Program-made: the position numbers and the translations under genes
Shown here: piece by piece, positions 1 through 64,000 of the stretch
Layout of the letters: every line of letters begins with the position of its first letter
Numbering within the stretch: position 1 is the first letter of the stretch
Source: an uncultured Polaribacter sp.
Lineage (GTDB): Bacteria; Bacteroidota; Bacteroidia; Flavobacteriales; Flavobacteriaceae
Assembly (NCBI RefSeq): GCF_947500975.1
Contig: NZ_CANMUE010000001.1
Span: 62,001-126,000 of the forward strand
Direction of reading: 5' to 3'
DNA: 64,000 bases
Notes under the pieces: model-generated
Told to the model about the DNA's origin: nothing
Seen by the model: the letters and a program-made list of their open reading frames with translations, nothing else
Database searches by the model: none

Positions 1-309
1 TGACAATTCTTGTGACAAAATCTCTAAAACAACAGATAAACTAGCATACTCATTTTCAGCAATCGTAATGTTTTTTACATTATAATTATCTAAATAAAAA
101 AGTAATGATAAGGTTTCTTTATCCGTAGAAAAACTAAATTTACCATTAACATTTGTTTGGGCTAATAAACCTCCATTTTCGTTATAAATCTGTACATTTT
201 TCAAATATTTTTCATCTTGATTAACAACTGAACCAGATACTTTTTTTTGACTAAAAACTATAAAACTAGTTAAGAAAATTAGAACTGTAATTATTTTTTT
301 AAATATCAT
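1..309 (-). CDS. TonB-dependent receptor, N-terminal part (cut by window edge)
   Basis: This frame is open from an ATG at 309 to the left window edge, so only the first 103 residues are visible. It starts with a signal peptide (MIFKKIITVLIFLTSF) ending near FSQ. A short carboxypeptidase-regulatory-like beta domain follows (KKVSGSVVNQDEKYLKNVQI), as is typical at the start of Bacteroidota TonB-dependent outer-membrane receptors. It begins one base after the stop of the HTTM gene and is therefore its operon partner. The barrel and plug are outside the window. The receptor call rests on this start and on the usual DUF4856/imelysin/HTTM/receptor gene order. A smaller surface protein with the same N-terminal domain is not excluded. 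Confidence 0.6.
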   Translation of the reverse strand, partial: MIFKKIITVLIFLTSFIVFSQKKVSGSVVNQDEKYLKNVQIYNENGGLLAQTNVNGKFSFSTDKETLSLLFYLDNYNVKNITIAENEYASLSVVLEILSQELS

Positions 310-310
310 T

Positions 311-1696
311 TTAAATACCTTTTATTTTAATTTTTGATGAAAATGGAACAATCCAATCTTTATGTTTAAAACTTTCTTTTTCTTTATATAAATCTACTTT
401 TGGATCTATAAAAACCCTACTCATTCTTCCATTTAAAGCTACATAACTATCTACAAAAACTTGTACATTTTTATGACCTTGATTTGTAAAATGATCGCCC
501 AAATAATGAGCGTATTCTAAAATAAAATCAGGTTGAAAACTCATTTGTTTTTCTTGATATAATGATAAAAAGTCTGAATTATCAACATAAAAAAAAGTTT
601 TTGTTTTTGCATCTACTATTTTAAAATTAGCATAACCTGCTTTTTCCATTAACATTACTCTCCAAGAAAAACGATATCCTTCTTCTGTCCAAAATAATTC
701 TCCTGGATATAAAATATTTCTAAACGGTAACGTAACTTGAATCAGTAAAAATAAACCTAATATTGGATAAATGAACAGTTTTTTAGCTTTTGAAAAAGTA
801 TAATTATCAATTAAATTAAGTTTTTTAATTTTAACAGGTAAGGAAAGCTTATTTATTATTTGAGTTAGTTTATTTATAATTTTTTGATGAAAATTGCCTT
901 CAAAAAATATTAATGTAGAAATAATCATAATAAAAGGAAACATACCTATTGGAAATAAAACTCTTGTAAAAACATGAAAAAACACCACTAAAATAAAAGC
1001 AAAAGTTCTTGTTCTTTTATATAATAATAATAAAGGTATAAATAAATCATACAACACTCCCCCATAACTCATTGCAAAATGAAACCAATCTTGTTGCATA
1101 AAACTATTGCCAATCAAAGGTAAATCGTATTTAGATGGCAACCATATTTTTAATGGCATAGCTCTAAACAACCAATCTGAATTTAATTTAGCTAAGCCTG
1201 CATAAAAATATACAATACCTAAAAGTAATTTTATACTATCAATTGTCCATTTTGGAATGTTTTTAAAGGCTGTTTTTCTTTTTAAGGAATCTAAAGAATA
1301 ATAAGCATTTGCTGGTAAAAATATCATTAAAAAACTTAAAACACTTATAAAATAATAGTGATTTAAATAGGTAGTTTTATCCATCAATTCGATATAAGTA
1401 AATGATAGAAAAAAAGTAATAATTGCAATTCTATATTTATAACCTATTGCAACAAAAAATGCTGATAATGCACAAATTACAAATAGTAAATAAGTGTAAC
1501 TTCCTAAAGGTTTTACCCAATTAAATCCAAAATAAGAAAAGTGATAGTTAGGTTCTAAATAGAGTGTTTCAATCCATCCATTTATCCAAAACCTTACTAT
1601 ACTTGCAAACATCATTAAACCAAAAAACAAACGAAAAACAACTAGTGGAGCTGCCTTTGTTTGTGTATTTAAGTAATGTTCAATATTTTTAATCAT
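311..1696 (-). CDS. HTTM-domain membrane protein, vitamin K-dependent gamma-carboxylase homologue
   Basis: This 461-residue integral membrane protein has many hydrophobic segments in its first 290 residues and a soluble C-terminal part. Two motifs match the family of vitamin K-dependent gamma-glutamyl carboxylase. One is DKTTYLNHYYF (Asn112, His113). The other is YFYAGLAKLNSDWL, where Lys170 aligns by eye with the catalytic lysine of the human enzyme. Family knowledge: HTTM proteins are bacterial relatives of that carboxylase, mostly of unknown substrate. It lies between an imelysin-like lipoprotein and a TonB-dependent receptor, so a role in modifying or loading components of an iron-uptake system is inferred. 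ATG at 1696 follows a terminator-like hairpin. Confidence 0.85.
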   Translation of the reverse strand: MIKNIEHYLNTQTKAAPLVVFRLFFGLMMFASIVRFWINGWIETLYLEPNYHFSYFGFNWVKPLGSYTYLLFVICALSAFFVAIGYKYRIAIITFFLSFTYIELMDKTTYLNHYYFISVLSFLMIFLPANAYYSLDSLKRKTAFKNIPKWTIDSIKLLLGIVYFYAGLAKLNSDWLFRAMPLKIWLPSKYDLPLIGNSFMQQDWFHFAMSYGGVLYDLFIPLLLLYKRTRTFAFILVVFFHVFTRVLFPIGMFPFIMIISTLIFFEGNFHQKIINKLTQIINKLSLPVKIKKLNLIDNYTFSKAKKLFIYPILGLFLLIQVTLPFRNILYPGELFWTEEGYRFSWRVMLMEKAGYANFKIVDAKTKTFFYVDNSDFLSLYQEKQMSFQPDFILEYAHYLGDHFTNQGHKNVQVFVDSYVALNGRMSRVFIDPKVDLYKEKESFKHKDWIVPFSSKIKIKGI

Positions 1697-1708
1697 TCTA
1701 AAAAAACG

Positions 1709-1741
1709 AAAAGTTATTCCTAGTAATTAAGAATAACTTTT
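1709..1741 (-). terminator. Hairpin with T-run between imelysin and HTTM genes
   Basis: A perfect 11-bp inverted repeat (AAAAGTTATTC / GAATAACTTTT, 11-nt loop) is followed on the minus strand by CG and seven T. It looks like an intrinsic terminator, yet it lies inside an apparent operon 13 bases before the HTTM start. It may therefore attenuate rather than end transcription. Confidence 0.6.
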
Positions 1742-1770
1742 AGTTAAAATTTTATCTTTAAATTCTGTTG

Positions 1771-2874
1771 TTAATCTCCATCATTATCAACAAAAATAAT
1801 ACTAATATTTAATGCAGAAGCCATATCTACTTTTAGAAAAACAACAACCTTTTGTAATTCATCATAAGCCAACGTCATTTGAGTATAATCAGTATTTACT
1901 TGCTCAAAAAAGTTAGCATTTAAACTTTCTATTTTAGTTTCTGCCGCACTTAATTGATTTGTAATGCTAGTTACTAAATCTTGTCTATCTAAAGCTTGTA
2001 AATATTGTTGAAAACTAGAACCTGTTGTTGTAGATCGTTTATATTTCCCTACAAAAAGGTTTTTAAAAGATTCTAAAGCCTCTAAAGCTAATTCTTTAGA
2101 GATATCTTTTTTATAAAAAGCTTCCACTTTTTCTGGTAAAGTTGTTGAAGACCAAACACCAGCAGGAATACCAAATTTATTTGCTCTTATGTTTTTTTCG
2201 TAAAATTCTATATAATCATTCAAGAATTTATTTAAAGCACTGGTTGCTGTATTTGCTGTACTTACTACAAATTCATCTCTATAAGTAGCTGTCCAATCAT
2301 TTAAAACCTGAGTTGTTAAATTACTCATTTGGTTTAAAACATTAATAATATAATCCTTATAACCTGCTGCATTTATATCAGTTGTGTATTTTAATAATAT
2401 ATCGTCATCAGAATCTGCAACACCATACAATAAGTAATCTAAAGCAGGGAAACCTTGCGCATCTTGATAGTTTACATTATCTAAATCGTAACTACCATTA
2501 GAAATATTAGTTTCTACATCTGTAACAGATAGAGGGTAAATGTTCATATAAAATTTATACTGCAATTCTTCAGCTTTACCAATGTTAAACATTTCTATAT
2601 TCTGATACTCTTTATAAGCTGCTAACCAAGAAGTTCTTAAAGCCTCTAAATTTGATTGATTAGGTGTAGCAACAAAAGTATCTCCAGCTGCTTTTAAATT
2701 AACCATATCAGAATTAAAGTCTTCTAAAGAAGGAATAATAACATTATCGGCAATATGCGTTAACATTATACCTCTATCAAAATTATCTGTTACTTCTGGT
2801 TCATTTTCTGTTGATGAACTACAGGCATAAATAATTGTAATTAGTAAAGTAAGAATTGTTATTTTTTTGAACAT
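1771..2874 (-). CDS. Imelysin family (peptidase M75-like) lipoprotein
   Basis: A 367-residue protein with a lipoprotein signal (ITIIYAC, Cys18), so probably anchored in the outer membrane or exposed at the surface. The alpha-helical body matches imelysin-like proteins, which occur in bacterial iron-uptake loci. The family's GxHxxE motif is represented here by GFPALDYLLYG (residues 141-151). Histidine is replaced by proline and glutamate by aspartate, so classical metal binding at this site is doubtful. The ORF track adds 21 upstream residues. I chose the ATG at 2874 because it gives a proper signal peptide and because the longer start lies inside a hairpin. It is downstream of the DUF4856 gene and upstream of HTTM. 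Confidence 0.85.
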   Translation of the reverse strand: MFKKITILTLLITIIYACSSSTENEPEVTDNFDRGIMLTHIADNVIIPSLEDFNSDMVNLKAAGDTFVATPNQSNLEALRTSWLAAYKEYQNIEMFNIGKAEELQYKFYMNIYPLSVTDVETNISNGSYDLDNVNYQDAQGFPALDYLLYGVADSDDDILLKYTTDINAAGYKDYIINVLNQMSNLTTQVLNDWTATYRDEFVVSTANTATSALNKFLNDYIEFYEKNIRANKFGIPAGVWSSTTLPEKVEAFYKKDISKELALEALESFKNLFVGKYKRSTTTGSSFQQYLQALDRQDLVTSITNQLSAAETKIESLNANFFEQVNTDYTQMTLAYDELQKVVVFLKVDMASALNISIIFVDNDGD

Positions 2875-2904
2875 TTTATTTCTATTTATTCTAAATAAAG
2901 AAAC

Positions 2905-2949
2905 AAAAGTAGTAAAATGTGTAAAAAAATTACACATTTTACTACTTTT
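2905..2949 (-). terminator. 20-bp perfect hairpin between DUF4856 and imelysin genes
   Basis: Two perfectly complementary 20-base arms (AAAAGTAGTAAAATGTGTAA and its reverse complement) flank a five-base loop. The structure begins just past the DUF4856 stop codon. The stem's own 3' end is T-rich on the minus strand. It can act as a terminator or attenuator, or as a 3'-end stabiliser of the first cistron. Confidence 0.6.
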
Positions 2950-2955
2950 AATTTA

Positions 2956-4146
2956 TTAATTAGCTGCTTCTTCTAATGTAAAATTAAATTTAGCTGCAAT
3001 AGTTGTAGAAATTTCATCTAATGTATCATCAGTTAAATCCCAAAAACCATTACCTGCTAATAAAGTATTTATAAAAGCATCTACTTCTGATTTCGTAAAA
3101 TATGGTAAGTCAGAATTTGGTTGTCTTGTAAATTGTAAACTATATACAAAACCTAAACCTTCTGATAAATCATGGAATGCTGATGCATTGTCTGTACCTA
3201 AAGTAGATTTAGCTTGTTGTAAATAATAGACTGCTCTAATACCAATAATTTCAGATATCTTTTCTTTTAAAATTTCTGCTTGTGCATCTCTTGTTGTATA
3301 ATCTTTAGCTACAATTGCAGCTCTACCCAATTTAAATGCATCATAAATATCAGAAGCAATACCAGAAAAATCAGAATCTCCTTCAACTCTACTTAAATAT
3401 TTATTTAAAAATGAATCAGTATTTAATGCAGGTGCAGTAACATCCGCTTCATTACCATATAAATAACCAAAAGCTTCATCCCATTTATGCTCCATAGTTG
3501 TATAAGTTTTATCAGTAACAACTGTATCACTATCATTATCTGCAACATTAGTACCTGCATCTAAAACTGCTGTACTTAAATAATTGTTTAAAATTTGGTC
3601 TACCATTAAAGCACCGATTAAACTTTTATTTATCATTTGGTTTAACTCTAAACCTTGTGCTGTTACATATCTATCAGAACCACCACCAGCTTCTTGAATA
3701 ACACCTGCAACACCAGAGCTTGCATTTACACTCCAGTTAGGGAAAACATCATTAACCTGAGCAGCAATCCAAGTATCAAACTGAGCTTTAATTTCAGTAG
3801 CATCTGTTGTATTTGCAGCATAAAAATCTGTTGAAGCTGCTGTTTTACTTCTTAAATTTTTAGAAGAAGCATTTAAATCTGCATCAGTAAAATCGCTATC
3901 TCCTTCTGCATGAGCAAACTTAGCATTTAAAGTGGCAATTGTTTCTGTTGTAACTTTTAAAGCTGATACAAACTCAGCTCCCATTTGAATTCGGGTAGTT
4001 TGACCGTTAAAATCTACTGTAGAAACTCCGTCTCTTTCAAATGCATATGTTGCTGGAGCCTCTGTTATTATTATTGGTGTTTCATTATTACTACAAGAAA
4101 ATAATAGTGTTGAAACTGTTGCTAATGATAAAATTATTTTTTTCAT
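2956..4146 (-). CDS. DUF4856 domain-containing lipoprotein
   Basis: A 396-residue lipoprotein (signal STLLFSC, Cys18) beginning with YAFERDGVSTVDFNGQTTR, the typical start of the DUF4856 family. It is predicted mostly helical and lies in the envelope. Family knowledge: DUF4856 proteins occur mainly in Bacteroidota, next to imelysin-like proteins, HTTM proteins and TonB receptors. No enzymatic motif is visible. As first gene of the operon, directly after a good promoter, it is likely the most strongly expressed. A surface role in binding an iron source is inferred from context only. Confidence 0.8.
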   Translation of the reverse strand: MKKIILSLATVSTLLFSCSNNETPIIITEAPATYAFERDGVSTVDFNGQTTRIQMGAEFVSALKVTTETIATLNAKFAHAEGDSDFTDADLNASSKNLRSKTAASTDFYAANTTDATEIKAQFDTWIAAQVNDVFPNWSVNASSGVAGVIQEAGGGSDRYVTAQGLELNQMINKSLIGALMVDQILNNYLSTAVLDAGTNVADNDSDTVVTDKTYTTMEHKWDEAFGYLYGNEADVTAPALNTDSFLNKYLSRVEGDSDFSGIASDIYDAFKLGRAAIVAKDYTTRDAQAEILKEKISEIIGIRAVYYLQQAKSTLGTDNASAFHDLSEGLGFVYSLQFTRQPNSDLPYFTKSEVDAFINTLLAGNGFWDLTDDTLDEISTTIAAKFNFTLEEAAN

Positions 4147-4186
4147 TCTTATTTAGATTAACTTAAAATAGTGTTTTTATTTTTTG

Positions 4187-4217
4187 CAAATATACAACTC
4201 AGAATCAATAAAACAAT
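4187..4217 (-). promoter_or_regulatory. Promoter of the DUF4856/imelysin/HTTM operon, with possible operator
   Basis: On the minus strand a TTG lies 19 bases before TATATTTG. This fits the Bacteroidota sigma factor consensus of a TTG-type -33 box and TANNTTTG -7 box. The DUF4856 ATG follows about 40 bases later. An AATAAAA-CAAT-TTTTATT inverted repeat (4207-4224) overlaps the -33 element and could be a repressor site, for example for an iron regulator. In AT-rich DNA this repeat may be chance. Confidence 0.6.
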
Positions 4218-4261
4218 TTTTATTTAGATTTATTATAGATAGTTAACGAGGTAGATAAGAT

Positions 4262-4876
4262 TTATATCAAAATAAAGACTGCAATCATCAGAAAAACAAT
4301 TATTTGCAACCATTTTAAATAAAAATCAATTTTTTTATTTTTTTTAATTCTTTTTGAAATTGTACCTGCTAAAACTGCTATAGAACTAAAAATAATAAAA
4401 GAAATAAGTATAAAAAGTGAGCCTAAAATATAAAACTGAATTACTGTAGAAAGCTCATCTGAAAATAAAAACTGAGGAAAAAATGCTAAAAAAAAGATAG
4501 TTACTTTTGGATTTAAAACATTCATAATAAATCCTTGTTTAAATAATTGTAATGTAGTTTTCTTATTTACTTTCTCGGTAGAAAAAACAATTACATCATC
4601 ACTTTTATATATTTTATAGGCTAAAAATAACAAGTAAATGGCTCCAAATAGTTTTATTATAAAAAATAAGGATTCACTTTCTTTAATAATTACTGAAACC
4701 CCAAAAGCTACTAAAGTAGTGTGGATAATGCAACCTGACATCAAACCCAAAACCGTTGCTAATCCAAACTTTCTGCCATTTACAATACTTTGTGTAAGTA
4801 CAAAAATGTTATCTGGTCCTGGAGAACAAGCCAAGATCGATGTTGCTATAATAAATGAGAGTAAGGTTTCTATCAT
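4262..4876 (-). CDS. LysE/RhtB family amino-acid exporter
   Basis: A 204-residue inner-membrane protein with about six hydrophobic segments. Near the N-terminus it carries the family signature CSPGPDNIFVLTQSIVNGRK, followed by GLMSGCIIHT. LysE/RhtB proteins export amino acids or small metabolites. The substrate cannot be told from sequence. It stands alone between the iron operon promoter and pyrD on the same strand, with 83 bases to pyrD upstream. Length is normal for the family. Confidence 0.9.
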   Translation of the reverse strand: MIETLLSFIIATSILACSPGPDNIFVLTQSIVNGRKFGLATVLGLMSGCIIHTTLVAFGVSVIIKESESLFFIIKLFGAIYLLFLAYKIYKSDDVIVFSTEKVNKKTTLQLFKQGFIMNVLNPKVTIFFLAFFPQFLFSDELSTVIQFYILGSLFILISFIIFSSIAVLAGTISKRIKKNKKIDFYLKWLQIIVFLMIAVFILI

Positions 4877-4959
4877 TATAAAAAATAAATGACATTAATT
4901 ACGCAGATTACACTTAAATGATATGGTTTAAAAAAGTGTTTTTCTTTATTTTATTTGTG

Positions 4960-6003
4960 CTAATTATTGAAATTAGTTTCTAAAATAGCTTTATTAATTC
5001 TTTTAACCAAACTAGGACCTTCATAAATAAAACCAGTATAAATTTGTACTAAATCTGCACCAGCTTTAATTTTTTCTAAAGCATCTGCTTCAGAATGAAT
5101 ACCTCCTACTCCAATAATAGGAAATGATTTATTGGATTTATCTGCTAAATATTGAATTACTTTTGTGCTCTGGTTTTTAATTGGCTGACCACTTACACCC
5201 CCATTACCAATTTCCTCCAATCGTTTTTTAGATGCTTTTAAATTACTTCTAGTTGTTGAAGTATTAGAAGCAATTACACCATCTATATTGGTTTCTGCAA
5301 CTAATTCTATAATTTCATCTAACTGAACATTATTTAAATCTGGAGCAATTTTTAATAAAATTGGTTTTTGTTTTTCGAATTCATCATTTAATTTTTGACA
5401 AGCAGAAATCAACTCAATTAAATAATCTTTATCATTTAATTTTGCATGACTACCTACATTTGGACAACTAACATTTAATACAAAATAATCTACATAAGCA
5501 TGTAATCCTTTAAAACACTCTTCGTAATCTGCTGTATAATTTTCAGGTGATGTTTGCGTATTTTTACCAATATTACCGCCAATAATAACATTGCCTTTGT
5601 TCTTTTTTAATTGTTGAATTGCAATCTCTAAACCCTCATTATTAAATCCCATTCTATTAATGATTCCTTTATCATCTTTTAAACGAAATAATCTTTTCTT
5701 CGGATTACCAACTTGACCTTTTGGAGTTACAGTACCAATCTCTATAAACCCGAAACCAAAGTTTGCTAATTCGTTATATAAAACTGCATTTTTATCGAAA
5801 CCAGCTGCTAAACCAACAGGATTTTTAAATGTTAAACCAAATAAATTACGCTCTAACTTTTTATCATTTACTTGGTAAATACTTCTAAAAAGGCTCGAAA
5901 ATAATGGGATTTTACATAAAAATTTCACTAATGAAAAAGTAAAATAATGAATTTTCTCTGGATCAAAAAGAAAAAAAATTGGTCTTATAATTAGTTTATA
6001 CAT
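4960..6003 (-). CDS. pyrD: Dihydroorotate dehydrogenase (quinone), class 2
   Basis: A 347-residue enzyme that oxidises dihydroorotate to orotate in pyrimidine synthesis and passes electrons to membrane quinone. The N-terminal helices (residues 1-45) are the class 2 membrane-binding extension. The FMN barrel follows with [12 protein letters not shown] (65-76), the NRMGFNNEG substrate loop and LNVSCPN. Ser179 there is the expected catalytic base of class 2 enzymes. GVGGI and [11 protein letters not shown] close the phosphate site. Length and motifs are normal. It is separated from pheT by a repeat element and a terminator. Confidence 0.96.
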
Positions 6004-6011
6004 AATCTTTT

Positions 6012-6086
6012 ATCATTCCTGCATACGCAAGAATCCATTTAGTTAGTTCTTTGATTTTATGAGATTCTTGTTTTACAGGAATCAGT
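6012..6086. repeat. REP-like imperfect inverted repeat
   Basis: The left arm ATTCCTGCATACGCAAGAATC (6015-6035) and right arm GATTCTTGTTTTACAGGAAT (6063-6082) are imperfect reverse complements separated by 27 AT-rich bases. The composition and arm form (ATTCCTGC...GCAGGAAT) resemble intergenic palindromic repeats common in bacterial genomes. No second copy is present in this window. Confidence 0.5.
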
Positions 6087-6093
6087 ACTTTTC

Positions 6094-6120
6094 AAAAAAA
6101 GCCCCATAAAGGAGCTTTAA
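6094..6120 (-). terminator. Terminator of pheT
   Basis: On the minus strand AAAGCTCC-TTTAT-GGGGCTTT (one G-U pair) is followed by a run of T. It starts three bases after the pheT stop codon, a classic intrinsic terminator. Confidence 0.85.
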
Positions 6121-6122
6121 AT

Positions 6123-8549
6123 TTATCTTAATACAGCATCTAAATTTTTCTCAAAACTTTGCTGTAATTTTTGCATTATTTTATCTATCTGCTTGTCTTC
6201 TAATGTCTTTTTTTCATCTTGTAAAACAAAACTTACTGCATACGATTTTTTACCTTTTGGTAATTTATCGCCTTCATAAACATCAAACAAATCAACTTCT
6301 TTTAATAACTTTCTTTCAGATTGAAAAGCTAAATTATACAATTCTTTAAATTCAGTTTTACTATCAATTAATAAAGCTAAATCTCTTTTAACTGCAGGAA
6401 ATTTAAGTAATTCTGCCACTTTTATATTCTTCTTGTTAGAAAATTTTAAAATGTTATCCCAATTAAAATCTGCAAATAAAACCTCTTGTTTAATTCCAAA
6501 CTCTTTTAAAATGACACGTTTTACAACTCCAAATTCAACTAATTTAATTTTACCTAATCCTAAAGAAATTCCTTCAGAAAAAATATCATTTTTAACAGGA
6601 GAATTTTTTGCATTATCAATTCCTAATCTGCTTAATATTGATGTAATAATTCCTTTTAAATAAAAGAAATCAGAAACTGCTGAATTTACATTCCAAGAGC
6701 CTTTAGTTCTATTTCCTGTAACAAAAAGTGTAAGATGTTTATCCTCTTGATACTTGTTATTATATTTATGATATGTTTTACCAAACTCATAAAATTTTAA
6801 TGAATTATTTTTTCTGTTTAAATTATAAGAAATAGATTCTAATCCACTAAACAACAATGATTGACGGAGCACCCCTAAATCATTACTTAAAGGATTTAAC
6901 ATTGCTACATTTGCTTCTTCGTTTATATTTTCTGTTAACTTAACGTAGTCTGCTTTAGTTAAAGAGTTTGCCATTGTTTCATTAAAACCAAGTGCACTTA
7001 ATTGGTTTGCAACAATGTTTTCAACCTTCGTTTCTTTATTAGAATCGAATGAAATTGAGGTGTTTAATTTATGAGAAAACTTAATGTTATTATAGCCATA
7101 AACTCTTAAAATTTCTTCAATAATATCTGCCTCTCGTTGTACATCTGTTCTGTAAGATGGTATTGTTAAACCTAAACCACCTTCTGTTTCGCTGTTAATT
7201 TTAATCTCTAAAGAAGCTAAAATGTTTTTTATGGTGTCTTTTGGAATTTCTTGTCCAATTAACCTATAAACATTATCATAAGATAAAAACACTTGAAAAT
7301 CTTCTATTTTTATAGGATAAAAATCAGAAACATCCGAAGCTAATTTACCGCCCGCATATTCTTCTATCAACAAAGCCGCTCTTTTCAAAGCATACTCAGT
7401 CATATTAATATCTATTCCTCTTTCAAAACGGAAAGAAGCATCTGTATTTAGGGCATGTCTTTTTGCCGTTTTTCTAACAGAAACAGGGTTAAAATAAGCA
7501 CTTTCTAAAAATATTGATGTAGTATTTTCTGTTACACCAGAGTTAATTCCTCCAAAAACACCGCCAATACAAAGTGGAGTTTTATCTGCATCACATATCA
7601 TTACATCATCAGCAGAAAGCGTTCTTTCTACATCGTCTAATGTTGTAAATTTTGTTCCTTCTTTTAAAGTTGTGACAATAATTTTATTTCCTTTTATTTT
7701 TTGGGCATCAAAGGCGTGCAATGGCTGTCCAAGTTCGTGCAATACATAATTTGTAATATCTACAATATTATTTTTAGGCGTAATTCCTATCGATTTTAAA
7801 CGATTTTGAATCCATTCTGGAGAATCTTTTACAGTAATATCTGTAATTGCTATACCACAATAACGAGGCACTAAGTCTTTATTATCAACTTCTACATCAA
7901 AACGTAACGTTCTTTCATCAACATGAAAATCACTTACTGAAGGTGATATTAATTCTTTATTAATATCTTTTTGAATTAAACCAGCTCTTAAATCTCTTGC
8001 AACACCAAAATGACTCATGGCATCAGACCTGTTTGGAGTTAAACCAATTTCAAAAACATAATCTGTTTCAATTTTAAAAACTTGTGCTGCTGGTGTACCC
8101 GTTTTTAATTCTTTATCTAAAACAAGAATTCCTTCATGACCTTTACCCAAACCTAATTCATCTTCGGCACAAATCATTCCATGACTTTCTTCTCCTCTAA
8201 TTTTTCCTTTCTTAATTTTAAAACCCTCTCCTTTATCGTCATACAATACAGTACCAATAGTAGCTACAGGTACTTTTTGACCAACATCTACATTAGGAGC
8301 GCCACAAACAATTTGTACTGGTTTTCCATCACCTAAATCTACAGTAGTAACTTTTAATTTATCTGCATTGGGGTGTTTAACACAAGTTAAAACTTCACCT
8401 ACAACAATACCTTTTAAGCTTCCTTTTAAAGATTCTTTGGTTTCGATTCCTTCAACTTCTAAACCTAAATCAGTTAATAACTCACCAGTTTTGATAGGTT
8501 CCCAATCAATCTGTAAAAATTGTTTTAACCAATTGTATGATATTTTCAT
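6123..8549 (-). CDS. pheT: Phenylalanine-tRNA ligase beta subunit
   Basis: An 808-residue subunit that forms an (alpha-beta)2 synthetase with PheS and charges tRNA-Phe. Domains in order are an EMAP-like tRNA-binding domain (VGEVLTCVKHPNADKLKV, about 45-150), the B3/B4 editing domain (FRFERGIDINMTEYALKRAA region), B5, the catalytic-like core and a C-terminal FDX-ACB anticodon domain (KFPAVKRDLALLID). The ORF track starts at 8576. I prefer the ATG at 8549 (MKISYNWLKQFL), the usual family start, because it is preceded by a GAAGAAAG-type sequence. pheS is not in the window. Confidence 0.96.
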   Translation of the reverse strand: MKISYNWLKQFLQIDWEPIKTGELLTDLGLEVEGIETKESLKGSLKGIVVGEVLTCVKHPNADKLKVTTVDLGDGKPVQIVCGAPNVDVGQKVPVATIGTVLYDDKGEGFKIKKGKIRGEESHGMICAEDELGLGKGHEGILVLDKELKTGTPAAQVFKIETDYVFEIGLTPNRSDAMSHFGVARDLRAGLIQKDINKELISPSVSDFHVDERTLRFDVEVDNKDLVPRYCGIAITDITVKDSPEWIQNRLKSIGITPKNNIVDITNYVLHELGQPLHAFDAQKIKGNKIIVTTLKEGTKFTTLDDVERTLSADDVMICDADKTPLCIGGVFGGINSGVTENTTSIFLESAYFNPVSVRKTAKRHALNTDASFRFERGIDINMTEYALKRAALLIEEYAGGKLASDVSDFYPIKIEDFQVFLSYDNVYRLIGQEIPKDTIKNILASLEIKINSETEGGLGLTIPSYRTDVQREADIIEEILRVYGYNNIKFSHKLNTSISFDSNKETKVENIVANQLSALGFNETMANSLTKADYVKLTENINEEANVAMLNPLSNDLGVLRQSLLFSGLESISYNLNRKNNSLKFYEFGKTYHKYNNKYQEDKHLTLFVTGNRTKGSWNVNSAVSDFFYLKGIITSILSRLGIDNAKNSPVKNDIFSEGISLGLGKIKLVEFGVVKRVILKEFGIKQEVLFADFNWDNILKFSNKKNIKVAELLKFPAVKRDLALLIDSKTEFKELYNLAFQSERKLLKEVDLFDVYEGDKLPKGKKSYAVSFVLQDEKKTLEDKQIDKIMQKLQQSFEKNLDAVLR

Positions 8550-8680
8550 ATTTCTTTCTTCAAATTTCAGTGGCAAATTTAACCATTTTTAGCCTTTTTA
8601 TTAAACATATTTATCACTATTTATTAATTATTAATGTTATTTGAAAATTGTAAATTTGATCTTTATTGAATTTTAAAATT

Positions 8681-9915
8681 ATGCGTTACTATATTTTATT
8701 TTTTTATTTTTTTCTTTTTTTGCTTTTGCTTCTTGTAATCAAAAAAGTAATGAAACTTTAAAAATAGGGACTTACAGAGCTGTTTTACAAATTAAAGACA
8801 ATCAACAATTACCTTTTATTTTTGAAGTTAAAAACGATTCTTTATTAACTATTTTTAATGCTGATGAAATTATTATAGTTGATGAAATAACTTATAAAAA
8901 TGATTCCGTTAGAATACAGACTCCTGTTTTTGAAGGATATATAATTGCAAAAATAGAAAACGAAATTTTAAAAGGTAGTTTTATAAAACCTAGTTTAAAT
9001 AGAGTTGTACCCTTTGAAGCAACAAAAAATGATGTGGGTCGTTTTACTTCTAAAAAAGAGGCATTTGTAAATATTACAGGAAGTTGGCAAACTATTTTTA
9101 ATCAAAAAAAAGAAACTGAAAAGTATATTGCAAAAGGAATTTTTAAACAAACCAATAATAAAGTAACTGGAACATTTAGAACTACTACTGGAGATTATAG
9201 ATATTTAGAAGGAATTGTAGATGGAGATTCTTTAAAGCTATCAACTTTTGATGGTGCTCATGCTTTTTTATTTACCGCAAAAGTTAATGATTCTATTATG
9301 AATGGTTTTTTTTATTCTGGAAATCACTGGAAAGAACCATTTACTGCAACATTAAATAATAGTTATGAATTACCTAATGAAAATAATTTAACTTATATAA
9401 AAAAAGGTTATGAAAGTTTTGATTTCTCTTTTCCCGATACAAGAGGTAGAATTTTTTCTTTAAGTGATCCCGAATTTGAAAATAAAATAATCATACTTCA
9501 AATTATGGGAACCTGGTGTCCAAATTGTTTAGATGAAAGTAAATTTTTAGTAAATTATTTGAAGGATAATCCTAATAAGAATATTCAAATTATTTCTTTG
9601 GCTTTTGAAGTAGCAAAAACAAGAAAAATTGCTTACCAAAGAATTAATCGTTTAAAAGAAAGACTTAAAATTAACTACCCTGTTTTATTAGCACAATTTG
9701 GAAATTTAGCAGATAAAAAATTAGCTCAAAAAAAATTACCCATGTTAAATCATATACTTTCTTACCCAACAACAATTTTTATAGATAATAAAGGTAAAGT
9801 AAGAAAAATTCATACCGGTTTTAATGGCCCTGCTACTGGTAAAAAATATGAAGATTTTAAAATTGATTTTGAAAACTTTATAAATTTATTGATTTCTGAA
9901 AATGAAGAACTTTAA
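8681..9915 (+). CDS. TlpA-like thioredoxin-fold lipoprotein with a frameshift in the signal peptide
   Basis: The ORF track shows only 9034-9915 from a GTG, but the same frame is open back to a lipobox (AFASC, Cys codon 8734-8736) and has no start codon upstream of it. The ATG at 8681 opens the signal peptide (MRYYILFF...) in another frame, which ends at TAA 8759-8761. Adding one T in any of three T7 tracts (8699-8705, 8707-8713, 8715-8721) joins the two frames into a normal roughly 411-residue lipoprotein. The mature part has an N-terminal beta domain and then a TlpA/AhpC-type thioredoxin domain with the redox motif GTWCPNC. This could be a phase-variable gene, a real mutation or a sequencing error. 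The function is probably periplasmic thiol exchange. Confidence 0.7.
8699..8721 (+). repeat. Three consecutive T7 homopolymer tracts
   Basis: Three runs of exactly seven T are separated by single bases (A at 8706, C at 8714). They lie inside the hydrophobic core of the TlpA-like signal peptide, exactly where the reading frame breaks. Such tracts are hot spots for slipped-strand mispairing and also for sequencing error. Confidence 0.9.
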
Positions 9916-9922
9916 AATTAAA

Positions 9923-9930
9923 TATCTTTG
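9923..9930 (+). promoter_or_regulatory. TATCTTTG -7 box before LTA-synthase-family gene
   Basis: A perfect TANNTTTG match lies in the 32-base gap between the TlpA-like gene and the next ATG (9948). No clear -33 box at standard spacing was seen, so an independent promoter is only suggested. Confidence 0.4.
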
Positions 9931-9947
9931 TATCTTTAAAGAAGAAA

Positions 9948-11951
9948 ATGTTGACTAAAATACCAAATTACATTAAATATATTTTTAGCAATTTTTTATT
10001 GTTATTTTTATTTACAGCCATTTTTAGAATAATTTTTTTTCAGTTTTTTGTTCATTTAGAAAATGCTACATCATTAGAAATTAGAAAAGCTTTTTTATTA
10101 GGTTTACGTTTTGATATTAAATTAGCTGCTATTACTATTTTTCCTTTAGCTATTTTAGTTTTAATTGTAAATCGTAGTTTTTTTAAATACTTGTTTTACA
10201 AAAAATTTGCAAATATATACTTAGTTTTAGCTTATTTGACACTTACTATATTTTATTTAATAGATTTTGGATATTATGATTATTTATCAATTAGATTAGA
10301 TGCTGCCTCTCTTCGATTTTTAGAAGATTTAAAAATTTCATCACAAGTTTTATTAGAAAGTTATCCTTTTTTCAAAGGCTTTTTAGGGGGTTTATTACTT
10401 TGTTTTTTGATTTTTAAAATGTCTTCTTTTTTATATAAATCTTTTAAAAATCATACTTTATATTTTTCAATAAAATTAAAAGCTTTTTATTTTATTACAA
10501 CTTTTTTGCTTTTAGCATTTAGTATTTTTAATAGTTTTACACATTATCCTTTAATATGGAGTGAAGCTTTTTTTTCTAAAAACAATCAAGTAAATCAATT
10601 TGCTTTAAACCCTATTTTATATTTTTTTGACAGTTTTGAATTTAGAACAGAAGGTGTAAATATGGATGAGTTCAAAAAATATTACACAATAATTGCAAAT
10701 GAACTAAACTTACCCAAAGACTCTATTTCTTTTGAACGAAAAGTTGTTTTTAATGATACTTTAAAAAGTAAACCTAATGTTGTTTTTGTAATGTTAGAAT
10801 CTGTTGGCGTTAAACCTTTAAGTTATTATGGCAATCCAATTAATAGCTCTCCTAAAATTGATTCTTTAATTAAAAATAGTTTAAGTTTTAGTAATTTTTA
10901 TGTACACAAATCTGGAACTGCTGCTAGTGTTTTTGCTAGCGTAATTGGATTACCTGACATAGATGATGTAAATACAGCTTCTAGAAACCCTATGATTATA
11001 GATCAACGTATTTTATTTGATCAATTTAAGGGTTATGAAAAATTATATTTTTTAGGAGGAAGTGCAAATTGGGCAAATATTAGAGGTATTTTTCAAGCTA
11101 ATATTAAAGATTTAAAAATTTTTGAAGAAGGAAGTTATAATACTGAAAATAGAGCTGATGTTTGGGGTATTGATGATTACGAATTATTTAAAGAGTCTGA
11201 CAAAGAATTACAAAAGTTGCATCAACAAAACATTCCTTTTGTAGCTTATATTCAAACAGCTACTAATCATATGCCTTTTACTGTTCCTAAAAAAAAGGAA
11301 AGCTTTACTCCTCTTTCTGAAAATGATATTTCTAAATCTCTTTTAAATGAAGCCGGTTTTAAATCTGTTGCTCAATTAAATGCATTACGATATTTAGATT
11401 TTAATGTTGGGCGCTTTTTAGAAAGAGCAAAAAAATCTGGTTATTATGAAAATACTGTTTTTGTATTTTTTGGTGATCATAATACAGCAATGAACAGAAC
11501 TAAACTATTTACAAAAGAACATGATTTAAATATACAATTACAACATGTCCCATTATTAATTCATGCCCCAAAAATTACACAGTCAATGGTGGTTTCTAAA
11601 AACGGAAAATTAATTGATTTATTTCCTACTGTTATGAGTCTCTTAAAAATTAACCATACAAATTATACCCTAGGAAGTAATTTATTAGATACAATAAGTA
11701 ACAAAAAAACTTCTTCTTTTGTGTATTTAAAAATTAATGGAGAGCCTGCAGTTGGTTTATTACAAGATAGTTTGTATTATTCTAAAACAAACATTACCCA
11801 AACAAGATCTTTATATAATTTAAAAGATGATAAAATGGAAGATTTAAAAGATAAATACCCTCTAAAATCTGCAGAAATGGATAGTCTTTTATCAGCTTAT
11901 TATCACGCAACAAAGTATTTGTATTTCAATAATAAGAAGCTAAACAAATAG
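9948..11951 (+). CDS. LTA synthase family membrane phosphotransferase (sulfatase fold)
   Basis: A 667-residue protein with five or so N-terminal membrane helices (residues 10-195) and an extracytoplasmic alkaline-phosphatase/sulfatase-type domain. Visible catalytic elements are VVFVMLESVG (Glu284, metal ligand), KSGTAAS (Thr324, expected nucleophile) and FFGDHNT near residue 508. Gram-positive relatives polymerise lipoteichoic acid. This organism is Gram-negative, so the enzyme more likely moves a phospholipid head group onto an envelope glycan or lipid; the acceptor is unknown. It follows the TlpA-like gene by 32 bases and converges on a PAP2 phosphatase with a 12-base overlap. Confidence 0.88.
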   Translation: MLTKIPNYIKYIFSNFLLLFLFTAIFRIIFFQFFVHLENATSLEIRKAFLLGLRFDIKLAAITIFPLAILVLIVNRSFFKYLFYKKFANIYLVLAYLTLTIFYLIDFGYYDYLSIRLDAASLRFLEDLKISSQVLLESYPFFKGFLGGLLLCFLIFKMSSFLYKSFKNHTLYFSIKLKAFYFITTFLLLAFSIFNSFTHYPLIWSEAFFSKNNQVNQFALNPILYFFDSFEFRTEGVNMDEFKKYYTIIANELNLPKDSISFERKVVFNDTLKSKPNVVFVMLESVGVKPLSYYGNPINSSPKIDSLIKNSLSFSNFYVHKSGTAASVFASVIGLPDIDDVNTASRNPMIIDQRILFDQFKGYEKLYFLGGSANWANIRGIFQANIKDLKIFEEGSYNTENRADVWGIDDYELFKESDKELQKLHQQNIPFVAYIQTATNHMPFTVPKKKESFTPLSENDISKSLLNEAGFKSVAQLNALRYLDFNVGRFLERAKKSGYYENTVFVFFGDHNTAMNRTKLFTKEHDLNIQLQHVPLLIHAPKITQSMVVSKNGKLIDLFPTVMSLLKINHTNYTLGSNLLDTISNKKTSSFVYLKINGEPAVGLLQDSLYYSKTNITQTRSLYNLKDDKMEDLKDKYPLKSAEMDSLLSAYYHATKYLYFNNKKLNK

Positions 11952-12500
11952 TTTTTTATCAATTTTCATAATAAATTTATTATAAATAAATGCAAGTGTT
12001 ATTCCTGTTAAAATTCCAACAGAAATATCTATAGGAAAATGAACTCCCAAGTATAATCTACTGTACGAAAAAATTAATGGAAATATCATTAAGAAAATTG
12101 TATTCTTATATTTATTTCTTAATAAAAGTATTGTAAATACTGAGAAAAATGTAGATGTTGTTGCATGACCAGAAATAAAGCTGAAACTTTGTGGACTTTT
12201 TAAAGTTCGTAATAAATGAAGAATTTCTGGGTCATTATTAGGTCTTAATCTAGCAAAATAATCTTTAATAAAGTTTACAAACTGATCAGAAAATGCAACT
12301 AAAAAAATCATTGATATTATAAAAAAACCACCACGTTTCCAACCAGAAGATTTAATAGTTAGGTAAAAAATAAAAATGAACAATGGACTCCAATAAAATT
12401 GGTTAGTTATTACCAACCAAAATGAATCCCATTGTTCACTTCCTAAATTATTTAAAAAAACAAGTAATTCCTTGTCTTTTTGTATGATTGAATCGAACAA
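11940..12500 (-). CDS. PAP2 family membrane phosphatase
   Basis: A 186-residue membrane protein carrying the complete three-part lipid phosphatase signature: KDYFARLRP (79-87), SGH (110-112) and SRLYLGVHFPID (147-158), with catalytic His112 and His154. Such enzymes remove phosphate from lipid phosphates such as phosphatidic acid or undecaprenyl pyrophosphate. It is the last gene of a minus-strand operon with three prolyl isomerases and ends inside the convergent LTA-synthase-family gene. Substrate not determinable from sequence. Confidence 0.92.
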   Translation of the reverse strand: MFDSIIQKDKELLVFLNNLGSEQWDSFWLVITNQFYWSPLFIFIFYLTIKSSGWKRGGFFIISMIFLVAFSDQFVNFIKDYFARLRPNNDPEILHLLRTLKSPQSFSFISGHATTSTFFSVFTILLLRNKYKNTIFLMIFPLIFSYSRLYLGVHFPIDISVGILTGITLAFIYNKFIMKIDKKLFV

Positions 12501-12501
12501 A

Positions 12502-13662
12502 TTAATCAGATATTTTTAATATTTCTACTTCAAAAACTAAATCAGATTTTGCAGGGAAAGGCCCAAATTTTGCTTCACCAAAACCAATATAGTAAGGTAT
12601 AAACAAACGAACTTTTTCTCCTTCTCTTAAATTCTTAACACCTTCTTTAAAACCAGTAATCATTGGTTTTTCTGCATCATTTAATTGAAATACAAAAGGT
12701 GCCCCACCATTATCTAAAGTAGATTGAATTTTATTTCCATCTGCAGTATATAATGTAAAGTGAGATTGAATTGGCTTATTATCTACTACTTTTTTACCTT
12801 TTGAATTTTCTTTTAACATTAAAACACCTAAACCAGAATCTTTTTTGATTGCTTTAGGTTCATCCATTTTAATTAAAAACTCTTCTTTATCTTTTAGGTA
12901 TTTAGCATATCTAACTTTTTCTTCTTGTTTTTCTTTAATCTCTCTTTCTTTAGCCGTTAAAGAAAATTTAGTAAACTCTTCATCAAAAACTTCACCTGAA
13001 TTAAAATTATTGGCTTTTGATCCAAATTTTAAGATTTTAATGGTTTTAATTGTATCACCTTGAGTGATTCTATTTACCACATCCATTCTTAGTGAATCTA
13101 TAGCTTTTGTTAATTTTAAAGAATCTTTATAAATTGTTTTTAAATTTTTTAATTCTTCAGAGTTTATAGTCGTTTTTCCAAAAACAGAGTGTTTACCATT
13201 TAAATGAGGTATTGCTCTATGCGTTATAAAAAACTGACTACTATTTGTAAAAGGACCACCGTTTGCCATTGAAAGCACACCATGATTATCGTGTTTATAT
13301 TTTAAACCTCCGTCTTTATCTTTTGTAAATTCATCACCAAAAACATAACCTATATTTTTCTTACCTTCTGGTGTAAATCCTCCACCTTGAATAACAAAAT
13401 CATTAACAACTCTATGAAAAATAATTCCTTCAAAAAAGTTTTTACCTTTTAATGAATCAATAATTTTATTGTTTGTTCCTTCAGCTAAAGAAGCAAAATT
13501 AGCTACTGTCATTGGTACATCTTCAAAATATAATTCTAAAAAAATGTCTCCTTTATTAGTTTCTATTTCTGCATACAAACCATCTTTTAATTTTTTGTAT
13601 TTAGCGGGTCTACAACTTGTTATTAATAAAACAGCAAGTAAAATATAGGTTACTTTTTTCAT
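12502..13662 (-). CDS. Cyclophilin-FKBP fusion lipoprotein (dual-family prolyl isomerase)
   Basis: A 386-residue lipoprotein (LLITSC, Cys17) with an N-terminal cyclophilin domain (about 27-205; FHRVVNDFVIQGGG, SSQFFITH, LNGKHSVFG). A charged helical linker follows, then a C-terminal FKBP domain (about 285-386; LREGEKVRLFIPYYIGFGE). Both folds catalyse proline isomerisation, here presumably in the periplasm for exported proteins. By eye the FKBP part has KIQST where active FKBPs have VFDSS, so this half may be a binding rather than a catalytic domain. It abuts the upstream FKBP gene without a gap. Dual-family immunophilins are known in some flavobacteria. Confidence 0.92.
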   Translation of the reverse strand: MKKVTYILLAVLLITSCRPAKYKKLKDGLYAEIETNKGDIFLELYFEDVPMTVANFASLAEGTNNKIIDSLKGKNFFEGIIFHRVVNDFVIQGGGFTPEGKKNIGYVFGDEFTKDKDGGLKYKHDNHGVLSMANGGPFTNSSQFFITHRAIPHLNGKHSVFGKTTINSEELKNLKTIYKDSLKLTKAIDSLRMDVVNRITQGDTIKTIKILKFGSKANNFNSGEVFDEEFTKFSLTAKEREIKEKQEEKVRYAKYLKDKEEFLIKMDEPKAIKKDSGLGVLMLKENSKGKKVVDNKPIQSHFTLYTADGNKIQSTLDNGGAPFVFQLNDAEKPMITGFKEGVKNLREGEKVRLFIPYYIGFGEAKFGPFPAKSDLVFEVEILKISD

Positions 13663-14391
13663 CTATTTAGTTAAAATTTCTAACAACTCAACTTCAAATA
13701 TTAATGTAGAAAAAGGCTTGATTAATTCACCTCTCTGTTGTACGCCATAAGCTATTTCTTGAGGAATAAAAAATCTATATTTAGAACCTGGTTTTAACAA
13801 TAATAATCCTTCATTAAACCCTGGAATAAAAGCATTTGCTAAAGATTCAAATGGTTTTTTTCTATCAACAGAACTATCAAATACTTCACCATCAATTGTA
13901 GTTCCATGATAATGTATTTTAACTTTACTAGTAGCTAAAGGGTGTTCTCCCTTACCTTCTTTTAAAACTTTATATTGTAAACCGCTTTCTGTTGTTATAA
14001 CCCCTTCAGCTGTTTTATTAATTGCTAAAAAATCAATTCCTGCTTTTTTTACATCAGCAAATTTTATTTCTGCTTCTTTTGCTGATTTTTCTTGAGCAAT
14101 TTTTCTTTTTTCTGCTTGTTGTTTTTGAAAAAACTTTCTTAAAAAACTATTTAACTCTTTTTGTTCTATCAGCAAGTTTGTAGAATCTATTCCATTTTTA
14201 TAACCTTGTATAAACAAATCTTTATTTGCTTCTTCAAAATTTGCTTTAACCTTAATTGCCATGTCCATTCCTAAAGCATAACTTGCAGAATCTAATTCTG
14301 TTTCTAGAGATTTAACATCTGCTTTTTGGTTTCCACAAGAAAACATTGTTGTTGCTATAACAACTACTACTGCACTTTTTAAAACTTTCAT
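13663..14391 (-). CDS. FKBP-type peptidyl-prolyl isomerase lipoprotein (FkpA-like)
   Basis: A 242-residue lipoprotein (TTMFSC, Cys19). Residues about 30-110 form the helical FKBP_N dimerisation region (DSASYALGMDMAIKV). Residues about 130-242 form a complete FKBP domain with IHYHGTTIDGEVFDSSVDR and YRFFIPQEIAYG. Unlike its two neighbours it keeps the FDSS active-site segment, so it is the most likely active FKBP of the operon. It acts in the periplasm or at the membrane as a folding helper. Eight bases separate it from gldI. Confidence 0.93.
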   Translation of the reverse strand: MKVLKSAVVVVIATTMFSCGNQKADVKSLETELDSASYALGMDMAIKVKANFEEANKDLFIQGYKNGIDSTNLLIEQKELNSFLRKFFQKQQAEKRKIAQEKSAKEAEIKFADVKKAGIDFLAINKTAEGVITTESGLQYKVLKEGKGEHPLATSKVKIHYHGTTIDGEVFDSSVDRKKPFESLANAFIPGFNEGLLLLKPGSKYRFFIPQEIAYGVQQRGELIKPFSTLIFEVELLEILTK

Positions 14392-14399
14392 TATTTAAT

Positions 14400-14930
14400 T
14401 TATTTAATATTTATTAATGTTACTGTACTCTTTATTGATTGGTTTACACCTATTTTATTGCCATCTCCAGTAATACCAAAAGCACTGTATGATGGAATAA
14501 CAAATGTAAGGGTTTCTCCTATTTTCATCAACTTTATTCCTTTTTGTAAACCAGAAATAAAATCTTCTTTATCAATTTTATATTTTTTAACGCCTAACTC
14601 TTCTTTACTATATATTATCAAATCATTTAAATCGGTAATATTGTAAGACAAAGTTACTTCATTTTCTTGTTTTGGTGTAGGTAAATCTTCTTCTATTTTT
14701 TTAATATATGTATACCAAAAACCGTTTGAAGATTGAAAATATGTTTTCGTAGAATCTTTCTTTATAAGTGCTAAAATTTTAGCATCTTCAACTTTATTTA
14801 ACAACTTATTCTCTTTAATTGTCTCTTTAAAAATAGTTGTAGATTTTTTTGGATTAATTGGTTTTCTAGGAGTAACTTTAGAACAACTTATAAAAATTAA
14901 AATAACAAAAAACACTATTTTATTATTCAT
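14400..14930 (-). CDS. gldI: Gliding motility-associated FKBP-like lipoprotein GldI
   Basis: A 176-residue lipoprotein (LIFISC, Cys16) with one FKBP-like domain. The sequence, including FQSSNGFWYTYIKKI and ISGLQKGIKLMKIGETLTFV, resembles GldI of Flavobacterium johnsoniae, a lipoprotein needed for gliding motility and thought to help fold T9SS or gliding components. The FDSS active-site segment is replaced by IIYSK by eye alignment, so isomerase activity is uncertain. Its start overlaps the end of the DHH gene by eight bases, suggesting translational coupling. Confidence 0.85.
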   Translation of the reverse strand: MNNKIVFFVILIFISCSKVTPRKPINPKKSTTIFKETIKENKLLNKVEDAKILALIKKDSTKTYFQSSNGFWYTYIKKIEEDLPTPKQENEVTLSYNITDLNDLIIYSKEELGVKKYKIDKEDFISGLQKGIKLMKIGETLTFVIPSYSAFGITGDGNKIGVNQSIKSTVTLINIK

Positions 14931-15948
14931 AAGAAACTTCTAATTCAGATTTATATTTAGATAATAAGCTTGTAAATTTTGTAACCGTTTCATCCATATT
15001 AACATCAGATTTTCCTCCAGCTGCATTATCGTGACCACCTCCTTCAAAATGATTTCTTGAAAATTGATTTACAGAAAATTTTCCTTTTGATCTAAATGAA
15101 ATTTTAATTATACCCTGCTCTTCATCTTCAATAAAAATGGCCGCAAAAATGATATCTTTTAAAGAAAGCGCATAATTTACAACACCATCTGTATCTCCTT
15201 TTTGAAAGTTATGTTGTTGTTTTTCTTGATCTGTTAAGGTTATAAAAGCAGTTTTATATTCAGGCAGAATTTGTAAATTACTTAATGCTTGCCCCAACAA
15301 CAACAATCTTCCATAAGAATTTGAATCAAATACGTTGTTATGAATTTTATCATTTTGAGCTCCTTTATCAATTAAATCGGCAATAATTCTATGAGTTAAA
15401 CTTGTTGTAGATCTAAAACGAAAAGACCCAGTATCTGTCATAATACCTGTATATAAACAAGTTGCAATATCTGTATCAATTAAATCTAAATCATTATTCA
15501 TTTCTATAAATTGATACACCATTTGACAAGTAGAACAAATATTGGTATCAGAATACATATAAGTAACATCATCTGGCTGTTGATGATGATCTATCATAAC
15601 AAAATCATTTGAATAATTTTCTAATGTTTTTTGCATGTCATGCCCTACTCTATGTAAAGCATTAAAATCTAAAAGAAAAATAATATCTGATTTACTTATT
15701 GCTTTTTTTGATTGATTGTTTTGCCAATCAAATCGATAAGTAGTATCTGAACCAGGTAACCAATGCAAAAAATCTGGATATTCATTAGGTACAACTACTG
15801 TACATTTGTGCCCTTTTTTATCTAAATAGTGTTTTAAAGCTAAAGTTGACCCCATAGCATCACCATCTGGATTTCTATGTCCAATAATAACAATACTTTT
15901 AGGTTTTTCTAAAAACCTTTTTAACTCTTCAATTCCTTTTAAAATCAT
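14923..15948 (-). CDS. DHH family phosphoesterase (NrnA-type oligoribonuclease / pAp phosphatase)
   Basis: A 341-residue cytoplasmic enzyme with the DHH metal motifs IIGHRNPDGDAMGS (His24, Asp28, Asp30), LLDFNAL and VMIDHHQ (Asp120-His122). The C-terminal DHHA1 domain has GGGHDNAAGG. NrnA-type members degrade very short RNAs and 3'-phosphoadenosine-5'-phosphate. Complete and of normal length. It is the first gene of the gldI operon, divergent from ndk. Confidence 0.92.
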   Translation of the reverse strand: MILKGIEELKRFLEKPKSIVIIGHRNPDGDAMGSTLALKHYLDKKGHKCTVVVPNEYPDFLHWLPGSDTTYRFDWQNNQSKKAISKSDIIFLLDFNALHRVGHDMQKTLENYSNDFVMIDHHQQPDDVTYMYSDTNICSTCQMVYQFIEMNNDLDLIDTDIATCLYTGIMTDTGSFRFRSTTSLTHRIIADLIDKGAQNDKIHNNVFDSNSYGRLLLLGQALSNLQILPEYKTAFITLTDQEKQQHNFQKGDTDGVVNYALSLKDIIFAAIFIEDEEQGIIKISFRSKGKFSVNQFSRNHFEGGGHDNAAGGKSDVNMDETVTKFTSLLSKYKSELEVSYE

Positions 15949-16069
15949 AGATGGCGAATATACAATTTAATTAAAAAAATTATGTAATTTCGCGCCAAAT
16001 TTGTGACATGCTTTTATTCGTAAAAGTTGTTTATAAAATTTAATATTAAAATTTAAAATCAAATATAAG
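15949..16069. promoter_or_regulatory. Divergent promoter region, DHH gene / ndk
   Basis: This 121-base spacer holds the start regions of two divergent genes. On the minus strand TATATTCG (15955-15962) and on the plus strand TAATTTCG (15985-15992) each differ by one base from TANNTTTG. Either may be a -7 box, but no transcription start can be fixed from sequence. Confidence 0.4.
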
Positions 16070-16489
16070 ATGGCAACAAATAGAACATTTACAATGCTTA
16101 AACCAGATGCTGTAGAAAACGGACATACTGGTGCAATATTAGAAAAAATAAATGCTGCAGGATTTAGAATTGTAGCTTTAAAGAAAACTCAAATGACAAA
16201 AGCTGATGCTGAAACTTTTTATGCTGTGCATAATGAGCGCCCATTTTTTGGTGAGTTAGTAGAGTTTATGACACGTGGACCTATTGTTGCTGCAATTTTA
16301 GAAAAAGACAATGCAGTTGATGATTTTAGAACTTTAATTGGTGCTACAAATCCTGCTGATGCAGCAGAAGGTACTATTAGAAAATTGTATGCAACTTCTA
16401 TGGGAGAGAATGCTGTACATGGTTCTGATTCTGATGAAAATGCTCAAATTGAAGGAAATTTTCATTTTGCTGGAAGAGAGCAATTTTAA
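16070..16489 (+). CDS. ndk: Nucleoside diphosphate kinase
   Basis: A 139-residue enzyme that transfers phosphate from ATP to other nucleoside diphosphates through a phosphohistidine. All family motifs are present: [10 protein letters not shown] at the N-terminus, the nucleotide-binding RGPIVAAIL segment and ENAVHGSDS with the catalytic His117. Length is normal. It is transcribed alone and ends before a perfect palindromic terminator. Confidence 0.98.
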
Positions 16490-16531
16490 GACAAAAAAAC
16501 AAGGGTTAAGAAAAGCTCTAACTCAATATTA

Positions 16532-16567
16532 TCAAAAAGCTCACAACAATTGTTGTGAGCTTTTTGA
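16532..16567. terminator. Bidirectional terminator between ndk and M1 aminopeptidase
   Basis: A perfect 36-base palindrome with 18-base arms, TCAAAAAGCTCACAACAA and its complement, lies between the convergent genes. The A and T runs at the outer stem allow termination in both directions. Confidence 0.9.
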
Positions 16568-16599
16568 TTACTAAATTAAATTTTTATTTATTATAAAAG

Positions 16600-19050
16600 C
16601 TACAATAGTTTAGCCATTGAAGTTTTTATCAATTCTACATGTAAATTTCTTTTAGCTGTATTTGCTTTTTCTTGATCTTCTACCATTTTACGCATTAAAT
16701 TTATAACTACTTTATCAAAATTAAACTGCTTAAACTGCTTTCCTTTTACAATCATGTCTTCTAAAACATTTTTAATTGCATCTGTATCATCACTTTTAGA
16801 TATTTGTTTAAATGCTTTTTGATAAATTCTTTTAGTACTATCATCTCCCGTTAAAAACATACCTGATAATACCGTTTTTGCTATAAAAGGAAACTCACTT
16901 TTATCATTTTCTTCAATAAAAATTCTTGTTAATGGTGTTGCTAAAATTTTACGAACTTCATCTGGTAAGGCTTTAGATTTTGTTATGGCTGCTTGTTTAT
17001 CAACATAATATAAAGAGATAAGCCCTTTGCCTAAAACAGAATAAGATTTACTTTCTAATGCTTTTGTAAAAACAGGTATTAATTCAGGGTCTGTTAATTT
17101 ACCCAAAGTATTTATAGCTGCTGCTTGTACTAGTGTCTCTTTATCGTAATTAGCCATTCTCATAATTTTTTCTATAGCTGATTTTTTAGCAAACTTATTA
17201 ATTAAATCTATTTTTTCTAAAGCAAGAATTCTAATTTTAAAAGCTTTATCTCCTAAGGCTCCTACAAGTGTATTAAACGCATTTTTATCGTCTTGTTTTT
17301 TTGCTACTTCTAGCAATGCTTCCCTTCTATGTTTATAATTATCTGCATTTTTTAATTGAAAAATATAATCACTTAAAACTTTATTTTCTTCAATCTTACA
17401 AATTAAAACACCATCTGCATTTACCTGAATTAAATTAGGTTGTTTTGTATACTCAAATGTAAAAGAGGCATCTCTAGCTTCAACAAAAACAGTATGCCTT
17501 TTACGTTTATTATTTTCAAAAATATCTATTGTAAAAGGAAATTTAAATTCGTTAGCTTGTAATTGAACAATGTTTATAGTTACCGTTTTTCTTAATGTGT
17601 TATAATCATAGGAAATTTCTAAATTTGGATGCCCATTATTAAAATACCATTGATTAAAAAACCAGTTTAAATCTTTTCCTGTTATTTTTTCAAAAGTTAA
17701 ACGTAGTTGGTGTACTTCTACAGATTGGTATTTATAATCATTCAAATAAGTTTTTAATCCTAAGAAAAAAGCTTCATCACCTAAATAATTTCGCAACATA
17801 TGTAAAATTGCTCCTCCTTTATTATAGCTAACCAAATCGAACATATCTTCTTTGTCTGCATAATCAAAACGAACTAGTTTTTTGTCTTCGCTTTGTCCAT
17901 CTAAATAAGCTTTTACTTGTTCGTACAAATGCATTTCAGAATCTATTTTTCCATATTTATGCTCTCTCCATAAATACTCTCCATAATTGGCAAAAGATTC
18001 ATTTAAAGTTAAATTAGACCAACTTTCCGTTGTTACATAATCTCCAAACCAATGATGAAAAATTTCATGCGCAATTGTATTTTCCCATATATTTTGATCT
18101 ATTAATTGCCCTGGTTTTTGATAAGCATTTTCTGCATGAATTACTGCAGTTGTGTTTTCCATAGCGCCAGAAACATAATCTCTACCTACAATTTGATGGT
18201 ATTTATTCCAAGGATATTCAACACCTAATTTATCACTATAAAAACCTAACATTTCTGGTGTTAATCCAAAAATATCTTTTGCATAGGGTGCAAACTCTTT
18301 TTCTACATAATAATTTACAGGAATATTTTTATAAGAATCTTTAATAATTTCATATTCGCCAATTCCCATAAAAAATAAATATGGAGCATGTTTTTGATTC
18401 ATTTTCCAATAATCTGTTCTATTGTTTCCTTTTTGAGTTTGACTTATTAATTCGCCATTAGAAAGTGTTACAAATTTATTAGGAACAGTTATATAAATTT
18501 CTTGTGTTGTTTTTTGATTTGGAGCATCAATTGTAGGAAACCAACAACTACTTGCCTCTGTTTCTCCTTGTGTCCAAATTTGTGTAGGTTTGTTTTTATC
18601 AGAACCATCAGCATTTATAAAATACAATCCTTTTGCATCTGTAATTGCTTTACTTCCATTTTGATATACTTTTTCTGGTTGAGCAGTATATTTTATATAG
18701 AGTGTAAATTCTTCGTTTTTTTGATATGATTTTGGTAAATCAATAATTAAAAACAATTTATCTTTATAAGTATATTTTAGATCAACATTATTCATAGAAA
18801 CTGAATGAATCAACATTGCTTTTGCATCTAAAGTAATAGAATTTGTACTATAAAAATATGGTGTTGCCGTTACCCAAGCTTCGCCATTCATAGTTTTATT
18901 ATCAAAGTTAAAATCTACTTTTAATTTTGTATGAATTAAATTATGTGTTTTTTCTTTTTCTGGGCGATAAATAGTTGTGTTTTGTGCTAATCCAATTATT
19001 GTAAAAAACAATAAAAAAGTAAATAAACTTTTTTGAAACTTCATATTCAT
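16600..19050 (-). CDS. M1 family metallo-aminopeptidase, exported
   Basis: An 816-residue zinc aminopeptidase with a signal peptide ending near GLAQ (residue 23), so periplasmic or secreted. It has the substrate motif GAMEN (295-299), the zinc motif HEIFHHW (His328, Glu329, His332) and the third ligand NESFANY (Glu351). A HEAT-like helical C-terminus (about 570-816) follows. It removes N-terminal residues from peptides. A second ATG two codons in (MKFQKS) is an equally good start. The gene stands alone, between two hairpin terminators. Confidence 0.94.
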   Translation of the reverse strand: MNMKFQKSLFTFLLFFTIIGLAQNTTIYRPEKEKTHNLIHTKLKVDFNFDNKTMNGEAWVTATPYFYSTNSITLDAKAMLIHSVSMNNVDLKYTYKDKLFLIIDLPKSYQKNEEFTLYIKYTAQPEKVYQNGSKAITDAKGLYFINADGSDKNKPTQIWTQGETEASSCWFPTIDAPNQKTTQEIYITVPNKFVTLSNGELISQTQKGNNRTDYWKMNQKHAPYLFFMGIGEYEIIKDSYKNIPVNYYVEKEFAPYAKDIFGLTPEMLGFYSDKLGVEYPWNKYHQIVGRDYVSGAMENTTAVIHAENAYQKPGQLIDQNIWENTIAHEIFHHWFGDYVTTESWSNLTLNESFANYGEYLWREHKYGKIDSEMHLYEQVKAYLDGQSEDKKLVRFDYADKEDMFDLVSYNKGGAILHMLRNYLGDEAFFLGLKTYLNDYKYQSVEVHQLRLTFEKITGKDLNWFFNQWYFNNGHPNLEISYDYNTLRKTVTINIVQLQANEFKFPFTIDIFENNKRKRHTVFVEARDASFTFEYTKQPNLIQVNADGVLICKIEENKVLSDYIFQLKNADNYKHRREALLEVAKKQDDKNAFNTLVGALGDKAFKIRILALEKIDLINKFAKKSAIEKIMRMANYDKETLVQAAAINTLGKLTDPELIPVFTKALESKSYSVLGKGLISLYYVDKQAAITKSKALPDEVRKILATPLTRIFIEENDKSEFPFIAKTVLSGMFLTGDDSTKRIYQKAFKQISKSDDTDAIKNVLEDMIVKGKQFKQFNFDKVVINLMRKMVEDQEKANTAKRNLHVELIKTSMAKLL

Positions 19051-19133
19051 ATTTTTCTAAACGCTTCAAAAATAAGAAATAATAAAATTGAAGCTGTTAA
19101 TTAGCCGTTAAATTCAAAAAGTTTACTAAAACA

Positions 19134-19178
19134 AAAAAATAATAAAGCTGTAACTTCAAAAGAAACTACAGCTTTATT
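19134..19178 (-). terminator. Terminator of the sigma/DUF4252 operon
   Basis: AATAAAGCTGTA and TACAGCTTTATT form a perfect 12-bp stem with a 14-nt loop. On the minus strand it is followed by a T run (A run at 19134-19141). It lies 22 bases past the DUF4252 stop codon. Confidence 0.88.
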
Positions 19179-19199
19179 AATGTGTTTTAAACTTTATTT

Positions 19200-19736
19200 T
19201 TATAATAATTTATTTAAGAAACCTTTTAATATTGAATTATCTCCATCTATATTTACACTATTCATCATTTCAATAATTTTAGCAGGATTCATATTATCAC
19301 CTAATAATCTTGCGACCCCTACTCCAGCTTTTTTGCTAAATCCGAAAGCAATAACTTCGTTTAAAGAATCTGTTTCGCCAGTATAATAAACGTTCACATT
19401 CATTCCTTTGGCTTTCATTGTCATTAAACTTTTATAATCTTTATTTGTAAAGATATTTTTTAAAATTGCTTTTTCAGTTTGATAGGCAGCATCATTATCT
19501 TCTGTTTTTTGTAAGAAAACAATATTTACTTTTTTGATACTTTTAATGGTTTCTTTTACATCATCAGAAACATCTGCTTTAGCACTTAAAATAGAACTTA
19601 CAGGTAAATCTCCGGTATAAAAACCATCTTTACCACTACTATCTACTAAATAACTTTGTAAAGATTTTTCGTTTTTACAAGATGTTGCAAGCAATACTAA
19701 AAATACTAGGGAGAATATGGAGGTTATTTTTTTCAT
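19200..19736 (-). CDS. DUF4252 domain-containing lipoprotein (second copy)
   Basis: A 178-residue lipoprotein (VLLATSC, Cys20) of the DUF4252 family, a Bacteroidota-specific envelope protein of unknown function. It shares the general layout of the neighbouring DUF4252 protein: exported, about 175 residues, and a region of the type KSIKKVNIVFLQKTEDN. It is the distal gene after the sigma factor, putative anti-sigma and first DUF4252 gene. A terminator hairpin separates the two copies, so expression of this gene may be lower or partly independent. Confidence 0.8.
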   Translation of the reverse strand: MKKITSIFSLVFLVLLATSCKNEKSLQSYLVDSSGKDGFYTGDLPVSSILSAKADVSDDVKETIKSIKKVNIVFLQKTEDNDAAYQTEKAILKNIFTNKDYKSLMTMKAKGMNVNVYYTGETDSLNEVIAFGFSKKAGVGVARLLGDNMNPAKIIEMMNSVNIDGDNSILKGFLNKLL

Positions 19737-19759
19737 TTTGTATGTTTTTATTGATTACA

Positions 19760-19793
19760 AAAAAGTCAGGTTTTAAATAAAACCTGACTTTTT
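19760..19793 (-). terminator. Hairpin between the two DUF4252 genes
   Basis: AAAAAGTCAGGTTTT and its exact complement form a 15-bp stem with a four-base loop, 14 bases after the first DUF4252 stop. The stem ends in five T on either strand, so it can terminate transcription leaving the first DUF4252 gene. Confidence 0.85.
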
Positions 19794-19806
19794 AAAAATC
19801 GTGTTT

Positions 19807-20337
19807 TTACTTTTTGTTTTTAGACTCTTCTTTGATAATTTTATCCGTAAAGCTCGACATTTTATTGATATCAATATTACCTATCAATGATAGAATCATA
19901 GACTCCGAAACCCCTTTTGTTTGTTTATCTATACCTTTTACAAACATTAAAACTTCACTAACAAAATCTTTATTATTTGTAGCTTTAACATAGATTTTAA
20001 CACGAGAATCATCACTTTTTATTCTCATTAACTGTGTTAAGTTTTGCTTTTTAATTGCAGAGTTTGCCATTGCTTCCATTTTAGCAGCAATTCCTAAATT
20101 ATCTGTAGAAAACATTTTGAACTCTTTTAAATCATTGATCATTTCAAAAGCTTGCATTACTTCATTACCATCAGAATTGGTGTCTTTTGGCTTAAACTTA
20201 TTTAAAAGTTCAAATGCATCTTTGGTAACTACTACCATATCTACACCATCCATATCTTCTAATGAATCAAAAAGTGATTGTGCATTAGAAACTATTGGGG
20301 CGATTATAAAGGCTATTAATAGAATTATTTTTTTCAT
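19807..20337 (-). CDS. DUF4252 domain-containing exported protein (first copy)
   Basis: A 176-residue protein with an ordinary signal peptide (FIIAPIVSNAQ) rather than a lipobox, followed by a DUF4252-type body (GVDMVVVTKDAFELL, SDDSRVKIYVKATNN). No enzyme motif is visible. It lies 39 bases downstream of the putative anti-sigma gene, and in flavobacteria DUF4252 genes commonly sit in such sigma loci. It is therefore a likely target or sensor of that regulatory unit, which is inference. Confidence 0.8.
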   Translation of the reverse strand: MKKIILLIAFIIAPIVSNAQSLFDSLEDMDGVDMVVVTKDAFELLNKFKPKDTNSDGNEVMQAFEMINDLKEFKMFSTDNLGIAAKMEAMANSAIKKQNLTQLMRIKSDDSRVKIYVKATNNKDFVSEVLMFVKGIDKQTKGVSESMILSLIGNIDINKMSSFTDKIIKEESKNKK

Positions 20338-20376
20338 AATTGTTCTGTTTACTTGGTTTTTAATTTTTACTTGGTT

Positions 20377-20799
20377 TTATTTTAATATTTTATTTACTGT
20401 TTTTTCATAAGTATGTAAAGTTGCAACTGCTTGTTCTCCTTTTTTAAGGTTCATAGACAATAGTTTAAAACCTTCATTTACTTGTGCAAATATCTTTTTT
20501 GCTTGATATCTTTCATATTCTTGTTTGCCAATAAATACGCTAAACAATAATACGATTGATGCTGCTACAGAAAGCCATTTTAAGTTTCTTCTTTTAGATT
20601 TCTTAGGTTCTAACTGAATGGTTTTTGTGTAGGTTTCATCTTTATTTGCAGAAAAATAATTAAACATATATGTGTACTCTTGTAAGTGTGGCGCAACTTC
20701 CTCTTTTGTAAAATAGTTTTTTAGGATTGCTTCTTCTTGCAAAGTAGTTTCTGCGTTTTCGTATTTTTCTACTAATTTTTCTATGTTAGCTAACTCCAT
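20377..20799 (-). CDS. Putative anti-sigma factor, single-span membrane protein
   Basis: A 140-residue protein with an acidic cytoplasmic N-terminus (ENAETTLQEEAILKNYF), one membrane helix (about 74-92, WLSVAASIVLLFSVFIG) and a short helical outer part. No named domain was recognised. Its start overlaps the sigma-factor gene by 14 bases, implying translational coupling. Size, topology and position are those expected of a membrane anti-sigma factor, and this context is the only basis for the call. Confidence 0.65.
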   Translation of the reverse strand: MELANIEKLVEKYENAETTLQEEAILKNYFTKEEVAPHLQEYTYMFNYFSANKDETYTKTIQLEPKKSKRRNLKWLSVAASIVLLFSVFIGKQEYERYQAKKIFAQVNEGFKLLSMNLKKGEQAVATLHTYEKTVNKILK

Positions 20800-21295
20800 A
20801 GTTATGTTTTTTAATTAATGCTTCTCTTATTGTTTTTCTCGCTCTAGATAAAGCAACTCTTACTGCTGTTGGTTTCATATCAACCATTTTACATATTTCA
20901 TCAAAATCATATTGTTCAATGTCTCTCAGTTGAATAATAATTTTTTGTTGCTCTGGTAAATTTTCAATCAATCTGTGTACTTGGTTTACACTATCTTGAT
21001 GTTCTATTTTTTTATCTAAAGACGTTTCTTTTTCTTTATAATTACTATGAACTAATGTTAAATTACTTGCTTGTTTACTTTTTAAACGATCATAACAATA
21101 ATTTTTTGTCATTGTCATCGCAAAGGCTTCAACGTTTTTATAATCAGAAATTTTTTCTTTACTTCTCCATAATTTAAAAAGTAATTCTTGAGTAGCATCT
21201 TCAGCCTCTTCTCTAGAAACTAGAAGTCTTTTTGCTAATCTAAAAACCTTATCTTTAAAAGGTAAAACAACTTTTAGAAAGTCTGATTGGTTCAT
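20786..21295 (-). CDS. ECF-type RNA polymerase sigma factor
   Basis: A 169-residue sigma-70 family regulator. Region 2 covers about residues 10-80 (VFRLAKRLLVSREEAEDATQ, KLWRSKEKISDY) and region 4 about 110-165 (LPEQQKIIIQLRDIEQYDFD, TAVRVALSRARK). It directs RNA polymerase to stress promoters. The gene order sigma, single-span protein, two exported DUF4252 proteins suggests an envelope-sensing circuit. ATG at 21295 fits the normal family start. Confidence 0.92.
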   Translation of the reverse strand: MNQSDFLKVVLPFKDKVFRLAKRLLVSREEAEDATQELLFKLWRSKEKISDYKNVEAFAMTMTKNYCYDRLKSKQASNLTLVHSNYKEKETSLDKKIEHQDSVNQVHRLIENLPEQQKIIIQLRDIEQYDFDEICKMVDMKPTAVRVALSRARKTIREALIKKHNYGVS

Positions 21296-21523
21296 TTTTA
21301 ATTTGTTTTTCTGATATTTTTAAATCTCTTAATACCAGGTTTACATATTTACGACGATGCATAATTAATTTTGTTACATTAAATTTTAAAATAAAACTAA
21401 ATATGCTTAATTTGCGGTAAAATAATCTATAAAAATTATACAAATACTTTTAAAAAATTTAGTATAGTGTAAGTTTATATATTTTAAAACTACTTTTTAT
21501 TAAAGTTTCAAACTAAAGTTATA

Positions 21524-22963
21524 ATGAAAAAAATATTTAAATTAAGTTTTTTATCACTTCTATTTTTTATTGCTTCTTGTGAAAAAAAATCAAGTTTAAC
21601 AATTATTACTGATACAAATGATGATATTAATTATTTTATTTGGAAAGGTATGAACGCATATTATTTATGGCAAAATGACGTACCTGCTTTAAGTGATAAT
21701 AGATTTGCTAACTTTGATGATTTATATACTTATTTTAGAGGGTTTGGTTCTCCAGAAAGTGTTTTCAATAGTGTTTTATATCAGCAAGGAACTATAGATC
21801 GTTTTTCTTGGATTGTTGATGATTATGAAGAACTAGAAAACTCTTTTCAAGGTATTAATTTATCAAATGGAATTGAGTTTGGTTTGGTTCAAAATTATGA
21901 TGGTTCTCAAAATATATTTGGTTATGTAAGGTATGTTTTACCAAATTCTCCAGCTGATATTGGAGGTGTAGCAAGAGGTATGATTTTTAATTCTATTGAT
22001 GGAAATCAATTAACAATTACAAACTATAGAGACCTTTTATTTAGTGATAACACTTCTTATACTGTTGGTTTTGCTGATTTTAATGATGGAAATCCTGTTA
22101 CAAATAGCAACTCAGTAATTTTAAATAAAACAGAATTACAAGAGGATCCTATTGCAATAACGAAAGTTTTTGAAGAAGGAGATAAAAAAATAGGATATTT
22201 ATTATACAATCAATTTGCGAGCTCTTTTGATAATCAATTAAATGATGCCTTTAGTGTATTTAAATCATCAGGAGTTAACGAATTAATTGTAGATTTAAGA
22301 TATAACGGTGGTGGTTCCGTACAAACTGCTACGTATTTAGGAAGTATGATTACGGGTCAATTTAACAATCAAGTTTACTCAAAAGAATCATGGAATGATA
22401 AAGTAAAAGCAGCATTTGATGCAGATCAGTTTTTAAATAATTTTACAGATAATATTGATAACACTCCTATAAATAGTTTAGGTTTAGAAAGTGTTTATTT
22501 TATTGTTTCGGGTAGTTCAGCTTCTGCTTCAGAATTAGTTATAAATTCTTTAAATGCTTATATTGATGTAAAATTAGTTGGTACTACAACTGTAGGAAAA
22601 CAAGTAGGTTCTATTACTCTATATGATTCTGATAATTTAAGAAAAGATAATGCTAATTTAAATTTAGATCACAAATATGCAATTCAACCCTTAGTATTAG
22701 AAATTGTAAATAAAAATGATGAAAATGAAATAAATGGTTTCACTCCTGGAGAGAATATAACTGGTATCAATTTAAAAGAAGACTATGGTAATTTAGGTAT
22801 TTTAGGAGAAAGATCAGATCCATTATTAGATAGAACAATTATTTACATTACTACTGGTTCAAAATCTAGTAGTAATGAAAAAGCTAATATTAAAAATAAT
22901 GAAGTATATAATTCTAAACTAGCAACACCTAGTAGTAATAATATGTTTTCTAAGTTAAAATAA
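21524..22963 (+). CDS. S41 family peptidase, lipoprotein
   Basis: A 479-residue lipoprotein (FFIASC, Cys19) related to carboxy-terminal processing proteases. An N-terminal helical region is followed by a PDZ-like segment (about 115-190, VLPNSPADIGGVARG) and the protease core. The core contains VDLRYNGGG (257-264), the catalytic serine segment SSASASE (331-337) and a lysine in TTVGKQVGS, the expected Ser-Lys dyad. The C-terminal tail is Ser/Asn-rich. It acts outside the inner membrane; substrates are unknown. It converges with the patatin gene. Confidence 0.9.
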   Translation: MKKIFKLSFLSLLFFIASCEKKSSLTIITDTNDDINYFIWKGMNAYYLWQNDVPALSDNRFANFDDLYTYFRGFGSPESVFNSVLYQQGTIDRFSWIVDDYEELENSFQGINLSNGIEFGLVQNYDGSQNIFGYVRYVLPNSPADIGGVARGMIFNSIDGNQLTITNYRDLLFSDNTSYTVGFADFNDGNPVTNSNSVILNKTELQEDPIAITKVFEEGDKKIGYLLYNQFASSFDNQLNDAFSVFKSSGVNELIVDLRYNGGGSVQTATYLGSMITGQFNNQVYSKESWNDKVKAAFDADQFLNNFTDNIDNTPINSLGLESVYFIVSGSSASASELVINSLNAYIDVKLVGTTTVGKQVGSITLYDSDNLRKDNANLNLDHKYAIQPLVLEIVNKNDENEINGFTPGENITGINLKEDYGNLGILGERSDPLLDRTIIYITTGSKSSSNEKANIKNNEVYNSKLATPSSNNMFSKLK

Positions 22964-22974
22964 TCATTTTTTTT

Positions 22975-23907
22975 CTAAATTTCTTGGTCTGTTAACATAT
23001 CTGGTCTAAACTCGCTCATCAATTCTTCACGTTTAGATTTAGCAAATTTATAGCCAGATTTCCACCATTTACGCATGTTTTTTTCATCAAAAACTAAAGA
23101 ATTTGTTGTTAAAACTGTAGGAGTATAATATAAATTTAATTTTACATTTTTATTCTTTGCAGCTAATTTTCCAATTGTAATATTGTGTCTTTCTACATGT
23201 GTTAACATAAAATCGAACACATCAAAAAGCAAAGAAAACGGATTTTTTGAATGCAATCTATTGGTTTGGGTAACCTCTGTTTCTAAAATTATGGCATCAA
23301 TTTCTGTAGCACCTCTTAAAATTGCTTCTCTAATAGGAACTAAAGAACCAAAACCACCATCTGCATATTGTTGGTTATTTTTTTCTAATAAACTCATAAA
23401 TGGAACGTAATTACAAGAACCCCAAATCCAATCACAAAAATCTTCATAAGTACAATCATTACTAGATTTATATTCAATTTGATTAGCAGTTAAATTAGAA
23501 ACAGTAACAACAACTTCTTTATTACAATTTTTAATTTCTTCATACATTTTTTTAGTAATATTATTCTTAATCAAACTTCTTAAGTTATTACTTTCACCAA
23601 AAGTTTTTCTTCCATTTAATAAGTTCCATAAAGTATTAAAATGATTAATACTAACCACTTTTTCTCCAGCAACCTTTTTTATTTTAAAAGGATTATTACT
23701 AAAAATAGTTTCTTGACTAACATTTGTATACAAAGTTTTTAACTCATCTAACATGCCCAAAGCCAAGTGAGAAACCATTAAACTTCCAGTAGAAGTACCA
23801 ACATAAAGATCATAATCTTTATTTTCTTTTTTCATTAAGTATTGTGCAACGCCACCTGCAAAGGCACCTTTACTTCCTCCACCAGAAATTACTAATGCTT
23901 TTTTCAT
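22975..23907 (-). CDS. Patatin-like phospholipase
   Basis: A 310-residue alpha-beta hydrolase of the patatin family. The oxyanion loop is GGGSKGAFAGG (9-19), the nucleophile elbow GTSTG (Ser39) and the second dyad residue DGG (Asp183). These act on lipid acyl esters. No signal peptide is visible, so it is probably cytoplasmic. Complete, and divergent from the YCF48-like gene. Confidence 0.92.
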   Translation of the reverse strand: MKKALVISGGGSKGAFAGGVAQYLMKKENKDYDLYVGTSTGSLMVSHLALGMLDELKTLYTNVSQETIFSNNPFKIKKVAGEKVVSINHFNTLWNLLNGRKTFGESNNLRSLIKNNITKKMYEEIKNCNKEVVVTVSNLTANQIEYKSSNDCTYEDFCDWIWGSCNYVPFMSLLEKNNQQYADGGFGSLVPIREAILRGATEIDAIILETEVTQTNRLHSKNPFSLLFDVFDFMLTHVERHNITIGKLAAKNKNVKLNLYYTPTVLTTNSLVFDEKNMRKWWKSGYKFAKSKREELMSEFRPDMLTDQEI

Positions 23908-23953
23908 TTTCTATAAATGATTTGTTTAATTTAGTCGTATAAAAATATCAAAA

Positions 23954-25006
23954 ATGAAAAGAATACCAACATTAATTTTAGTTTTACTTGTAATTATTTC
24001 TTGTTCCAAAGAATATACACCAAGAAACATAGAAAATATTGAAATTCAGGAATTTAAAATAGATAGTACAAGCATTAGAGCAATTGTAGCTATTAATGAT
24101 AGTACATTATATTTTGCAGGTTCTAGAGGAGATTTTTCAAAAACAACAAATGCAGGAAAATCTTGGAATACAAAATATATAACTCATCAAGATTCTATAA
24201 TTCCAAATTTTAGAAGTTTAGCAAAAAATGACGATGCTTTTTTTGCACTTTCAATCACTAATCCTGCTTTATTATATAAAATTACACATTATAAAACTGA
24301 ATTGGTTTATAATGAGAATCATCCAAAAGTATTTTATGATGCCATACATTTTTTTAAAGACAAAAAACATGGAATTGCAGTAGGAGATCCAACAGAAAAT
24401 TGCGCATCCATAATTATAACTTCTGATGGAGGAAATACATGGGAGAAAATTTTATGTGAAAATTTACCCAGTTTTGAAGAAGGAGAAGCCTTTTTTGCAG
24501 CAAGTAATACCAACATAAAAATAATTGATAAAACGGTTTGGATTGCTTCTGGAGGTAAAAAAGCACGTATTTTAAAGTCTGATAATTTTGGCAAAACTTG
24601 GCAAATATTTAATACTCCAATCATTCAAGGAAATGGGTCGCAAGGAATATATTCTATAGATTTTTCTGATAAAAATAACGGAATTATTATAGGAGGAGAT
24701 TATTCTAAACCTCTTGAAAACAAAGCAAATAAAGCAATCACAAATGATGGTGGAAAAACTTGGACTTTAGTTGCTGACAATCTAAACCCTAATTATAAAA
24801 GTTGTGTACAATATGTGCCAAATACTCAAGGAAAAGAAGTTTTTGCTGTTGGTAAAACGGGAATTTCTTTTTCTAATGATTCGGGAAAAACATGGAAAGA
24901 AGTTTCAAAAGACAGTTATTATACAATTCTATTTGTAGATAAAAATACAGCTTGGCTAGGTGGTTATCAAAAAATAGGAAAATTGAATTTAAAAATAACT
25001 AAATAA
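23954..25006 (+). CDS. YCF48/BNR-repeat beta-propeller lipoprotein
   Basis: A 350-residue lipoprotein (LLVIISC, about Cys17) with five Asp-box repeats: TTNAGKSW, TSDGGNTW, SDNFGKTW, TNDGGKTW and SNDSGKTW. These mark the blades of a beta-propeller of the YCF48/photosystem-stability-like type. Bacteroidota members are often annotated as oxidoreductases without evidence, and I see no catalytic motif. It is followed after 17 bases by another lipoprotein and then pepT, an apparent operon. Confidence 0.85.
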   Translation: MKRIPTLILVLLVIISCSKEYTPRNIENIEIQEFKIDSTSIRAIVAINDSTLYFAGSRGDFSKTTNAGKSWNTKYITHQDSIIPNFRSLAKNDDAFFALSITNPALLYKITHYKTELVYNENHPKVFYDAIHFFKDKKHGIAVGDPTENCASIIITSDGGNTWEKILCENLPSFEEGEAFFAASNTNIKIIDKTVWIASGGKKARILKSDNFGKTWQIFNTPIIQGNGSQGIYSIDFSDKNNGIIIGGDYSKPLENKANKAITNDGGKTWTLVADNLNPNYKSCVQYVPNTQGKEVFAVGKTGISFSNDSGKTWKEVSKDSYYTILFVDKNTAWLGGYQKIGKLNLKITK

Positions 25007-25023
25007 TAGTTTGTAAATTTATT

Positions 25024-25593
25024 ATGCTTAACAGATACTATCTTTTTTTAATAACCTCACTCCTATTTTTTTCTTGTAGTAAACAATCCGAAATTAGTAA
25101 GGAATTTGGTTGTAAAACATCAAAATTTAAAAATTTAGAAATTGTTGAAGATTTTAGAAGAAAGTTTGAAATAGAATTACCCAAATCTTGGAAAACAAAT
25201 TTGTATTATGATAAACTCCAATCTTCTATTTATACTGCAGATACCACAAAACAATTAACAGAAACAATACTTTTAGATATCAGTTATATAAATGATAAAA
25301 TTAATTTTGATGATGAATTTTCTTTAAAACAAGAGCAAGAACATCTTGCTAAAGGTTTGATTAAAACAAAATCAAAGCAAATTACTTTATTAAAAAAACC
25401 ATCAATGCATTTTGTTTACAAAGGAAAAAAGGGAAACTTTAAGTATCAAATTTCTAACATTTTTATTAAAATTGATCCTCAAAATTTCATACTTGCCAAA
25501 ACAGAAATTTATGGAGACTCTTTAGTAAATGAAAAGCTATGCAACTCTTTTTCATTAATTGAAAACATTAAAATACATCAAAAAAATGATTGA
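25024..25593 (+). CDS. Hypothetical lipoprotein
   Basis: A 189-residue protein with a clear lipobox (SLLFFSC, Cys18) and a mixed alpha-beta body. I do not recognise its family. It lies between the YCF48-like gene and pepT, and its last eight bases overlap the pepT start. Its expression is thus probably coupled to pepT. A role in the envelope is the only safe inference. Confidence 0.8.
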   Translation: MLNRYYLFLITSLLFFSCSKQSEISKEFGCKTSKFKNLEIVEDFRRKFEIELPKSWKTNLYYDKLQSSIYTADTTKQLTETILLDISYINDKINFDDEFSLKQEQEHLAKGLIKTKSKQITLLKKPSMHFVYKGKKGNFKYQISNIFIKIDPQNFILAKTEIYGDSLVNEKLCNSFSLIENIKIHQKND

Positions 25594-26830
25594 AAAACAA
25601 CACATTACACAACGTTTCTTAAAATATGTAAAAATAGATACAGAATCTGACCCTAACAATCCTGCTTTTCCAAGTACAGAAAAACAATGGGATTTAGCCA
25701 AAATCTTAGAAAAAGAACTTAAAGAAATTGGTATGCAAGAAATTGAGTTAGATGAAAATTGTTACATCATGGCAACTTTACCTAGCAATTTAGATTATGA
25801 TGTACCTACAATTGGTTTTGTAGCTCATATAGATACAAGTCCAGATTTTACAGGCGAGAATGTAAATCCTCAAATTATTGAAAATTATAATGGACAGGAT
25901 ATCATTTTAAATGAAGAAAAAAACATCATTTTATCTCCTAATTATTTTGAAGATTTATTACAATACAAAGGGCAAACTATAATTACAACAGACGGAACAA
26001 CACTCTTAGGTGCAGATGATAAAGCTGGTGTTACAGAAATTGTTTCTGCTATGGAATACCTAATTAACAACCCTGAAATTAAACATGGTAAAATTAGAAT
26101 TTGTTTTACACCTGATGAAGAAGTTGGCAAAGGAGCACATTTATTTGATGTAGAAAAGTTTGGTGCAGAATGGGCTTATACAATGGATGGAAGTCAAATT
26201 GGAGAATTAGAATATGAAAACTTTAATGCTGCAAGTGCAAAAGTTACTATTACTGGTAAAATTGTGCATCCAGGTTATGCAAAAGGAAAAATGATTAATT
26301 CGATGTTAATTGCTAAACAATTTATTGCCGCTATTCCTGCAAATGAAGTTCCTGAAAAAACTAGTAATTATGAAGGTTTTTTTCATTTACATGATATGAA
26401 AGGTAATGTTGAAGAAACTGTTTTAGAATATATTATTAGAGATCATGATTTAGACTTATTCAAAAAAAGAAAAAATTTAATGCAAAAAATAACTAATAAT
26501 ATGAATAAACATTTACAACAAGAGTTAATTCATATTGAAATAAAAAATCAATATTTTAATATGAAGGAAAAAGTAACTCCAGTTATGCATATTGTAGATA
26601 TCGTTGAAGAAGTAATGAAAGAAATAGGAATAAAACCATTAATAAAACCTATTAGAGGTGGCACAGACGGATCTCAACTTTCTTATAAAGGCTTACCTTG
26701 CCCAAATATTTTTGCTGGCGGACATAATTTTCATGGACGATTTGAGTACGTTCCTGTTGAATCTATGATAAAAGCTACCCAAGTAATTGTTGGTATTACT
26801 AAAAAGGTTGGTGAAAATTATAAATGCTAG
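25586..26830 (+). CDS. pepT: Peptidase T (tripeptidase, M20 family)
   Basis: A 414-residue zinc aminotripeptidase that cleaves N-terminal residues from tripeptides in the cytoplasm. Motifs include GFVAHIDTSPDF (His81, Asp83), LGADDKAG, CFTPDEEVGKGAH and IRGGTDGSQLS, all in the normal order. The ORF track starts at 25559. I chose the ATG at 25586 (MIEKQHITQRFLKYV) because it matches the usual PepT start. It overlaps the preceding lipoprotein by eight bases. Confidence 0.96.
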   Translation: MIEKQHITQRFLKYVKIDTESDPNNPAFPSTEKQWDLAKILEKELKEIGMQEIELDENCYIMATLPSNLDYDVPTIGFVAHIDTSPDFTGENVNPQIIENYNGQDIILNEEKNIILSPNYFEDLLQYKGQTIITTDGTTLLGADDKAGVTEIVSAMEYLINNPEIKHGKIRICFTPDEEVGKGAHLFDVEKFGAEWAYTMDGSQIGELEYENFNAASAKVTITGKIVHPGYAKGKMINSMLIAKQFIAAIPANEVPEKTSNYEGFFHLHDMKGNVEETVLEYIIRDHDLDLFKKRKNLMQKITNNMNKHLQQELIHIEIKNQYFNMKEKVTPVMHIVDIVEEVMKEIGIKPLIKPIRGGTDGSQLSYKGLPCPNIFAGGHNFHGRFEYVPVESMIKATQVIVGITKKVGENYKC

Positions 26831-26869
26831 AAATAAGTTTAATTTTGAATTAATCTAATACTTTTAGTG

Positions 26870-27409
26870 TTAAGAGAATTCTGGTTTTTTTCCTTTTACG
26901 TTTTTATAAAATTGATAAAAGAATTCAAAATCTTTTTCTTTATTTTCAGTTGTATAATATGGTTTTGATATTTTTAATTTTTTATTTTCAAAATCTAAAG
27001 TTGCCATTACAATAGGCACATTAGCTCCTTTTGCTATATAATAAAAACCAGTTTTCCATTTATCAACTTTTTTACGAGTTCCTTCTGGAGATAAACCTAA
27101 CCTAAATTCATCTTTAGAATTAAAAATTTGTACAATAGCATCTACTAAATTATTGCTCTGACTTCTATCAACTGGTGTTCCACCTAAACCTCTAAAAAAA
27201 AAGCCAAAAGGCCCTTTAAAAAGAGAATTCTTACCAATAAAATTAATCATAATTCCAGAACTCATTCTTGCTAAAATTGCAATAGGAAAATCCACCCAAC
27301 TTGTGTGAGGTGCAGCTATAACAACATATTTTTTAACTTCTCTAGAAAAATCTCCTTCAAATCTCCAACCTAAAATTCTAAATAATATAAATTTTGCGAA
27401 TCCTTTCAT
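26870..27409 (-). CDS. 1-acyl-glycerol-3-phosphate acyltransferase family protein
   Basis: A 179-residue acyltransferase with the catalytic HX4D motif APHTSWVDF (His35, Asp40) and the glycerophosphate-binding SPEGTR segment near residue 108. It is shorter than housekeeping PlsC enzymes. Such short flavobacterial members may acylate lysophospholipids or other lipids. It converges with pepT and diverges from rmuC. Confidence 0.88.
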   Translation of the reverse strand: MKGFAKFILFRILGWRFEGDFSREVKKYVVIAAPHTSWVDFPIAILARMSSGIMINFIGKNSLFKGPFGFFFRGLGGTPVDRSQSNNLVDAIVQIFNSKDEFRLGLSPEGTRKKVDKWKTGFYYIAKGANVPIVMATLDFENKKLKISKPYYTTENKEKDFEFFYQFYKNVKGKKPEFS

Positions 27410-27450
27410 TCTCTGTTTTAAAAGTGATAAATTTAAGGACTTAATTTGAT

Positions 27451-28797
27451 ATGATGAACGATTTGATTATTTACTTCTTAATAGCATTGATTTTTAGTGC
27501 AATAGGTTTTTTTATTGGAAAATTATTAACGAAATTAAACTTTGAAAAAGAGAAAACTTCTGTAGAAAAAGAAAAATCTACCCTAGAAGAACGTGTAGTT
27601 TTATTGCAACAATCTAAAGATATCACAGAAAATAACTTTATTGAATCTCAAAAAGAGTTTAAAACACTACAACAAGAAAAAGAAAGTTTAATTTCTGAAA
27701 AATCTACTTTAATTTCAGAATTAAAAAGTTTAGAATTAAAACTAAATGATAATAAAGACGAAGTAAAGAATCTAAATGAAAAATTTACCAAAGAATTTGA
27801 AAATTTAGCCAATAAAATTTTAGATGAAAAATCGTCAAAATTCACAGAACAAAATAAAGAAAATTTAAAAACTATTTTAAATCCGCTACAAGAAAAAATT
27901 AAGGTTTTTGAAGATAAGGTAGATAAAACTCACAAAGAAAGTATTGATTACCATGCAGCTTTACGTCAACAAATTCTTGGCTTAAAAGAAATGAACTTGC
28001 AAATGAGCAAAGAAACTATCAACTTAACAAAAGCGTTAAAAGGCGATAATAAAACCCAAGGTAATTGGGGTGAATTAGTTTTAGAAAGAGTATTAGAAAA
28101 ATCTGGTTTAGAAAAAGATAGAGAGTATTTTGTACAGCAAAGCTTTACCAATGAAACAGGTAAAAGAGTTTTACCAGATGTTGTTATTCATTTACCCGAT
28201 AATAAAAAAATGATTGTAGACTCTAAAGTTTCTTTAACCGCTTATGAGCAATTTGTAAATGAAGAAGATGAAACTTTAAAAATAACGCATTTAAAAAATC
28301 ATGTATTATCTTTAAATAAACATGTAGCACAATTGTCTGAAAAAAAATATGAAGATATTTACGAAATTGAATCGCCAGACTTTGTTTTACTTTTTATACC
28401 TATAGAACCAGCTTTTGCTGTTGCTTTAAATGCTGATAATTTACTTTATAACAAAGCTTTCGAAAAAAACATTGTTATTGTAACTCCATCAACTTTATTG
28501 GCAACTTTACGTACAATTGATACCATGTGGAATAACGAAAAACAGCAAAGAAATGCTATTGAAATTGCAAGACAAGCAGGTGCTTTGTATGATAAATTTC
28601 ATGGCCTTTTATCAGATTTAATTGGAGTTGGTAAAAAAATTGACGCTTCTAAATCTGATTATAATTCTGCTATGAATAAGCTTTTTGAAGGAAAAGGAAA
28701 CCTTATTACAAGTGTTGAAAAGTTGAAAAAAATGGGTGCCAAAGCTAAAAAAGCATTGCCAACTAATATCATTGACAGAGCAAATGATGAAGATTAA
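27451..28797 (+). CDS. rmuC: DNA recombination protein RmuC
   Basis: A 448-residue protein with an N-terminal membrane helix (about 4-25), a long coiled coil (about 30-165, rich in Lys/Glu heptads) and the RmuC nuclease-like domain (KGDNKTQGNWGELVLERVLE, VDSKVSLTAYEQF, FIPIEPAFAVAL). RmuC limits inversions at short repeats and is related to endonuclease folds. A second ATG one codon in is equally possible. It ends before a bidirectional terminator facing glyA. Confidence 0.95.
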   Translation: MMNDLIIYFLIALIFSAIGFFIGKLLTKLNFEKEKTSVEKEKSTLEERVVLLQQSKDITENNFIESQKEFKTLQQEKESLISEKSTLISELKSLELKLNDNKDEVKNLNEKFTKEFENLANKILDEKSSKFTEQNKENLKTILNPLQEKIKVFEDKVDKTHKESIDYHAALRQQILGLKEMNLQMSKETINLTKALKGDNKTQGNWGELVLERVLEKSGLEKDREYFVQQSFTNETGKRVLPDVVIHLPDNKKMIVDSKVSLTAYEQFVNEEDETLKITHLKNHVLSLNKHVAQLSEKKYEDIYEIESPDFVLLFIPIEPAFAVALNADNLLYNKAFEKNIVIVTPSTLLATLRTIDTMWNNEKQQRNAIEIARQAGALYDKFHGLLSDLIGVGKKIDASKSDYNSAMNKLFEGKGNLITSVEKLKKMGAKAKKALPTNIIDRANDED

Positions 28798-28863
28798 ATA
28801 GTAAAAAATAATATTGTTAAAATAAGCATTAATAAATTTTTCAATATTTAAATTTAATGATAA

Positions 28864-28895
28864 AAAAAACATCAAGAATAAACTTGATGTTTTTT
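28864..28895. terminator. Bidirectional terminator between rmuC and glyA
   Basis: AAAAAACATCAAG and CTTGATGTTTTTT form a perfect 13-bp stem with a six-base loop. The outer A6/T6 runs serve transcription from both sides. Confidence 0.9.
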
Positions 28896-28918
28896 GGTAT
28901 TTAAATTTTATAATTTTG

Positions 28919-30193
28919 TTACATTACAAAAAGCCTTCTAGAGCTCATCATATCATTTACTCTTTCAGCTATAGCTTCTAAAGCATGCTCATTTGCAGCA
29001 TTTATAATTGCTTCATCAATAAAGTTAACTATAGCAGCCATATCTTCTTCTTTTAATCCTCTAGTAGTAACAGCAGCTGTACCAACACGAATTCCAGAAG
29101 TTACAAATGGTGATTTATCATCAAAAGGAACCATATTTTTATTTACAGTAATGTCTGCTTTACCAAGCGCTATTTCTGCATCTTTTCCAGAAATGTTCTT
29201 ATTTCTTAAATCAATTAACATACAATGATTGTCGGTTCCTCCAGAAATAATATTGTATCCTTTAGCAACAAATTCCTTAGCCATTGCAGCAGCATTTTCT
29301 TTAACTTGAATTTGGTATTCTAAAAACTCATCAGTTAAAGCTTCTCCAAAAGCAATTGCTTTTGCTGCAATAACATGCTCTAAAGGTCCTCCTTGATTTC
29401 CAGGGAAAACAGATGAATTTATTAACATTGACATCATTTTTGGCTTTCCACTTTTAAGAGTTTCTCCAAAAGGATTCTCAAAATCTTTACCAATCATAAT
29501 CATACCTCCTCTTGGACCTCTTAATGTTTTATGAGTAGTTGTTGTTACAATATGGCAATGAGGTAAAGGATCGTTTAAAATTCCTTTAGCAATTAATCCA
29601 GCTGGGTGAGAAATATCTGCCATTAAAATAGCACCAACCATATCTGCAATTTCTCTAAATTTTTCAAAATTAATATCTCTAGAATATGCAGAAGCACCAG
29701 CAATTATTAATTTTGGCTTATGTTCTTTAGCTTGTTTTTCAACATGATCATAATCTATTCTCCCAGTTTCTTTATCAACTCCATAAAATACAGGATTGTA
29801 TAATTTACCAGAAAAATTTACTGGAGATCCATGTGTTAAATGCCCACCATGTGATAAATCGAAACCTAAAACGGTATCTCCTGGTTTTAAACAAGCCGCA
29901 AATACAGCTGTATTTGCCTGAGAACCAGAATGTGGTTGCACATTTACATATGCTGCTCCAAACAATTCTTTTGCTCTATCAATAGCTATTTGTTCTACAA
30001 TATCAACAACTTCACAACCTCCATAATATCTTTTTCCAGGATAGCCTTCAGCGTATTTATTAGTTAAAACAGAACCTTGGGCTCTCATAACTTGATCACT
30101 AACAAAGTTTTCTGAAGCTATTAACTCTAAACCATTTAATTGTCTTTCTTTTTCTTCCTCAATAAGGTCAAAAATTTGATTGTCTAATTGCAT
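28919..30193 (-). CDS. glyA: Serine hydroxymethyltransferase
   Basis: A 424-residue PLP enzyme that converts serine and tetrahydrofolate to glycine and methylene-tetrahydrofolate, the main one-carbon source. Motifs include [10 protein letters not shown] (21-30), PHSGSQAN (88-95), [10 protein letters not shown] and [14 protein letters not shown] with the PLP lysine at 222. Complete and normal in length. It is transcribed alone, with its own -7 box. Confidence 0.98.
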
Positions 30194-30216
30194 TGTTTTT
30201 TATTTATATGATGCAT

Positions 30217-30224
30217 CAAAAGTA
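30217..30224 (-). promoter_or_regulatory. TACTTTTG -7 box of glyA
   Basis: On the minus strand TACTTTTG fits TANNTTTG and ends 23 bases before the glyA ATG. A TTG 24 bases further upstream is a poorly spaced -33 candidate. Confidence 0.5.
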
Positions 30225-30335
30225 ACAAAAAAAGAAGTCTTCATAAAACAAGTTGTTATAATATTTTATAACTTTTTTTTAATAATTATTGTATTCAAAA
30301 TAAAGTAGTGTTAAAATTATATTTTTAATGTTTTT

Positions 30336-30369
30336 TTTGTTTTAAAATGTAAAAAATTATGTACGTTTG
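30336..30369 (+). promoter_or_regulatory. Promoter of fahA
   Basis: TTTG at 30336-30339 and TACGTTTG at 30362-30369 are separated by 22 bases and lie 22 bases before the fahA ATG. Both boxes match the Bacteroidota consensus. Confidence 0.65.
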
Positions 30370-30391
30370 AGAAAAATAAATTAATAATATA

Positions 30392-31669
30392 ATGATCATA
30401 ACCGCAAATAATCCTAAAAGAAAATCTTGGTTAAAAGTTAAAGAAAATTCAGATTTCCCAATCCAAAACATCCCATTTGGGGTATTTATAACTAGAGATG
30501 ACATTATAACTATAGGTAGTAGAATTGGAGATTTTGCTATAGATTTAGGTGCTTTTCATCAATTAGGATATTTTGAAGGCATCCCATTAACTGATGATAT
30601 TTTTTTACAAGATAATTTAAATGATTTTATTGCTGATGGTCGTAAAACTTGGAGATTGGTAAGAAATAGAATCGCTGAAGTTTTTGATGTAACTAACGGT
30701 ATTTTAAGAGATAATGCCATTCATAAAGAAAAAATTATCTTTAGAATGGATGAAATTGAAATGTTATTACCAGTTGCTGTTGGTGATTATACAGACTTTT
30801 ATGCAAGCAAAGAACATGCAACAAATGTAGGTTCATTATTTAGAGACCCAGAAAATGCTTTGTTTCCAAACTGGTTACAAGTGCCTATAGGTTATCATGG
30901 TAGAAGTTCATCTATAATTCCTTCAGGTACACCAATTAGAAGACCATATGGACAATCTAAACCAAATGAAGGAGAAACAACTCCTAATTTTGGTCCTTCA
31001 AAATTATTAGATTTTGAATTAGAAATGGCTTTTATTACAACGGATGCTAATGTTTTAGGTGATAGAATTCCTATTGAAGAAGCAGAAGAATATATTTTTG
31101 GATTGGTACAATTTAATGATTGGTCTGCCAGAGATATTCAAGCATGGGAATATGTTCCTTTAGGTCCTTTTTTAGGGAAAAACTTTGCTTCAACAATTTC
31201 TCCTTGGATTGTAACTTTAGATGCTTTAGAGCCTTTTAGAGTTGATAATCCAAAACAAGTTTATGAGCCTTTACCCTATTTAAAACAAGATAAAAAAGGT
31301 AGTTATGATATTAAATTACAAGTAGGAATTAAGCCTGAAAATGGAGAAGAAACTATTATAGCTAATTCTAACTTTAAATATATGTATTGGACAATGGCAC
31401 AACAATTAGCACATCATACTGTAAATGGTTGTCCTGTTGAAGCTGGTGATATGATGGGGTCAGGTACTATTTCTGGACCTACTAAAGATAGTTATGGCTC
31501 TATGTTAGAGCTAACCTGGAGAGGTCAAAACCCAATTATTTTAAAAGACGGTTCTGAACGTAAATTTATCAATGATAATGACACGGTAATTATGCGCGCT
31601 CATTGTAAAAATGATAAAGTAAGAATTGGTTTTGGAGAATGTATTGGTAAAGTTTTACCTGCTAAATAA
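30392..31669 (+). CDS. fahA: Fumarylacetoacetase
   Basis: A 425-residue enzyme for the last step of tyrosine breakdown, hydrolysing fumarylacetoacetate to fumarate and acetoacetate. The segment GDYTDFYASKEHATNVG places the expected metal ligand at Asp135 and the catalytic histidine at His142. GYHGRSSSIIPSGTPIRRP and FNDWSARDIQAWEY are also conserved. Full length. No other tyrosine-degradation gene is adjacent. It ends before a strong terminator. Confidence 0.96.
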   Translation: MIITANNPKRKSWLKVKENSDFPIQNIPFGVFITRDDIITIGSRIGDFAIDLGAFHQLGYFEGIPLTDDIFLQDNLNDFIADGRKTWRLVRNRIAEVFDVTNGILRDNAIHKEKIIFRMDEIEMLLPVAVGDYTDFYASKEHATNVGSLFRDPENALFPNWLQVPIGYHGRSSSIIPSGTPIRRPYGQSKPNEGETTPNFGPSKLLDFELEMAFITTDANVLGDRIPIEEAEEYIFGLVQFNDWSARDIQAWEYVPLGPFLGKNFASTISPWIVTLDALEPFRVDNPKQVYEPLPYLKQDKKGSYDIKLQVGIKPENGEETIIANSNFKYMYWTMAQQLAHHTVNGCPVEAGDMMGSGTISGPTKDSYGSMLELTWRGQNPIILKDGSERKFINDNDTVIMRAHCKNDKVRIGFGECIGKVLPAK

Positions 31670-31691
31670 TTTTTATTAAAATATTAAAAAC

Positions 31692-31722
31692 AAAAAAAGC
31701 CTCACATTTCTGTGAGGCTTTT
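31692..31722. terminator. Terminator between fahA and DEAH helicase
   Basis: AAAAGCCTCACA-TTTC-TGTGAGGCTTTT forms a perfect 12-bp stem flanked by A and T runs. It serves fahA and, in reverse, the convergent helicase gene. Confidence 0.9.
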
Positions 31723-31731
31723 AAATTTATA

Positions 31732-33282
31732 TTATTCTTCTATAGGTGGATGACCATGAATTTCTTCAAAATCTTCATCAAAATTAGATCTTAAATAAGC
31801 ATTTAATTTCTTTTTATAATCGTCTTTTAACCAGGTAACAAAATTATGAGTACTTTTAGAAATACACTTTGCATATCTATCAATTCTATCATTAATTTCT
31901 TCTCCTAGACTTTTTGCTAAAATTAAAGCATCAAAAACATCTTCACTATTTTCAATACACATTTTTGCATGATGTACAATAGACTTTTCTAAAACCATTT
32001 TAGAAGATTCACCTGCTTTAATGGTTTCTATATATACTTTTTTCATATCAAAAAACAAGTCTTTTGATTTTGAAAACTCCTTTTTTATATCTGCTGGTAA
32101 TTCATACCTAAAAGTACTTTCAATTTCTTCATCAGAAAGAATTGTATCTAAATAATAATCAGGAGACTTAAACATTTTTTGCCAGTCTAAATCTGCACCC
32201 CATGCACCAAATCTGTGAAAATTATTTCCTAAATCTATAACATCAAAAGTAGATTTATTCTCAAAAATACGAGAACCACGTCCTATCATCTGATAGTATA
32301 AAGTTAAAGATTTTGTTGCTCTATTTAATATAATAGCTTCAATACTAGGCTCATCAAAACCAGTAGTTAAAATACTTACAGAAGTTATTATTGCATTTGG
32401 TGTTTTATGAAACCATTTTAAAATAAAATCTCTTTCTTTTTTGGTATTTGTATTATCTAAATGAGCAATTGGATAGCCTGCTTTTTTAAATGCATGAAAA
32501 ACTTGAATAGAAGTATTTATTCCGTTATTAAAAATAAGTGTTTTTTTCCCTTTTGCTGTTTCTTCGTATGCACTTACTAATTTAGAAAGCATATCGGTAT
32601 TACCATATAAATCTTCTGAAGATTTTACAGTATAATCTCCATTTGCACCTACTTCTAAAGAAGTTAAACCAACATTAAAAGAATACATATTAGCTCTTGC
32701 TAAATACTCATTATCAATTAAATGTTGAATAGTTTCACCAACAAATAACTCTTGATAATTCTCGTACATTGGTAATTTTATATTAGAACTTAAAGGCGTT
32801 GCCGTTACCCCTAATATAAAAGATTGATCAAAAAACTTAAAAATTTTAGTAAATGAATTGTAATGAGCCTCATCAACAATTACTAAACCGATATCAGAAA
32901 TATCTAATTTATCATCATTTAACCTATTTTTCAAGGTTTCTACCATTGCTACAAAACAACTAAATTGATCTTGATCATCTAATTTTGCAGTACTATTTAT
33001 AATTTTATTTTTAACTCCAAATTCATTTAACATCTTAGAGGTTTGTTTACTTAACTCAATTCTATGAGTTAAAACCAAAACTTTTTTCTTAAATGTTTTT
33101 AAATAACGTTTTGCTATTTCAGAAAAAATAACTGTTTTCCCACCACCTGTTGGTAGCTGATATAACAAATGGTAATCTTGTGGAGCGGTTTCAAAACGCG
33201 TAAAAATTTCTCTTAAGGCATCTTGCTGATAGCCATATAGAACTTTGCCCTCTTTAATTTCTGTAGTTGTATTTTCTTCCAA
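31732..33282 (-). CDS. DEAD/DEAH box helicase (superfamily 2, SSL2-like)
   Basis: A 516-residue helicase with Walker A LPTGGGKT (43-50), DEAH (137-140), VTATP, and in the second RecA-like domain TTGFDEPSIEAI and YYQMIGRGSRIF. The layout resembles restriction-type or XPB/SSL2-type translocases. The C-terminal about 150 residues are acidic and helical, and I see no nuclease motif. No methylase or defence gene is adjacent, so a general nucleic-acid role is more likely than restriction. Confidence 0.9.
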   Translation of the reverse strand: MEENTTTEIKEGKVLYGYQQDALREIFTRFETAPQDYHLLYQLPTGGGKTVIFSEIAKRYLKTFKKKVLVLTHRIELSKQTSKMLNEFGVKNKIINSTAKLDDQDQFSCFVAMVETLKNRLNDDKLDISDIGLVIVDEAHYNSFTKIFKFFDQSFILGVTATPLSSNIKLPMYENYQELFVGETIQHLIDNEYLARANMYSFNVGLTSLEVGANGDYTVKSSEDLYGNTDMLSKLVSAYEETAKGKKTLIFNNGINTSIQVFHAFKKAGYPIAHLDNTNTKKERDFILKWFHKTPNAIITSVSILTTGFDEPSIEAIILNRATKSLTLYYQMIGRGSRIFENKSTFDVIDLGNNFHRFGAWGADLDWQKMFKSPDYYLDTILSDEEIESTFRYELPADIKKEFSKSKDLFFDMKKVYIETIKAGESSKMVLEKSIVHHAKMCIENSEDVFDALILAKSLGEEINDRIDRYAKCISKSTHNFVTWLKDDYKKKLNAYLRSNFDEDFEEIHGHPPIEE

Positions 33283-33340
33283 AGAATAAAAAATTTGAAA
33301 TACAAAAATAAGACTTAAATAATCTTTATCACAAATTAAA

Positions 33341-33739
33341 CTATATAAATCTTAACAAATCTATTTGAGTTATATCATAGTGTGATGCATTATATACAGA
33401 AACTCCATTATTAATTACTAACAATTGAGGAGATTGATGCATTACTTGAAAAATATAACCTACTTCATCAGAAATATTTCTGTAATTTAATAAATCTAAG
33501 TAATAGACCTTTAAATGTTGATGTTCTTCAGAAAACAACTTTTCAAATTGTTTTATTACCATACTACTTATTCCGCAACGTGTAGAATGTTTAAAAATTA
33601 AAACAGATTCAGTTTTAGATTGTTCTTTAATTTCTTCAAGTTGATTTAATGAAGTTAAAGCAATCCAATTTAAATATACTTTTTTTTCAGGTTTAGGTTT
33701 ATCACTTTTTTTACCAAATACATTATTAAAAATACCCAT
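33341..33739 (-). CDS. ytxJ: YtxJ-like bacillithiol-system redox protein
   Basis: A 132-residue thioredoxin-fold protein. After a lysine-rich start it carries LIFKHSTRCGISSMVIKQF, with a single cysteine (Cys55) in a TRCGIS motif. This is the hallmark of YtxJ, the monothiol glutaredoxin-like protein linked to bacillithiol in Bacillota and Bacteroidota. It probably removes bacillithiol from proteins. It stands just upstream of the helicase gene on the same strand. Confidence 0.9.
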   Translation of the reverse strand: MGIFNNVFGKKSDKPKPEKKVYLNWIALTSLNQLEEIKEQSKTESVLIFKHSTRCGISSMVIKQFEKLFSEEHQHLKVYYLDLLNYRNISDEVGYIFQVMHQSPQLLVINNGVSVYNASHYDITQIDLLRFI

Positions 33740-33786
33740 TTCTTATTTTTATTTTTTTGTCGATGTAAAGGTAACAAACTTACAAC

Positions 33787-33831
33787 AGTCAAAAAGTCAT
33801 TAAAATAAGGCTTTTAAAGACAAAATGACTT
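33787..33831 (+). promoter_or_regulatory. Two similar 14-bp motifs upstream of clpB
   Basis: AGTCAAAAAGTCAT (33787-33800) and AGACAAAATGACTT (33818-33831) match at 10 of 14 positions, start 31 bases apart (about three helix turns) and lie 105 bases before clpB. They may be operator sites for heat-shock control. No consensus -7 box was found after them. The spacer 33740-33936 holds no other feature. Confidence 0.3.
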
Positions 33832-33936
33832 CTTTAAAATTTGAAATTAGGATGGTATTAAAATTGCTTTTAAGTGATTGTTAATGAAAATTGAAAAATA
33901 ATACAATTGAGAAAATCACTTGTTTAAAGAAAAAAA

Positions 33937-36546
33937 ATGAATTTTAATACATATACAACAAAATCACAAGAAACCATTCAGTTAGCACAGCAGTTAGCGC
34001 AAGGTTTGGAACATAATCAAATAGAAAACGAACATATTTTTAAGGCTTTAATACAAGTTGATGAAAATGTTTTACCTTTTTTACTGAAAAAATTAAACAT
34101 AAATATTGAAACTTTAAATCAGGTTTTAGACAAACAATTAAAAAGTTTACCGAAAGTATCTGGTGCAGATTTAATGATTTCTAGGCAAGCTGGTAAAAGT
34201 TTAAATGATGCTGCTATCTTAGCAAAAAACATGAAAGATGATTATGTTTCTATTGAACATTTAATTCTAGCAATTTTTAAATCAAAAAGTAATATTGCAC
34301 AGATTTTAAAAGATCAAGGAATTACAGAAAAACATTTAAAAGCAGCAATTGATGAATTAAGAAAAGGAGAAAGAGTAACTTCTCAAAGTCAAGAAGAAAC
34401 TTATAATTCTTTAAATAAATACGCTAAAAATTTAAATCAATTAGCGCAAGATGGCAAATTAGATCCTGTTATTGGTAGAGATGAAGAAATTAGAAGATTA
34501 CTTCAAATTTTATCAAGAAGAACCAAAAATAATCCAATTTTAGTTGGAGAACCAGGAACTGGTAAAACCGCAATTGCAGAAGGTTTAGCACACAGAATTG
34601 TGGATGGTGACATTCCAGAAAATTTAAAAGATAAGTTGATTTTTTCTTTAGATATGGGAGCTTTAATAGCAGGTGCAAAATATAAAGGAGAATTCGAAGA
34701 GCGTTTAAAAGCTGTTATTAAAGAAGTTACAACTTCTGATGGTGATATTGTTTTATTTATTGATGAAATTCACACTCTTGTAGGAGCTGGTGGTGGAAAT
34801 GGGGCTATGGATGCAGCAAATATTTTAAAACCTGCTTTGGCACGTGGAGAATTACGTGCTATTGGTGCAACTACATTAGATGAATATCAAAAATATTTTG
34901 AAAAAGATAAGGCTTTAGAGCGTCGTTTTCAAAAAGTAATTGTAAATGAACCAGACACAGAAAGTGCAATTTCTATTTTAAGAGGAATCAAAGAAAAGTA
35001 CGAAACTCATCATAAAGTTAGAATTAAAGATGAAGCAATTATTAGTGCTGTAGAACTGTCTCAACGCTATATAACCAATCGATTTCTACCAGATAAAGCT
35101 ATTGATTTAATGGATGAAGCTGCTTCTAAATTACGCATGGAAATTAATTCTAAGCCTGAAGAATTAGATGTTTTAGACCGTAAAATAATGCAGTTAGAAA
35201 TTGAAATTGAGGCAATTAAACGTGAAAAAGATGAAATAAAATTAAAAGGTTTACGAGCTGAATTAGCAAATATTAAAGAACAACGAAATGAAATCTATGC
35301 TAAATGGAAATCAGAAAAAGACGTTGTAGATAATATTCAGCATGCAAAATCTGAGATAGAAAACTTTAAAATTGAAGCTGAAAAAGCAGAGCGTGAAGGT
35401 AATTATGGAAAAGTTGCAGAAATTAGGTATGGAAAAATTAAAAAAGCACAAGAAGATTTAGATAGATTTCAAAAATTGTTATTAGAAAATAAATCTGAAA
35501 AATCTTTGATTAAAGAAGAAGTAACTTTAGATGATATTGCAGAAGTTGTTGCTAAATGGACCGGAATTCCAGTAACAAAAATGATACAGTCTGAACGTGA
35601 AAAACTATTAAAATTAGAAGATCAATTGCACAAAAGAGTTGTTGGACAAGAAGAAGCAATTGTAGCTATTTCTGATGCAGTAAGGCGCTCTAAAGCTGGT
35701 TTGCAAAATCCAAATAAACCAATTGGAAGTTTCTTATTTTTAGGAACAACAGGAGTTGGAAAAACAGAATTAGCAAAAGCCTTGGCTGAATATTTATTTG
35801 ATGATGAAAACGCAATGACACGTATAGATATGAGTGAATATCAAGAACGGCATTCAGTTAGTAGATTAGTGGGTGCTCCTCCTGGTTATGTAGGTTATGA
35901 TGAAGGTGGCCAATTAACAGAAGCTGTTAGAAGAAGACCATATTCTGTAGTACTTTTAGATGAAATTGAAAAAGCACATCCAGATACTTTTAATGTATTA
36001 TTACAGGTTTTAGATGAAGGAAGATTGACTGATAATAAAGGACGTGTTGCCGATTTTAAAAACTCTATAATTATTATGACCTCAAATATGGGGAGTCATA
36101 TTATCCAAGAGAAATTTACAGATCAAAAAGCAGATTTAGAATCTGTAACTGAACTAGCAAAAATTGAAGTTTTAGGTTTATTAAAACAAACTGTTAGACC
36201 AGAATTTTTAAACAGAATTGATGATGTAATTATGTTTACGCCTTTAAATCAGTCTAATATTTTCGAAATTGTAAAATTACAATTAGATCATTTAAAGAAA
36301 ATGATTGGTAAACAAGAAATTACTTTAGATGCAACAGATGAAGCAATAAAATATTTAGCAAAGAGAGGTTATCAACCAGAATTTGGAGCAAGACCTGTAA
36401 AAAGAGTAATTCAAAAAGAGGTTTTAAATCAACTTTCTAAAGAAATTTTATCAGGAAAAATAACAACAGATAGCATTATTTTATTAGATGCTTTTGATGA
36501 TAAATTGGTTTTTAGAAATCAATCTTTTTTGACAAATAACAAATAG
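33937..36546 (+). CDS. clpB: ATP-dependent disaggregase ClpB
   Basis: An 869-residue AAA+ chaperone that, with DnaK, rescues aggregated proteins. It has the Clp N-domain (1-145), first ATPase domain with GEPGTGKT (about 205) and FIDEIHTLVGAGGG, and a coiled-coil middle domain (about 410-530). The second ATPase domain has GTTGVGKTELAKALAE (about 605) and DEIEKAHPDTFN, followed by the C-terminal domain. The middle domain separates it from ClpA and ClpC. Complete. Confidence 0.97.
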   Translation: MNFNTYTTKSQETIQLAQQLAQGLEHNQIENEHIFKALIQVDENVLPFLLKKLNINIETLNQVLDKQLKSLPKVSGADLMISRQAGKSLNDAAILAKNMKDDYVSIEHLILAIFKSKSNIAQILKDQGITEKHLKAAIDELRKGERVTSQSQEETYNSLNKYAKNLNQLAQDGKLDPVIGRDEEIRRLLQILSRRTKNNPILVGEPGTGKTAIAEGLAHRIVDGDIPENLKDKLIFSLDMGALIAGAKYKGEFEERLKAVIKEVTTSDGDIVLFIDEIHTLVGAGGGNGAMDAANILKPALARGELRAIGATTLDEYQKYFEKDKALERRFQKVIVNEPDTESAISILRGIKEKYETHHKVRIKDEAIISAVELSQRYITNRFLPDKAIDLMDEAASKLRMEINSKPEELDVLDRKIMQLEIEIEAIKREKDEIKLKGLRAELANIKEQRNEIYAKWKSEKDVVDNIQHAKSEIENFKIEAEKAEREGNYGKVAEIRYGKIKKAQEDLDRFQKLLLENKSEKSLIKEEVTLDDIAEVVAKWTGIPVTKMIQSEREKLLKLEDQLHKRVVGQEEAIVAISDAVRRSKAGLQNPNKPIGSFLFLGTTGVGKTELAKALAEYLFDDENAMTRIDMSEYQERHSVSRLVGAPPGYVGYDEGGQLTEAVRRRPYSVVLLDEIEKAHPDTFNVLLQVLDEGRLTDNKGRVADFKNSIIIMTSNMGSHIIQEKFTDQKADLESVTELAKIEVLGLLKQTVRPEFLNRIDDVIMFTPLNQSNIFEIVKLQLDHLKKMIGKQEITLDATDEAIKYLAKRGYQPEFGARPVKRVIQKEVLNQLSKEILSGKITTDSIILLDAFDDKLVFRNQSFLTNNK

Positions 36547-36568
36547 AACTTACTATTATTTTGAGTAA

Positions 36569-36604
36569 AAAAGCAATCTTTTAATTTATTAAAAGGTTGC
36601 TTTG
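36569..36604 (+). terminator. Terminator of clpB
   Basis: AAAAGCAATCTTTTA and TAAAAGGTTGCTTT pair with one G-U around a six-base loop, about 25 bases after the clpB stop. The following TTTGTTATTT is a moderate T run. Confidence 0.75.
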
Positions 36605-36678
36605 TTATTTCTAATTTGTAAAACACTTTTAATCACTCTTTCTTTTTTAATTATATTCGTATTTAAATATAAGATTTT

Positions 36679-37176
36679 ATGAAAAAGTATTTCTTTCTTT
36701 TTGTTTTTACTTTTAGTTTACTAAGTTCTTGTACTATAAAAGAAACAACCACATATTATTTAATTCGTCATTCGGAAAAAGATAGAACAGACAAAACCAA
36801 TAAAAACCCTAATTTGAACTCAGATGGATTAGAAAGAGCAAAAAAATGGGCAGAACATTTTAAAAATATTGATTTAGACGCTGTATATTCTACAAAATTT
36901 AACAGAACAATGCAAACAGCAAAACCTACCGCAGAAAGTAAAAATTTAAAGATTATAAACTATAATCCAAGAAAAATGTATGATTCTATTTTTCAAAAAA
37001 ACACCAAAGGAAAAACAGTTTTAATAGTTGGTCATAGCAATACAACTCCGGCATTTGTCAATAAAATTATTGGCGTAAAAAAATATAAGAATATAGACGA
37101 TAACGACAATTCTAGCTTATTTATAGTAACACTTTCTAATGATAAAAAAACAAGTGAGATTAAGATTGTTAATTAA
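36679..37176 (+). CDS. SixA-like histidine phosphatase, lipoprotein
   Basis: A 165-residue member of the histidine phosphatase (phosphoglycerate-mutase-like) superfamily with a lipoprotein signal (SLLSSC, about Cys18). The phosphohistidine motif is YYLIRHSEK and the second catalytic histidine is in VGHSNTTPAFV. The lipid anchor means it works in the envelope on an unknown phosphoester, not as a cytoplasmic SixA. It overlaps the convergent DUF6503 gene by four bases. Confidence 0.88.
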   Translation: MKKYFFLFVFTFSLLSSCTIKETTTYYLIRHSEKDRTDKTNKNPNLNSDGLERAKKWAEHFKNIDLDAVYSTKFNRTMQTAKPTAESKNLKIINYNPRKMYDSIFQKNTKGKTVLIVGHSNTTPAFVNKIIGVKKYKNIDDNDNSSLFIVTLSNDKKTSEIKIVN

Positions 37177-37913
37177 TTTAAAATTTCAACTTCAATATCT
37201 TTTAAAACAATTTCTGATACTTTTTTAAGCTGTTTTTTTTCAAACGCTTTATCCAAATTAATTAAAGAAATGTTTTTAGATAAAGGTTTGTAATTATGGT
37301 AATCTACAAACCGAATACCATTTTTAGCACACTGCTCTTTTAAAACTCTAAAGCGTTTTCCACCTCCATTTGTATGATAAGAATACGCTAAATAATCAAT
37401 TAAAAAGTCTTCTTTACCAATCCAATAAATAAATACATCTTCAAAATCTTCTCCTCCACCATCTTCAGAAAAAGTGATTTCTACTTTATAATATTCTTTA
37501 CCATTTACAATGGATGATGGTAATCGTTTTTTACGAACAGCTTTGTCATTTAAACCATAAGGCAAGACAGAAAAATAATGAACAGAATTTACTGAATTGG
37601 CAAATTTATTAGCTAATGATTTTTTAGTTTTTAAAGGATGTTCATTAAATAATCTTTGAAAACCATTATTAGAAATTATATCTTCAATAGTTTCTGATTT
37701 TTGTTTAAAAATCCTGCTCAATCTAAAGTTTCCATTTTTTCTTTGAGCTAAATATTTTTTATCTCTAAAATTAAATGTAATTAAAGAGTTAGCAACTTTA
37801 TCTGCACCAGAAATAACAATTGTTTTATCTATAATTTGCTGTGCTGTTATTTGCGCTTTAGAAGTATTGTAAGAAAATAAAAGCAGTAAAATTGTTATTG
37901 ACAAGTATTTCAT
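37173..37913 (-). CDS. DUF6503 family exported protein
   Basis: A 246-residue protein with a signal peptide (LLLLFSYNTSKAQ) and a lipocalin-like or LolA-like beta body (AQQIIDKTIVISGADKVANS, IYWIGKEDFLIDYLAYSY). It fits the DUF6503 family, whose function is unknown. The ORF track begins at 37952. The ATG at 37913 (MKYLSITILLLLF) gives the proper signal peptide and is preferred. Confidence 0.8.
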   Translation of the reverse strand: MKYLSITILLLLFSYNTSKAQITAQQIIDKTIVISGADKVANSLITFNFRDKKYLAQRKNGNFRLSRIFKQKSETIEDIISNNGFQRLFNEHPLKTKKSLANKFANSVNSVHYFSVLPYGLNDKAVRKKRLPSSIVNGKEYYKVEITFSEDGGGEDFEDVFIYWIGKEDFLIDYLAYSYHTNGGGKRFRVLKEQCAKNGIRFVDYHNYKPLSKNISLINLDKAFEKKQLKKVSEIVLKDIEVEILN

Positions 37914-37982
37914 TGATGTTTTTGTTTCTCTTGGTCGTAAAATAGAATTCAAAATTACATTTCTTTGACGAATGTAAAAATG

Positions 37983-37990
37983 TATCTTTG
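37983..37990 (+). promoter_or_regulatory. TATCTTTG -7 box of smpB
   Basis: A perfect TANNTTTG match 59 bases before the smpB ATG. A TTTG at 37964-37967 is a candidate -33 box, though its 15-base spacing is short. Confidence 0.5.
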
Positions 37991-38049
37991 TTAAATCTTT
38001 TGATAAAATTGAAAGTTAAGTAAATCTTAAAAAAAATAAGAAACAGTTT

Positions 38050-38517
38050 ATGACTGTACAGAAAAAAATAAATATTCAGAATAAAAAAGCTCGTTTCGAA
38101 TTTGAAATTCTAGACAAATTTGTTGCTGGTATTCAATTAACGGGAACAGAAATAAAATCGATAAGACAAAGTCAAGCAAGAATTACAGAGAGTTTTTGTG
38201 AGTTTAATGATCGAGGAGAACTGTTTATTATTAACATGTATATTAAAGAATATATGTTTGGACATCACTTTAATCATAATCCAAAAAGTGAACGCAGATT
38301 ATTGCTAAATAAACGCGAATTAAAGAGTTTAAAAAAAGATGTTGAAGCTAAAGGAAATACAATTGTGCCTTTAAAACTGTTTATTAACGATCGTGGTTTT
38401 GCTAAATTAGAAATTGCGTTGGCTAAAGGAAAACAAATACATGATAAACGTGAAGTAATGAAAGATAGAGATAATAAGCGTGATTTGGCCAGAATAAAAA
38501 AGAATTTTAATAATTAA
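38050..38517 (+). CDS. smpB: SsrA-binding protein SmpB
   Basis: A 155-residue RNA-binding protein that brings tmRNA to stalled ribosomes in trans-translation. Family motifs include NKKARFEFEILDKFVAGIQL, TGTEIKSIRQSQA and a basic C-terminal tail (HDKREVMKDRDNKRDLARI) that enters the mRNA channel. Complete. The maf gene follows after nine bases, so they are co-transcribed. No tmRNA gene was found in the window. Confidence 0.97.
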   Translation: MTVQKKINIQNKKARFEFEILDKFVAGIQLTGTEIKSIRQSQARITESFCEFNDRGELFIINMYIKEYMFGHHFNHNPKSERRLLLNKRELKSLKKDVEAKGNTIVPLKLFINDRGFAKLEIALAKGKQIHDKREVMKDRDNKRDLARIKKNFNN

Positions 38518-38526
38518 TTATTGTTA

Positions 38527-39105
38527 ATGTTAAGAGAAAAACTTAAAAATTATAATGTTATTCTTGCCTCAAAATCTCCAAGAAGACAGCAATTTTTTAA
38601 AGATTTAGATATCGATTTTACTATTGAATTAATAGAAGTTGAAGAGATTTATCCTAAAGAGTTAAAAGGAGCTGAGATAACCAATTTTTTAGCAGATTTA
38701 AAATCACAACCTTTTATAAACTTATCAGAAAAAGAACTATTAATAACCTCAGACACAATTGTTTGGTTAGATGATGTAGCTTTAGGAAAACCCAAAAATG
38801 AAGTAGAAGCTTTTAAAATGTTACGAAATTTATCAGGAAAAAAGCATGAAGTTATTACATCTATAAGCATAAAAAACAAGAATTTTCAAAGGATTATTAG
38901 TGATACAACTATTGTTTCTTTTAAAGATTTAACAGACCAAGAAATCAATTATTATATAAAAAACTACAACCCTTACGATAAGGCTGGTGCTTACGGAATT
39001 CAAGAATGGATAGGTTTTATTGCCATAGAAAATATGGAGGGAAGTTATTTTAATGTTGCAGGTTTACCTGTACACAAACTTTATAAAGAACTAATGAGCT
39101 TATAA
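38527..39105 (+). CDS. maf: Maf family nucleotide pyrophosphatase
   Basis: A 192-residue enzyme with the Maf signature ASKSPRRQQFF near the N-terminus, followed by SDTIVWLDDVALGKPKNE and YDKAGAYGIQEW. Maf proteins hydrolyse dTTP, UTP or modified nucleotides to monophosphates. The ORF track begins at a TTG (38521). The ATG two codons later is the better start. Downstream, 190 bases carry no gene. Confidence 0.94.
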   Translation: MLREKLKNYNVILASKSPRRQQFFKDLDIDFTIELIEVEEIYPKELKGAEITNFLADLKSQPFINLSEKELLITSDTIVWLDDVALGKPKNEVEAFKMLRNLSGKKHEVITSISIKNKNFQRIISDTTIVSFKDLTDQEINYYIKNYNPYDKAGAYGIQEWIGFIAIENMEGSYFNVAGLPVHKLYKELMSL

Positions 39106-39295
39106 AAAATAACAACTTAAAACCAATATACTCTAACTTAAAAATATTATTTATTAGTAATTAAAACTCATATTTAATTTAAAATTAATAAATTTTAATG
39201 TTCTAAAGTTTATTTAAGGCAAAGATTAAAGTCAATCTTCAAATAAAAGTTTATTTTTACGCAAATTTTTACAATACTTACAACACAATTATATA

Positions 39296-40249
39296 ATGAA
39301 GAAATATACATACACAGAAAAAAAAGATACTCGTTCAGGTTTTGGTGATGGATTAACAGAATTAGGAAGAACAAACCCAAATGTAGTTGCTTTATGTGCG
39401 GATTTAATAGGTTCTTTAAAAATGGATCAATTTATTAAAGAAAACCCAGAAAGATTTTTTCAAATTGGAATTGCAGAAGCCAATATGATTGGTATTGCTG
39501 CTGGTTTAACAATTGGAGGTAAAATTCCTTTTACAGGAACATTTGCAAACTTTTCTACTGGGCGTGTTTATGACCAAATTCGTCAATCTGTAGCTTATTC
39601 TGATAAAAATGTAAAAATTTGTGCATCTCATGCAGGTGTTACTTTAGGTGAAGATGGAGCAACACACCAAATATTAGAAGATATTGGTTTGATGAAAATG
39701 TTACCAGGAATGACAGTTATAAACACCTGTGATTATAACCAAACAAAAGCAGCTACAATTGCTATAGCTGATTTTGACGGGCCTGTTTATTTACGTTTTG
39801 GTCGTCCAAAAGTACCTGTTTTTATGCCAGCTGATGAAGAGTTTGTTATTGGTAAAGGAATTCAATTAACAGAAGGAACAGATGTAACAATTGTTGCAAC
39901 TGGACATTTAGTTTGGGAATCTTTACAAGCTGCCGAGCAATTAGAAGCTGAAGGAATATCTGCAGAAGTAATTAATATTCACACAATTAAACCTTTAGAT
40001 GAAGACATTATTTTAAAATCCGTTGCTAAAACTGGTTGCATTGTAACTGCAGAGGAACATAATAAATTAGGAGGTTTAGGAGAAAGCGTTGCTAGAACTT
40101 TAGCGTTAAACACCCCTACTCCACAAGAATTTATTGCAACAGATGATACTTTTGGAGAATCGGGAACACCAGAACAATTAATGGCAAAATATGGTTTAGA
40201 TGCAGCGGCTGTTGTAAAAGCCGTTAAAAAGGTAATTTCCAGAAAATAA
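39296..40249 (+). CDS. Transketolase, C-terminal subunit
   Basis: A 317-residue half of a split transketolase, with the pyrimidine-binding domain (CADLIGSLKMDQF, FFQIGIAEANMIGIAAGL with the cofactor-activating glutamate, GATHQILEDIGLM) and the C-terminal domain (VYLRFGRPKVPVF, AEEHNKLGGLGE). It needs a separate N-terminal subunit carrying the thiamine diphosphate phosphate site, which is not adjacent in this window. It acts in the pentose phosphate pathway. The 190 bases upstream hold no decayed N-terminal half that I can see. Confidence 0.93.
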   Translation: MKKYTYTEKKDTRSGFGDGLTELGRTNPNVVALCADLIGSLKMDQFIKENPERFFQIGIAEANMIGIAAGLTIGGKIPFTGTFANFSTGRVYDQIRQSVAYSDKNVKICASHAGVTLGEDGATHQILEDIGLMKMLPGMTVINTCDYNQTKAATIAIADFDGPVYLRFGRPKVPVFMPADEEFVIGKGIQLTEGTDVTIVATGHLVWESLQAAEQLEAEGISAEVINIHTIKPLDEDIILKSVAKTGCIVTAEEHNKLGGLGESVARTLALNTPTPQEFIATDDTFGESGTPEQLMAKYGLDAAAVVKAVKKVISRK

Positions 40250-40294
40250 TAACGTTTTTTTAGTAAAACGTATGAATATTAACTTTAAATAAAA

Positions 40295-40897
40295 ATGATG
40301 AAAAAAGTAATTTTAATTTTATGTTTAACTTTAGGTTTTAGTCAATTATCAAATGCGCAATTAGATTTTGGTGTAAAAGCTGGTGTAAACTATAATTCTG
40401 AATCAATAAAAGAAACAGCTCAAGATGTTTTTGAAGGTGCTAAAAGTAAAACTGGTTATCATGCTGGTGTTTGGTTACGTTTTAAAATTCCAGTTGTTGG
40501 GTTATACTTAAGACCAGAATTAGTATATACCAATTTAGAAAATGAAGTTTTTTTTAAAACTGCAGATATAACAACTAATCATAGTTTTAAAAAAATTGAC
40601 ATTCCTGTTTTATTAGGAAAAAAAGTTTTTGGAATTGGTAACGTTTATATTGGTCCTTCTTTTCAATATATTTTAGATTCTGATTTTAATATCAGTGAAA
40701 TAAGTAATGTAGATGCTGATGGTTTTACAATGGGACTTCAATTTGGTGGTGGAGTTGAATTTGGAAAATTAGGAATTGATGTACGTTGGGAAAGGGCTTT
40801 TTCTGATATTGAATCTAGCCTTACTAGTAGTCTTGGTGATGTAAATTACGATACAAGAATCAACCAAATAATTATAGGTTTGTCTTTAAAATTTTAA
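40295..40897 (+). CDS. Outer-membrane beta-barrel protein (porin family, OmpA-like barrel)
   Basis: A 200-residue exported protein with a signal peptide (LGFSQLSNAQ) and alternating beta strands typical of small eight-stranded barrels (LDFGVKAGVNYN, LYLRPELVYTN, VYIGPSFQYIL, LGIDVRWERAF). It ends with aromatic IIIGLSLKF, the expected C-terminal barrel signal. Function unknown. It follows the transketolase gene by 45 bases and ends at a strong terminator. Confidence 0.88.
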   Translation: MMKKVILILCLTLGFSQLSNAQLDFGVKAGVNYNSESIKETAQDVFEGAKSKTGYHAGVWLRFKIPVVGLYLRPELVYTNLENEVFFKTADITTNHSFKKIDIPVLLGKKVFGIGNVYIGPSFQYILDSDFNISEISNVDADGFTMGLQFGGGVEFGKLGIDVRWERAFSDIESSLTSSLGDVNYDTRINQIIIGLSLKF

Positions 40898-40920
40898 TTA
40901 CAAACATTATTTAAAATAAC

Positions 40921-40954
40921 AGAGGGAAGTGTAAAATATACTTCCCTCTTTTTA
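40921..40954 (+). terminator. Terminator of the beta-barrel gene
   Basis: AGAGGGAAGT and ACTTCCCTCT pair perfectly around a nine-base loop and are followed by a T run, a textbook intrinsic terminator. Confidence 0.92.
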
Positions 40955-41220
40955 TTTTTTATCTTTTTAAACTCCAAATTATTTCTTTTATCAATTATAA
41001 TTTATTGTTTAGAGATTATTTTAAACTCTCTCTTCTTTCATTACCATACAAATATTTTAGATCTTTATACAAAATAAGCAAATCTAAAACTTTTCTGATT
41101 TAAATTTCTTACCCATTTCTTTAATCAACCAAATGTTGTTTGATAGCTTAGATAAAAGATAAATGTTTATCTCTCAATATCAGATATTTTAATTTTTAAT
41201 TACATTACATCTTAAAATAA
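40955..41220. other. Intergenic stretch without recognisable gene
   Basis: About 270 AT-rich bases between two terminators of convergent genes. I found no ORF of interest, no promoter match and only weak short hairpins such as AGATAAA-TG-TTTATCT near 41153. I see nothing else that can be supported. Confidence 0.6.
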
Positions 41221-41250
41221 TAAATGCCCTTGATTTCTCAAGAGCATTTA
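41221..41250 (-). terminator. Terminator of FKBP-like/TSP3 lipoprotein gene
   Basis: On the minus strand AAATGCTCTTGA-GAAA-TCAAGGGCATTT forms a 12-bp stem with one G-U pair and a stable GAAA tetraloop, 24 bases after the stop codon. The downstream T content is modest. Confidence 0.75.
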
Positions 41251-41273
41251 TATAAATATATTTTGTTTTTTTA

Positions 41274-42179
41274 CTAAAAAATATCAGGATTTAAATAATC
41301 TGCTAATGTAGGATTATTAGGGTCACTAAAATCATTTGCAGGGTTTCCATCTCCATTTGCATCTTCATCAATTGTTAAAACGCCATCACCATCATCATCA
41401 GTATCAAAATAATTTAGAAAACCATCACTATCTGTATCATCATCATTAGGGTTACCATTGCCATCAACATCTTCCGATATAGAAGGAACACCGTCATTAT
41501 CATGATCTGTATTAGGTACAAACTCTAATAAATCTACATAAAACATAATATTTGTATCAACTAAACTACTAATATAATTTGAGGTATTTGATGATGGGTA
41601 AGCTAAACCAGATGGAATAAATAAAACCCCTTTACCCCCATTTAAATAAGTTATTGGACCATTAAAAACACCGCCATTAGCATCTTTTTTTAGGTCTCCA
41701 CCTTTAAATTGTGTAAAACCATATGCCCAACCATCAACTACATTTGTTAAACTGAGCCATACTCCAACAGTGTTTCCATCAAAAGCAGAAGTTGCTAAAC
41801 TAGTACCTGTTAAAGTTCTACCAGAGTATTTTGTAAAAACTGAATCTACTCTTGTAGGATAACCATTATCAATTGTAGGTGTACCTTCATCTAAAACATA
41901 AACATATAATTTATATGCTATATCATTTTCTTCTACATCTAAGGTTTTTAATTTACTATCAGAATACAAAGCCGTTTGACCAGAAACTAATGTTTTAACA
42001 GAATCTACAGTATCATCATAATAATGGTTTTGTAAAAACTTTACCAAACTATCATTATCTGAAAGTGCTAAGGCTTCATGATCTATATCTGCAAACGGAT
42101 TAACAATTGTATCATTAGAACAAGCAAAAAAAAGTGCAACAAGAATTAATATTCCAAAAATGTTTTTTATTTTAATCAT
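41274..42179 (-). CDS. FKBP-like lipoprotein with calcium-binding (thrombospondin type 3-like) tail
   Basis: A 301-residue lipoprotein (ALFFAC, Cys20). Residues about 85-220 resemble an FKBP domain (TKYSGRTLTG, GKGVLFIPSGLAYP), but the active-site FDSS segment is SLATS, so isomerase activity is doubtful. Residues about 222-290 are packed with Asp-rich repeats of the type DHDNDGVP, DTDSDGFLN and DTDDDGDGV, which bind calcium in thrombospondin type 3 and related modules. It is probably a surface or periplasmic protein. The fold call is by motif only. Confidence 0.75.
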   Translation of the reverse strand: MIKIKNIFGILILVALFFACSNDTIVNPFADIDHEALALSDNDSLVKFLQNHYYDDTVDSVKTLVSGQTALYSDSKLKTLDVEENDIAYKLYVYVLDEGTPTIDNGYPTRVDSVFTKYSGRTLTGTSLATSAFDGNTVGVWLSLTNVVDGWAYGFTQFKGGDLKKDANGGVFNGPITYLNGGKGVLFIPSGLAYPSSNTSNYISSLVDTNIMFYVDLLEFVPNTDHDNDGVPSISEDVDGNGNPNDDDTDSDGFLNYFDTDDDGDGVLTIDEDANGDGNPANDFSDPNNPTLADYLNPDIF

Positions 42180-42217
42180 TTAACTATAAAATTAGAGGTG
42201 GCAATTTACCATTTTTA

Positions 42218-42225
42218 TACCTTTG
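42218..42225 (+). promoter_or_regulatory. TACCTTTG -7 box before S4-domain gene
   Basis: A perfect TANNTTTG match 33 bases upstream of the ATG at 42259, in the divergent spacer with the FKBP-like gene. No good -33 box was seen. Confidence 0.5.
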
Positions 42226-42258
42226 TAAAAAGACAAAAAGTATATTTTACCTTTTTTT

Positions 42259-42639
42259 ATGAGAATAGATAAATATTTGTGGTGTATTCGGTTTTTTAAA
42301 ACAAGAAGTTTAGCAACTGTTGCTTGTAAAAAAGGACAAGTAAAAATAGATGCTAAAAATTTAAAACCATCTAAAGAGGTTTTTGGAAATGAATTAATTA
42401 CTATCAGAAAAAACCAAATAAATTATCAAATAAAAGTTTTAAATTTACCTGAAAGTAGAGTTGGTGCAAAACTGGTAGAGCAATTTAGAAAAGATGTTAC
42501 CCCAAAAGAAGAGTTTGAAAAAACTGAACTTTTAAAATTTGCTAAAGATTACTATAGAAAGAAAGGAACTGGAAGACCTACAAAAAAAGACAGAAGAGAT
42601 ATTGACGATTATCAAGATGAAACTGAAGAAATAATATGA
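42259..42639 (+). CDS. S4-domain RNA-binding protein (Hsp15/HslR-like)
   Basis: A 126-residue protein with an N-terminal S4 RNA-binding domain (MRIDKYLWCIRFFKTRSLAT, KKGQVKIDAKNLKPS) and a basic C-terminal tail. Hsp15 binds 50S subunits carrying stuck nascent chains after heat stress. It overlaps the phosphoribosyltransferase gene by four bases (ATGA), indicating translational coupling. Confidence 0.92.
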   Translation: MRIDKYLWCIRFFKTRSLATVACKKGQVKIDAKNLKPSKEVFGNELITIRKNQINYQIKVLNLPESRVGAKLVEQFRKDVTPKEEFEKTELLKFAKDYYRKKGTGRPTKKDRRDIDDYQDETEEII

Positions 42640-43139
42640 TAACACAAGAAAATATAATATTAGATAGTATTCAAATCAATCAAAAAATTAAACGAATTGC
42701 ATATCAAATTTATGAAAGTAATAGTAATGAAAAAGAAGTTATTATTGCTGGAGTTATTGGTAATGGATATATTTTTGCGGAAAAATTAGTTACAATTTTA
42801 AATGAAATTTCATCGCTTAATGTATCTATTTGTAAGGTAGTCATTAATAAGAAAAAACCTCGAGAAAAAATTACAACTTCTTTACAAACAGCAGATTACA
42901 AAAATAAATCGTTGGTTTTAGTTGATGATGTTTTAAACTCTGGTACTACCCTAATTTATGGCGTAAAACATTTTTTAAATGTACCATTAAAAAGATTTAA
43001 AACTGCAGTTTTAGTAAATAGAAACCATAAAAAATATCCTGTAAAAGCTGATTTTAAAGGTGTTTCATTATCAACATCAATAAAAGAACATATACAAGTT
43101 GATTTTAAAAATGAAGAAACTAAAGCTTATTTAATTTAA
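42636..43139 (+). CDS. Phosphoribosyltransferase family protein (PyrR-like)
   Basis: A 167-residue type I phosphoribosyltransferase with the PRPP-binding motif LVLVDDVLNSGTT (about 88-100). The layout (hood at ALILINRN-like AVLVNRNHKKYPV) recalls PyrR-type enzymes. Whether it is a uracil phosphoribosyltransferase, a regulator or a salvage enzyme cannot be decided. It runs 20 bases into the convergent aroK gene. Confidence 0.85.
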   Translation: MITQENIILDSIQINQKIKRIAYQIYESNSNEKEVIIAGVIGNGYIFAEKLVTILNEISSLNVSICKVVINKKKPREKITTSLQTADYKNKSLVLVDDVLNSGTTLIYGVKHFLNVPLKRFKTAVLVNRNHKKYPVKADFKGVSLSTSIKEHIQVDFKNEETKAYLI

Positions 43140-43650
43140 AGAGCTTACTAATTTTTTTAGCAATTTCTTTCTTTTTAACATCATCAATTTTAATAGTATG
43201 CTTTGCTTGTTCATAAAAAGGTCTTCTTTCAAAAAGATGTTTTGCTACAAACTCAGGAATTTTATCATCACCTAAAGAAGCAATTAACGGTCTTTTACTT
43301 TTCTTTTTTATCAATCTTTTTATCATTGTAGATGTACTACCCTGTAAATATATTGAAACCGAATCTTTACTCGAATTAATTACTTCCATATTATTTGCAT
43401 AACAGGGTGTACCACCACCTAAAGCAAGAATATATTTTTCGCCTTTTAGAATTACTTCTTTTAAATATTTATTTTCAATATTTCTAAAATATATTTCTCC
43501 TTTTACTTTAAATATTTCAGAAATAGTCATCTTTTCTTTTTCGATGATATAATCATCTAAATCAATAAATTGATAATTAAGTTTTTTTGCTAGTAATTTT
43601 CCAATACTAGACTTTCCTGAAGCCATGTATCCTAATAAAACAATTTTCAT
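43120..43650 (-). CDS. aroK: Shikimate kinase
   Basis: A 176-residue kinase that phosphorylates shikimate on the path to chorismate and aromatic amino acids. Walker A is GYMASGKS (7-14). The shikimate site is represented by IDLDDYIIEKEK and LALGGGTPCY, and the lid by RPLI. Complete. It is convergent with the phosphoribosyltransferase gene, with a 20-base overlap. Confidence 0.95.
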   Translation of the reverse strand: MKIVLLGYMASGKSSIGKLLAKKLNYQFIDLDDYIIEKEKMTISEIFKVKGEIYFRNIENKYLKEVILKGEKYILALGGGTPCYANNMEVINSSKDSVSIYLQGSTSTMIKRLIKKKSKRPLIASLGDDKIPEFVAKHLFERRPFYEQAKHTIKIDDVKKKEIAKKISKLFKLNKL

Positions 43651-43789
43651 TTACTTTAAATTTCAGCAAATATCGATAAAAAATGATTGTTTTAAACAGA
43701 AAATTATAATTGATTTCTCTTCAAAATATACTATGCATAATAACATATTAAAGAAAATTATTTCTAATTTAGCAGTTCAATTTTTTATT

Positions 43790-43873
43790 GCACACGTGGC
43801 GAAATTGGTAGACGCGCAGCCTTGAGGGGGCTGTGTTCGTAAGAACGTGGAAGTTCGAATCTTCTCGTGTGCA
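43790..43873 (+). tRNA. tRNA-Leu (anticodon GAG)
   Basis: An 84-base cloverleaf: acceptor GCACACG pairs with CGTGTGC, and the D-arm contains AAATTGGTAGAC. The anticodon stem CAGCC/GGCTG encloses loop TTGAGGG with anticodon GAG (43824-43826). A long variable arm (TGTTCGTAAGAACG) and T-arm with GTTCGAATC complete it. The long variable arm marks it as class II, and GAG means leucine. CCA is not encoded. It is the only tRNA I found. Confidence 0.95.
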
Positions 43874-43929
43874 CTTAATAATATTTTATTCTTTCACATA
43901 ATATTAACCTTTATAAGCAGTATAATTAC

Positions 43930-43937
43930 TAATTTTG
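43930..43937 (+). promoter_or_regulatory. TAATTTTG -7 box five bases before an ATG
   Basis: A perfect TANNTTTG match ends at 43937 and the next gene's ATG is at 43943. Transcription would start at or next to the start codon, implying a nearly leaderless mRNA. Confidence 0.45.
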
Positions 43938-43942
43938 TAATT

Positions 43943-44746
43943 ATGCAAAAAAATATATTTATACTGTGCTTATTTATTACATTAAGTGCGTTTTCTCAAA
44001 AAGATAGTATACGAACCACTATTTTAAAAGGTCAAATTATACATGCTGATAATAAGAAACCATTAAGTGCTGCACATGTTTTAAACTTAAACACAGTAGT
44101 TGGTACTATTACTAATGACAAAGGTTTTTTTGAGTTACCTACTAAAGCAAATGATACAATTTTAGTTTCTTATTTAGGTTTTTCTTCAATTAAATTAAAG
44201 ATTACTAATGATTTATTAAAAGGGAATGAATTAGAAATTGCTTTGTATGAAAAATCTGAAGAAACAAAAGAAATTGTTATTAAATCTACACAATTAATTG
44301 GTGTTTTAGAAGTTGATGTTAAATTAGTACCAAAAGATAGGTTTACTAGAATTCATATAAATGGTTTACCGCAAACTTATGAAGTGGGTAAACCTAAAAG
44401 TAAAAACTACTCCTCTCCTATTGCTGCTCTTTTTAATCCTGTTGATTTTTTATATAGCCATTTTGGAAAAAAACCAAAGCAATTAAAGAAACTTCAAAAA
44501 TTAAAAAAAGAAGACGGCTTACGTAAAATGTTAGCTGGTAAATTTGATAGAGAAGTAATGATGGAGTATTTAGATATGGATAGACAAGAGTTATCTGAAT
44601 TACTTACAGACTGCAACTACTCTGAATATTTTATTAAAAAAGCATCTGACTTACAAATGATTGAAGCTGTTTTAGATTGTTATGAAGACTATAAAGCACT
44701 TAAAAAAGGAAAGATTGATAGAGATAAAATTCCTGTAAAAAATTAA
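43943..44746 (+). CDS. Exported protein with carboxypeptidase-regulatory-like domain
   Basis: A 267-residue protein with a signal peptide (LFITLSAFSQ). A CarboxypepD_reg-like beta domain follows (about 25-110, LKGQIIHADNKKPLSAAHVL, GTITNDKGFFEL). After it comes a charged, helical part (about 160-267, KKPKQLKKLQKLKKEDGLRKM) with no recognised domain. No TonB plug or barrel is present. The ORF track starts inside the tRNA at 43847. The ATG at 43943 is preferred because it gives the signal peptide and avoids the tRNA. Function unknown. Confidence 0.85.
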   Translation: MQKNIFILCLFITLSAFSQKDSIRTTILKGQIIHADNKKPLSAAHVLNLNTVVGTITNDKGFFELPTKANDTILVSYLGFSSIKLKITNDLLKGNELEIALYEKSEETKEIVIKSTQLIGVLEVDVKLVPKDRFTRIHINGLPQTYEVGKPKSKNYSSPIAALFNPVDFLYSHFGKKPKQLKKLQKLKKEDGLRKMLAGKFDREVMMEYLDMDRQELSELLTDCNYSEYFIKKASDLQMIEAVLDCYEDYKALKKGKIDRDKIPVKN

Positions 44747-44766
44747 CACTATATTTTTAATGAAAA

Positions 44767-44794
44767 GAGCCAAAAAACGAATGTTTTTTGGCTC
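44767..44794 (-). terminator. Terminator-like hairpin on the minus strand
   Basis: GAGCCAAAAAAC and GTTTTTTGGCTC pair perfectly around a four-base loop. Only on the minus strand is it followed by T's (TTTTC). No minus-strand gene precedes it except a tiny ORF, which is why it is noted separately. It could also simply end the plus-strand gene at 44746. Confidence 0.6.
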
Positions 44795-44825
44795 AAATCA
44801 ACTATTAAAACTAACTAATTAATAA

Positions 44826-44879
44826 CTAAAATCCAGTTTGTCTTTTAGTTATACTTTCTTCTGGAAATTCCAGAATCAT
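44826..44879 (-). CDS. Possible 17-codon small ORF
   Basis: ATG at 44879 to TAG at 44826 encodes MILEFPEESITKRQTGF. It lies 32 bases before a minus-strand terminator-like hairpin and downstream of the prohibitin terminator. No ribosome-binding site or promoter match was seen. It may instead be part of a small RNA or chance. The whole 44747-45067 gap otherwise holds only the two hairpins. Confidence 0.2.
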   Translation of the reverse strand: MILEFPEESITKRQTGF

Positions 44880-45016
44880 TCTTTTTCATTTATATTATAA
44901 CTTATTAATTAATATCTTATTACATCTATAAGACTCACTTTTATAATATAAGTTACACATTTATTTGAGTTTAACATAACTTTAAGAACTATGATAAGAA
45001 AGAAATACTTGTAACA

Positions 45017-45044
45017 AAAAAAATCCAGCAAAAGCTGGATTTTT
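45017..45044 (-). terminator. Terminator of the prohibitin gene
   Basis: AAAAATCCAGC-AAAA-GCTGGATTTTT is a perfect 11-bp stem with a four-base loop, 24 bases after the prohibitin stop. On the minus strand it runs into TTTTTTT. Confidence 0.9.
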
Positions 45045-45067
45045 AATTTAATATTTTTTACTAATTT

Positions 45068-45898
45068 TTATTGATTGCCAAGTATAATTGGCATACCTGA
45101 ATCTCCGGACCCAATAACAATTACTTTACTATTTGAAGATTTAGAAAGCTCTATTGTAGCTTCTATTCCTTTATCTTGTAAAATTTTATCAGTAAGAGAA
45201 GCACTTAATATTCTATTTGCATCAGCTTTACCTTGTGCTTCAATTCTAACCTTTTGGGCTTCTTTATCTGCAGTTACAAGTCTAAATTCATATTCTAAAG
45301 ATTCTTGTTCTTGTTTTAATTTACGTTCAATTGCACCTTTAATTGTTGCAGGTAATTTTACATCTTCTACTAAAACACGTTTAACAATTAAAAATTGACC
45401 TGCCAAAAGTTTGGTAACTTCATCTAAAATTTCTTGCTCAATTACATCTCTTTTACTTGAATATAATTGCTCTGGTGTATAACGTCCAACTACACTTCTT
45501 GCAGCAGCATTAATTGCAGGGTCTAATAATTCACGCTCATAGTCTTCACCTTTTGTTTTAATTAAAGAACCTAAATTTTCCAATTCTGGCTCATACCAAA
45601 TTGTTCCATTTACCTTAACCTCAAGCCCATTTACTGAAAGCACATTCATTTCATCAGATATAGATTGTTGACGTACTTTACGAACTATCATTTTGTTCCA
45701 AGGGGCAACAATATGAAATCCTTCTCCATAAGTTTTACTTGTATTTATACCATCACCTAAAGTTTCAAAGATAACACCACCTTCACCTGGTCCAATTGTA
45801 ACTGTTGATTTTGAAAATAATATTATTACTATAACTATTAAGAATATGAAGAAAAATCCTCCTTTTGGAAAATTAAATTCCATTTGTTTATTTGACAT
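45068..45898 (-). CDS. Prohibitin / SPFH (Band 7) family membrane protein
   Basis: A 276-residue protein with one N-terminal membrane helix (about 15-29, FFFIFLIVIVIILF) and an SPFH domain (about 35-200, GGVIFETLGDG, SVNGLEVKVNGTIWYEPE, RYTPEQLYSSKRD). A coiled coil follows (LKQEQESLEYEFRLVTADKE). SPFH proteins form large membrane rings or microdomains and often regulate membrane proteases. Here the partner is unknown. Transcribed alone. Confidence 0.92.
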   Translation of the reverse strand: MSNKQMEFNFPKGGFFFIFLIVIVIILFSKSTVTIGPGEGGVIFETLGDGINTSKTYGEGFHIVAPWNKMIVRKVRQQSISDEMNVLSVNGLEVKVNGTIWYEPELENLGSLIKTKGEDYERELLDPAINAAARSVVGRYTPEQLYSSKRDVIEQEILDEVTKLLAGQFLIVKRVLVEDVKLPATIKGAIERKLKQEQESLEYEFRLVTADKEAQKVRIEAQGKADANRILSASLTDKILQDKGIEATIELSKSSNSKVIVIGSGDSGMPIILGNQ

Positions 45899-46013
45899 TT
45901 TTATTGTTTTTAAGTTTAATCAAATTTACAAATATTATTTGTTTTAAAATATAAAATGTACTTGCATTTAATTTTATAATTAGTAATTTAAAATAGATTA
46001 TTAAGGCTAATTA

Positions 46014-48041
46014 TTAAATTTTTCCGTGATATTTTCTGATAAACCATTCTACTGTTAATAAGATAATTATTAAAAATAAAACCCATTTCCAATCAATAAA
46101 ATTTTGTTGTTTTACAGTTGATTTTTGAGTTATGAAATACGAATCGTTATTCAATAAATCAGCAATTAATTTATCTGTTTTATTTTTATGAAACACTTTC
46201 CCAGATGTTTTTAAAGCAAGCTGTTCCAGTTTATCAACATTAGCATTAGTAAACTGCTCTTCTATTTGATAATTTGTAATTTTAAAACGACCATATTTAT
46301 TTATTTTCTGTCCTAAAACATCAACTTTATAAGTATAATCTCCAGAGTTTAGGTTTTCAATTTCTAATTGATAAGCATTATTCACTAATGAAAAAGGAAT
46401 TTTAGTAACTTCTTTTGTAGTTATATTTGTAATTGAAATTTGTAACGAAGCCCTAGCATCAAATTGATAATTTTTATCTGTATAAAAAGCAGATATATTT
46501 ATACTTGAATTTGATGGATATAAATTTTTAGCGTTAACTTCTAATCGATTTCTTTTTTTATTTGAAGATAAATATTGTATTAAATTACCAATAAATTTAT
46601 CAAAATCTTTAAAAGAATTTGCACTTAAAAAACTATTGGATCTCCATTTCCAAATTCCTTCACCAAATAAAACGGCAATTTTTTGATCATTTTGCTCTAT
46701 AGTAGCTAACAAAGGTTGTTTGGTTTGTAAACCGTTTATGCTATGTTCTAATAATATTTGATGTTCTTTTTTTATAATAATTTCTCCATACTTGTCTTTT
46801 AAAGGCGGAAAATTATTAAAATCAATATCTTCTTGTAAAAATGTTAGAAAATTTTCATTAAAAAAAGCACCATAATTTTCTGTTTGATTGATAGCTGTTT
46901 TAAAAAATCCTAATTGTTTTTGATTTAAAAAATTCCAATCAGTATTTGCTCCAGAAATTAAAAAATAATTATTATTCTTTTGTGATAATTGAGAAAACAA
47001 TGAATTAAACTTATTATTTGGCTGATATAAAATAACTAATTGATAATCATTAAGTTCTTTTTTAAAATCACTAATTAACTGAATATCTACTGTACGTTGT
47101 TTATTTATTTCTATTGACTTTTTTAAAGCTCCAATATCTGGATGTAAAATCGATGTTAAAATCAATACTTTAGTTTGTTCATCAATTACTTCTACAGAAA
47201 AACTTTTAGTGTTGTTTTTTGTGTTTTTCTCATTATCTATTTTACTTATCGATGCTGAATAATATTGTAATCCTTCTTTAGTAGAAGTTAAATTTGTAGT
47301 TAATGTAGCTGATTTTTTTGTTGAAGAAAACTGTACTTTTTCTCTAAACAATGTTTTTCCTTCACCAAAAATTGAAAACTGTGTAGTTACATTTTCATTG
47401 CCTTCATAATTTAAAATAACTTCAACAGGGAATTTATTTTTAATATAACTGTATTTATTAACGTTTAATTGCGATATTTTAACATCAACATACTTAGTTG
47501 TATCACCTATAACTACAGGGTAAACTGTTTGTTTTGAATTTATAAATTCATAAGCAGGTCCAATAGTTTGATTTCCATCAGAAATTAAAATAATAGGTGC
47601 AATTTTATTTTTATTAATGTCATTTACAGATGATAAAGCAGCAGCAATATTAGTGTTATTTTCTAAAAAAGAAAGAGAATCTGAAACCTGAAGGTTTTTA
47701 CCAAAAGAAAATTCCTGTATATCAAATTTATCAACTAACTCTTTATTTTTGATAAGCTTTGTAATTAGTTGCTTTGTGTTTTCAGTTTCTTCAAAAAAAG
47801 AAATTGACTTAGAGTTATCAACTAAAATAGAAAGTGTTGGTTTTTCATTAATAATTTCAGTTTTCTCAATCTTTGGATTTAATAAGAGTAAAATCAAAAA
47901 AAACAAACTGAACGTTTTTAATGCAAAAAGTAAAATTGTAACTTTTGGTTTCTTTTTTATTTTATAAAAATATTGTAAAAATGCTACAGAAACACTGAGT
48001 AACAATGCTAAAATAATATATAAAATTAATGAAGTTTGCAA
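46014..48041 (-). CDS. von Willebrand factor A domain membrane protein
   Basis: A 675-residue protein with two N-terminal membrane helices (about 4-27 and 34-56), a vWA domain with a DxSxS metal site (LVDNSKS, Asp75-Ser79) and ILISDGNQT, and a long beta-rich extracytoplasmic region (about 190-640). A C-terminal membrane helix (WVLFLIIILLTVEWF) ends it. The topology resembles large BatA-type or glutamine-amidotransferase-like membrane proteins of Bacteroidota. Function unknown. It stands alone between prohibitin and fabG on the same strand. Confidence 0.85.
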   Translation of the reverse strand: MQTSLILYIILALLLSVSVAFLQYFYKIKKKPKVTILLFALKTFSLFFLILLLLNPKIEKTEIINEKPTLSILVDNSKSISFFEETENTKQLITKLIKNKELVDKFDIQEFSFGKNLQVSDSLSFLENNTNIAAALSSVNDINKNKIAPIILISDGNQTIGPAYEFINSKQTVYPVVIGDTTKYVDVKISQLNVNKYSYIKNKFPVEVILNYEGNENVTTQFSIFGEGKTLFREKVQFSSTKKSATLTTNLTSTKEGLQYYSASISKIDNEKNTKNNTKSFSVEVIDEQTKVLILTSILHPDIGALKKSIEINKQRTVDIQLISDFKKELNDYQLVILYQPNNKFNSLFSQLSQKNNNYFLISGANTDWNFLNQKQLGFFKTAINQTENYGAFFNENFLTFLQEDIDFNNFPPLKDKYGEIIIKKEHQILLEHSINGLQTKQPLLATIEQNDQKIAVLFGEGIWKWRSNSFLSANSFKDFDKFIGNLIQYLSSNKKRNRLEVNAKNLYPSNSSINISAFYTDKNYQFDARASLQISITNITTKEVTKIPFSLVNNAYQLEIENLNSGDYTYKVDVLGQKINKYGRFKITNYQIEEQFTNANVDKLEQLALKTSGKVFHKNKTDKLIADLLNNDSYFITQKSTVKQQNFIDWKWVLFLIIILLTVEWFIRKYHGKI

Positions 48042-48084
48042 TGGTTTTTATTTTATGGAAAGATATAAAGAACTATCTAAAAAC

Positions 48085-48114
48085 AAAAAACCTGTAACGT
48101 TTATTTGTTACAGG
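48085..48114 (-). terminator. Terminator of fabG
   Basis: CCTGTAAC and GTTACAGG pair around an eight-base loop. On the minus strand they are followed by six T. The hairpin begins 24 bases after the fabG stop. Confidence 0.88.
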
Positions 48115-48138
48115 CTTAATTATTATTTAATTATATAT

Positions 48139-48885
48139 TTATGTTAACATTCCTCCATCAACAGAAAGAGTTTGACCAGTAATATAAGCACTCATATCCG
48201 AAGCTAAAAATATACAAGCATTTGCAATATCTATTGGTTGTCCTCCTCTTTTTAAAGGAATTCCATCTCTCCAACCTTGCACTACTTTTTCATCTAATTT
48301 ATCTGTCATTTCTGTTTCTATAAAACCAGGTGCAATTACATTGCTTCTAATATTTCTAGATCCTAATTCTAAAGCCACTGATTTAGAAAAACCTACGATA
48401 CCTGCTTTTGAAGCAGCATAATTTGATTGACCAGCATTACCTTTTAAACCTACAACTGAACTCATGTTTATGATAGAACCTGCTCTTTGTTTCATCATTG
48501 GTCTAATAACAGCTTTTGTTAAATTAAATACAGATTTTAAATTTACTTCAATAACTTTATCAAAATCATCTTCTGTAATTCTCATCAACAAGTTATCTTT
48601 TGTAATTCCGGCATTATTAACTAAAATATCTATAGAACCAAACTCTTTTAAAACTTCGCTAGCTAATTCTTGTGCAGCTTCAAAATTAGCAGCATTTGAC
48701 TGATATCCTTTTGCAGATACACCAATTGATTTTAATTCAGTTTCTAGTTCTTTTGCAGCTTCTACAGAAGAACTATACGTAAAGGCAACGTTTGCACCTT
48801 GTTTTGCAAATTCTATTGCAATGCCACGCCCTATACCCCTTGTTGCTCCTGTTATTATTGCTGATTTATTTTCTAGTAATTTCAT
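48139..48885 (-). CDS. fabG: 3-oxoacyl-[acyl-carrier-protein] reductase
   Basis: A 248-residue short-chain dehydrogenase that reduces 3-oxoacyl-ACP with NADPH in fatty acid synthesis. Features are the cofactor loop GATRGIGRGIA (13-23), NNAG (about 90), catalytic Ser in NMSSVVG, YAASKAG with Tyr/Lys, and the C-terminal YITGQTLSVDGG typical of FabG. It has its own -7 box and terminator. Confidence 0.95.
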   Translation of the reverse strand: MKLLENKSAIITGATRGIGRGIAIEFAKQGANVAFTYSSSVEAAKELETELKSIGVSAKGYQSNAANFEAAQELASEVLKEFGSIDILVNNAGITKDNLLMRITEDDFDKVIEVNLKSVFNLTKAVIRPMMKQRAGSIINMSSVVGLKGNAGQSNYAASKAGIVGFSKSVALELGSRNIRSNVIAPGFIETEMTDKLDEKVVQGWRDGIPLKRGGQPIDIANACIFLASDMSAYITGQTLSVDGGMLT

Positions 48886-48908
48886 ATAATTTAGTTATTT
48901 TAAGGCGT

Positions 48909-48916
48909 CAAAGATA
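48909..48916 (-). promoter_or_regulatory. TATCTTTG -7 box of fabG
   Basis: On the minus strand a perfect TANNTTTG match lies between the M16 terminator and the fabG ATG, 23 bases upstream of the latter. It supports separate transcription of fabG. Confidence 0.55.
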
Positions 48917-48922
48917 CTAAAA

Positions 48923-48960
48923 TAAAAAAACTCGTAAAGTTAAATTTACTTTACGAGCTT
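48923..48960 (-). terminator. Terminator of M16 peptidase gene
   Basis: CTCGTAAAGT and ACTTTACGAG pair perfectly around a short AT loop. On the minus strand a run of seven T follows. It lies 22 bases past the M16 stop codon. Confidence 0.9.
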
Positions 48961-48982
48961 TTAATTTTTAAAAGAAGTTTGA

Positions 48983-51946
48983 TTATTGTTTTACTGATTT
49001 TTTATCAATATAATTAAATAAGTAATCTATCTCTAATTCTTGAATTTTCCCTAATTTTTTAAGAGATTCTACGTTTAAATCTTTTTTATTACCTATAACC
49101 ATTACATTGTAAGATTCTCCTTTTATATTTTTATTAAAGAAGCTTTTTAAATCTTCCATATTCATACCTTTAATGGTATTATACATTGCCTCTCTATTAT
49201 CATTATCAATTCCTAACTTTTGTAATCTTTCATAAGACCAAAAAATGTTAGATTTTGTAATTCTTTGTGCAGCTAGTTTTTTTAATGTAGCCTCTTTAGC
49301 TGCATTAAATTGCTTTTCTGCTTCTGGCATATTATTCATTAAATCCATCATTGCATCAACAGCTTGCTCTAATTTATTAGCTTGTGTACCAACATATGCC
49401 ATAACATAATTTGGAGAGTCTTTTTTAGATGCTCCTTGGTAAGAAGCAAAAGCAGAATACGCTAATGATTTAGATTCTCTTATTTCTTGAAATACTATTG
49501 ATGATAAACCGCTACCAAAGTACGTGTTGAATAATGTTGACGCAGCCATGTTTTCTGCTTTAAAAGGTTCTCCTTTTGCTAAAAACATCATTTCAGTTTG
49601 TACCATATCATAGTTTGTAAAAAATACATTTCCTCCAGTTTCAGTTTCTTTGTATTTTTTTGCAACAGGGTATTCTTTTAAATCTCCATAAATTTTATGT
49701 TCTGAATTTAATGCTGCAACAGCAGCATCAACATCTTTACCATAATAAAAGATACGTTGCTTAAAGTTTTTCATGTCTTTTACAAGCGCAACTAATTCTT
49801 CTGGATTTATGGCTTTTAATTCATCAATTTGCATGATATCTCTTAAAGGAGAATCCTCACCATATTTTCCATAATTCATTAAACCATTCCAAAGGATATT
49901 TCCTTTTTGAGTTTTTCCATCTTGTCTTCCTTTGTATATTTTTTCTACATATTTATCATAAGCGTCTTGATCTGCTTTTGCATTATCCCAAAGGTGCTCT
50001 AACAATTGTAACCCTTTTGGTAAGTTTTCTTTCAATCCATTTAAACCAACATAAGTTTTATCGCTTGCTGTGTTTACATAATAAGAAATTCCTAATTTGT
50101 AAAACTCTTTTTTAATTTCTTCAGCAGAATATTTATCAGTTCCAATATATTCAAGATAACCAGCAGCAAGACTTAACTTTTTATCGTTATCGCTACCCAT
50201 ATCAAAAATAATATTTAAGTTGAACAAATCGTTGTTTGGATTTTCTACATAAGAAACTTTAATATCATTACTTGTTTCAGTTTCTTTGATTGCAGTTTTA
50301 TAATCAACAAACTTAGGTTTTAATGGCGAAGATTCTACTTTATTAAAAGCTATTAAAAATTCTGAGCTTTTGTCTCTATTTAAGTTAACAGGTGTAATTC
50401 CAGGGTTGTCAACTTTTACAATGCTTTTATCTTCTCCTTTTCTTTTGTAAGTTACAACGTAATTGTCTTTGTAAAATTTATTAGCAAAATCAACTAATTC
50501 TTGTTTAGAAATTTTCTTTAAACCATCTAAAAACTTAACTTTATCTATCCAATTTTCATGATGAATAAAAGCATTGTAATAAGCTCCTGCTAAGGCAGTA
50601 TTACTTTCATATTGACGTGTTTGGCTCAATTTTAAGTCATTTACTACAGCTTCAATCATCCATTCATCAAATTCACCTTTCTTTAATTTTTCTACTTGTT
50701 CTAATAACAATCCTTTAACTTCATCTAAAGACTGACCTGATTTTGGGCTTCCTGTAAATGTATGATATCCATAATCATTTAAAAAAGTTGGTGAACAACT
50801 TGCTCTTTGAACAGCTTGCTTTTGATTTAAATTTAAATCGATTAAACCTGCATTGCCGTTTGCCATAATCATATCACAAAGTGTAACTAATTTTTCTTCT
50901 TCAGTATTAACACCTGCAGAACGATAAGCAATTGAAATACTTTCTGAAGTTGGACCAAATACTTCTTTAATAATTGGTTGTGTAATAGCAACTTCTTTTG
51001 GTAAAGTTGGATGTTTTAATTCTTTCTTTTCCATTTTACCAAAAGTGTCGTTAATCTTGTTTATTGTTGTGTCAAACTCTAAATCTCCAACTAAAACAAT
51101 TGCCATATTGTTAGGTACATAATATTTATCAAAGTAATTATGGATATCTATCATTGAAGGGTTTTTCAAATGTTGCCCAGTACCAATGGTTGTCTGTTGT
51201 CCGTATGGATGATTTGGAAATAAACCATCTAGCATTGCAGCGTAACGTTTTCTAAAGTCATTATCTTGACCTCTATTAAATTCTTCAAAAACTGCTTCTA
51301 ATTCAGTATGAAATAAACGCAAAACAAGTGTATTAAAACGTTCATTTTCTAAATCTATCCACTTATCTAATTCGTTTGCAGGAATTTTGTTTTTATATAC
51401 TGTTTCTTCAAACCAAGTGTGAGCATTAGTACCTGTAGCTCCTATAGAGGCCGTCATTTTATCGTATTCATTAGCAACCGAATAATTAGATGCTTCTAAA
51501 GAAACTTTATCAATTTCTTTATAAATAACTTTCTTTTTTTCTGGATCTTCTTCTGTACGGTGTTGTTCGTATAAATCAGAGATTTTTTTCAAATATTCTT
51601 TCTCTTTTTCCCAATCTACAGTACCTATTTTATGAGTTCCTTTAAAAACCATGTGCTCTAAATAATGAGCTAATCCGGTAGACTCTTTTGGATCATAATT
51701 TGAACCAGCTCTAACAGCAATATACGTTTGAATTTTAGGTTCATCAGAGTTTTTACTTAAATATACTTTTAAACCATTGTCTAAAGTATATAATCTTAAA
51801 CCTGTAGGGTCATTATCTACAGTTTCATAAATAATACCGTTTGCATCTTTTTGCGTTTTAACTTCATAGCTTTTTTCAGAATTAGTTTTACAACTAAAAA
51901 CCATGACTAATATTAAGCTAAAAGCAAATAATTTAATTTGTTTCAT
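48983..51946 (-). CDS. M16 family zinc metallopeptidase, lipoprotein
   Basis: A 987-residue insulinase-like peptidase with a lipoprotein signal (MVFSC, Cys19). The zinc motif HYLEH (His94, Glu97, His98) lies in the first M16 half. The size fits two catalytic-type and two C-terminal-type halves forming a closed chamber (for example YFGSGLSSIVFQEIRESKSL in the last quarter). It degrades short peptides in the envelope. No pairing with a second M16 gene is present, consistent with a single-chain enzyme. Confidence 0.93.
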   Translation of the reverse strand: MKQIKLFAFSLILVMVFSCKTNSEKSYEVKTQKDANGIIYETVDNDPTGLRLYTLDNGLKVYLSKNSDEPKIQTYIAVRAGSNYDPKESTGLAHYLEHMVFKGTHKIGTVDWEKEKEYLKKISDLYEQHRTEEDPEKKKVIYKEIDKVSLEASNYSVANEYDKMTASIGATGTNAHTWFEETVYKNKIPANELDKWIDLENERFNTLVLRLFHTELEAVFEEFNRGQDNDFRKRYAAMLDGLFPNHPYGQQTTIGTGQHLKNPSMIDIHNYFDKYYVPNNMAIVLVGDLEFDTTINKINDTFGKMEKKELKHPTLPKEVAITQPIIKEVFGPTSESISIAYRSAGVNTEEEKLVTLCDMIMANGNAGLIDLNLNQKQAVQRASCSPTFLNDYGYHTFTGSPKSGQSLDEVKGLLLEQVEKLKKGEFDEWMIEAVVNDLKLSQTRQYESNTALAGAYYNAFIHHENWIDKVKFLDGLKKISKQELVDFANKFYKDNYVVTYKRKGEDKSIVKVDNPGITPVNLNRDKSSEFLIAFNKVESSPLKPKFVDYKTAIKETETSNDIKVSYVENPNNDLFNLNIIFDMGSDNDKKLSLAAGYLEYIGTDKYSAEEIKKEFYKLGISYYVNTASDKTYVGLNGLKENLPKGLQLLEHLWDNAKADQDAYDKYVEKIYKGRQDGKTQKGNILWNGLMNYGKYGEDSPLRDIMQIDELKAINPEELVALVKDMKNFKQRIFYYGKDVDAAVAALNSEHKIYGDLKEYPVAKKYKETETGGNVFFTNYDMVQTEMMFLAKGEPFKAENMAASTLFNTYFGSGLSSIVFQEIRESKSLAYSAFASYQGASKKDSPNYVMAYVGTQANKLEQAVDAMMDLMNNMPEAEKQFNAAKEATLKKLAAQRITKSNIFWSYERLQKLGIDNDNREAMYNTIKGMNMEDLKSFFNKNIKGESYNVMVIGNKKDLNVESLKKLGKIQELEIDYLFNYIDKKSVKQ

Positions 51947-51969
51947 AATGTTTTTTTGGGATAAATTTA

Positions 51970-52004
51970 AAAAATCCGTTGAATTTACGAATTCAACGGA
52001 TTTT
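51970..52004 (-). terminator. Terminator of sucD
   Basis: AAAATCCGTTGAAT-TTACGA-ATTCAACGGATTTT is a perfect 14-bp stem in the spacer between the sucD stop and the M16 start. On the minus strand it is followed by further T's. Confidence 0.88.
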
Positions 52005-52051
52005 AAACTAAAATTTTATAAAACTTTAACAGTTTTTTTATGTAAGCGTGT

Positions 52052-52924
52052 TTATTTTAAAACATTCGCAACCATTTCTCCAATTTTTGCTGGAGAACTC
52101 ACAACGTGAACTCCATTTTCAGCTAAAATTTTCATCTTTGCTTGTGCGGTATCATCAGCTCCTCCAACAATTGCACCAGCATGTCCCATTGTTCTTCCAG
52201 CTGGAGCAGTTTGACCTGCAATAAAACCAACAACTGGTTTTCTGTTTCCATCAGCTTTAATCCACTGTGCTGCTTCAGCTTCTAAATTTCCTCCAATTTC
52301 ACCAATCATTACAATTGCTTCAGTTTCATCATCATTCATTAACATTTCTACAGCTTCTTTTGTTGTAGTTCCAATTATTGGATCTCCACCAATACCAATT
52401 GCTGTTGTAATACCAAAACCTTGTTTTACAACTTGATCTGCAGCTTCATATGTTAAAGTACCTGATTTCGATACAATACCTACTCTACCTTTTTTAAAGA
52501 TAAAACCTGGCATAATACCAACTTTAGCCTCATCTGGTGTAATTACACCTGGACAGTTAGGACCAACTAATCTACAATCTTTATTGTCTATATAAGCTTT
52601 TACTTTTACCATATCTGCGACAGGTATTCCTTCAGTAATACAAATAATTACTTTAATACCCGCATCAGCAGATTCCATAATTGCATCAGCAGCAAATGCT
52701 GGTGGTACAAAAATAATTGAAGTATCAGCTCCAACCTTATCTACAGATTCTTTTACTGTATTAAAAACTGGTTTACCTAAATGTTCTTGCCCCCCTTTTC
52801 CTGGAGTTACACCTCCAACAACATTAGTTCCATAGTCAATCATTTGACCTGCATGAAAAGTACCTTCACTACCTGTAAATCCCTGTACAATAATTTTTGA
52901 ATCTTTATTTACTAAAACGCTCAT
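52052..52924 (-). CDS. sucD: Succinate-CoA ligase alpha subunit
   Basis: A 290-residue subunit of the TCA-cycle enzyme that makes ATP or GTP from succinyl-CoA. It has the CoA-binding N-domain ([25 protein letters not shown]), [14 protein letters not shown] and the phosphohistidine loop [12 protein letters not shown] (His248). Complete. The beta subunit sucC is not in the window, as is common in flavobacteria. A TATTTTTG -7 box sits in front. Confidence 0.97.
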
Positions 52925-52950
52925 GGTTTTTATTTTTTTTATTTGTTTAG

Positions 52951-52958
52951 CAAAAATA
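52951..52958 (-). promoter_or_regulatory. TATTTTTG -7 box of sucD
   Basis: On the minus strand TATTTTTG fits TANNTTTG and lies 26 bases before the sucD ATG, in the 63-base gap after the lpxD paralogue. No clear -33 box was seen. Confidence 0.45.
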
Positions 52959-52987
52959 GTTTTTTGTACTGTTTTAAAAAAGAATTT

Positions 52988-53917
52988 TTAGTTTTCTTTC
53001 CTTTTTTCTTTAATAAAACGTTTTATTTCTGCTAATTCTTTTAATTTTTCTCTTGACTCAGAAATTGGAGTTCCAAAATAAGATTTTCCACCAGCTACAG
53101 ATTTTGTAACCCCAGTTTGTCCTAAAATTATTGCTCCTTTTCCAATAGTTATTCCACTATTTGTACCTACTTGTCCCCAAATAGTAACTTCATCTTCAAT
53201 AATAACACAACCTGCAATGCCAGTTTGAGATGCAATTAGACATTTTTTTCCTATTATTGTATCATGCCCAACATGAACTTGATTATCTATTTTTGTACCT
53301 TCTTTAATTGTTGTATTACCAGTTACTCCACGATCAATTGTACATGAAGCTCCCAAATCTACATTATCTTCTAAAACTACTCTACCTCCTGAAATTAATT
53401 TATCAAAACCGGTAGGTCTTTTTTTATAGTAAAATGCATCAGCTCCTAAAACTGTGTTTGCATGTATTGTAACATTATTACCTATTATACAATTATCATA
53501 AATAGTAACATTAGGGTGAATTAAACAATTCTTTCCTATCACTACATTATTTCCTATAAAAACATTGGGCTGAATAACAGTTCCTTCGCCAATTATTGCA
53601 GCATTAGAAATACTTTCTTTAGATGCAATAAAAGGATTAAAATGAAGTGTTAATTTATTAAAATCACGGAAAGGATCATCAGAAATTAATAATGATTTTC
53701 CAGGTGGACATTCTACTTTTTTATTTATTAAAATTGTAGTAGCTGCTGAATTTAATGCTTTATCATAATACTTTGGATGATCTACAAAAACAATATCTCC
53801 CTTTTTAACTACATGAATTTCATTGATTCCTGTTATTGGAAAATTTTCATCACCAATAAACTCACAACCAATTACTTGAGATATTTTTAATAAAGTTTGG
53901 GTATTTTTAAAATCCAA
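52988..53917 (-). CDS. LpxD-like UDP-3-O-acylglucosamine N-acyltransferase paralogue
   Basis: A 309-residue protein with an LpxD-type N-terminal domain (1-100) and a left-handed beta-helix of hexapeptide repeats (about 105-280, such as IGNNVVIGKNCLI). The region around the catalytic histidine is DNQVHVGHDTIIG (His218) instead of the canonical DNQIQVAHN of the other copy at 57-58 kb. The loop ADAFYYKKRPTGFD also differs from SDGFGFAPNEKG. It may be a second LpxD or acylate another nucleotide sugar. It is co-oriented with lpxA, lpxC-fabZ and lpxD. Confidence 0.85.
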   Translation of the reverse strand: MDFKNTQTLLKISQVIGCEFIGDENFPITGINEIHVVKKGDIVFVDHPKYYDKALNSAATTILINKKVECPPGKSLLISDDPFRDFNKLTLHFNPFIASKESISNAAIIGEGTVIQPNVFIGNNVVIGKNCLIHPNVTIYDNCIIGNNVTIHANTVLGADAFYYKKRPTGFDKLISGGRVVLEDNVDLGASCTIDRGVTGNTTIKEGTKIDNQVHVGHDTIIGKKCLIASQTGIAGCVIIEDEVTIWGQVGTNSGITIGKGAIILGQTGVTKSVAGGKSYFGTPISESREKLKELAEIKRFIKEKRKEN

Positions 53918-53922
53918 TATTA

Positions 53923-54504
53923 TTATATAAATTTAAATGATTTTTGAATCATTTTAAATGTGTTCTCGTATTTGTTAAACCTACTATCTAATGTCCAAGT
54001 CATAATCATAAACATTTTTTCATTTCCTTCAATAAAACCAATTAAATAACCAATATTTAATCCATCTATTTTACCATGTAATTCATAGTGTTTTGAAGAA
54101 ATGTTTTTAATATTTATTTCTATATTTTTATGAGTAGCATTCTCTATTGATTCAATTAAACTTTTAATTTGATAATCTGAATAATTTTCTAATACAGACA
54201 TTTCATCATTATAAATATCTAATTCTTTAAAAGTATCAACAAATTCTTGTTTACTTTCATCAATAACAATTGCATATGTTTCTTTATAAATATTTGCATA
54301 TTCAAATGAAGCTTCATCGTGTAAAGTTTTCATTTCTTTCATATAATCAGGTGTACCTAACGAATATTCTTCATTAACCTTTATAGTCAAGAAATCTTCA
54401 ACTTTTACTTCATCTTTTCCAAATGATGCTGTTGTGTCAATAATCTTTTTACAAGATATTGAAGTAAAAAGTATAAAAATATATAGAAAAACTTTTTTAA
54501 ACAT
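53923..54504 (-). CDS. Hypothetical lipoprotein in lipid A cluster
   Basis: A 193-residue lipoprotein (LFTSISC, Cys18) with an alpha-beta body (ETYAIVIDESKQEFVDTF, HGKIDGLNIGYLIGFIEGN) that resembles small PsbP/DcrB-like envelope proteins, but I do not assign a family. It lies five bases upstream of the lpxD paralogue and eight bases downstream of efp, so it is clearly in the same operon. The function may relate to the envelope. Confidence 0.8.
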   Translation of the reverse strand: MFKKVFLYIFILFTSISCKKIIDTTASFGKDEVKVEDFLTIKVNEEYSLGTPDYMKEMKTLHDEASFEYANIYKETYAIVIDESKQEFVDTFKELDIYNDEMSVLENYSDYQIKSLIESIENATHKNIEINIKNISSKHYELHGKIDGLNIGYLIGFIEGNEKMFMIMTWTLDSRFNKYENTFKMIQKSFKFI

Positions 54505-54512
54505 ATTAAATA

Positions 54513-55079
54513 TTACTCTTTAATACGTTCTTGATAATTACCTTTTGTGGTTTCTACTTTAATTTTATCACCCTCATTAATAAACAAAGGAACGTTTACA
54601 ATAGCACCAGTTTCTACTGTTGCAGGTTTTGTTGCATTTGTTGCAGTATTACCTTTAACACCTGGTTCTGTATGAGTTACTTCTAAAATTACGCTTTGCG
54701 GCATTTCTACGGACAAAGGCATATCATCTTCAGAATTAATAATTATGGTTACAACTTCACCTTCTTTCATTAACCCTGGATTATCTAATGCATTTTTTTC
54801 TAATTGAATTTGAGAATAATCTTGTTGATTCATAAAGTGATACGTTAGTCCTTCATTATATAAATATTGAAACTTATGCGTTTCTACTCTAACATCATCA
54901 ATCTTTCTACCAGCAGGAAAAGTATTATCTACTACTTTACCACTAGTTACACTTTTTAGTTTTGTTCTTACAAAAGCGGGACCTTTACCCGGTTTAACAT
55001 GTAAAAATTCTATAATTTTATAAATATCATTATTATATCTAATACATAATCCGTTTCTAATATCTGAAGTAGTTGCCAT
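54513..55079 (-). CDS. efp: Translation elongation factor P
   Basis: A 188-residue three-domain factor that rescues ribosomes stalled at proline runs. The tip loop is HVKPGKGPAFVR, with Lys32 at the position that is modified in many bacteria. Later domains contain YQFLYNEG-like FQYLYNEGLTYHFM and VIVNVPLF-like GAIVNVPLFINEGD. No modification gene (epmA/epmB, earP, ymfI) is next to it. It sits between lpxA and an unknown lipoprotein, a gene order I regard as usual in Bacteroidota. Confidence 0.97.
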   Translation of the reverse strand: MATTSDIRNGLCIRYNNDIYKIIEFLHVKPGKGPAFVRTKLKSVTSGKVVDNTFPAGRKIDDVRVETHKFQYLYNEGLTYHFMNQQDYSQIQLEKNALDNPGLMKEGEVVTIIINSEDDMPLSVEMPQSVILEVTHTEPGVKGNTATNATKPATVETGAIVNVPLFINEGDKIKVETTKGNYQERIKE

Positions 55080-55135
55080 TTCTATTTTTTCTTTATAAAA
55101 CCTTAAAGGTCTTTTATGTTAAGTTATATTATTTT

Positions 55136-55921
55136 TTAATTAAAATTAAAATATCCTTTCATTATTCCTCTATGAGAATCTTTAATAAATTGGATAATTT
55201 CATCACGTTCAGGAGTTGCTTCCATTTCCGCTTCAATAATTTGAATTCCTTGAGTGTAATTATAGTTTTTTTGAAATAAAATTCTATAAATATTCTGAAT
55301 TTCTCTTATTTTTTCTGTCGTGTATCCTCTTCTTCTTAATCCAACTGAATTAATACCAACATAGGATAAAGGTTCTCTTGCTGCTTTTACATATGGTGGT
55401 ACATCTTTTCTTACTAAAGATCCACCAGTAACAAAAGCATGTTTTCCTACAGATGCAAATTGATGAACTGCAACCATACCTGCTAAAACAACATTATCTC
55501 CAATGGTTACATGACCTGCTAGGGTTGTATTGTTTGAAAAAATACAATTTTCACCAACATAACAATCATGAGCCACATGACAATAAGCCATTATTAAACA
55601 GTTATCACCAATTATAGTTTTCATTTTATCTTTGGTACCTCTATTAATCGTAACACATTCTCTTATAGTAACATTGTCACCAATTTCAACAGTAGATTCC
55701 TCATCATCAAATTTCAAATCTTGAGGAATTGCTGAAATTACTGAGCCTGGAAAAATTCTACAGTTTTTTCCAATTCTTGCTCCTTCCATTATAGTAACAT
55801 TAGAACCGATCCAAGTTCCAGAACCAATAGTTACATTATTATTAATTGTTGTAAAAGGTTCTATTACAACATTTCTTGCAATTTTTGCCTGAGGATGAAC
55901 ATACGCTAAAGGTTGATTCAT
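55136..55921 (-). CDS. lpxA: Acyl-ACP-UDP-N-acetylglucosamine O-acyltransferase
   Basis: A 261-residue trimeric beta-helix enzyme for the first step of lipid A synthesis, putting a hydroxy-fatty acid on UDP-GlcNAc. Hexapeptide repeats fill residues 10-180. MAYCHVAHDCYVG contains the expected catalytic histidine (His118), and ECVTINRGT is the family signature. The C-terminal helices are complete. It directly follows lpxC-fabZ with a two-base gap. Confidence 0.97.
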   Translation of the reverse strand: MNQPLAYVHPQAKIARNVVIEPFTTINNNVTIGSGTWIGSNVTIMEGARIGKNCRIFPGSVISAIPQDLKFDDEESTVEIGDNVTIRECVTINRGTKDKMKTIIGDNCLIMAYCHVAHDCYVGENCIFSNNTTLAGHVTIGDNVVLAGMVAVHQFASVGKHAFVTGGSLVRKDVPPYVKAAREPLSYVGINSVGLRRRGYTTEKIREIQNIYRILFQKNYNYTQGIQIIEAEMEATPERDEIIQFIKDSHRGIMKGYFNFN

Positions 55922-55923
55922 AT

Positions 55924-57315
55924 TTATTTAATTTTTGAAATTTGCGCCATTAATTCAGCTTCAGCAACTAATTTTCCATTTGCATAAGCAAAAGCCTGCA
56001 TATGGCAAATTCCTCTTCTAATTGGTGTAATTAATTCGCATTTAAAAATTAATGTATCCCCTGGTAAAACTTTTTGTTTAAACTTAACTTTATCCATTTT
56101 CATGAAATAAGTTAAATAATTTTCTGGATCAGAAACTGTACTTAAAACTAAAATACCACCACATTGTGCCATTGCTTCAACTTGTAAAACCCCTGGCATT
56201 ACTGGCGAACCTGGAAAATGTCCAACAAAAAAATCTTCATTCATTGTTACATTTTTCATACCAACAACATGTTTATCAGAAAGTTCAATAACTCTATCTA
56301 CTAATAAAAATGGTGGTCTATGTGGAAGAATATCCATAATTTGATGAATATCTAACAACGGTGGTAAATTTAAATCATATTGAGGTATATTGTTTCTTTT
56401 CTCAGCTTTAATAAGTTTTGCTAATTTATTAGCAAATTGAGTGTTTATTAAATGACCTGGCTTATTTGCAATTACCTTTCCTCTAATTCTTGTTCCAACT
56501 AAAGCTAAATCTCCAATAACATCTAATAATTTATGACGTGCAGCTTCATTTGCCCAATGTAAAGTTAAGTTGTCTAAAATTCCATTTGGTTTAACTGCAA
56601 TATTTTCTTTATTAAAGGCTTTCTTTAATCTTTGCATCGTACTATCTGACAGTTCTTTATCAACATATACAATTGCATTGTTTAAGTCTCCTCCTTTAAT
56701 TAAATCATTCTCAAGTAACATTTCAATTTCATGCAAAAAACTAAAAGTTCTTGCATCTGCAATTTCTTTTTTAAAGTCAGAAATTTTATTTAAAGTAGCA
56801 TTTTGAGTCCCTAATATTTTAGTTCCAAAATCTACCATTGTAGTTACTTGGTATTCATCAGAAGGCATTAAAATTATTTCGCTTCCAGTAATATCGTCTT
56901 TATAAGAAATTATTTCTTTTACTATATATTCTTCAACATAAGCTTCTTGTTCTTTTATACCAGCTTTTTCCATCGCTTCTACAAAATACTTTGAAGAACC
57001 ATCCATTATTGGTGGCTCAGAAGCATCAATTTCTATCAATAAATTATCAATTTCTAAACCAACTGCAGCTGCCAATACATGTTCAGAGGTTTGTATTTGA
57101 ACTCCATTTTTTTCAATATTTGTTCCTCTCTGAGTGTTTACAACATATTCAGCTTTTGCTTCAATTGTAGGCCTACCTTCTAAATCTACTCTTACAAATG
57201 CAAAACCATGATTTATTGGCGCTGGTTTTAAGGTCATTGAAACTGTATTACCTGTATGTAAACCTACTCCTGATAAAGTAATTTCTGTTTCTATTGTTTT
57301 TTGTTTCTTACTCAT
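55924..57315 (-). CDS. lpxC-fabZ: Bifunctional LpxC deacetylase / FabZ dehydratase
   Basis: A 463-residue fusion. The N-terminal LpxC part (1-about 305) deacetylates UDP-3-O-acyl-GlcNAc and has zinc site residues in TSEHVLAA (His79) and HKLLDVIGDLAL. The C-terminal FabZ part (about 315-463) dehydrates 3-hydroxyacyl-ACP and contains LPHRPPFLLVDRV and HFPGSPVMPGVLQVEAMAQ. This fusion is characteristic of Bacteroidota. It couples lipid A synthesis with the hydroxyacyl-ACP pool. Six bases from lpxD. Confidence 0.97.
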   Translation of the reverse strand: MSKKQKTIETEITLSGVGLHTGNTVSMTLKPAPINHGFAFVRVDLEGRPTIEAKAEYVVNTQRGTNIEKNGVQIQTSEHVLAAAVGLEIDNLLIEIDASEPPIMDGSSKYFVEAMEKAGIKEQEAYVEEYIVKEIISYKDDITGSEIILMPSDEYQVTTMVDFGTKILGTQNATLNKISDFKKEIADARTFSFLHEIEMLLENDLIKGGDLNNAIVYVDKELSDSTMQRLKKAFNKENIAVKPNGILDNLTLHWANEAARHKLLDVIGDLALVGTRIRGKVIANKPGHLINTQFANKLAKLIKAEKRNNIPQYDLNLPPLLDIHQIMDILPHRPPFLLVDRVIELSDKHVVGMKNVTMNEDFFVGHFPGSPVMPGVLQVEAMAQCGGILVLSTVSDPENYLTYFMKMDKVKFKQKVLPGDTLIFKCELITPIRRGICHMQAFAYANGKLVAEAELMAQISKIK

Positions 57316-57321
57316 TTCATT

Positions 57322-58350
57322 TTATTTTTGAGCATTCAACTCTTTTTCCATTTTATTAATTGAAGTAGCAATCTTTGGTAAATTTCTAAAATAAACATAA
57401 GATTTACTATAGTCATTATAATTCATTGCCGGTGTTCCTTGTACTTTTTCTCCGTCTTTTAGGTTTTTAGTAATCCCAGTTTGACCCTGAATTTTTACAT
57501 TATTACCAACAATTAAGTGACCTGCAAAACCTACTTGCCCACCAATCATACAATTTTTCCCTATTTTGGTTGATCCTGCTATTCCTGTTTGTGCAGCAAT
57601 TACAGTATTCATTCCTACTTCTACATTATGAGCGACCTGTATTTGATTATCTAGTTTTACACCTTTTCTAATTATTGTTGACCCTAAAGTTGCTCTATCT
57701 ATAGTTGATCCAGCTCCAATATCTACATTACTCTCAATAATTACATTTCCAATTTGAGGTATTGCAGTATATTCTCCTTTTTCATTTGGAGCAAAACCAA
57801 ATCCGTCTGAACCAATTATACAACCTGAATGTATTTTACATTGGTTACCAATTTCTGTTTCAGAATAAATTTTAACACCTGCAAAAATGGTACAATTATC
57901 ACCAATAACAGTATTATCTCCAATATAACAATTAGGATAAATTTTAACATTATTACCAATTATTACATTTTCTCCAATATAACAGAAAGCGCCCAAATAT
58001 TCATTAACTCCTATTTTTGCAGAATCTGATATAAAAAGCGGTGCTTCTCTACCTATTTTATTATTTTTTACTTCGTTATAAAATTCTAATAATTTTGAAA
58101 AAGATTTGTAAGCATCTTCAACTTTTATTAAAGTTGTTGAAATTTCTTTTTCTAACTTAAAACTACTATTTACTATAGCAATAGAAGCTTTAGTAGTATA
58201 TAAAAAAGGGTTGTATTTAGGATTGGATAAAAAAGTTAAAGATCCTTTTTCTCCTTCTTCAATTTTAGATAATTTAGATACTTCTTCATTAGGGTTTCCT
58301 ACAACTTCTCCTTCTAATATATCTGCTATTTGCTGTGCTGTAAATTTCAT
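57322..58350 (-). CDS. lpxD: UDP-3-O-(3-hydroxyacyl)glucosamine N-acyltransferase
   Basis: A 342-residue enzyme for the third step of lipid A synthesis. It has the LpxD N-domain (1-100, MKFTAQQIADILEGEVVGN), beta-helix repeats (about 105-310) and the canonical active-site strand DNQIQVAHNVEVG. The GSDGFGFAPNEKG loop is standard. The ORF track begins at a TTG (58359), and the ATG at 58350 matches the family start. It follows the HD hydrolase gene by 45 bases. Confidence 0.96.
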   Translation of the reverse strand: MKFTAQQIADILEGEVVGNPNEEVSKLSKIEEGEKGSLTFLSNPKYNPFLYTTKASIAIVNSSFKLEKEISTTLIKVEDAYKSFSKLLEFYNEVKNNKIGREAPLFISDSAKIGVNEYLGAFCYIGENVIIGNNVKIYPNCYIGDNTVIGDNCTIFAGVKIYSETEIGNQCKIHSGCIIGSDGFGFAPNEKGEYTAIPQIGNVIIESNVDIGAGSTIDRATLGSTIIRKGVKLDNQIQVAHNVEVGMNTVIAAQTGIAGSTKIGKNCMIGGQVGFAGHLIVGNNVKIQGQTGITKNLKDGEKVQGTPAMNYNDYSKSYVYFRNLPKIATSINKMEKELNAQK

Positions 58351-58395
58351 TAGTTGCAAAAGTATAAAAATTAAAGGTATTTGGCTAATATCATT

Positions 58396-59646
58396 TTACT
58401 TTGGATAACAAATAAAGTGTTTTACAACTGGTTTTGTGAGCGCCTGCAAGTTAAATTGATCAGAAGCTTTTGCAATATCTTTTAGTTTCCCTTTTTTATT
58501 TAATATTAAAATAGGTTTTTCAGAATTATAAGCCTGATTTTTAATTTTTTTTGTAAAAATAAAATATTGTATTTCTTTTTCTGAAATGTCAAATTTATTA
58601 GCAAATTTTTCCTGCTTTTTTAATATTTGTTCTTTTTCAAAAACATCTGTCTGAATTTCAACTTTTAAGAGTTTTCTATCTACAATCATTTTAGATAATA
58701 AAGACAACACTTTATCATTATGATTTACCCATTCTTTTATGGCTGATAAAATATCATAATCATCTAATTTAGAAAACATTTTTAATGTTTGTTCGGTAAA
58801 ATTCTCAGAGTTAATTTGATTGTATAAAAAATATTTTAGAGATGTACTTGCAAATAACTCCTCTCCTTTTTCGGCTAATTCTTTTGCTCTTTTTAGTGCA
58901 TTTACCAACATATGTTCGGCAACCAAACCTGTTTTATGTAAATAAACTTGCCAATACATTAACCTTCTAGCAATCAAAAATTTTTCAACAGAATAAATAC
59001 CTTTTTGTTCAATTACTAATTCATCATCTTTAACATTCATCATAACAATTAATCTGTCTGATGAAATATTACCTTCAGTAACTCCTGTATAAAAGCTATC
59101 ACGTTTTAAATAATCTAACCTATCTATATCTAACTGACTAGAAATTAATTGATATAAAAAATTACGATGATATTTTCCTTCAAAAATTTTAATAGCTAAA
59201 GATAGTTTTCCATCAAATTCATCATTTAATTTATGCATAAATTTCAATGAAATTTCTTCATGAGAAATTCCACTAACAATACTATGTTCTAATGCATGAG
59301 AAAATGCTCCATGACCAATATCGTGCAATAAAATTGCTACACATAAAGCTATTTCTTCATCTTTTGAAATTTCAACATCTTTAAATCGTAAAACTCTCAC
59401 AGCTTTTTGCATTAAATGCATACAACCTATAGCATGATGAAAACGTGTGTGATTTGCTCCAGGATATACCAAATTAGAAAAACCCATTTGAGCAATTCTT
59501 CTTAATCGCTGAAAATAAGGATGTTCTATTATATCAAAAATTAAAGAATTTGGAATTTGAATAAATCCATAAATTGGATCATTTAAAATTTTAAGTTTGT
59601 TAGGTGTTTTTTGCTTCAAAAGATGAATTTTATCAATCAGACGCAA
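58396..59646 (-). CDS. HD-domain phosphohydrolase (dGTPase-like)
   Basis: A 416-residue protein with HD metal residues in TRFHHAIGCMHLM, ILLHDIGHGAFSHALEH and LDIDRLDYLKRD. It is similar to SAMHD1/dGTPase-like hydrolases found in many bacteria. It probably hydrolyses a nucleotide. The ORF has no ATG near the start. The TTG at 59646 is possible, but a start in the next dozen codons (before NDPIYGFIQIPNSL) is equally likely. It heads the lipid A operon, divergent from porX. Confidence 0.85.
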   Translation of the reverse strand: MRLIDKIHLLKQKTPNKLKILNDPIYGFIQIPNSLIFDIIEHPYFQRLRRIAQMGFSNLVYPGANHTRFHHAIGCMHLMQKAVRVLRFKDVEISKDEEIALCVAILLHDIGHGAFSHALEHSIVSGISHEEISLKFMHKLNDEFDGKLSLAIKIFEGKYHRNFLYQLISSQLDIDRLDYLKRDSFYTGVTEGNISSDRLIVMMNVKDDELVIEQKGIYSVEKFLIARRLMYWQVYLHKTGLVAEHMLVNALKRAKELAEKGEELFASTSLKYFLYNQINSENFTEQTLKMFSKLDDYDILSAIKEWVNHNDKVLSLLSKMIVDRKLLKVEIQTDVFEKEQILKKQEKFANKFDISEKEIQYFIFTKKIKNQAYNSEKPILILNKKGKLKDIAKASDQFNLQALTKPVVKHFICYPK

Positions 59647-59746
59647 AATACGAACAATATTTTTTTTGGCAATATTTTATCATTTTAAACATTCAAAAAA
59701 TATAACAAAACTGTACTTTTAACGTTATTAGACAAAACATATAACT

Positions 59747-61294
59747 ATGAGCAGAATACAAATTCTTTGGGTTGATGATGAAATTGAGTTATTAAAACCC
59801 CACATTCTTTTTTTAGAGCGTAAAAATTACAAAGTAACCACTTGTACAAATGGTGCAGATGCTATTGATTTGGTTGATGAAAAAAATTTTGATATTGTTT
59901 TTTTAGATGAGAATATGCCTGGTTTAACTGGTTTGGATACACTTGCAGAAATCAAACAAAAACAGGCAAATTTACCTATAGTAATGATTACAAAAAGTGA
60001 AGAAGAATATATTATGGAAGAAGCAATTGGTTCTAAAATAGCCGATTATTTAATAAAACCTGTAAACCCAAGTCAAATTTTATTAAGTTTAAAAAAGAAC
60101 TTAGACAATTCTCGTTTAGTTTCTGAAAAAACGACTTCTAATTATCAACAAGAATTTAGAAAAATTTCTATGGATTTATCGATGGTAAATTCTTATGAAG
60201 AGTGGATTGAACTTTATAAAAAATTAGTTCACTGGGAATTAGAACTAGAAAATATTAGTGACCCTGGAATGTTAGGTATTTTAGAAAGCCAAAAGGCTGA
60301 AGCAAATAATCAGTTTTTTAAGTTTATTAAAAAAAACTATGAAGACTTTTTAACCTCACATGACAAGCCTACTTTTTCTCACACATTATTTAAAGATTAT
60401 GTAGCACCTCATTTAAATAAAGACCAAGGAGTTTTATGGATTATTATTGATAATTTACGTTATGACCAATACAGAATTTTAGAGCCTTTAATCAATAATT
60501 TTTATAAAAAAGATGTTGAGCATTCTTATTTTTCAATTTTACCAACAGCAACTCAATATGCTAGAAATGCAATTTTTTCTGGATTAATGCCTTCAGAAAT
60601 GGAAAAACGTCATCCAAATTTTTGGAAAAACGATACAGATGAAGGTGGAATGAATCTATATGAAAACGAATTTTTATCTGCTCAAATCAAAAGGTTAAGC
60701 TTAGATATTAAACACGAATATTATAAAATTACCTCTCTTAAAAATGGAAAAGAATTAGCTGACAATTTTAACAGAACTAAACAAAACGATTTAACTGCTG
60801 TTGTTTACAATTTTGTTGATATGCTTTCTCATTCTAAAACAGAAATGGAAGTAATTAAGGAATTGGCTGGGGATGACAAGGCTTATAGAAGTCTGACACT
60901 GAGTTGGTTTAAAAATTCTCCTTTATTTGAAATTATTCAAAGAGCTCAAAAATTGGGACAAAAGTTAATTATCACTACAGACCATGGAACTATTAATTGT
61001 AAACATCCAACAAAAGTTATTGGAGATAAAAACATTAGTGCTAATTTACGATACAAAACAGGTAGAAGTCTTTCTTATGAAGAAAAAGATGTTTATGCTG
61101 TGAGAAACCCAAAAGATATTTTCTTACCAACAATAGCTATGAATAGCCCATTTATTTTTGCTAAAGAAGATCTGTTTTTTGCATACCCAAATAACTTTAA
61201 TCACTTTGTAAAATATTATAAAAACACCTATCAACATGGAGGTATTTCTTTAGAAGAAGTAATTATTCCTTGCGTGGTTTATAGTCCAAAATAA
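59747..61294 (+). CDS. porX: T9SS response regulator PorX
   Basis: A 515-residue regulator with a receiver domain (1-125; acidic WVDDE, phospho-acceptor Asp54 in VFLDENMPG, Lys in YLIKPVNP). A helical linker and a C-terminal PglZ domain of the alkaline phosphatase superfamily follow (about 200-515, LWIIIDNLRYDQ, TTDHGTINCKHP). PorX partners with the kinase PorY and controls type IX secretion. PorY is not in the window. It lies upstream of DUF1287, tsaE and alanine dehydrogenase genes. Confidence 0.95.
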   Translation: MSRIQILWVDDEIELLKPHILFLERKNYKVTTCTNGADAIDLVDEKNFDIVFLDENMPGLTGLDTLAEIKQKQANLPIVMITKSEEEYIMEEAIGSKIADYLIKPVNPSQILLSLKKNLDNSRLVSEKTTSNYQQEFRKISMDLSMVNSYEEWIELYKKLVHWELELENISDPGMLGILESQKAEANNQFFKFIKKNYEDFLTSHDKPTFSHTLFKDYVAPHLNKDQGVLWIIIDNLRYDQYRILEPLINNFYKKDVEHSYFSILPTATQYARNAIFSGLMPSEMEKRHPNFWKNDTDEGGMNLYENEFLSAQIKRLSLDIKHEYYKITSLKNGKELADNFNRTKQNDLTAVVYNFVDMLSHSKTEMEVIKELAGDDKAYRSLTLSWFKNSPLFEIIQRAQKLGQKLIITTDHGTINCKHPTKVIGDKNISANLRYKTGRSLSYEEKDVYAVRNPKDIFLPTIAMNSPFIFAKEDLFFAYPNNFNHFVKYYKNTYQHGGISLEEVIIPCVVYSPK

Positions 61295-61320
61295 TAAATA
61301 TTAAAGACACCCAGCATCTA

Positions 61321-61890
61321 ATGAAGCATTTTTTACTACTTGGATTTTTATTTTTAAGTTTTGGTTCTTTTTCTCAAGAGGATAAACTATCTAATGCTGC
61401 TTTAGAATTAACAAAAGACAAAGTTATTTATGACCCAAGTTATTTTTCTATTGATTATCCAAATGGTGATATTCCTAAAGACAAAGGTGTTTGTACGGAT
61501 GTTTTGATAAGAGCCTATCGAAAATTAGGGATAGATTTGCAAAAAGAAGTTCATTTAGATATGAAACAGAATTTTAATCTTTACCCAAAAAATTGGGGTT
61601 TAAAAAGAACTGATAAGAATATTGATCATAGAAGAGTTCCTAATTTAATGACTTTCTTTTCTAGAAAAGGGATAATAAAACAAATTACTAAAAATCCAAT
61701 TGATTATATTCCAGGAGACATTATTTGTTGGAATTTAGGAGGAGCAATTACTCATACAGGTATTGTTGTAAATAAAAAATCTAAAGACAACAATCGTTAT
61801 TTGATTGTACATAATATTGGAGCAGGACAAGTTTTAGAAGATTGTTTGTTTCGTTTTAAAATCATTGGACATTATAGATATAAAAACTAA
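61321..61890 (+). CDS. DUF1287 domain-containing exported protein
   Basis: A 189-residue protein with a signal peptide (LSFGSFSQ) and a DUF1287 domain containing DKGVCTDVLIRAYRKLG (conserved Cys) and GGAITHTGIVVN (His), a Cys-His pair like that of NlpC/P60-type peptidases. It is probably an envelope cysteine hydrolase, perhaps on peptidoglycan peptides. It follows porX by 26 bases. Confidence 0.88.
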   Translation: MKHFLLLGFLFLSFGSFSQEDKLSNAALELTKDKVIYDPSYFSIDYPNGDIPKDKGVCTDVLIRAYRKLGIDLQKEVHLDMKQNFNLYPKNWGLKRTDKNIDHRRVPNLMTFFSRKGIIKQITKNPIDYIPGDIICWNLGGAITHTGIVVNKKSKDNNRYLIVHNIGAGQVLEDCLFRFKIIGHYRYKN

Positions 61891-61899
61891 TTTCTTCAC

Positions 61900-61907
61900 T
61901 ATTTTTG
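61900..61907 (+). promoter_or_regulatory. TATTTTTG -7 box five bases before tsaE
   Basis: A perfect TANNTTTG match ends at 61907 and the chosen tsaE ATG is at 61913. If used, the transcript would be almost leaderless. Confidence 0.4.
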
Positions 61908-61912
61908 TTTCT

Positions 61913-62323
61913 ATGAACAAAAATTATTCTCTAGAAGATTTATCTAAAATTTCAAAAGAACTTATTTCATCCCTAAAAAACAAAACCTTATTGTTTTATG
62001 GACAAATGGGTGTTGGTAAAACAACTCTAATAAAAGAAACCTGTACACAATTAGGAGTTTTAGATAACATCTCCTCACCTACTTTTTCTTTGGTTAATGA
62101 ATATCACACAGAAAATCAAGGTAAAGTCTTTCATTTTGATTTTTATAGAATTGAAGATGAAAACGAGGCTTTAGACATGGGAATTGAAGAATATTTTGAA
62201 TCCGAAAATTGGTGCTTAATTGAATGGCCAGAAAATATTGAAAATTTACTACCTTTAGATGCTGTTGAAATTCATCTTACAATATTAGATGATAATAAAC
62301 GTAACATTAATATAAAACAATAA
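61913..62323 (+). CDS. tsaE: tRNA threonylcarbamoyladenosine synthesis ATPase TsaE
   Basis: A 136-residue P-loop ATPase that works with TsaB and TsaD to make the t6A modification next to the anticodon of ANN-decoding tRNAs. It has Walker A YGQMGVGKTTL, the family segment SSPTFSLVNEYH and FHFDFYRIEDENEAL, and CLIEWPENI near the end. The ORF track starts at 61865, overlapping DUF1287. I chose the ATG at 61913, which matches the normal start. Confidence 0.94.
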   Translation: MNKNYSLEDLSKISKELISSLKNKTLLFYGQMGVGKTTLIKETCTQLGVLDNISSPTFSLVNEYHTENQGKVFHFDFYRIEDENEALDMGIEEYFESENWCLIEWPENIENLLPLDAVEIHLTILDDNKRNINIKQ

Positions 62324-62326
62324 AAT

Positions 62327-63523
62327 ATGAGTTCATTTTCTCCTTTTAGTAAAGAAGAGTTACTTCCTCAAGAAGAAATGTTGGAAATCAAAAAAAGAAA
62401 AGGAGAATTATTTATTGGTTTGCCTAAAGAAACATATTTAGGTGAAAAGCGTGTTTGTTTAACACCAGATGCGGTTTCAGCATTATGTGCTCATGGGCAT
62501 AGAATTGTTTTAGAAACAGGTGCTGGAGATCATGCAAACTATACAGATAAAGAATACTCTGATGCAGGAGCAAAAATTTCTTATAATGTTGAAGAAGCTT
62601 TTAAATGCAATATTGTTTTAAAAGTTGCACCTCCAACAGAAGATGAAATCAAATATTTAAATCCCCAAACAACCTTAATTTCCTCTCTTCAATTAAAAAC
62701 ACAATCAAAAAGTTATTTTGAACATCTTACAAAAAAGAAAATAACAGCAGTTGCATTTGATTTTATAAAAGACGAGCATGATACATTCCCTATTGTAAAA
62801 TCATTAAGCGAAATTGCTGGTACAGCTTCTGTATTAATTGCTGGAGAATTAATGAGTGGTGTAAATAAAGGAAATGGTTTATTATTTGGCAACATTGGTG
62901 GAGTACCTCCTACAAATGTTGTTATTTTTGGAGCAGGAACTGTTGGGGAATTTGCAGCCAGAAGCGCTATTGGTTTAGGTGCTAGAGTAAAGGTTTTTGA
63001 CAACTCTATAACTAAACTTAGAAAACTACAGCATAATTTAAACTCACCTATTTACACATCTACTTTGCAACCAAAATCTGTAGCAAAAGCATTAATGCGT
63101 TGCGATGTTGCAATTGGTGCAATTAGAGGTAGAAACAGATCTCCAATTATAGCAACAGAAACTATGATTGAAAAAATGAAAGAAGGTGCTGTAATTGTAG
63201 ATGTTAGTATTGATAGAGGTGGTTGTTTTGAAACCTCTAATGTTACAACCCATAAAACACCAACCTTTGTAAAACATGGTGTAATACACTATTGTGTACC
63301 AAATATACCTGCTAGATATGCAAGAACTGCATCAGTTTCTATTAGCAATATTTTTACTCCGTATTTATTAGATATTGCTGAAGAAGGTGGTTTTGAAAAT
63401 GCAGCACGTTTTGATAAAAGCTTACGAAATGGTATGTATTTTTATCACGGAATTTTAACAAATAAAACGGTTGCAGATTGGTTTGAATTACCTTTTAGAG
63501 ATATTAATTTATTAATATTATAA
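62327..63523 (+). CDS. ald: Alanine dehydrogenase
   Basis: A 398-residue NAD-dependent enzyme that interconverts alanine and pyruvate plus ammonia. It has the AlaDH/PNT N-domain (GLPKETYLGEKRVCLTPDAV, ETGAGDHANYTD) and the Rossmann domain (VVIFGAGTVGEFAARSAIGLGA), plus VIVDVSIDRGG. Ahead of the domain lies a roughly 30-residue extension typical of flavobacterial copies. It follows tsaE by three bases. A transhydrogenase subunit is less likely because no partner gene is present. Confidence 0.9.
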   Translation: MSSFSPFSKEELLPQEEMLEIKKRKGELFIGLPKETYLGEKRVCLTPDAVSALCAHGHRIVLETGAGDHANYTDKEYSDAGAKISYNVEEAFKCNIVLKVAPPTEDEIKYLNPQTTLISSLQLKTQSKSYFEHLTKKKITAVAFDFIKDEHDTFPIVKSLSEIAGTASVLIAGELMSGVNKGNGLLFGNIGGVPPTNVVIFGAGTVGEFAARSAIGLGARVKVFDNSITKLRKLQHNLNSPIYTSTLQPKSVAKALMRCDVAIGAIRGRNRSPIIATETMIEKMKEGAVIVDVSIDRGGCFETSNVTTHKTPTFVKHGVIHYCVPNIPARYARTASVSISNIFTPYLLDIAEEGGFENAARFDKSLRNGMYFYHGILTNKTVADWFELPFRDINLLIL

Positions 63524-63592
63524 GTACTTTAAAATAAAATCTTTATCTTTATAGTATAATAATTTACTTTACACCCCAAAAAAATAATTCAA

Positions 63593-64000
63593 ATGAACTT
63601 TGTTGTCCCCCCAACAAAAAAAGATTCTATTAATAAGTGTTATAAATTAATTTCACTCTTTTTATTGTTTTTTTATCTTACTATAAACACTACTAATTCG
63701 CAAACTGTTTTAGTAGATGACCTATCTTTTAATGCTAATAATTTGACAAACATCTTAGTCACAAGCAATTGTGTAATAACTTCTAATTATGATTTTAGCT
63801 CAAAAGAATCTGTAGCATATTTTAATAGTAATAATTCTAGTTTCCCTTTAAAGGAAGGTGTAATTTTAAGAAATGGTAAAGCTAAATTTACAGAAGGAGA
63901 GTATAAAGGCCAAAATTTATCAAGTAGTATAAATTCAAATTCAGATGTTGATTTAAAAGAAATTAGTGAGGTTTTTGGACAAACATCAACAATTACTGAT
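63593..64000 (+). CDS. Likely T9SS-secreted protein with choice-of-anchor L domain (cut by window edge)
   Basis: The ATG at 63593 opens a frame that stays open to the right edge (136 residues). An unusual polar N-terminus (MNFVVPPTKKDSINKC) precedes the hydrophobic signal core (ISLFLLFFYLTINTTNSQ). After TVLVDDLSFNANNLTNILV comes the pattern of choice-of-anchor L domains, including FPLKEGVILRNGKAKFTEG. Such proteins in flavobacteria are usually long adhesins or gliding proteins with a C-terminal T9SS signal, which lies outside. It was not in the ORF track because it has no stop in the window. Confidence 0.75.
   Translation, partial: MNFVVPPTKKDSINKCYKLISLFLLFFYLTINTTNSQTVLVDDLSFNANNLTNILVTSNCVITSNYDFSSKESVAYFNSNNSSFPLKEGVILRNGKAKFTEGEYKGQNLSSSINSNSDVDLKEISEVFGQTSTITD

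Follow-up and report, generated by a model that had tools for sequence, protein, structure and literature searches.

Why does a gene for a TlpA-like lipoprotein lack, as assembled, both the in-frame start codon and the lipoprotein signal that are present in all 43 of its same-genus orthologs? The gene lies in a 64,000-nt stretch of DNA from an uncultured Polaribacter sp. (C1:62001-126000; hereafter the window), which belongs to a draft assembly of 2.92 Mb in 272 contigs. Our analysis draws on one genome of the species, in the form of assembled sequence rather than reads. The following features define the 5' end of the gene.

8651-8658, + strand: promoter-like -7 element TAAATTTG, 30 nt 5' of ATG 8681
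8677-9915, + strand: lipobox/thioredoxin-like frame, open for 412 codons, without a usable start
8681-8761, + strand: ATG-started frame of 26 codons, off-frame to the lipobox and closed by TAA (8759-8761)
8694-8721, + strand: 8-bp tandem repeat of 3.5 copies, spanning all three T7 tracts (Tandem Repeats Finder)

Reading-frame break in the signal peptide

The lipobox Cys codon occupies 8734-8736, and no ATG, GTG or TTG precedes it in its own frame (8677-8736). The sole candidate start, ATG 8681, is in a different frame from the lipobox. The original prediction, which had described a lipobox frame with no start and an ATG in another frame, is confirmed on both points, as is its account of three T7 runs parted by single bases (8699-8705, 8707-8713 and 8715-8721, with spacers A8706 and C8714). 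Its end coordinate, 9033, reflects the first listed start of the lipobox frame, GTG 9034. A start 5' of ATG 8681 was considered and rejected, as a stop closes the lipobox frame just before 8677.

The consensus of the Bacteroidetes -7 promoter element is TAnnTTTG. The promoter-like TAAATTTG also stands 29-30 nt 5' of the ATG in six orthologs (L005, L037, L009, L041, L051 and L068), and this matching distance in the window and its relatives supports ATG 8681 as the probable ancestral start of the lipoprotein gene. Its position relative to the promoter and the Cys codon agrees with the start of the 43 orthologs. The -33 element is too variable among orthologs to judge.

The 8-bp repeat and the distance from start to cysteine

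The T7 tracts are one period-8 tandem repeat rather than three independent tracts, a feature that had been overlooked in the original prediction. The first 20 bp of 8694-8721 form a perfect period-8 repeat, in which 8694-8705 is identical to 8702-8713 (a 12-bp self-match at an offset of 8); the copies are not all alike, the third carrying C in place of A. With a period of 8, each gain or loss of a single unit changes the frame. In the entire 2.92-Mb genome there is no other triple T7 array. Pairs of T7 with a one-base spacer are near chance frequency in the window (27% G+C), with three seen against 1.0 expected and 14 of 100 shuffles reaching three, and two-copy period-8 repeats are not rare there (Tandem Repeats Finder). 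Another T7-A-T7 pair, at 4330-4344, lies in frame within a LysE-like gene (4262-4876, - strand), a sign that coding sequence here tolerates pairs of this kind. Across 1.63 Mb of the genome, T runs of at least 7 were found within 19 of 102 lipoprotein-like signals, a T-richness attributable to Phe and Leu codons at 27% G+C.

Of 168 same-genus genomes searched, 44 contain the gene, including the one from which the window comes; we read the N-termini of all 43 others for start, signal length and T tracts. Each starts at an ATG in frame with a lipoprotein signal that carries K or R at position 2 and runs for 16 residues (n=34) or 17 (n=9) up to the lipobox Cys. Counted from the A of the ATG to the Cys codon, the distance is 45 nt in 34 orthologs, 48 nt in the other 9 and 53 nt in the window, which exceeds the shorter class by 8 nt, exactly one repeat unit. 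Had a single T been lost instead, the intended signal would be 19 residues long, which none of the 43 orthologs shows. The original prediction is thus borne out in tying the out-of-frame signal peptide to a slippery repeat, where the frame indeed breaks, and is probably wrong in naming one extra T as the restoring event.

Tracts of T7 to T9 are present in the signal peptides of 11 of the 43 orthologs, at differing positions and all in frame. No tract position is conserved among the 43, the tracts varying in place and length, and none of these genes represents an OFF allele. Some orthologs had been flagged with one TGA or TAA; L005 and L011, the ones we read through, have no frame break and are open from the ATG to the terminal stop. 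A search of genome contigs found no second strain of the species and returned three relatives only, two of which are orthologs L007 and L008; among viral contigs there were no relatives.

We consider it somewhat probable that the recent slipped-strand gain of one 8-bp unit broke the frame of an otherwise sound TlpA/ResA-like lipoprotein gene. Mispairing of slipped strands where the signal-peptide region is T-rich would have added one unit to the repeat and so shifted the ATG out of the frame of the remaining gene, such that the frameshifted allele would yield a 26-residue peptide in place of the lipoprotein in this isolate. Since the surplus equals one unit and a 19-residue signal is absent from the 43 orthologs, one 8-bp duplication appears to be the simplest single event; a two-step route to the same sequence would be a 9-nt in-frame growth plus the loss of one T. 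We infer the causal duplication, its recency and its presence in the DNA rather than in the assembly, all three. Chance contraction of the repeat could reverse the change, and the frameshift may therefore be reversible at a low rate, with no sign of having evolved as a switch.

Selection on the gene and other accounts of the break

The body of the gene is under normal purifying selection. Compared with eight relatives at 75-78% identity (L005, L037, L006, L038, L039, L007, L040 and L008), its dN/dS is 0.148-0.192 over 386 codons, none of which is a stop; among those eight relatives, at similar distance, dN/dS is 0.12-0.21. This lack of decay implies that the break is young, artefactual or bypassed. 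An old pseudogene was rejected on the same grounds. The predicted product has a C-terminal thioredoxin-like domain (Pfam AhpC-TSA, 1.2e-11, plus Redoxin) with the redox CxxC motif WCPNC, and its nearest structures by sequence are of ResA. An extra N-terminal region of ~220 residues has no assigned role.

Reading frames were surveyed over 1.63 Mb, drawn from six contigs, by means of a 3-periodic Markov model of coding sequence that takes account of frame and is blind to breaks very near gene ends. The 1,294 coding segments surveyed hold 2,140 A/T runs of at least 7, 60 of them of at least 9, and 13 segments lack a start at the expected place. Two of the 13 were traced to a frameshift at a repeat, namely the lipoprotein gene and one of the SMI1/KNR4 family that carries an A9 run, and at least three resemble non-AUG starts. 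Alignment to a complete relative (G009) revealed no frame change in 132 proteins, which comprise 44,673 aligned amino acids and 206 A/T runs of at least 7.

The SMI1/KNR4 (SUKH-1) gene, outside the window at C1:412480-413673 (L171), is off-frame with its upstream ATG at the A9 run; its congener ortholog L172 is open from the ATG and has no A9 run. A short conserved-looking protein gene at C3:209508 is interrupted by an in-frame TAA close to its start; this stop seems to stem from a substitution rather than from a repeat. Judged by homology, ribD seems to start with ATC here and in three congeners and with TTG in others; priA seems to start with ATT here and probably also in two congeners; and a rluE-like gene seems to start with ATT here and with ATA in two congeners (sites C2:145624, C1:148336 on the minus strand and C3:120718; loci L180-L183, L198-L199, L211 and L214).

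Two further features, read from the sequence, bear on whether the break could be bypassed.

8707-8713, + strand: -1 slippery heptamer T_TTT_TTT, in the ATG frame
8716-8722, + strand: -1 slippery heptamer T_TTT_TTG, in the ATG frame

If the true tract length differed from the assembled one, for instance by one more T, the gene would be intact, in keeping with the normal constraint on its body. Indel errors typically arise where three homopolymers adjoin one another, and an assembly of 272 contigs is a draft. However, an assembly prone to errors in homopolymers should show many more breaks than the two traced repeat frameshifts among 1,294 segments and the absence of any break at the 206 A/T runs in genes aligned to G009. 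A missing T would, moreover, leave the 19-residue signal that no ortholog has, although this length is common among the genome's other lipoprotein-like signals (19/102). Sequencing or assembly error, which the original prediction had listed as an alternative, is therefore disfavored, and we regard it as unlikely. Constraint on the gene body would also be in keeping with recoding, in which RNA polymerase slipping on the U7 tracts, or ribosomes shifting by -1 at U_UUU_UUU or U_UUU_UUG, would allow enough lipoprotein to be made from the off-frame gene. The two heptamers are positioned in the zero frame, as such a shift requires, a -1 shift enters the lipobox frame, and transcription insertions in bacteria increase with the length of A/T runs (PMC5574713). 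Against this, even the three best heptamers give only ~0.3% frameshifting without stimulators in E. coli (PMC4066793), and we found no stimulatory RNA structure in 8714-8813, whose fold is no better than that of shuffles (z = +0.96); RNA structure as a driver of frameshifting was rejected accordingly. The arrangement is found in no ortholog, all 43 being single-frame, which argues against a conserved program, and we think recoding improbable. Initiation at ATT 8698, which is in the lipobox frame, would need no frame change, and ribD, priA and the rluE-like gene apparently use non-AUG starts in this genome. Such a start would, however, produce a leader of 13 residues without Lys or Arg, whereas K or R stands at position 2 in every ortholog, making this the most remote of the readings by far.

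On/off phase variation was the central proposal of the original prediction: the tracts, or the 8-bp repeat, would form a contingency locus that had evolved to switch the lipoprotein. The repeat lies in the coding region directly 3' of the start codon and its unit, repeated 3.5 times with a period of 8, is not a multiple of three; the triple T7 is unique in the genome, and the gene body is still constrained. Low-copy repeats are able to switch, as exemplified by the TTTA repeat of S. aureus icaC (PMC4117637). On the other hand, a conserved repeat position with both ON and OFF states is not seen, in that all 43 orthologs are ON, including the 11 with T7-T9 tracts at unconserved positions. T7, the longest run here, is short for A/T slippage, a study of SSRs in Neisseria meningitidis having used A/T runs of at least 9 as the mark of over-represented tracts (PMC5084427). 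In addition, T runs of at least 7 occur in 19% of lipoprotein signals in this genome. Evolved phase variation is thus unsupported, and we judge it quite unlikely. A literature search on Polaribacter and phase variation yielded only passing mention of both terms. A narrower version, in which a species-specific contingency locus reversibly switches the thiol-disulfide lipoprotein and, by polarity, an adjacent LTA-synthase-like gene, seems to us about as improbable as recoding.

The downstream gene and likeness to known systems

The neighboring gene begins 32 nt downstream of the lipoprotein frame.

9923-9930, + strand: possible -7 element TATCTTTG of the LTA-synthase-like gene, proposed from the sequence and the -7 consensus
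9948-11951, + strand: gene for an LTA-synthase-like (sulfatase-fold) membrane protein (Pfam Sulfatase, 4.4e-40)

Its match to the NCBIfam lipoteichoic acid synthase model is below cut-off. The two genes are adjacent in nine congeners, with an intergenic gap of 3-37 nt in seven of them; in the other two, which are among the nearest, it widens to 373 and 556 nt. Given these two wide gaps, obligate co-transcription is not assured; a polar effect of the break on the LTA-synthase-like gene is possible.

Under the favored account, a repeat-slippage gain of one unit, the mechanism is already known and the locus amounts to an ordinary frameshift whose molecular cause is clear. A real break would mean that this isolate is without a redox lipoprotein of the envelope that its lineage has otherwise retained under selection, and the locus would illustrate how repeat slippage can knock out signal peptides that are rich in T where genomes are very AT-rich. 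Were switching shown instead, the gene would encode a redox protein of the envelope subject to phase variation in a marine flavobacterium.

The predicted protein resembles TlpA/ResA-like thiol-disulfide oxidoreductases in its C-terminal thioredoxin-like domain, its WCPNC motif and, in the orthologs, its lipoprotein signal. It differs in the ~220-residue N-terminal region and in scores far under the curated ResA and TlpA cut-offs. Frameshifts at homopolymers can be bridged by ribosomal frameshifting or by transcriptional slippage, the topic of a review (PMC5009743). Such cases likewise involve a T-run frameshift in an AT-rich genome and a gene body under selection; here, by comparison, the runs are only 7 long, the genus is free-living and there is no sign of rescue. 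With the SSR contingency loci of icaC (PMC4117637) and N. meningitidis (PMC5084427), the locus shares a short coding-region repeat that has a unit length indivisible by three and at which the frame breaks. It departs from them in showing no length variation within the one genome of the species and in having few and imperfect copies of a repeat that is not conserved in the 43 orthologs.
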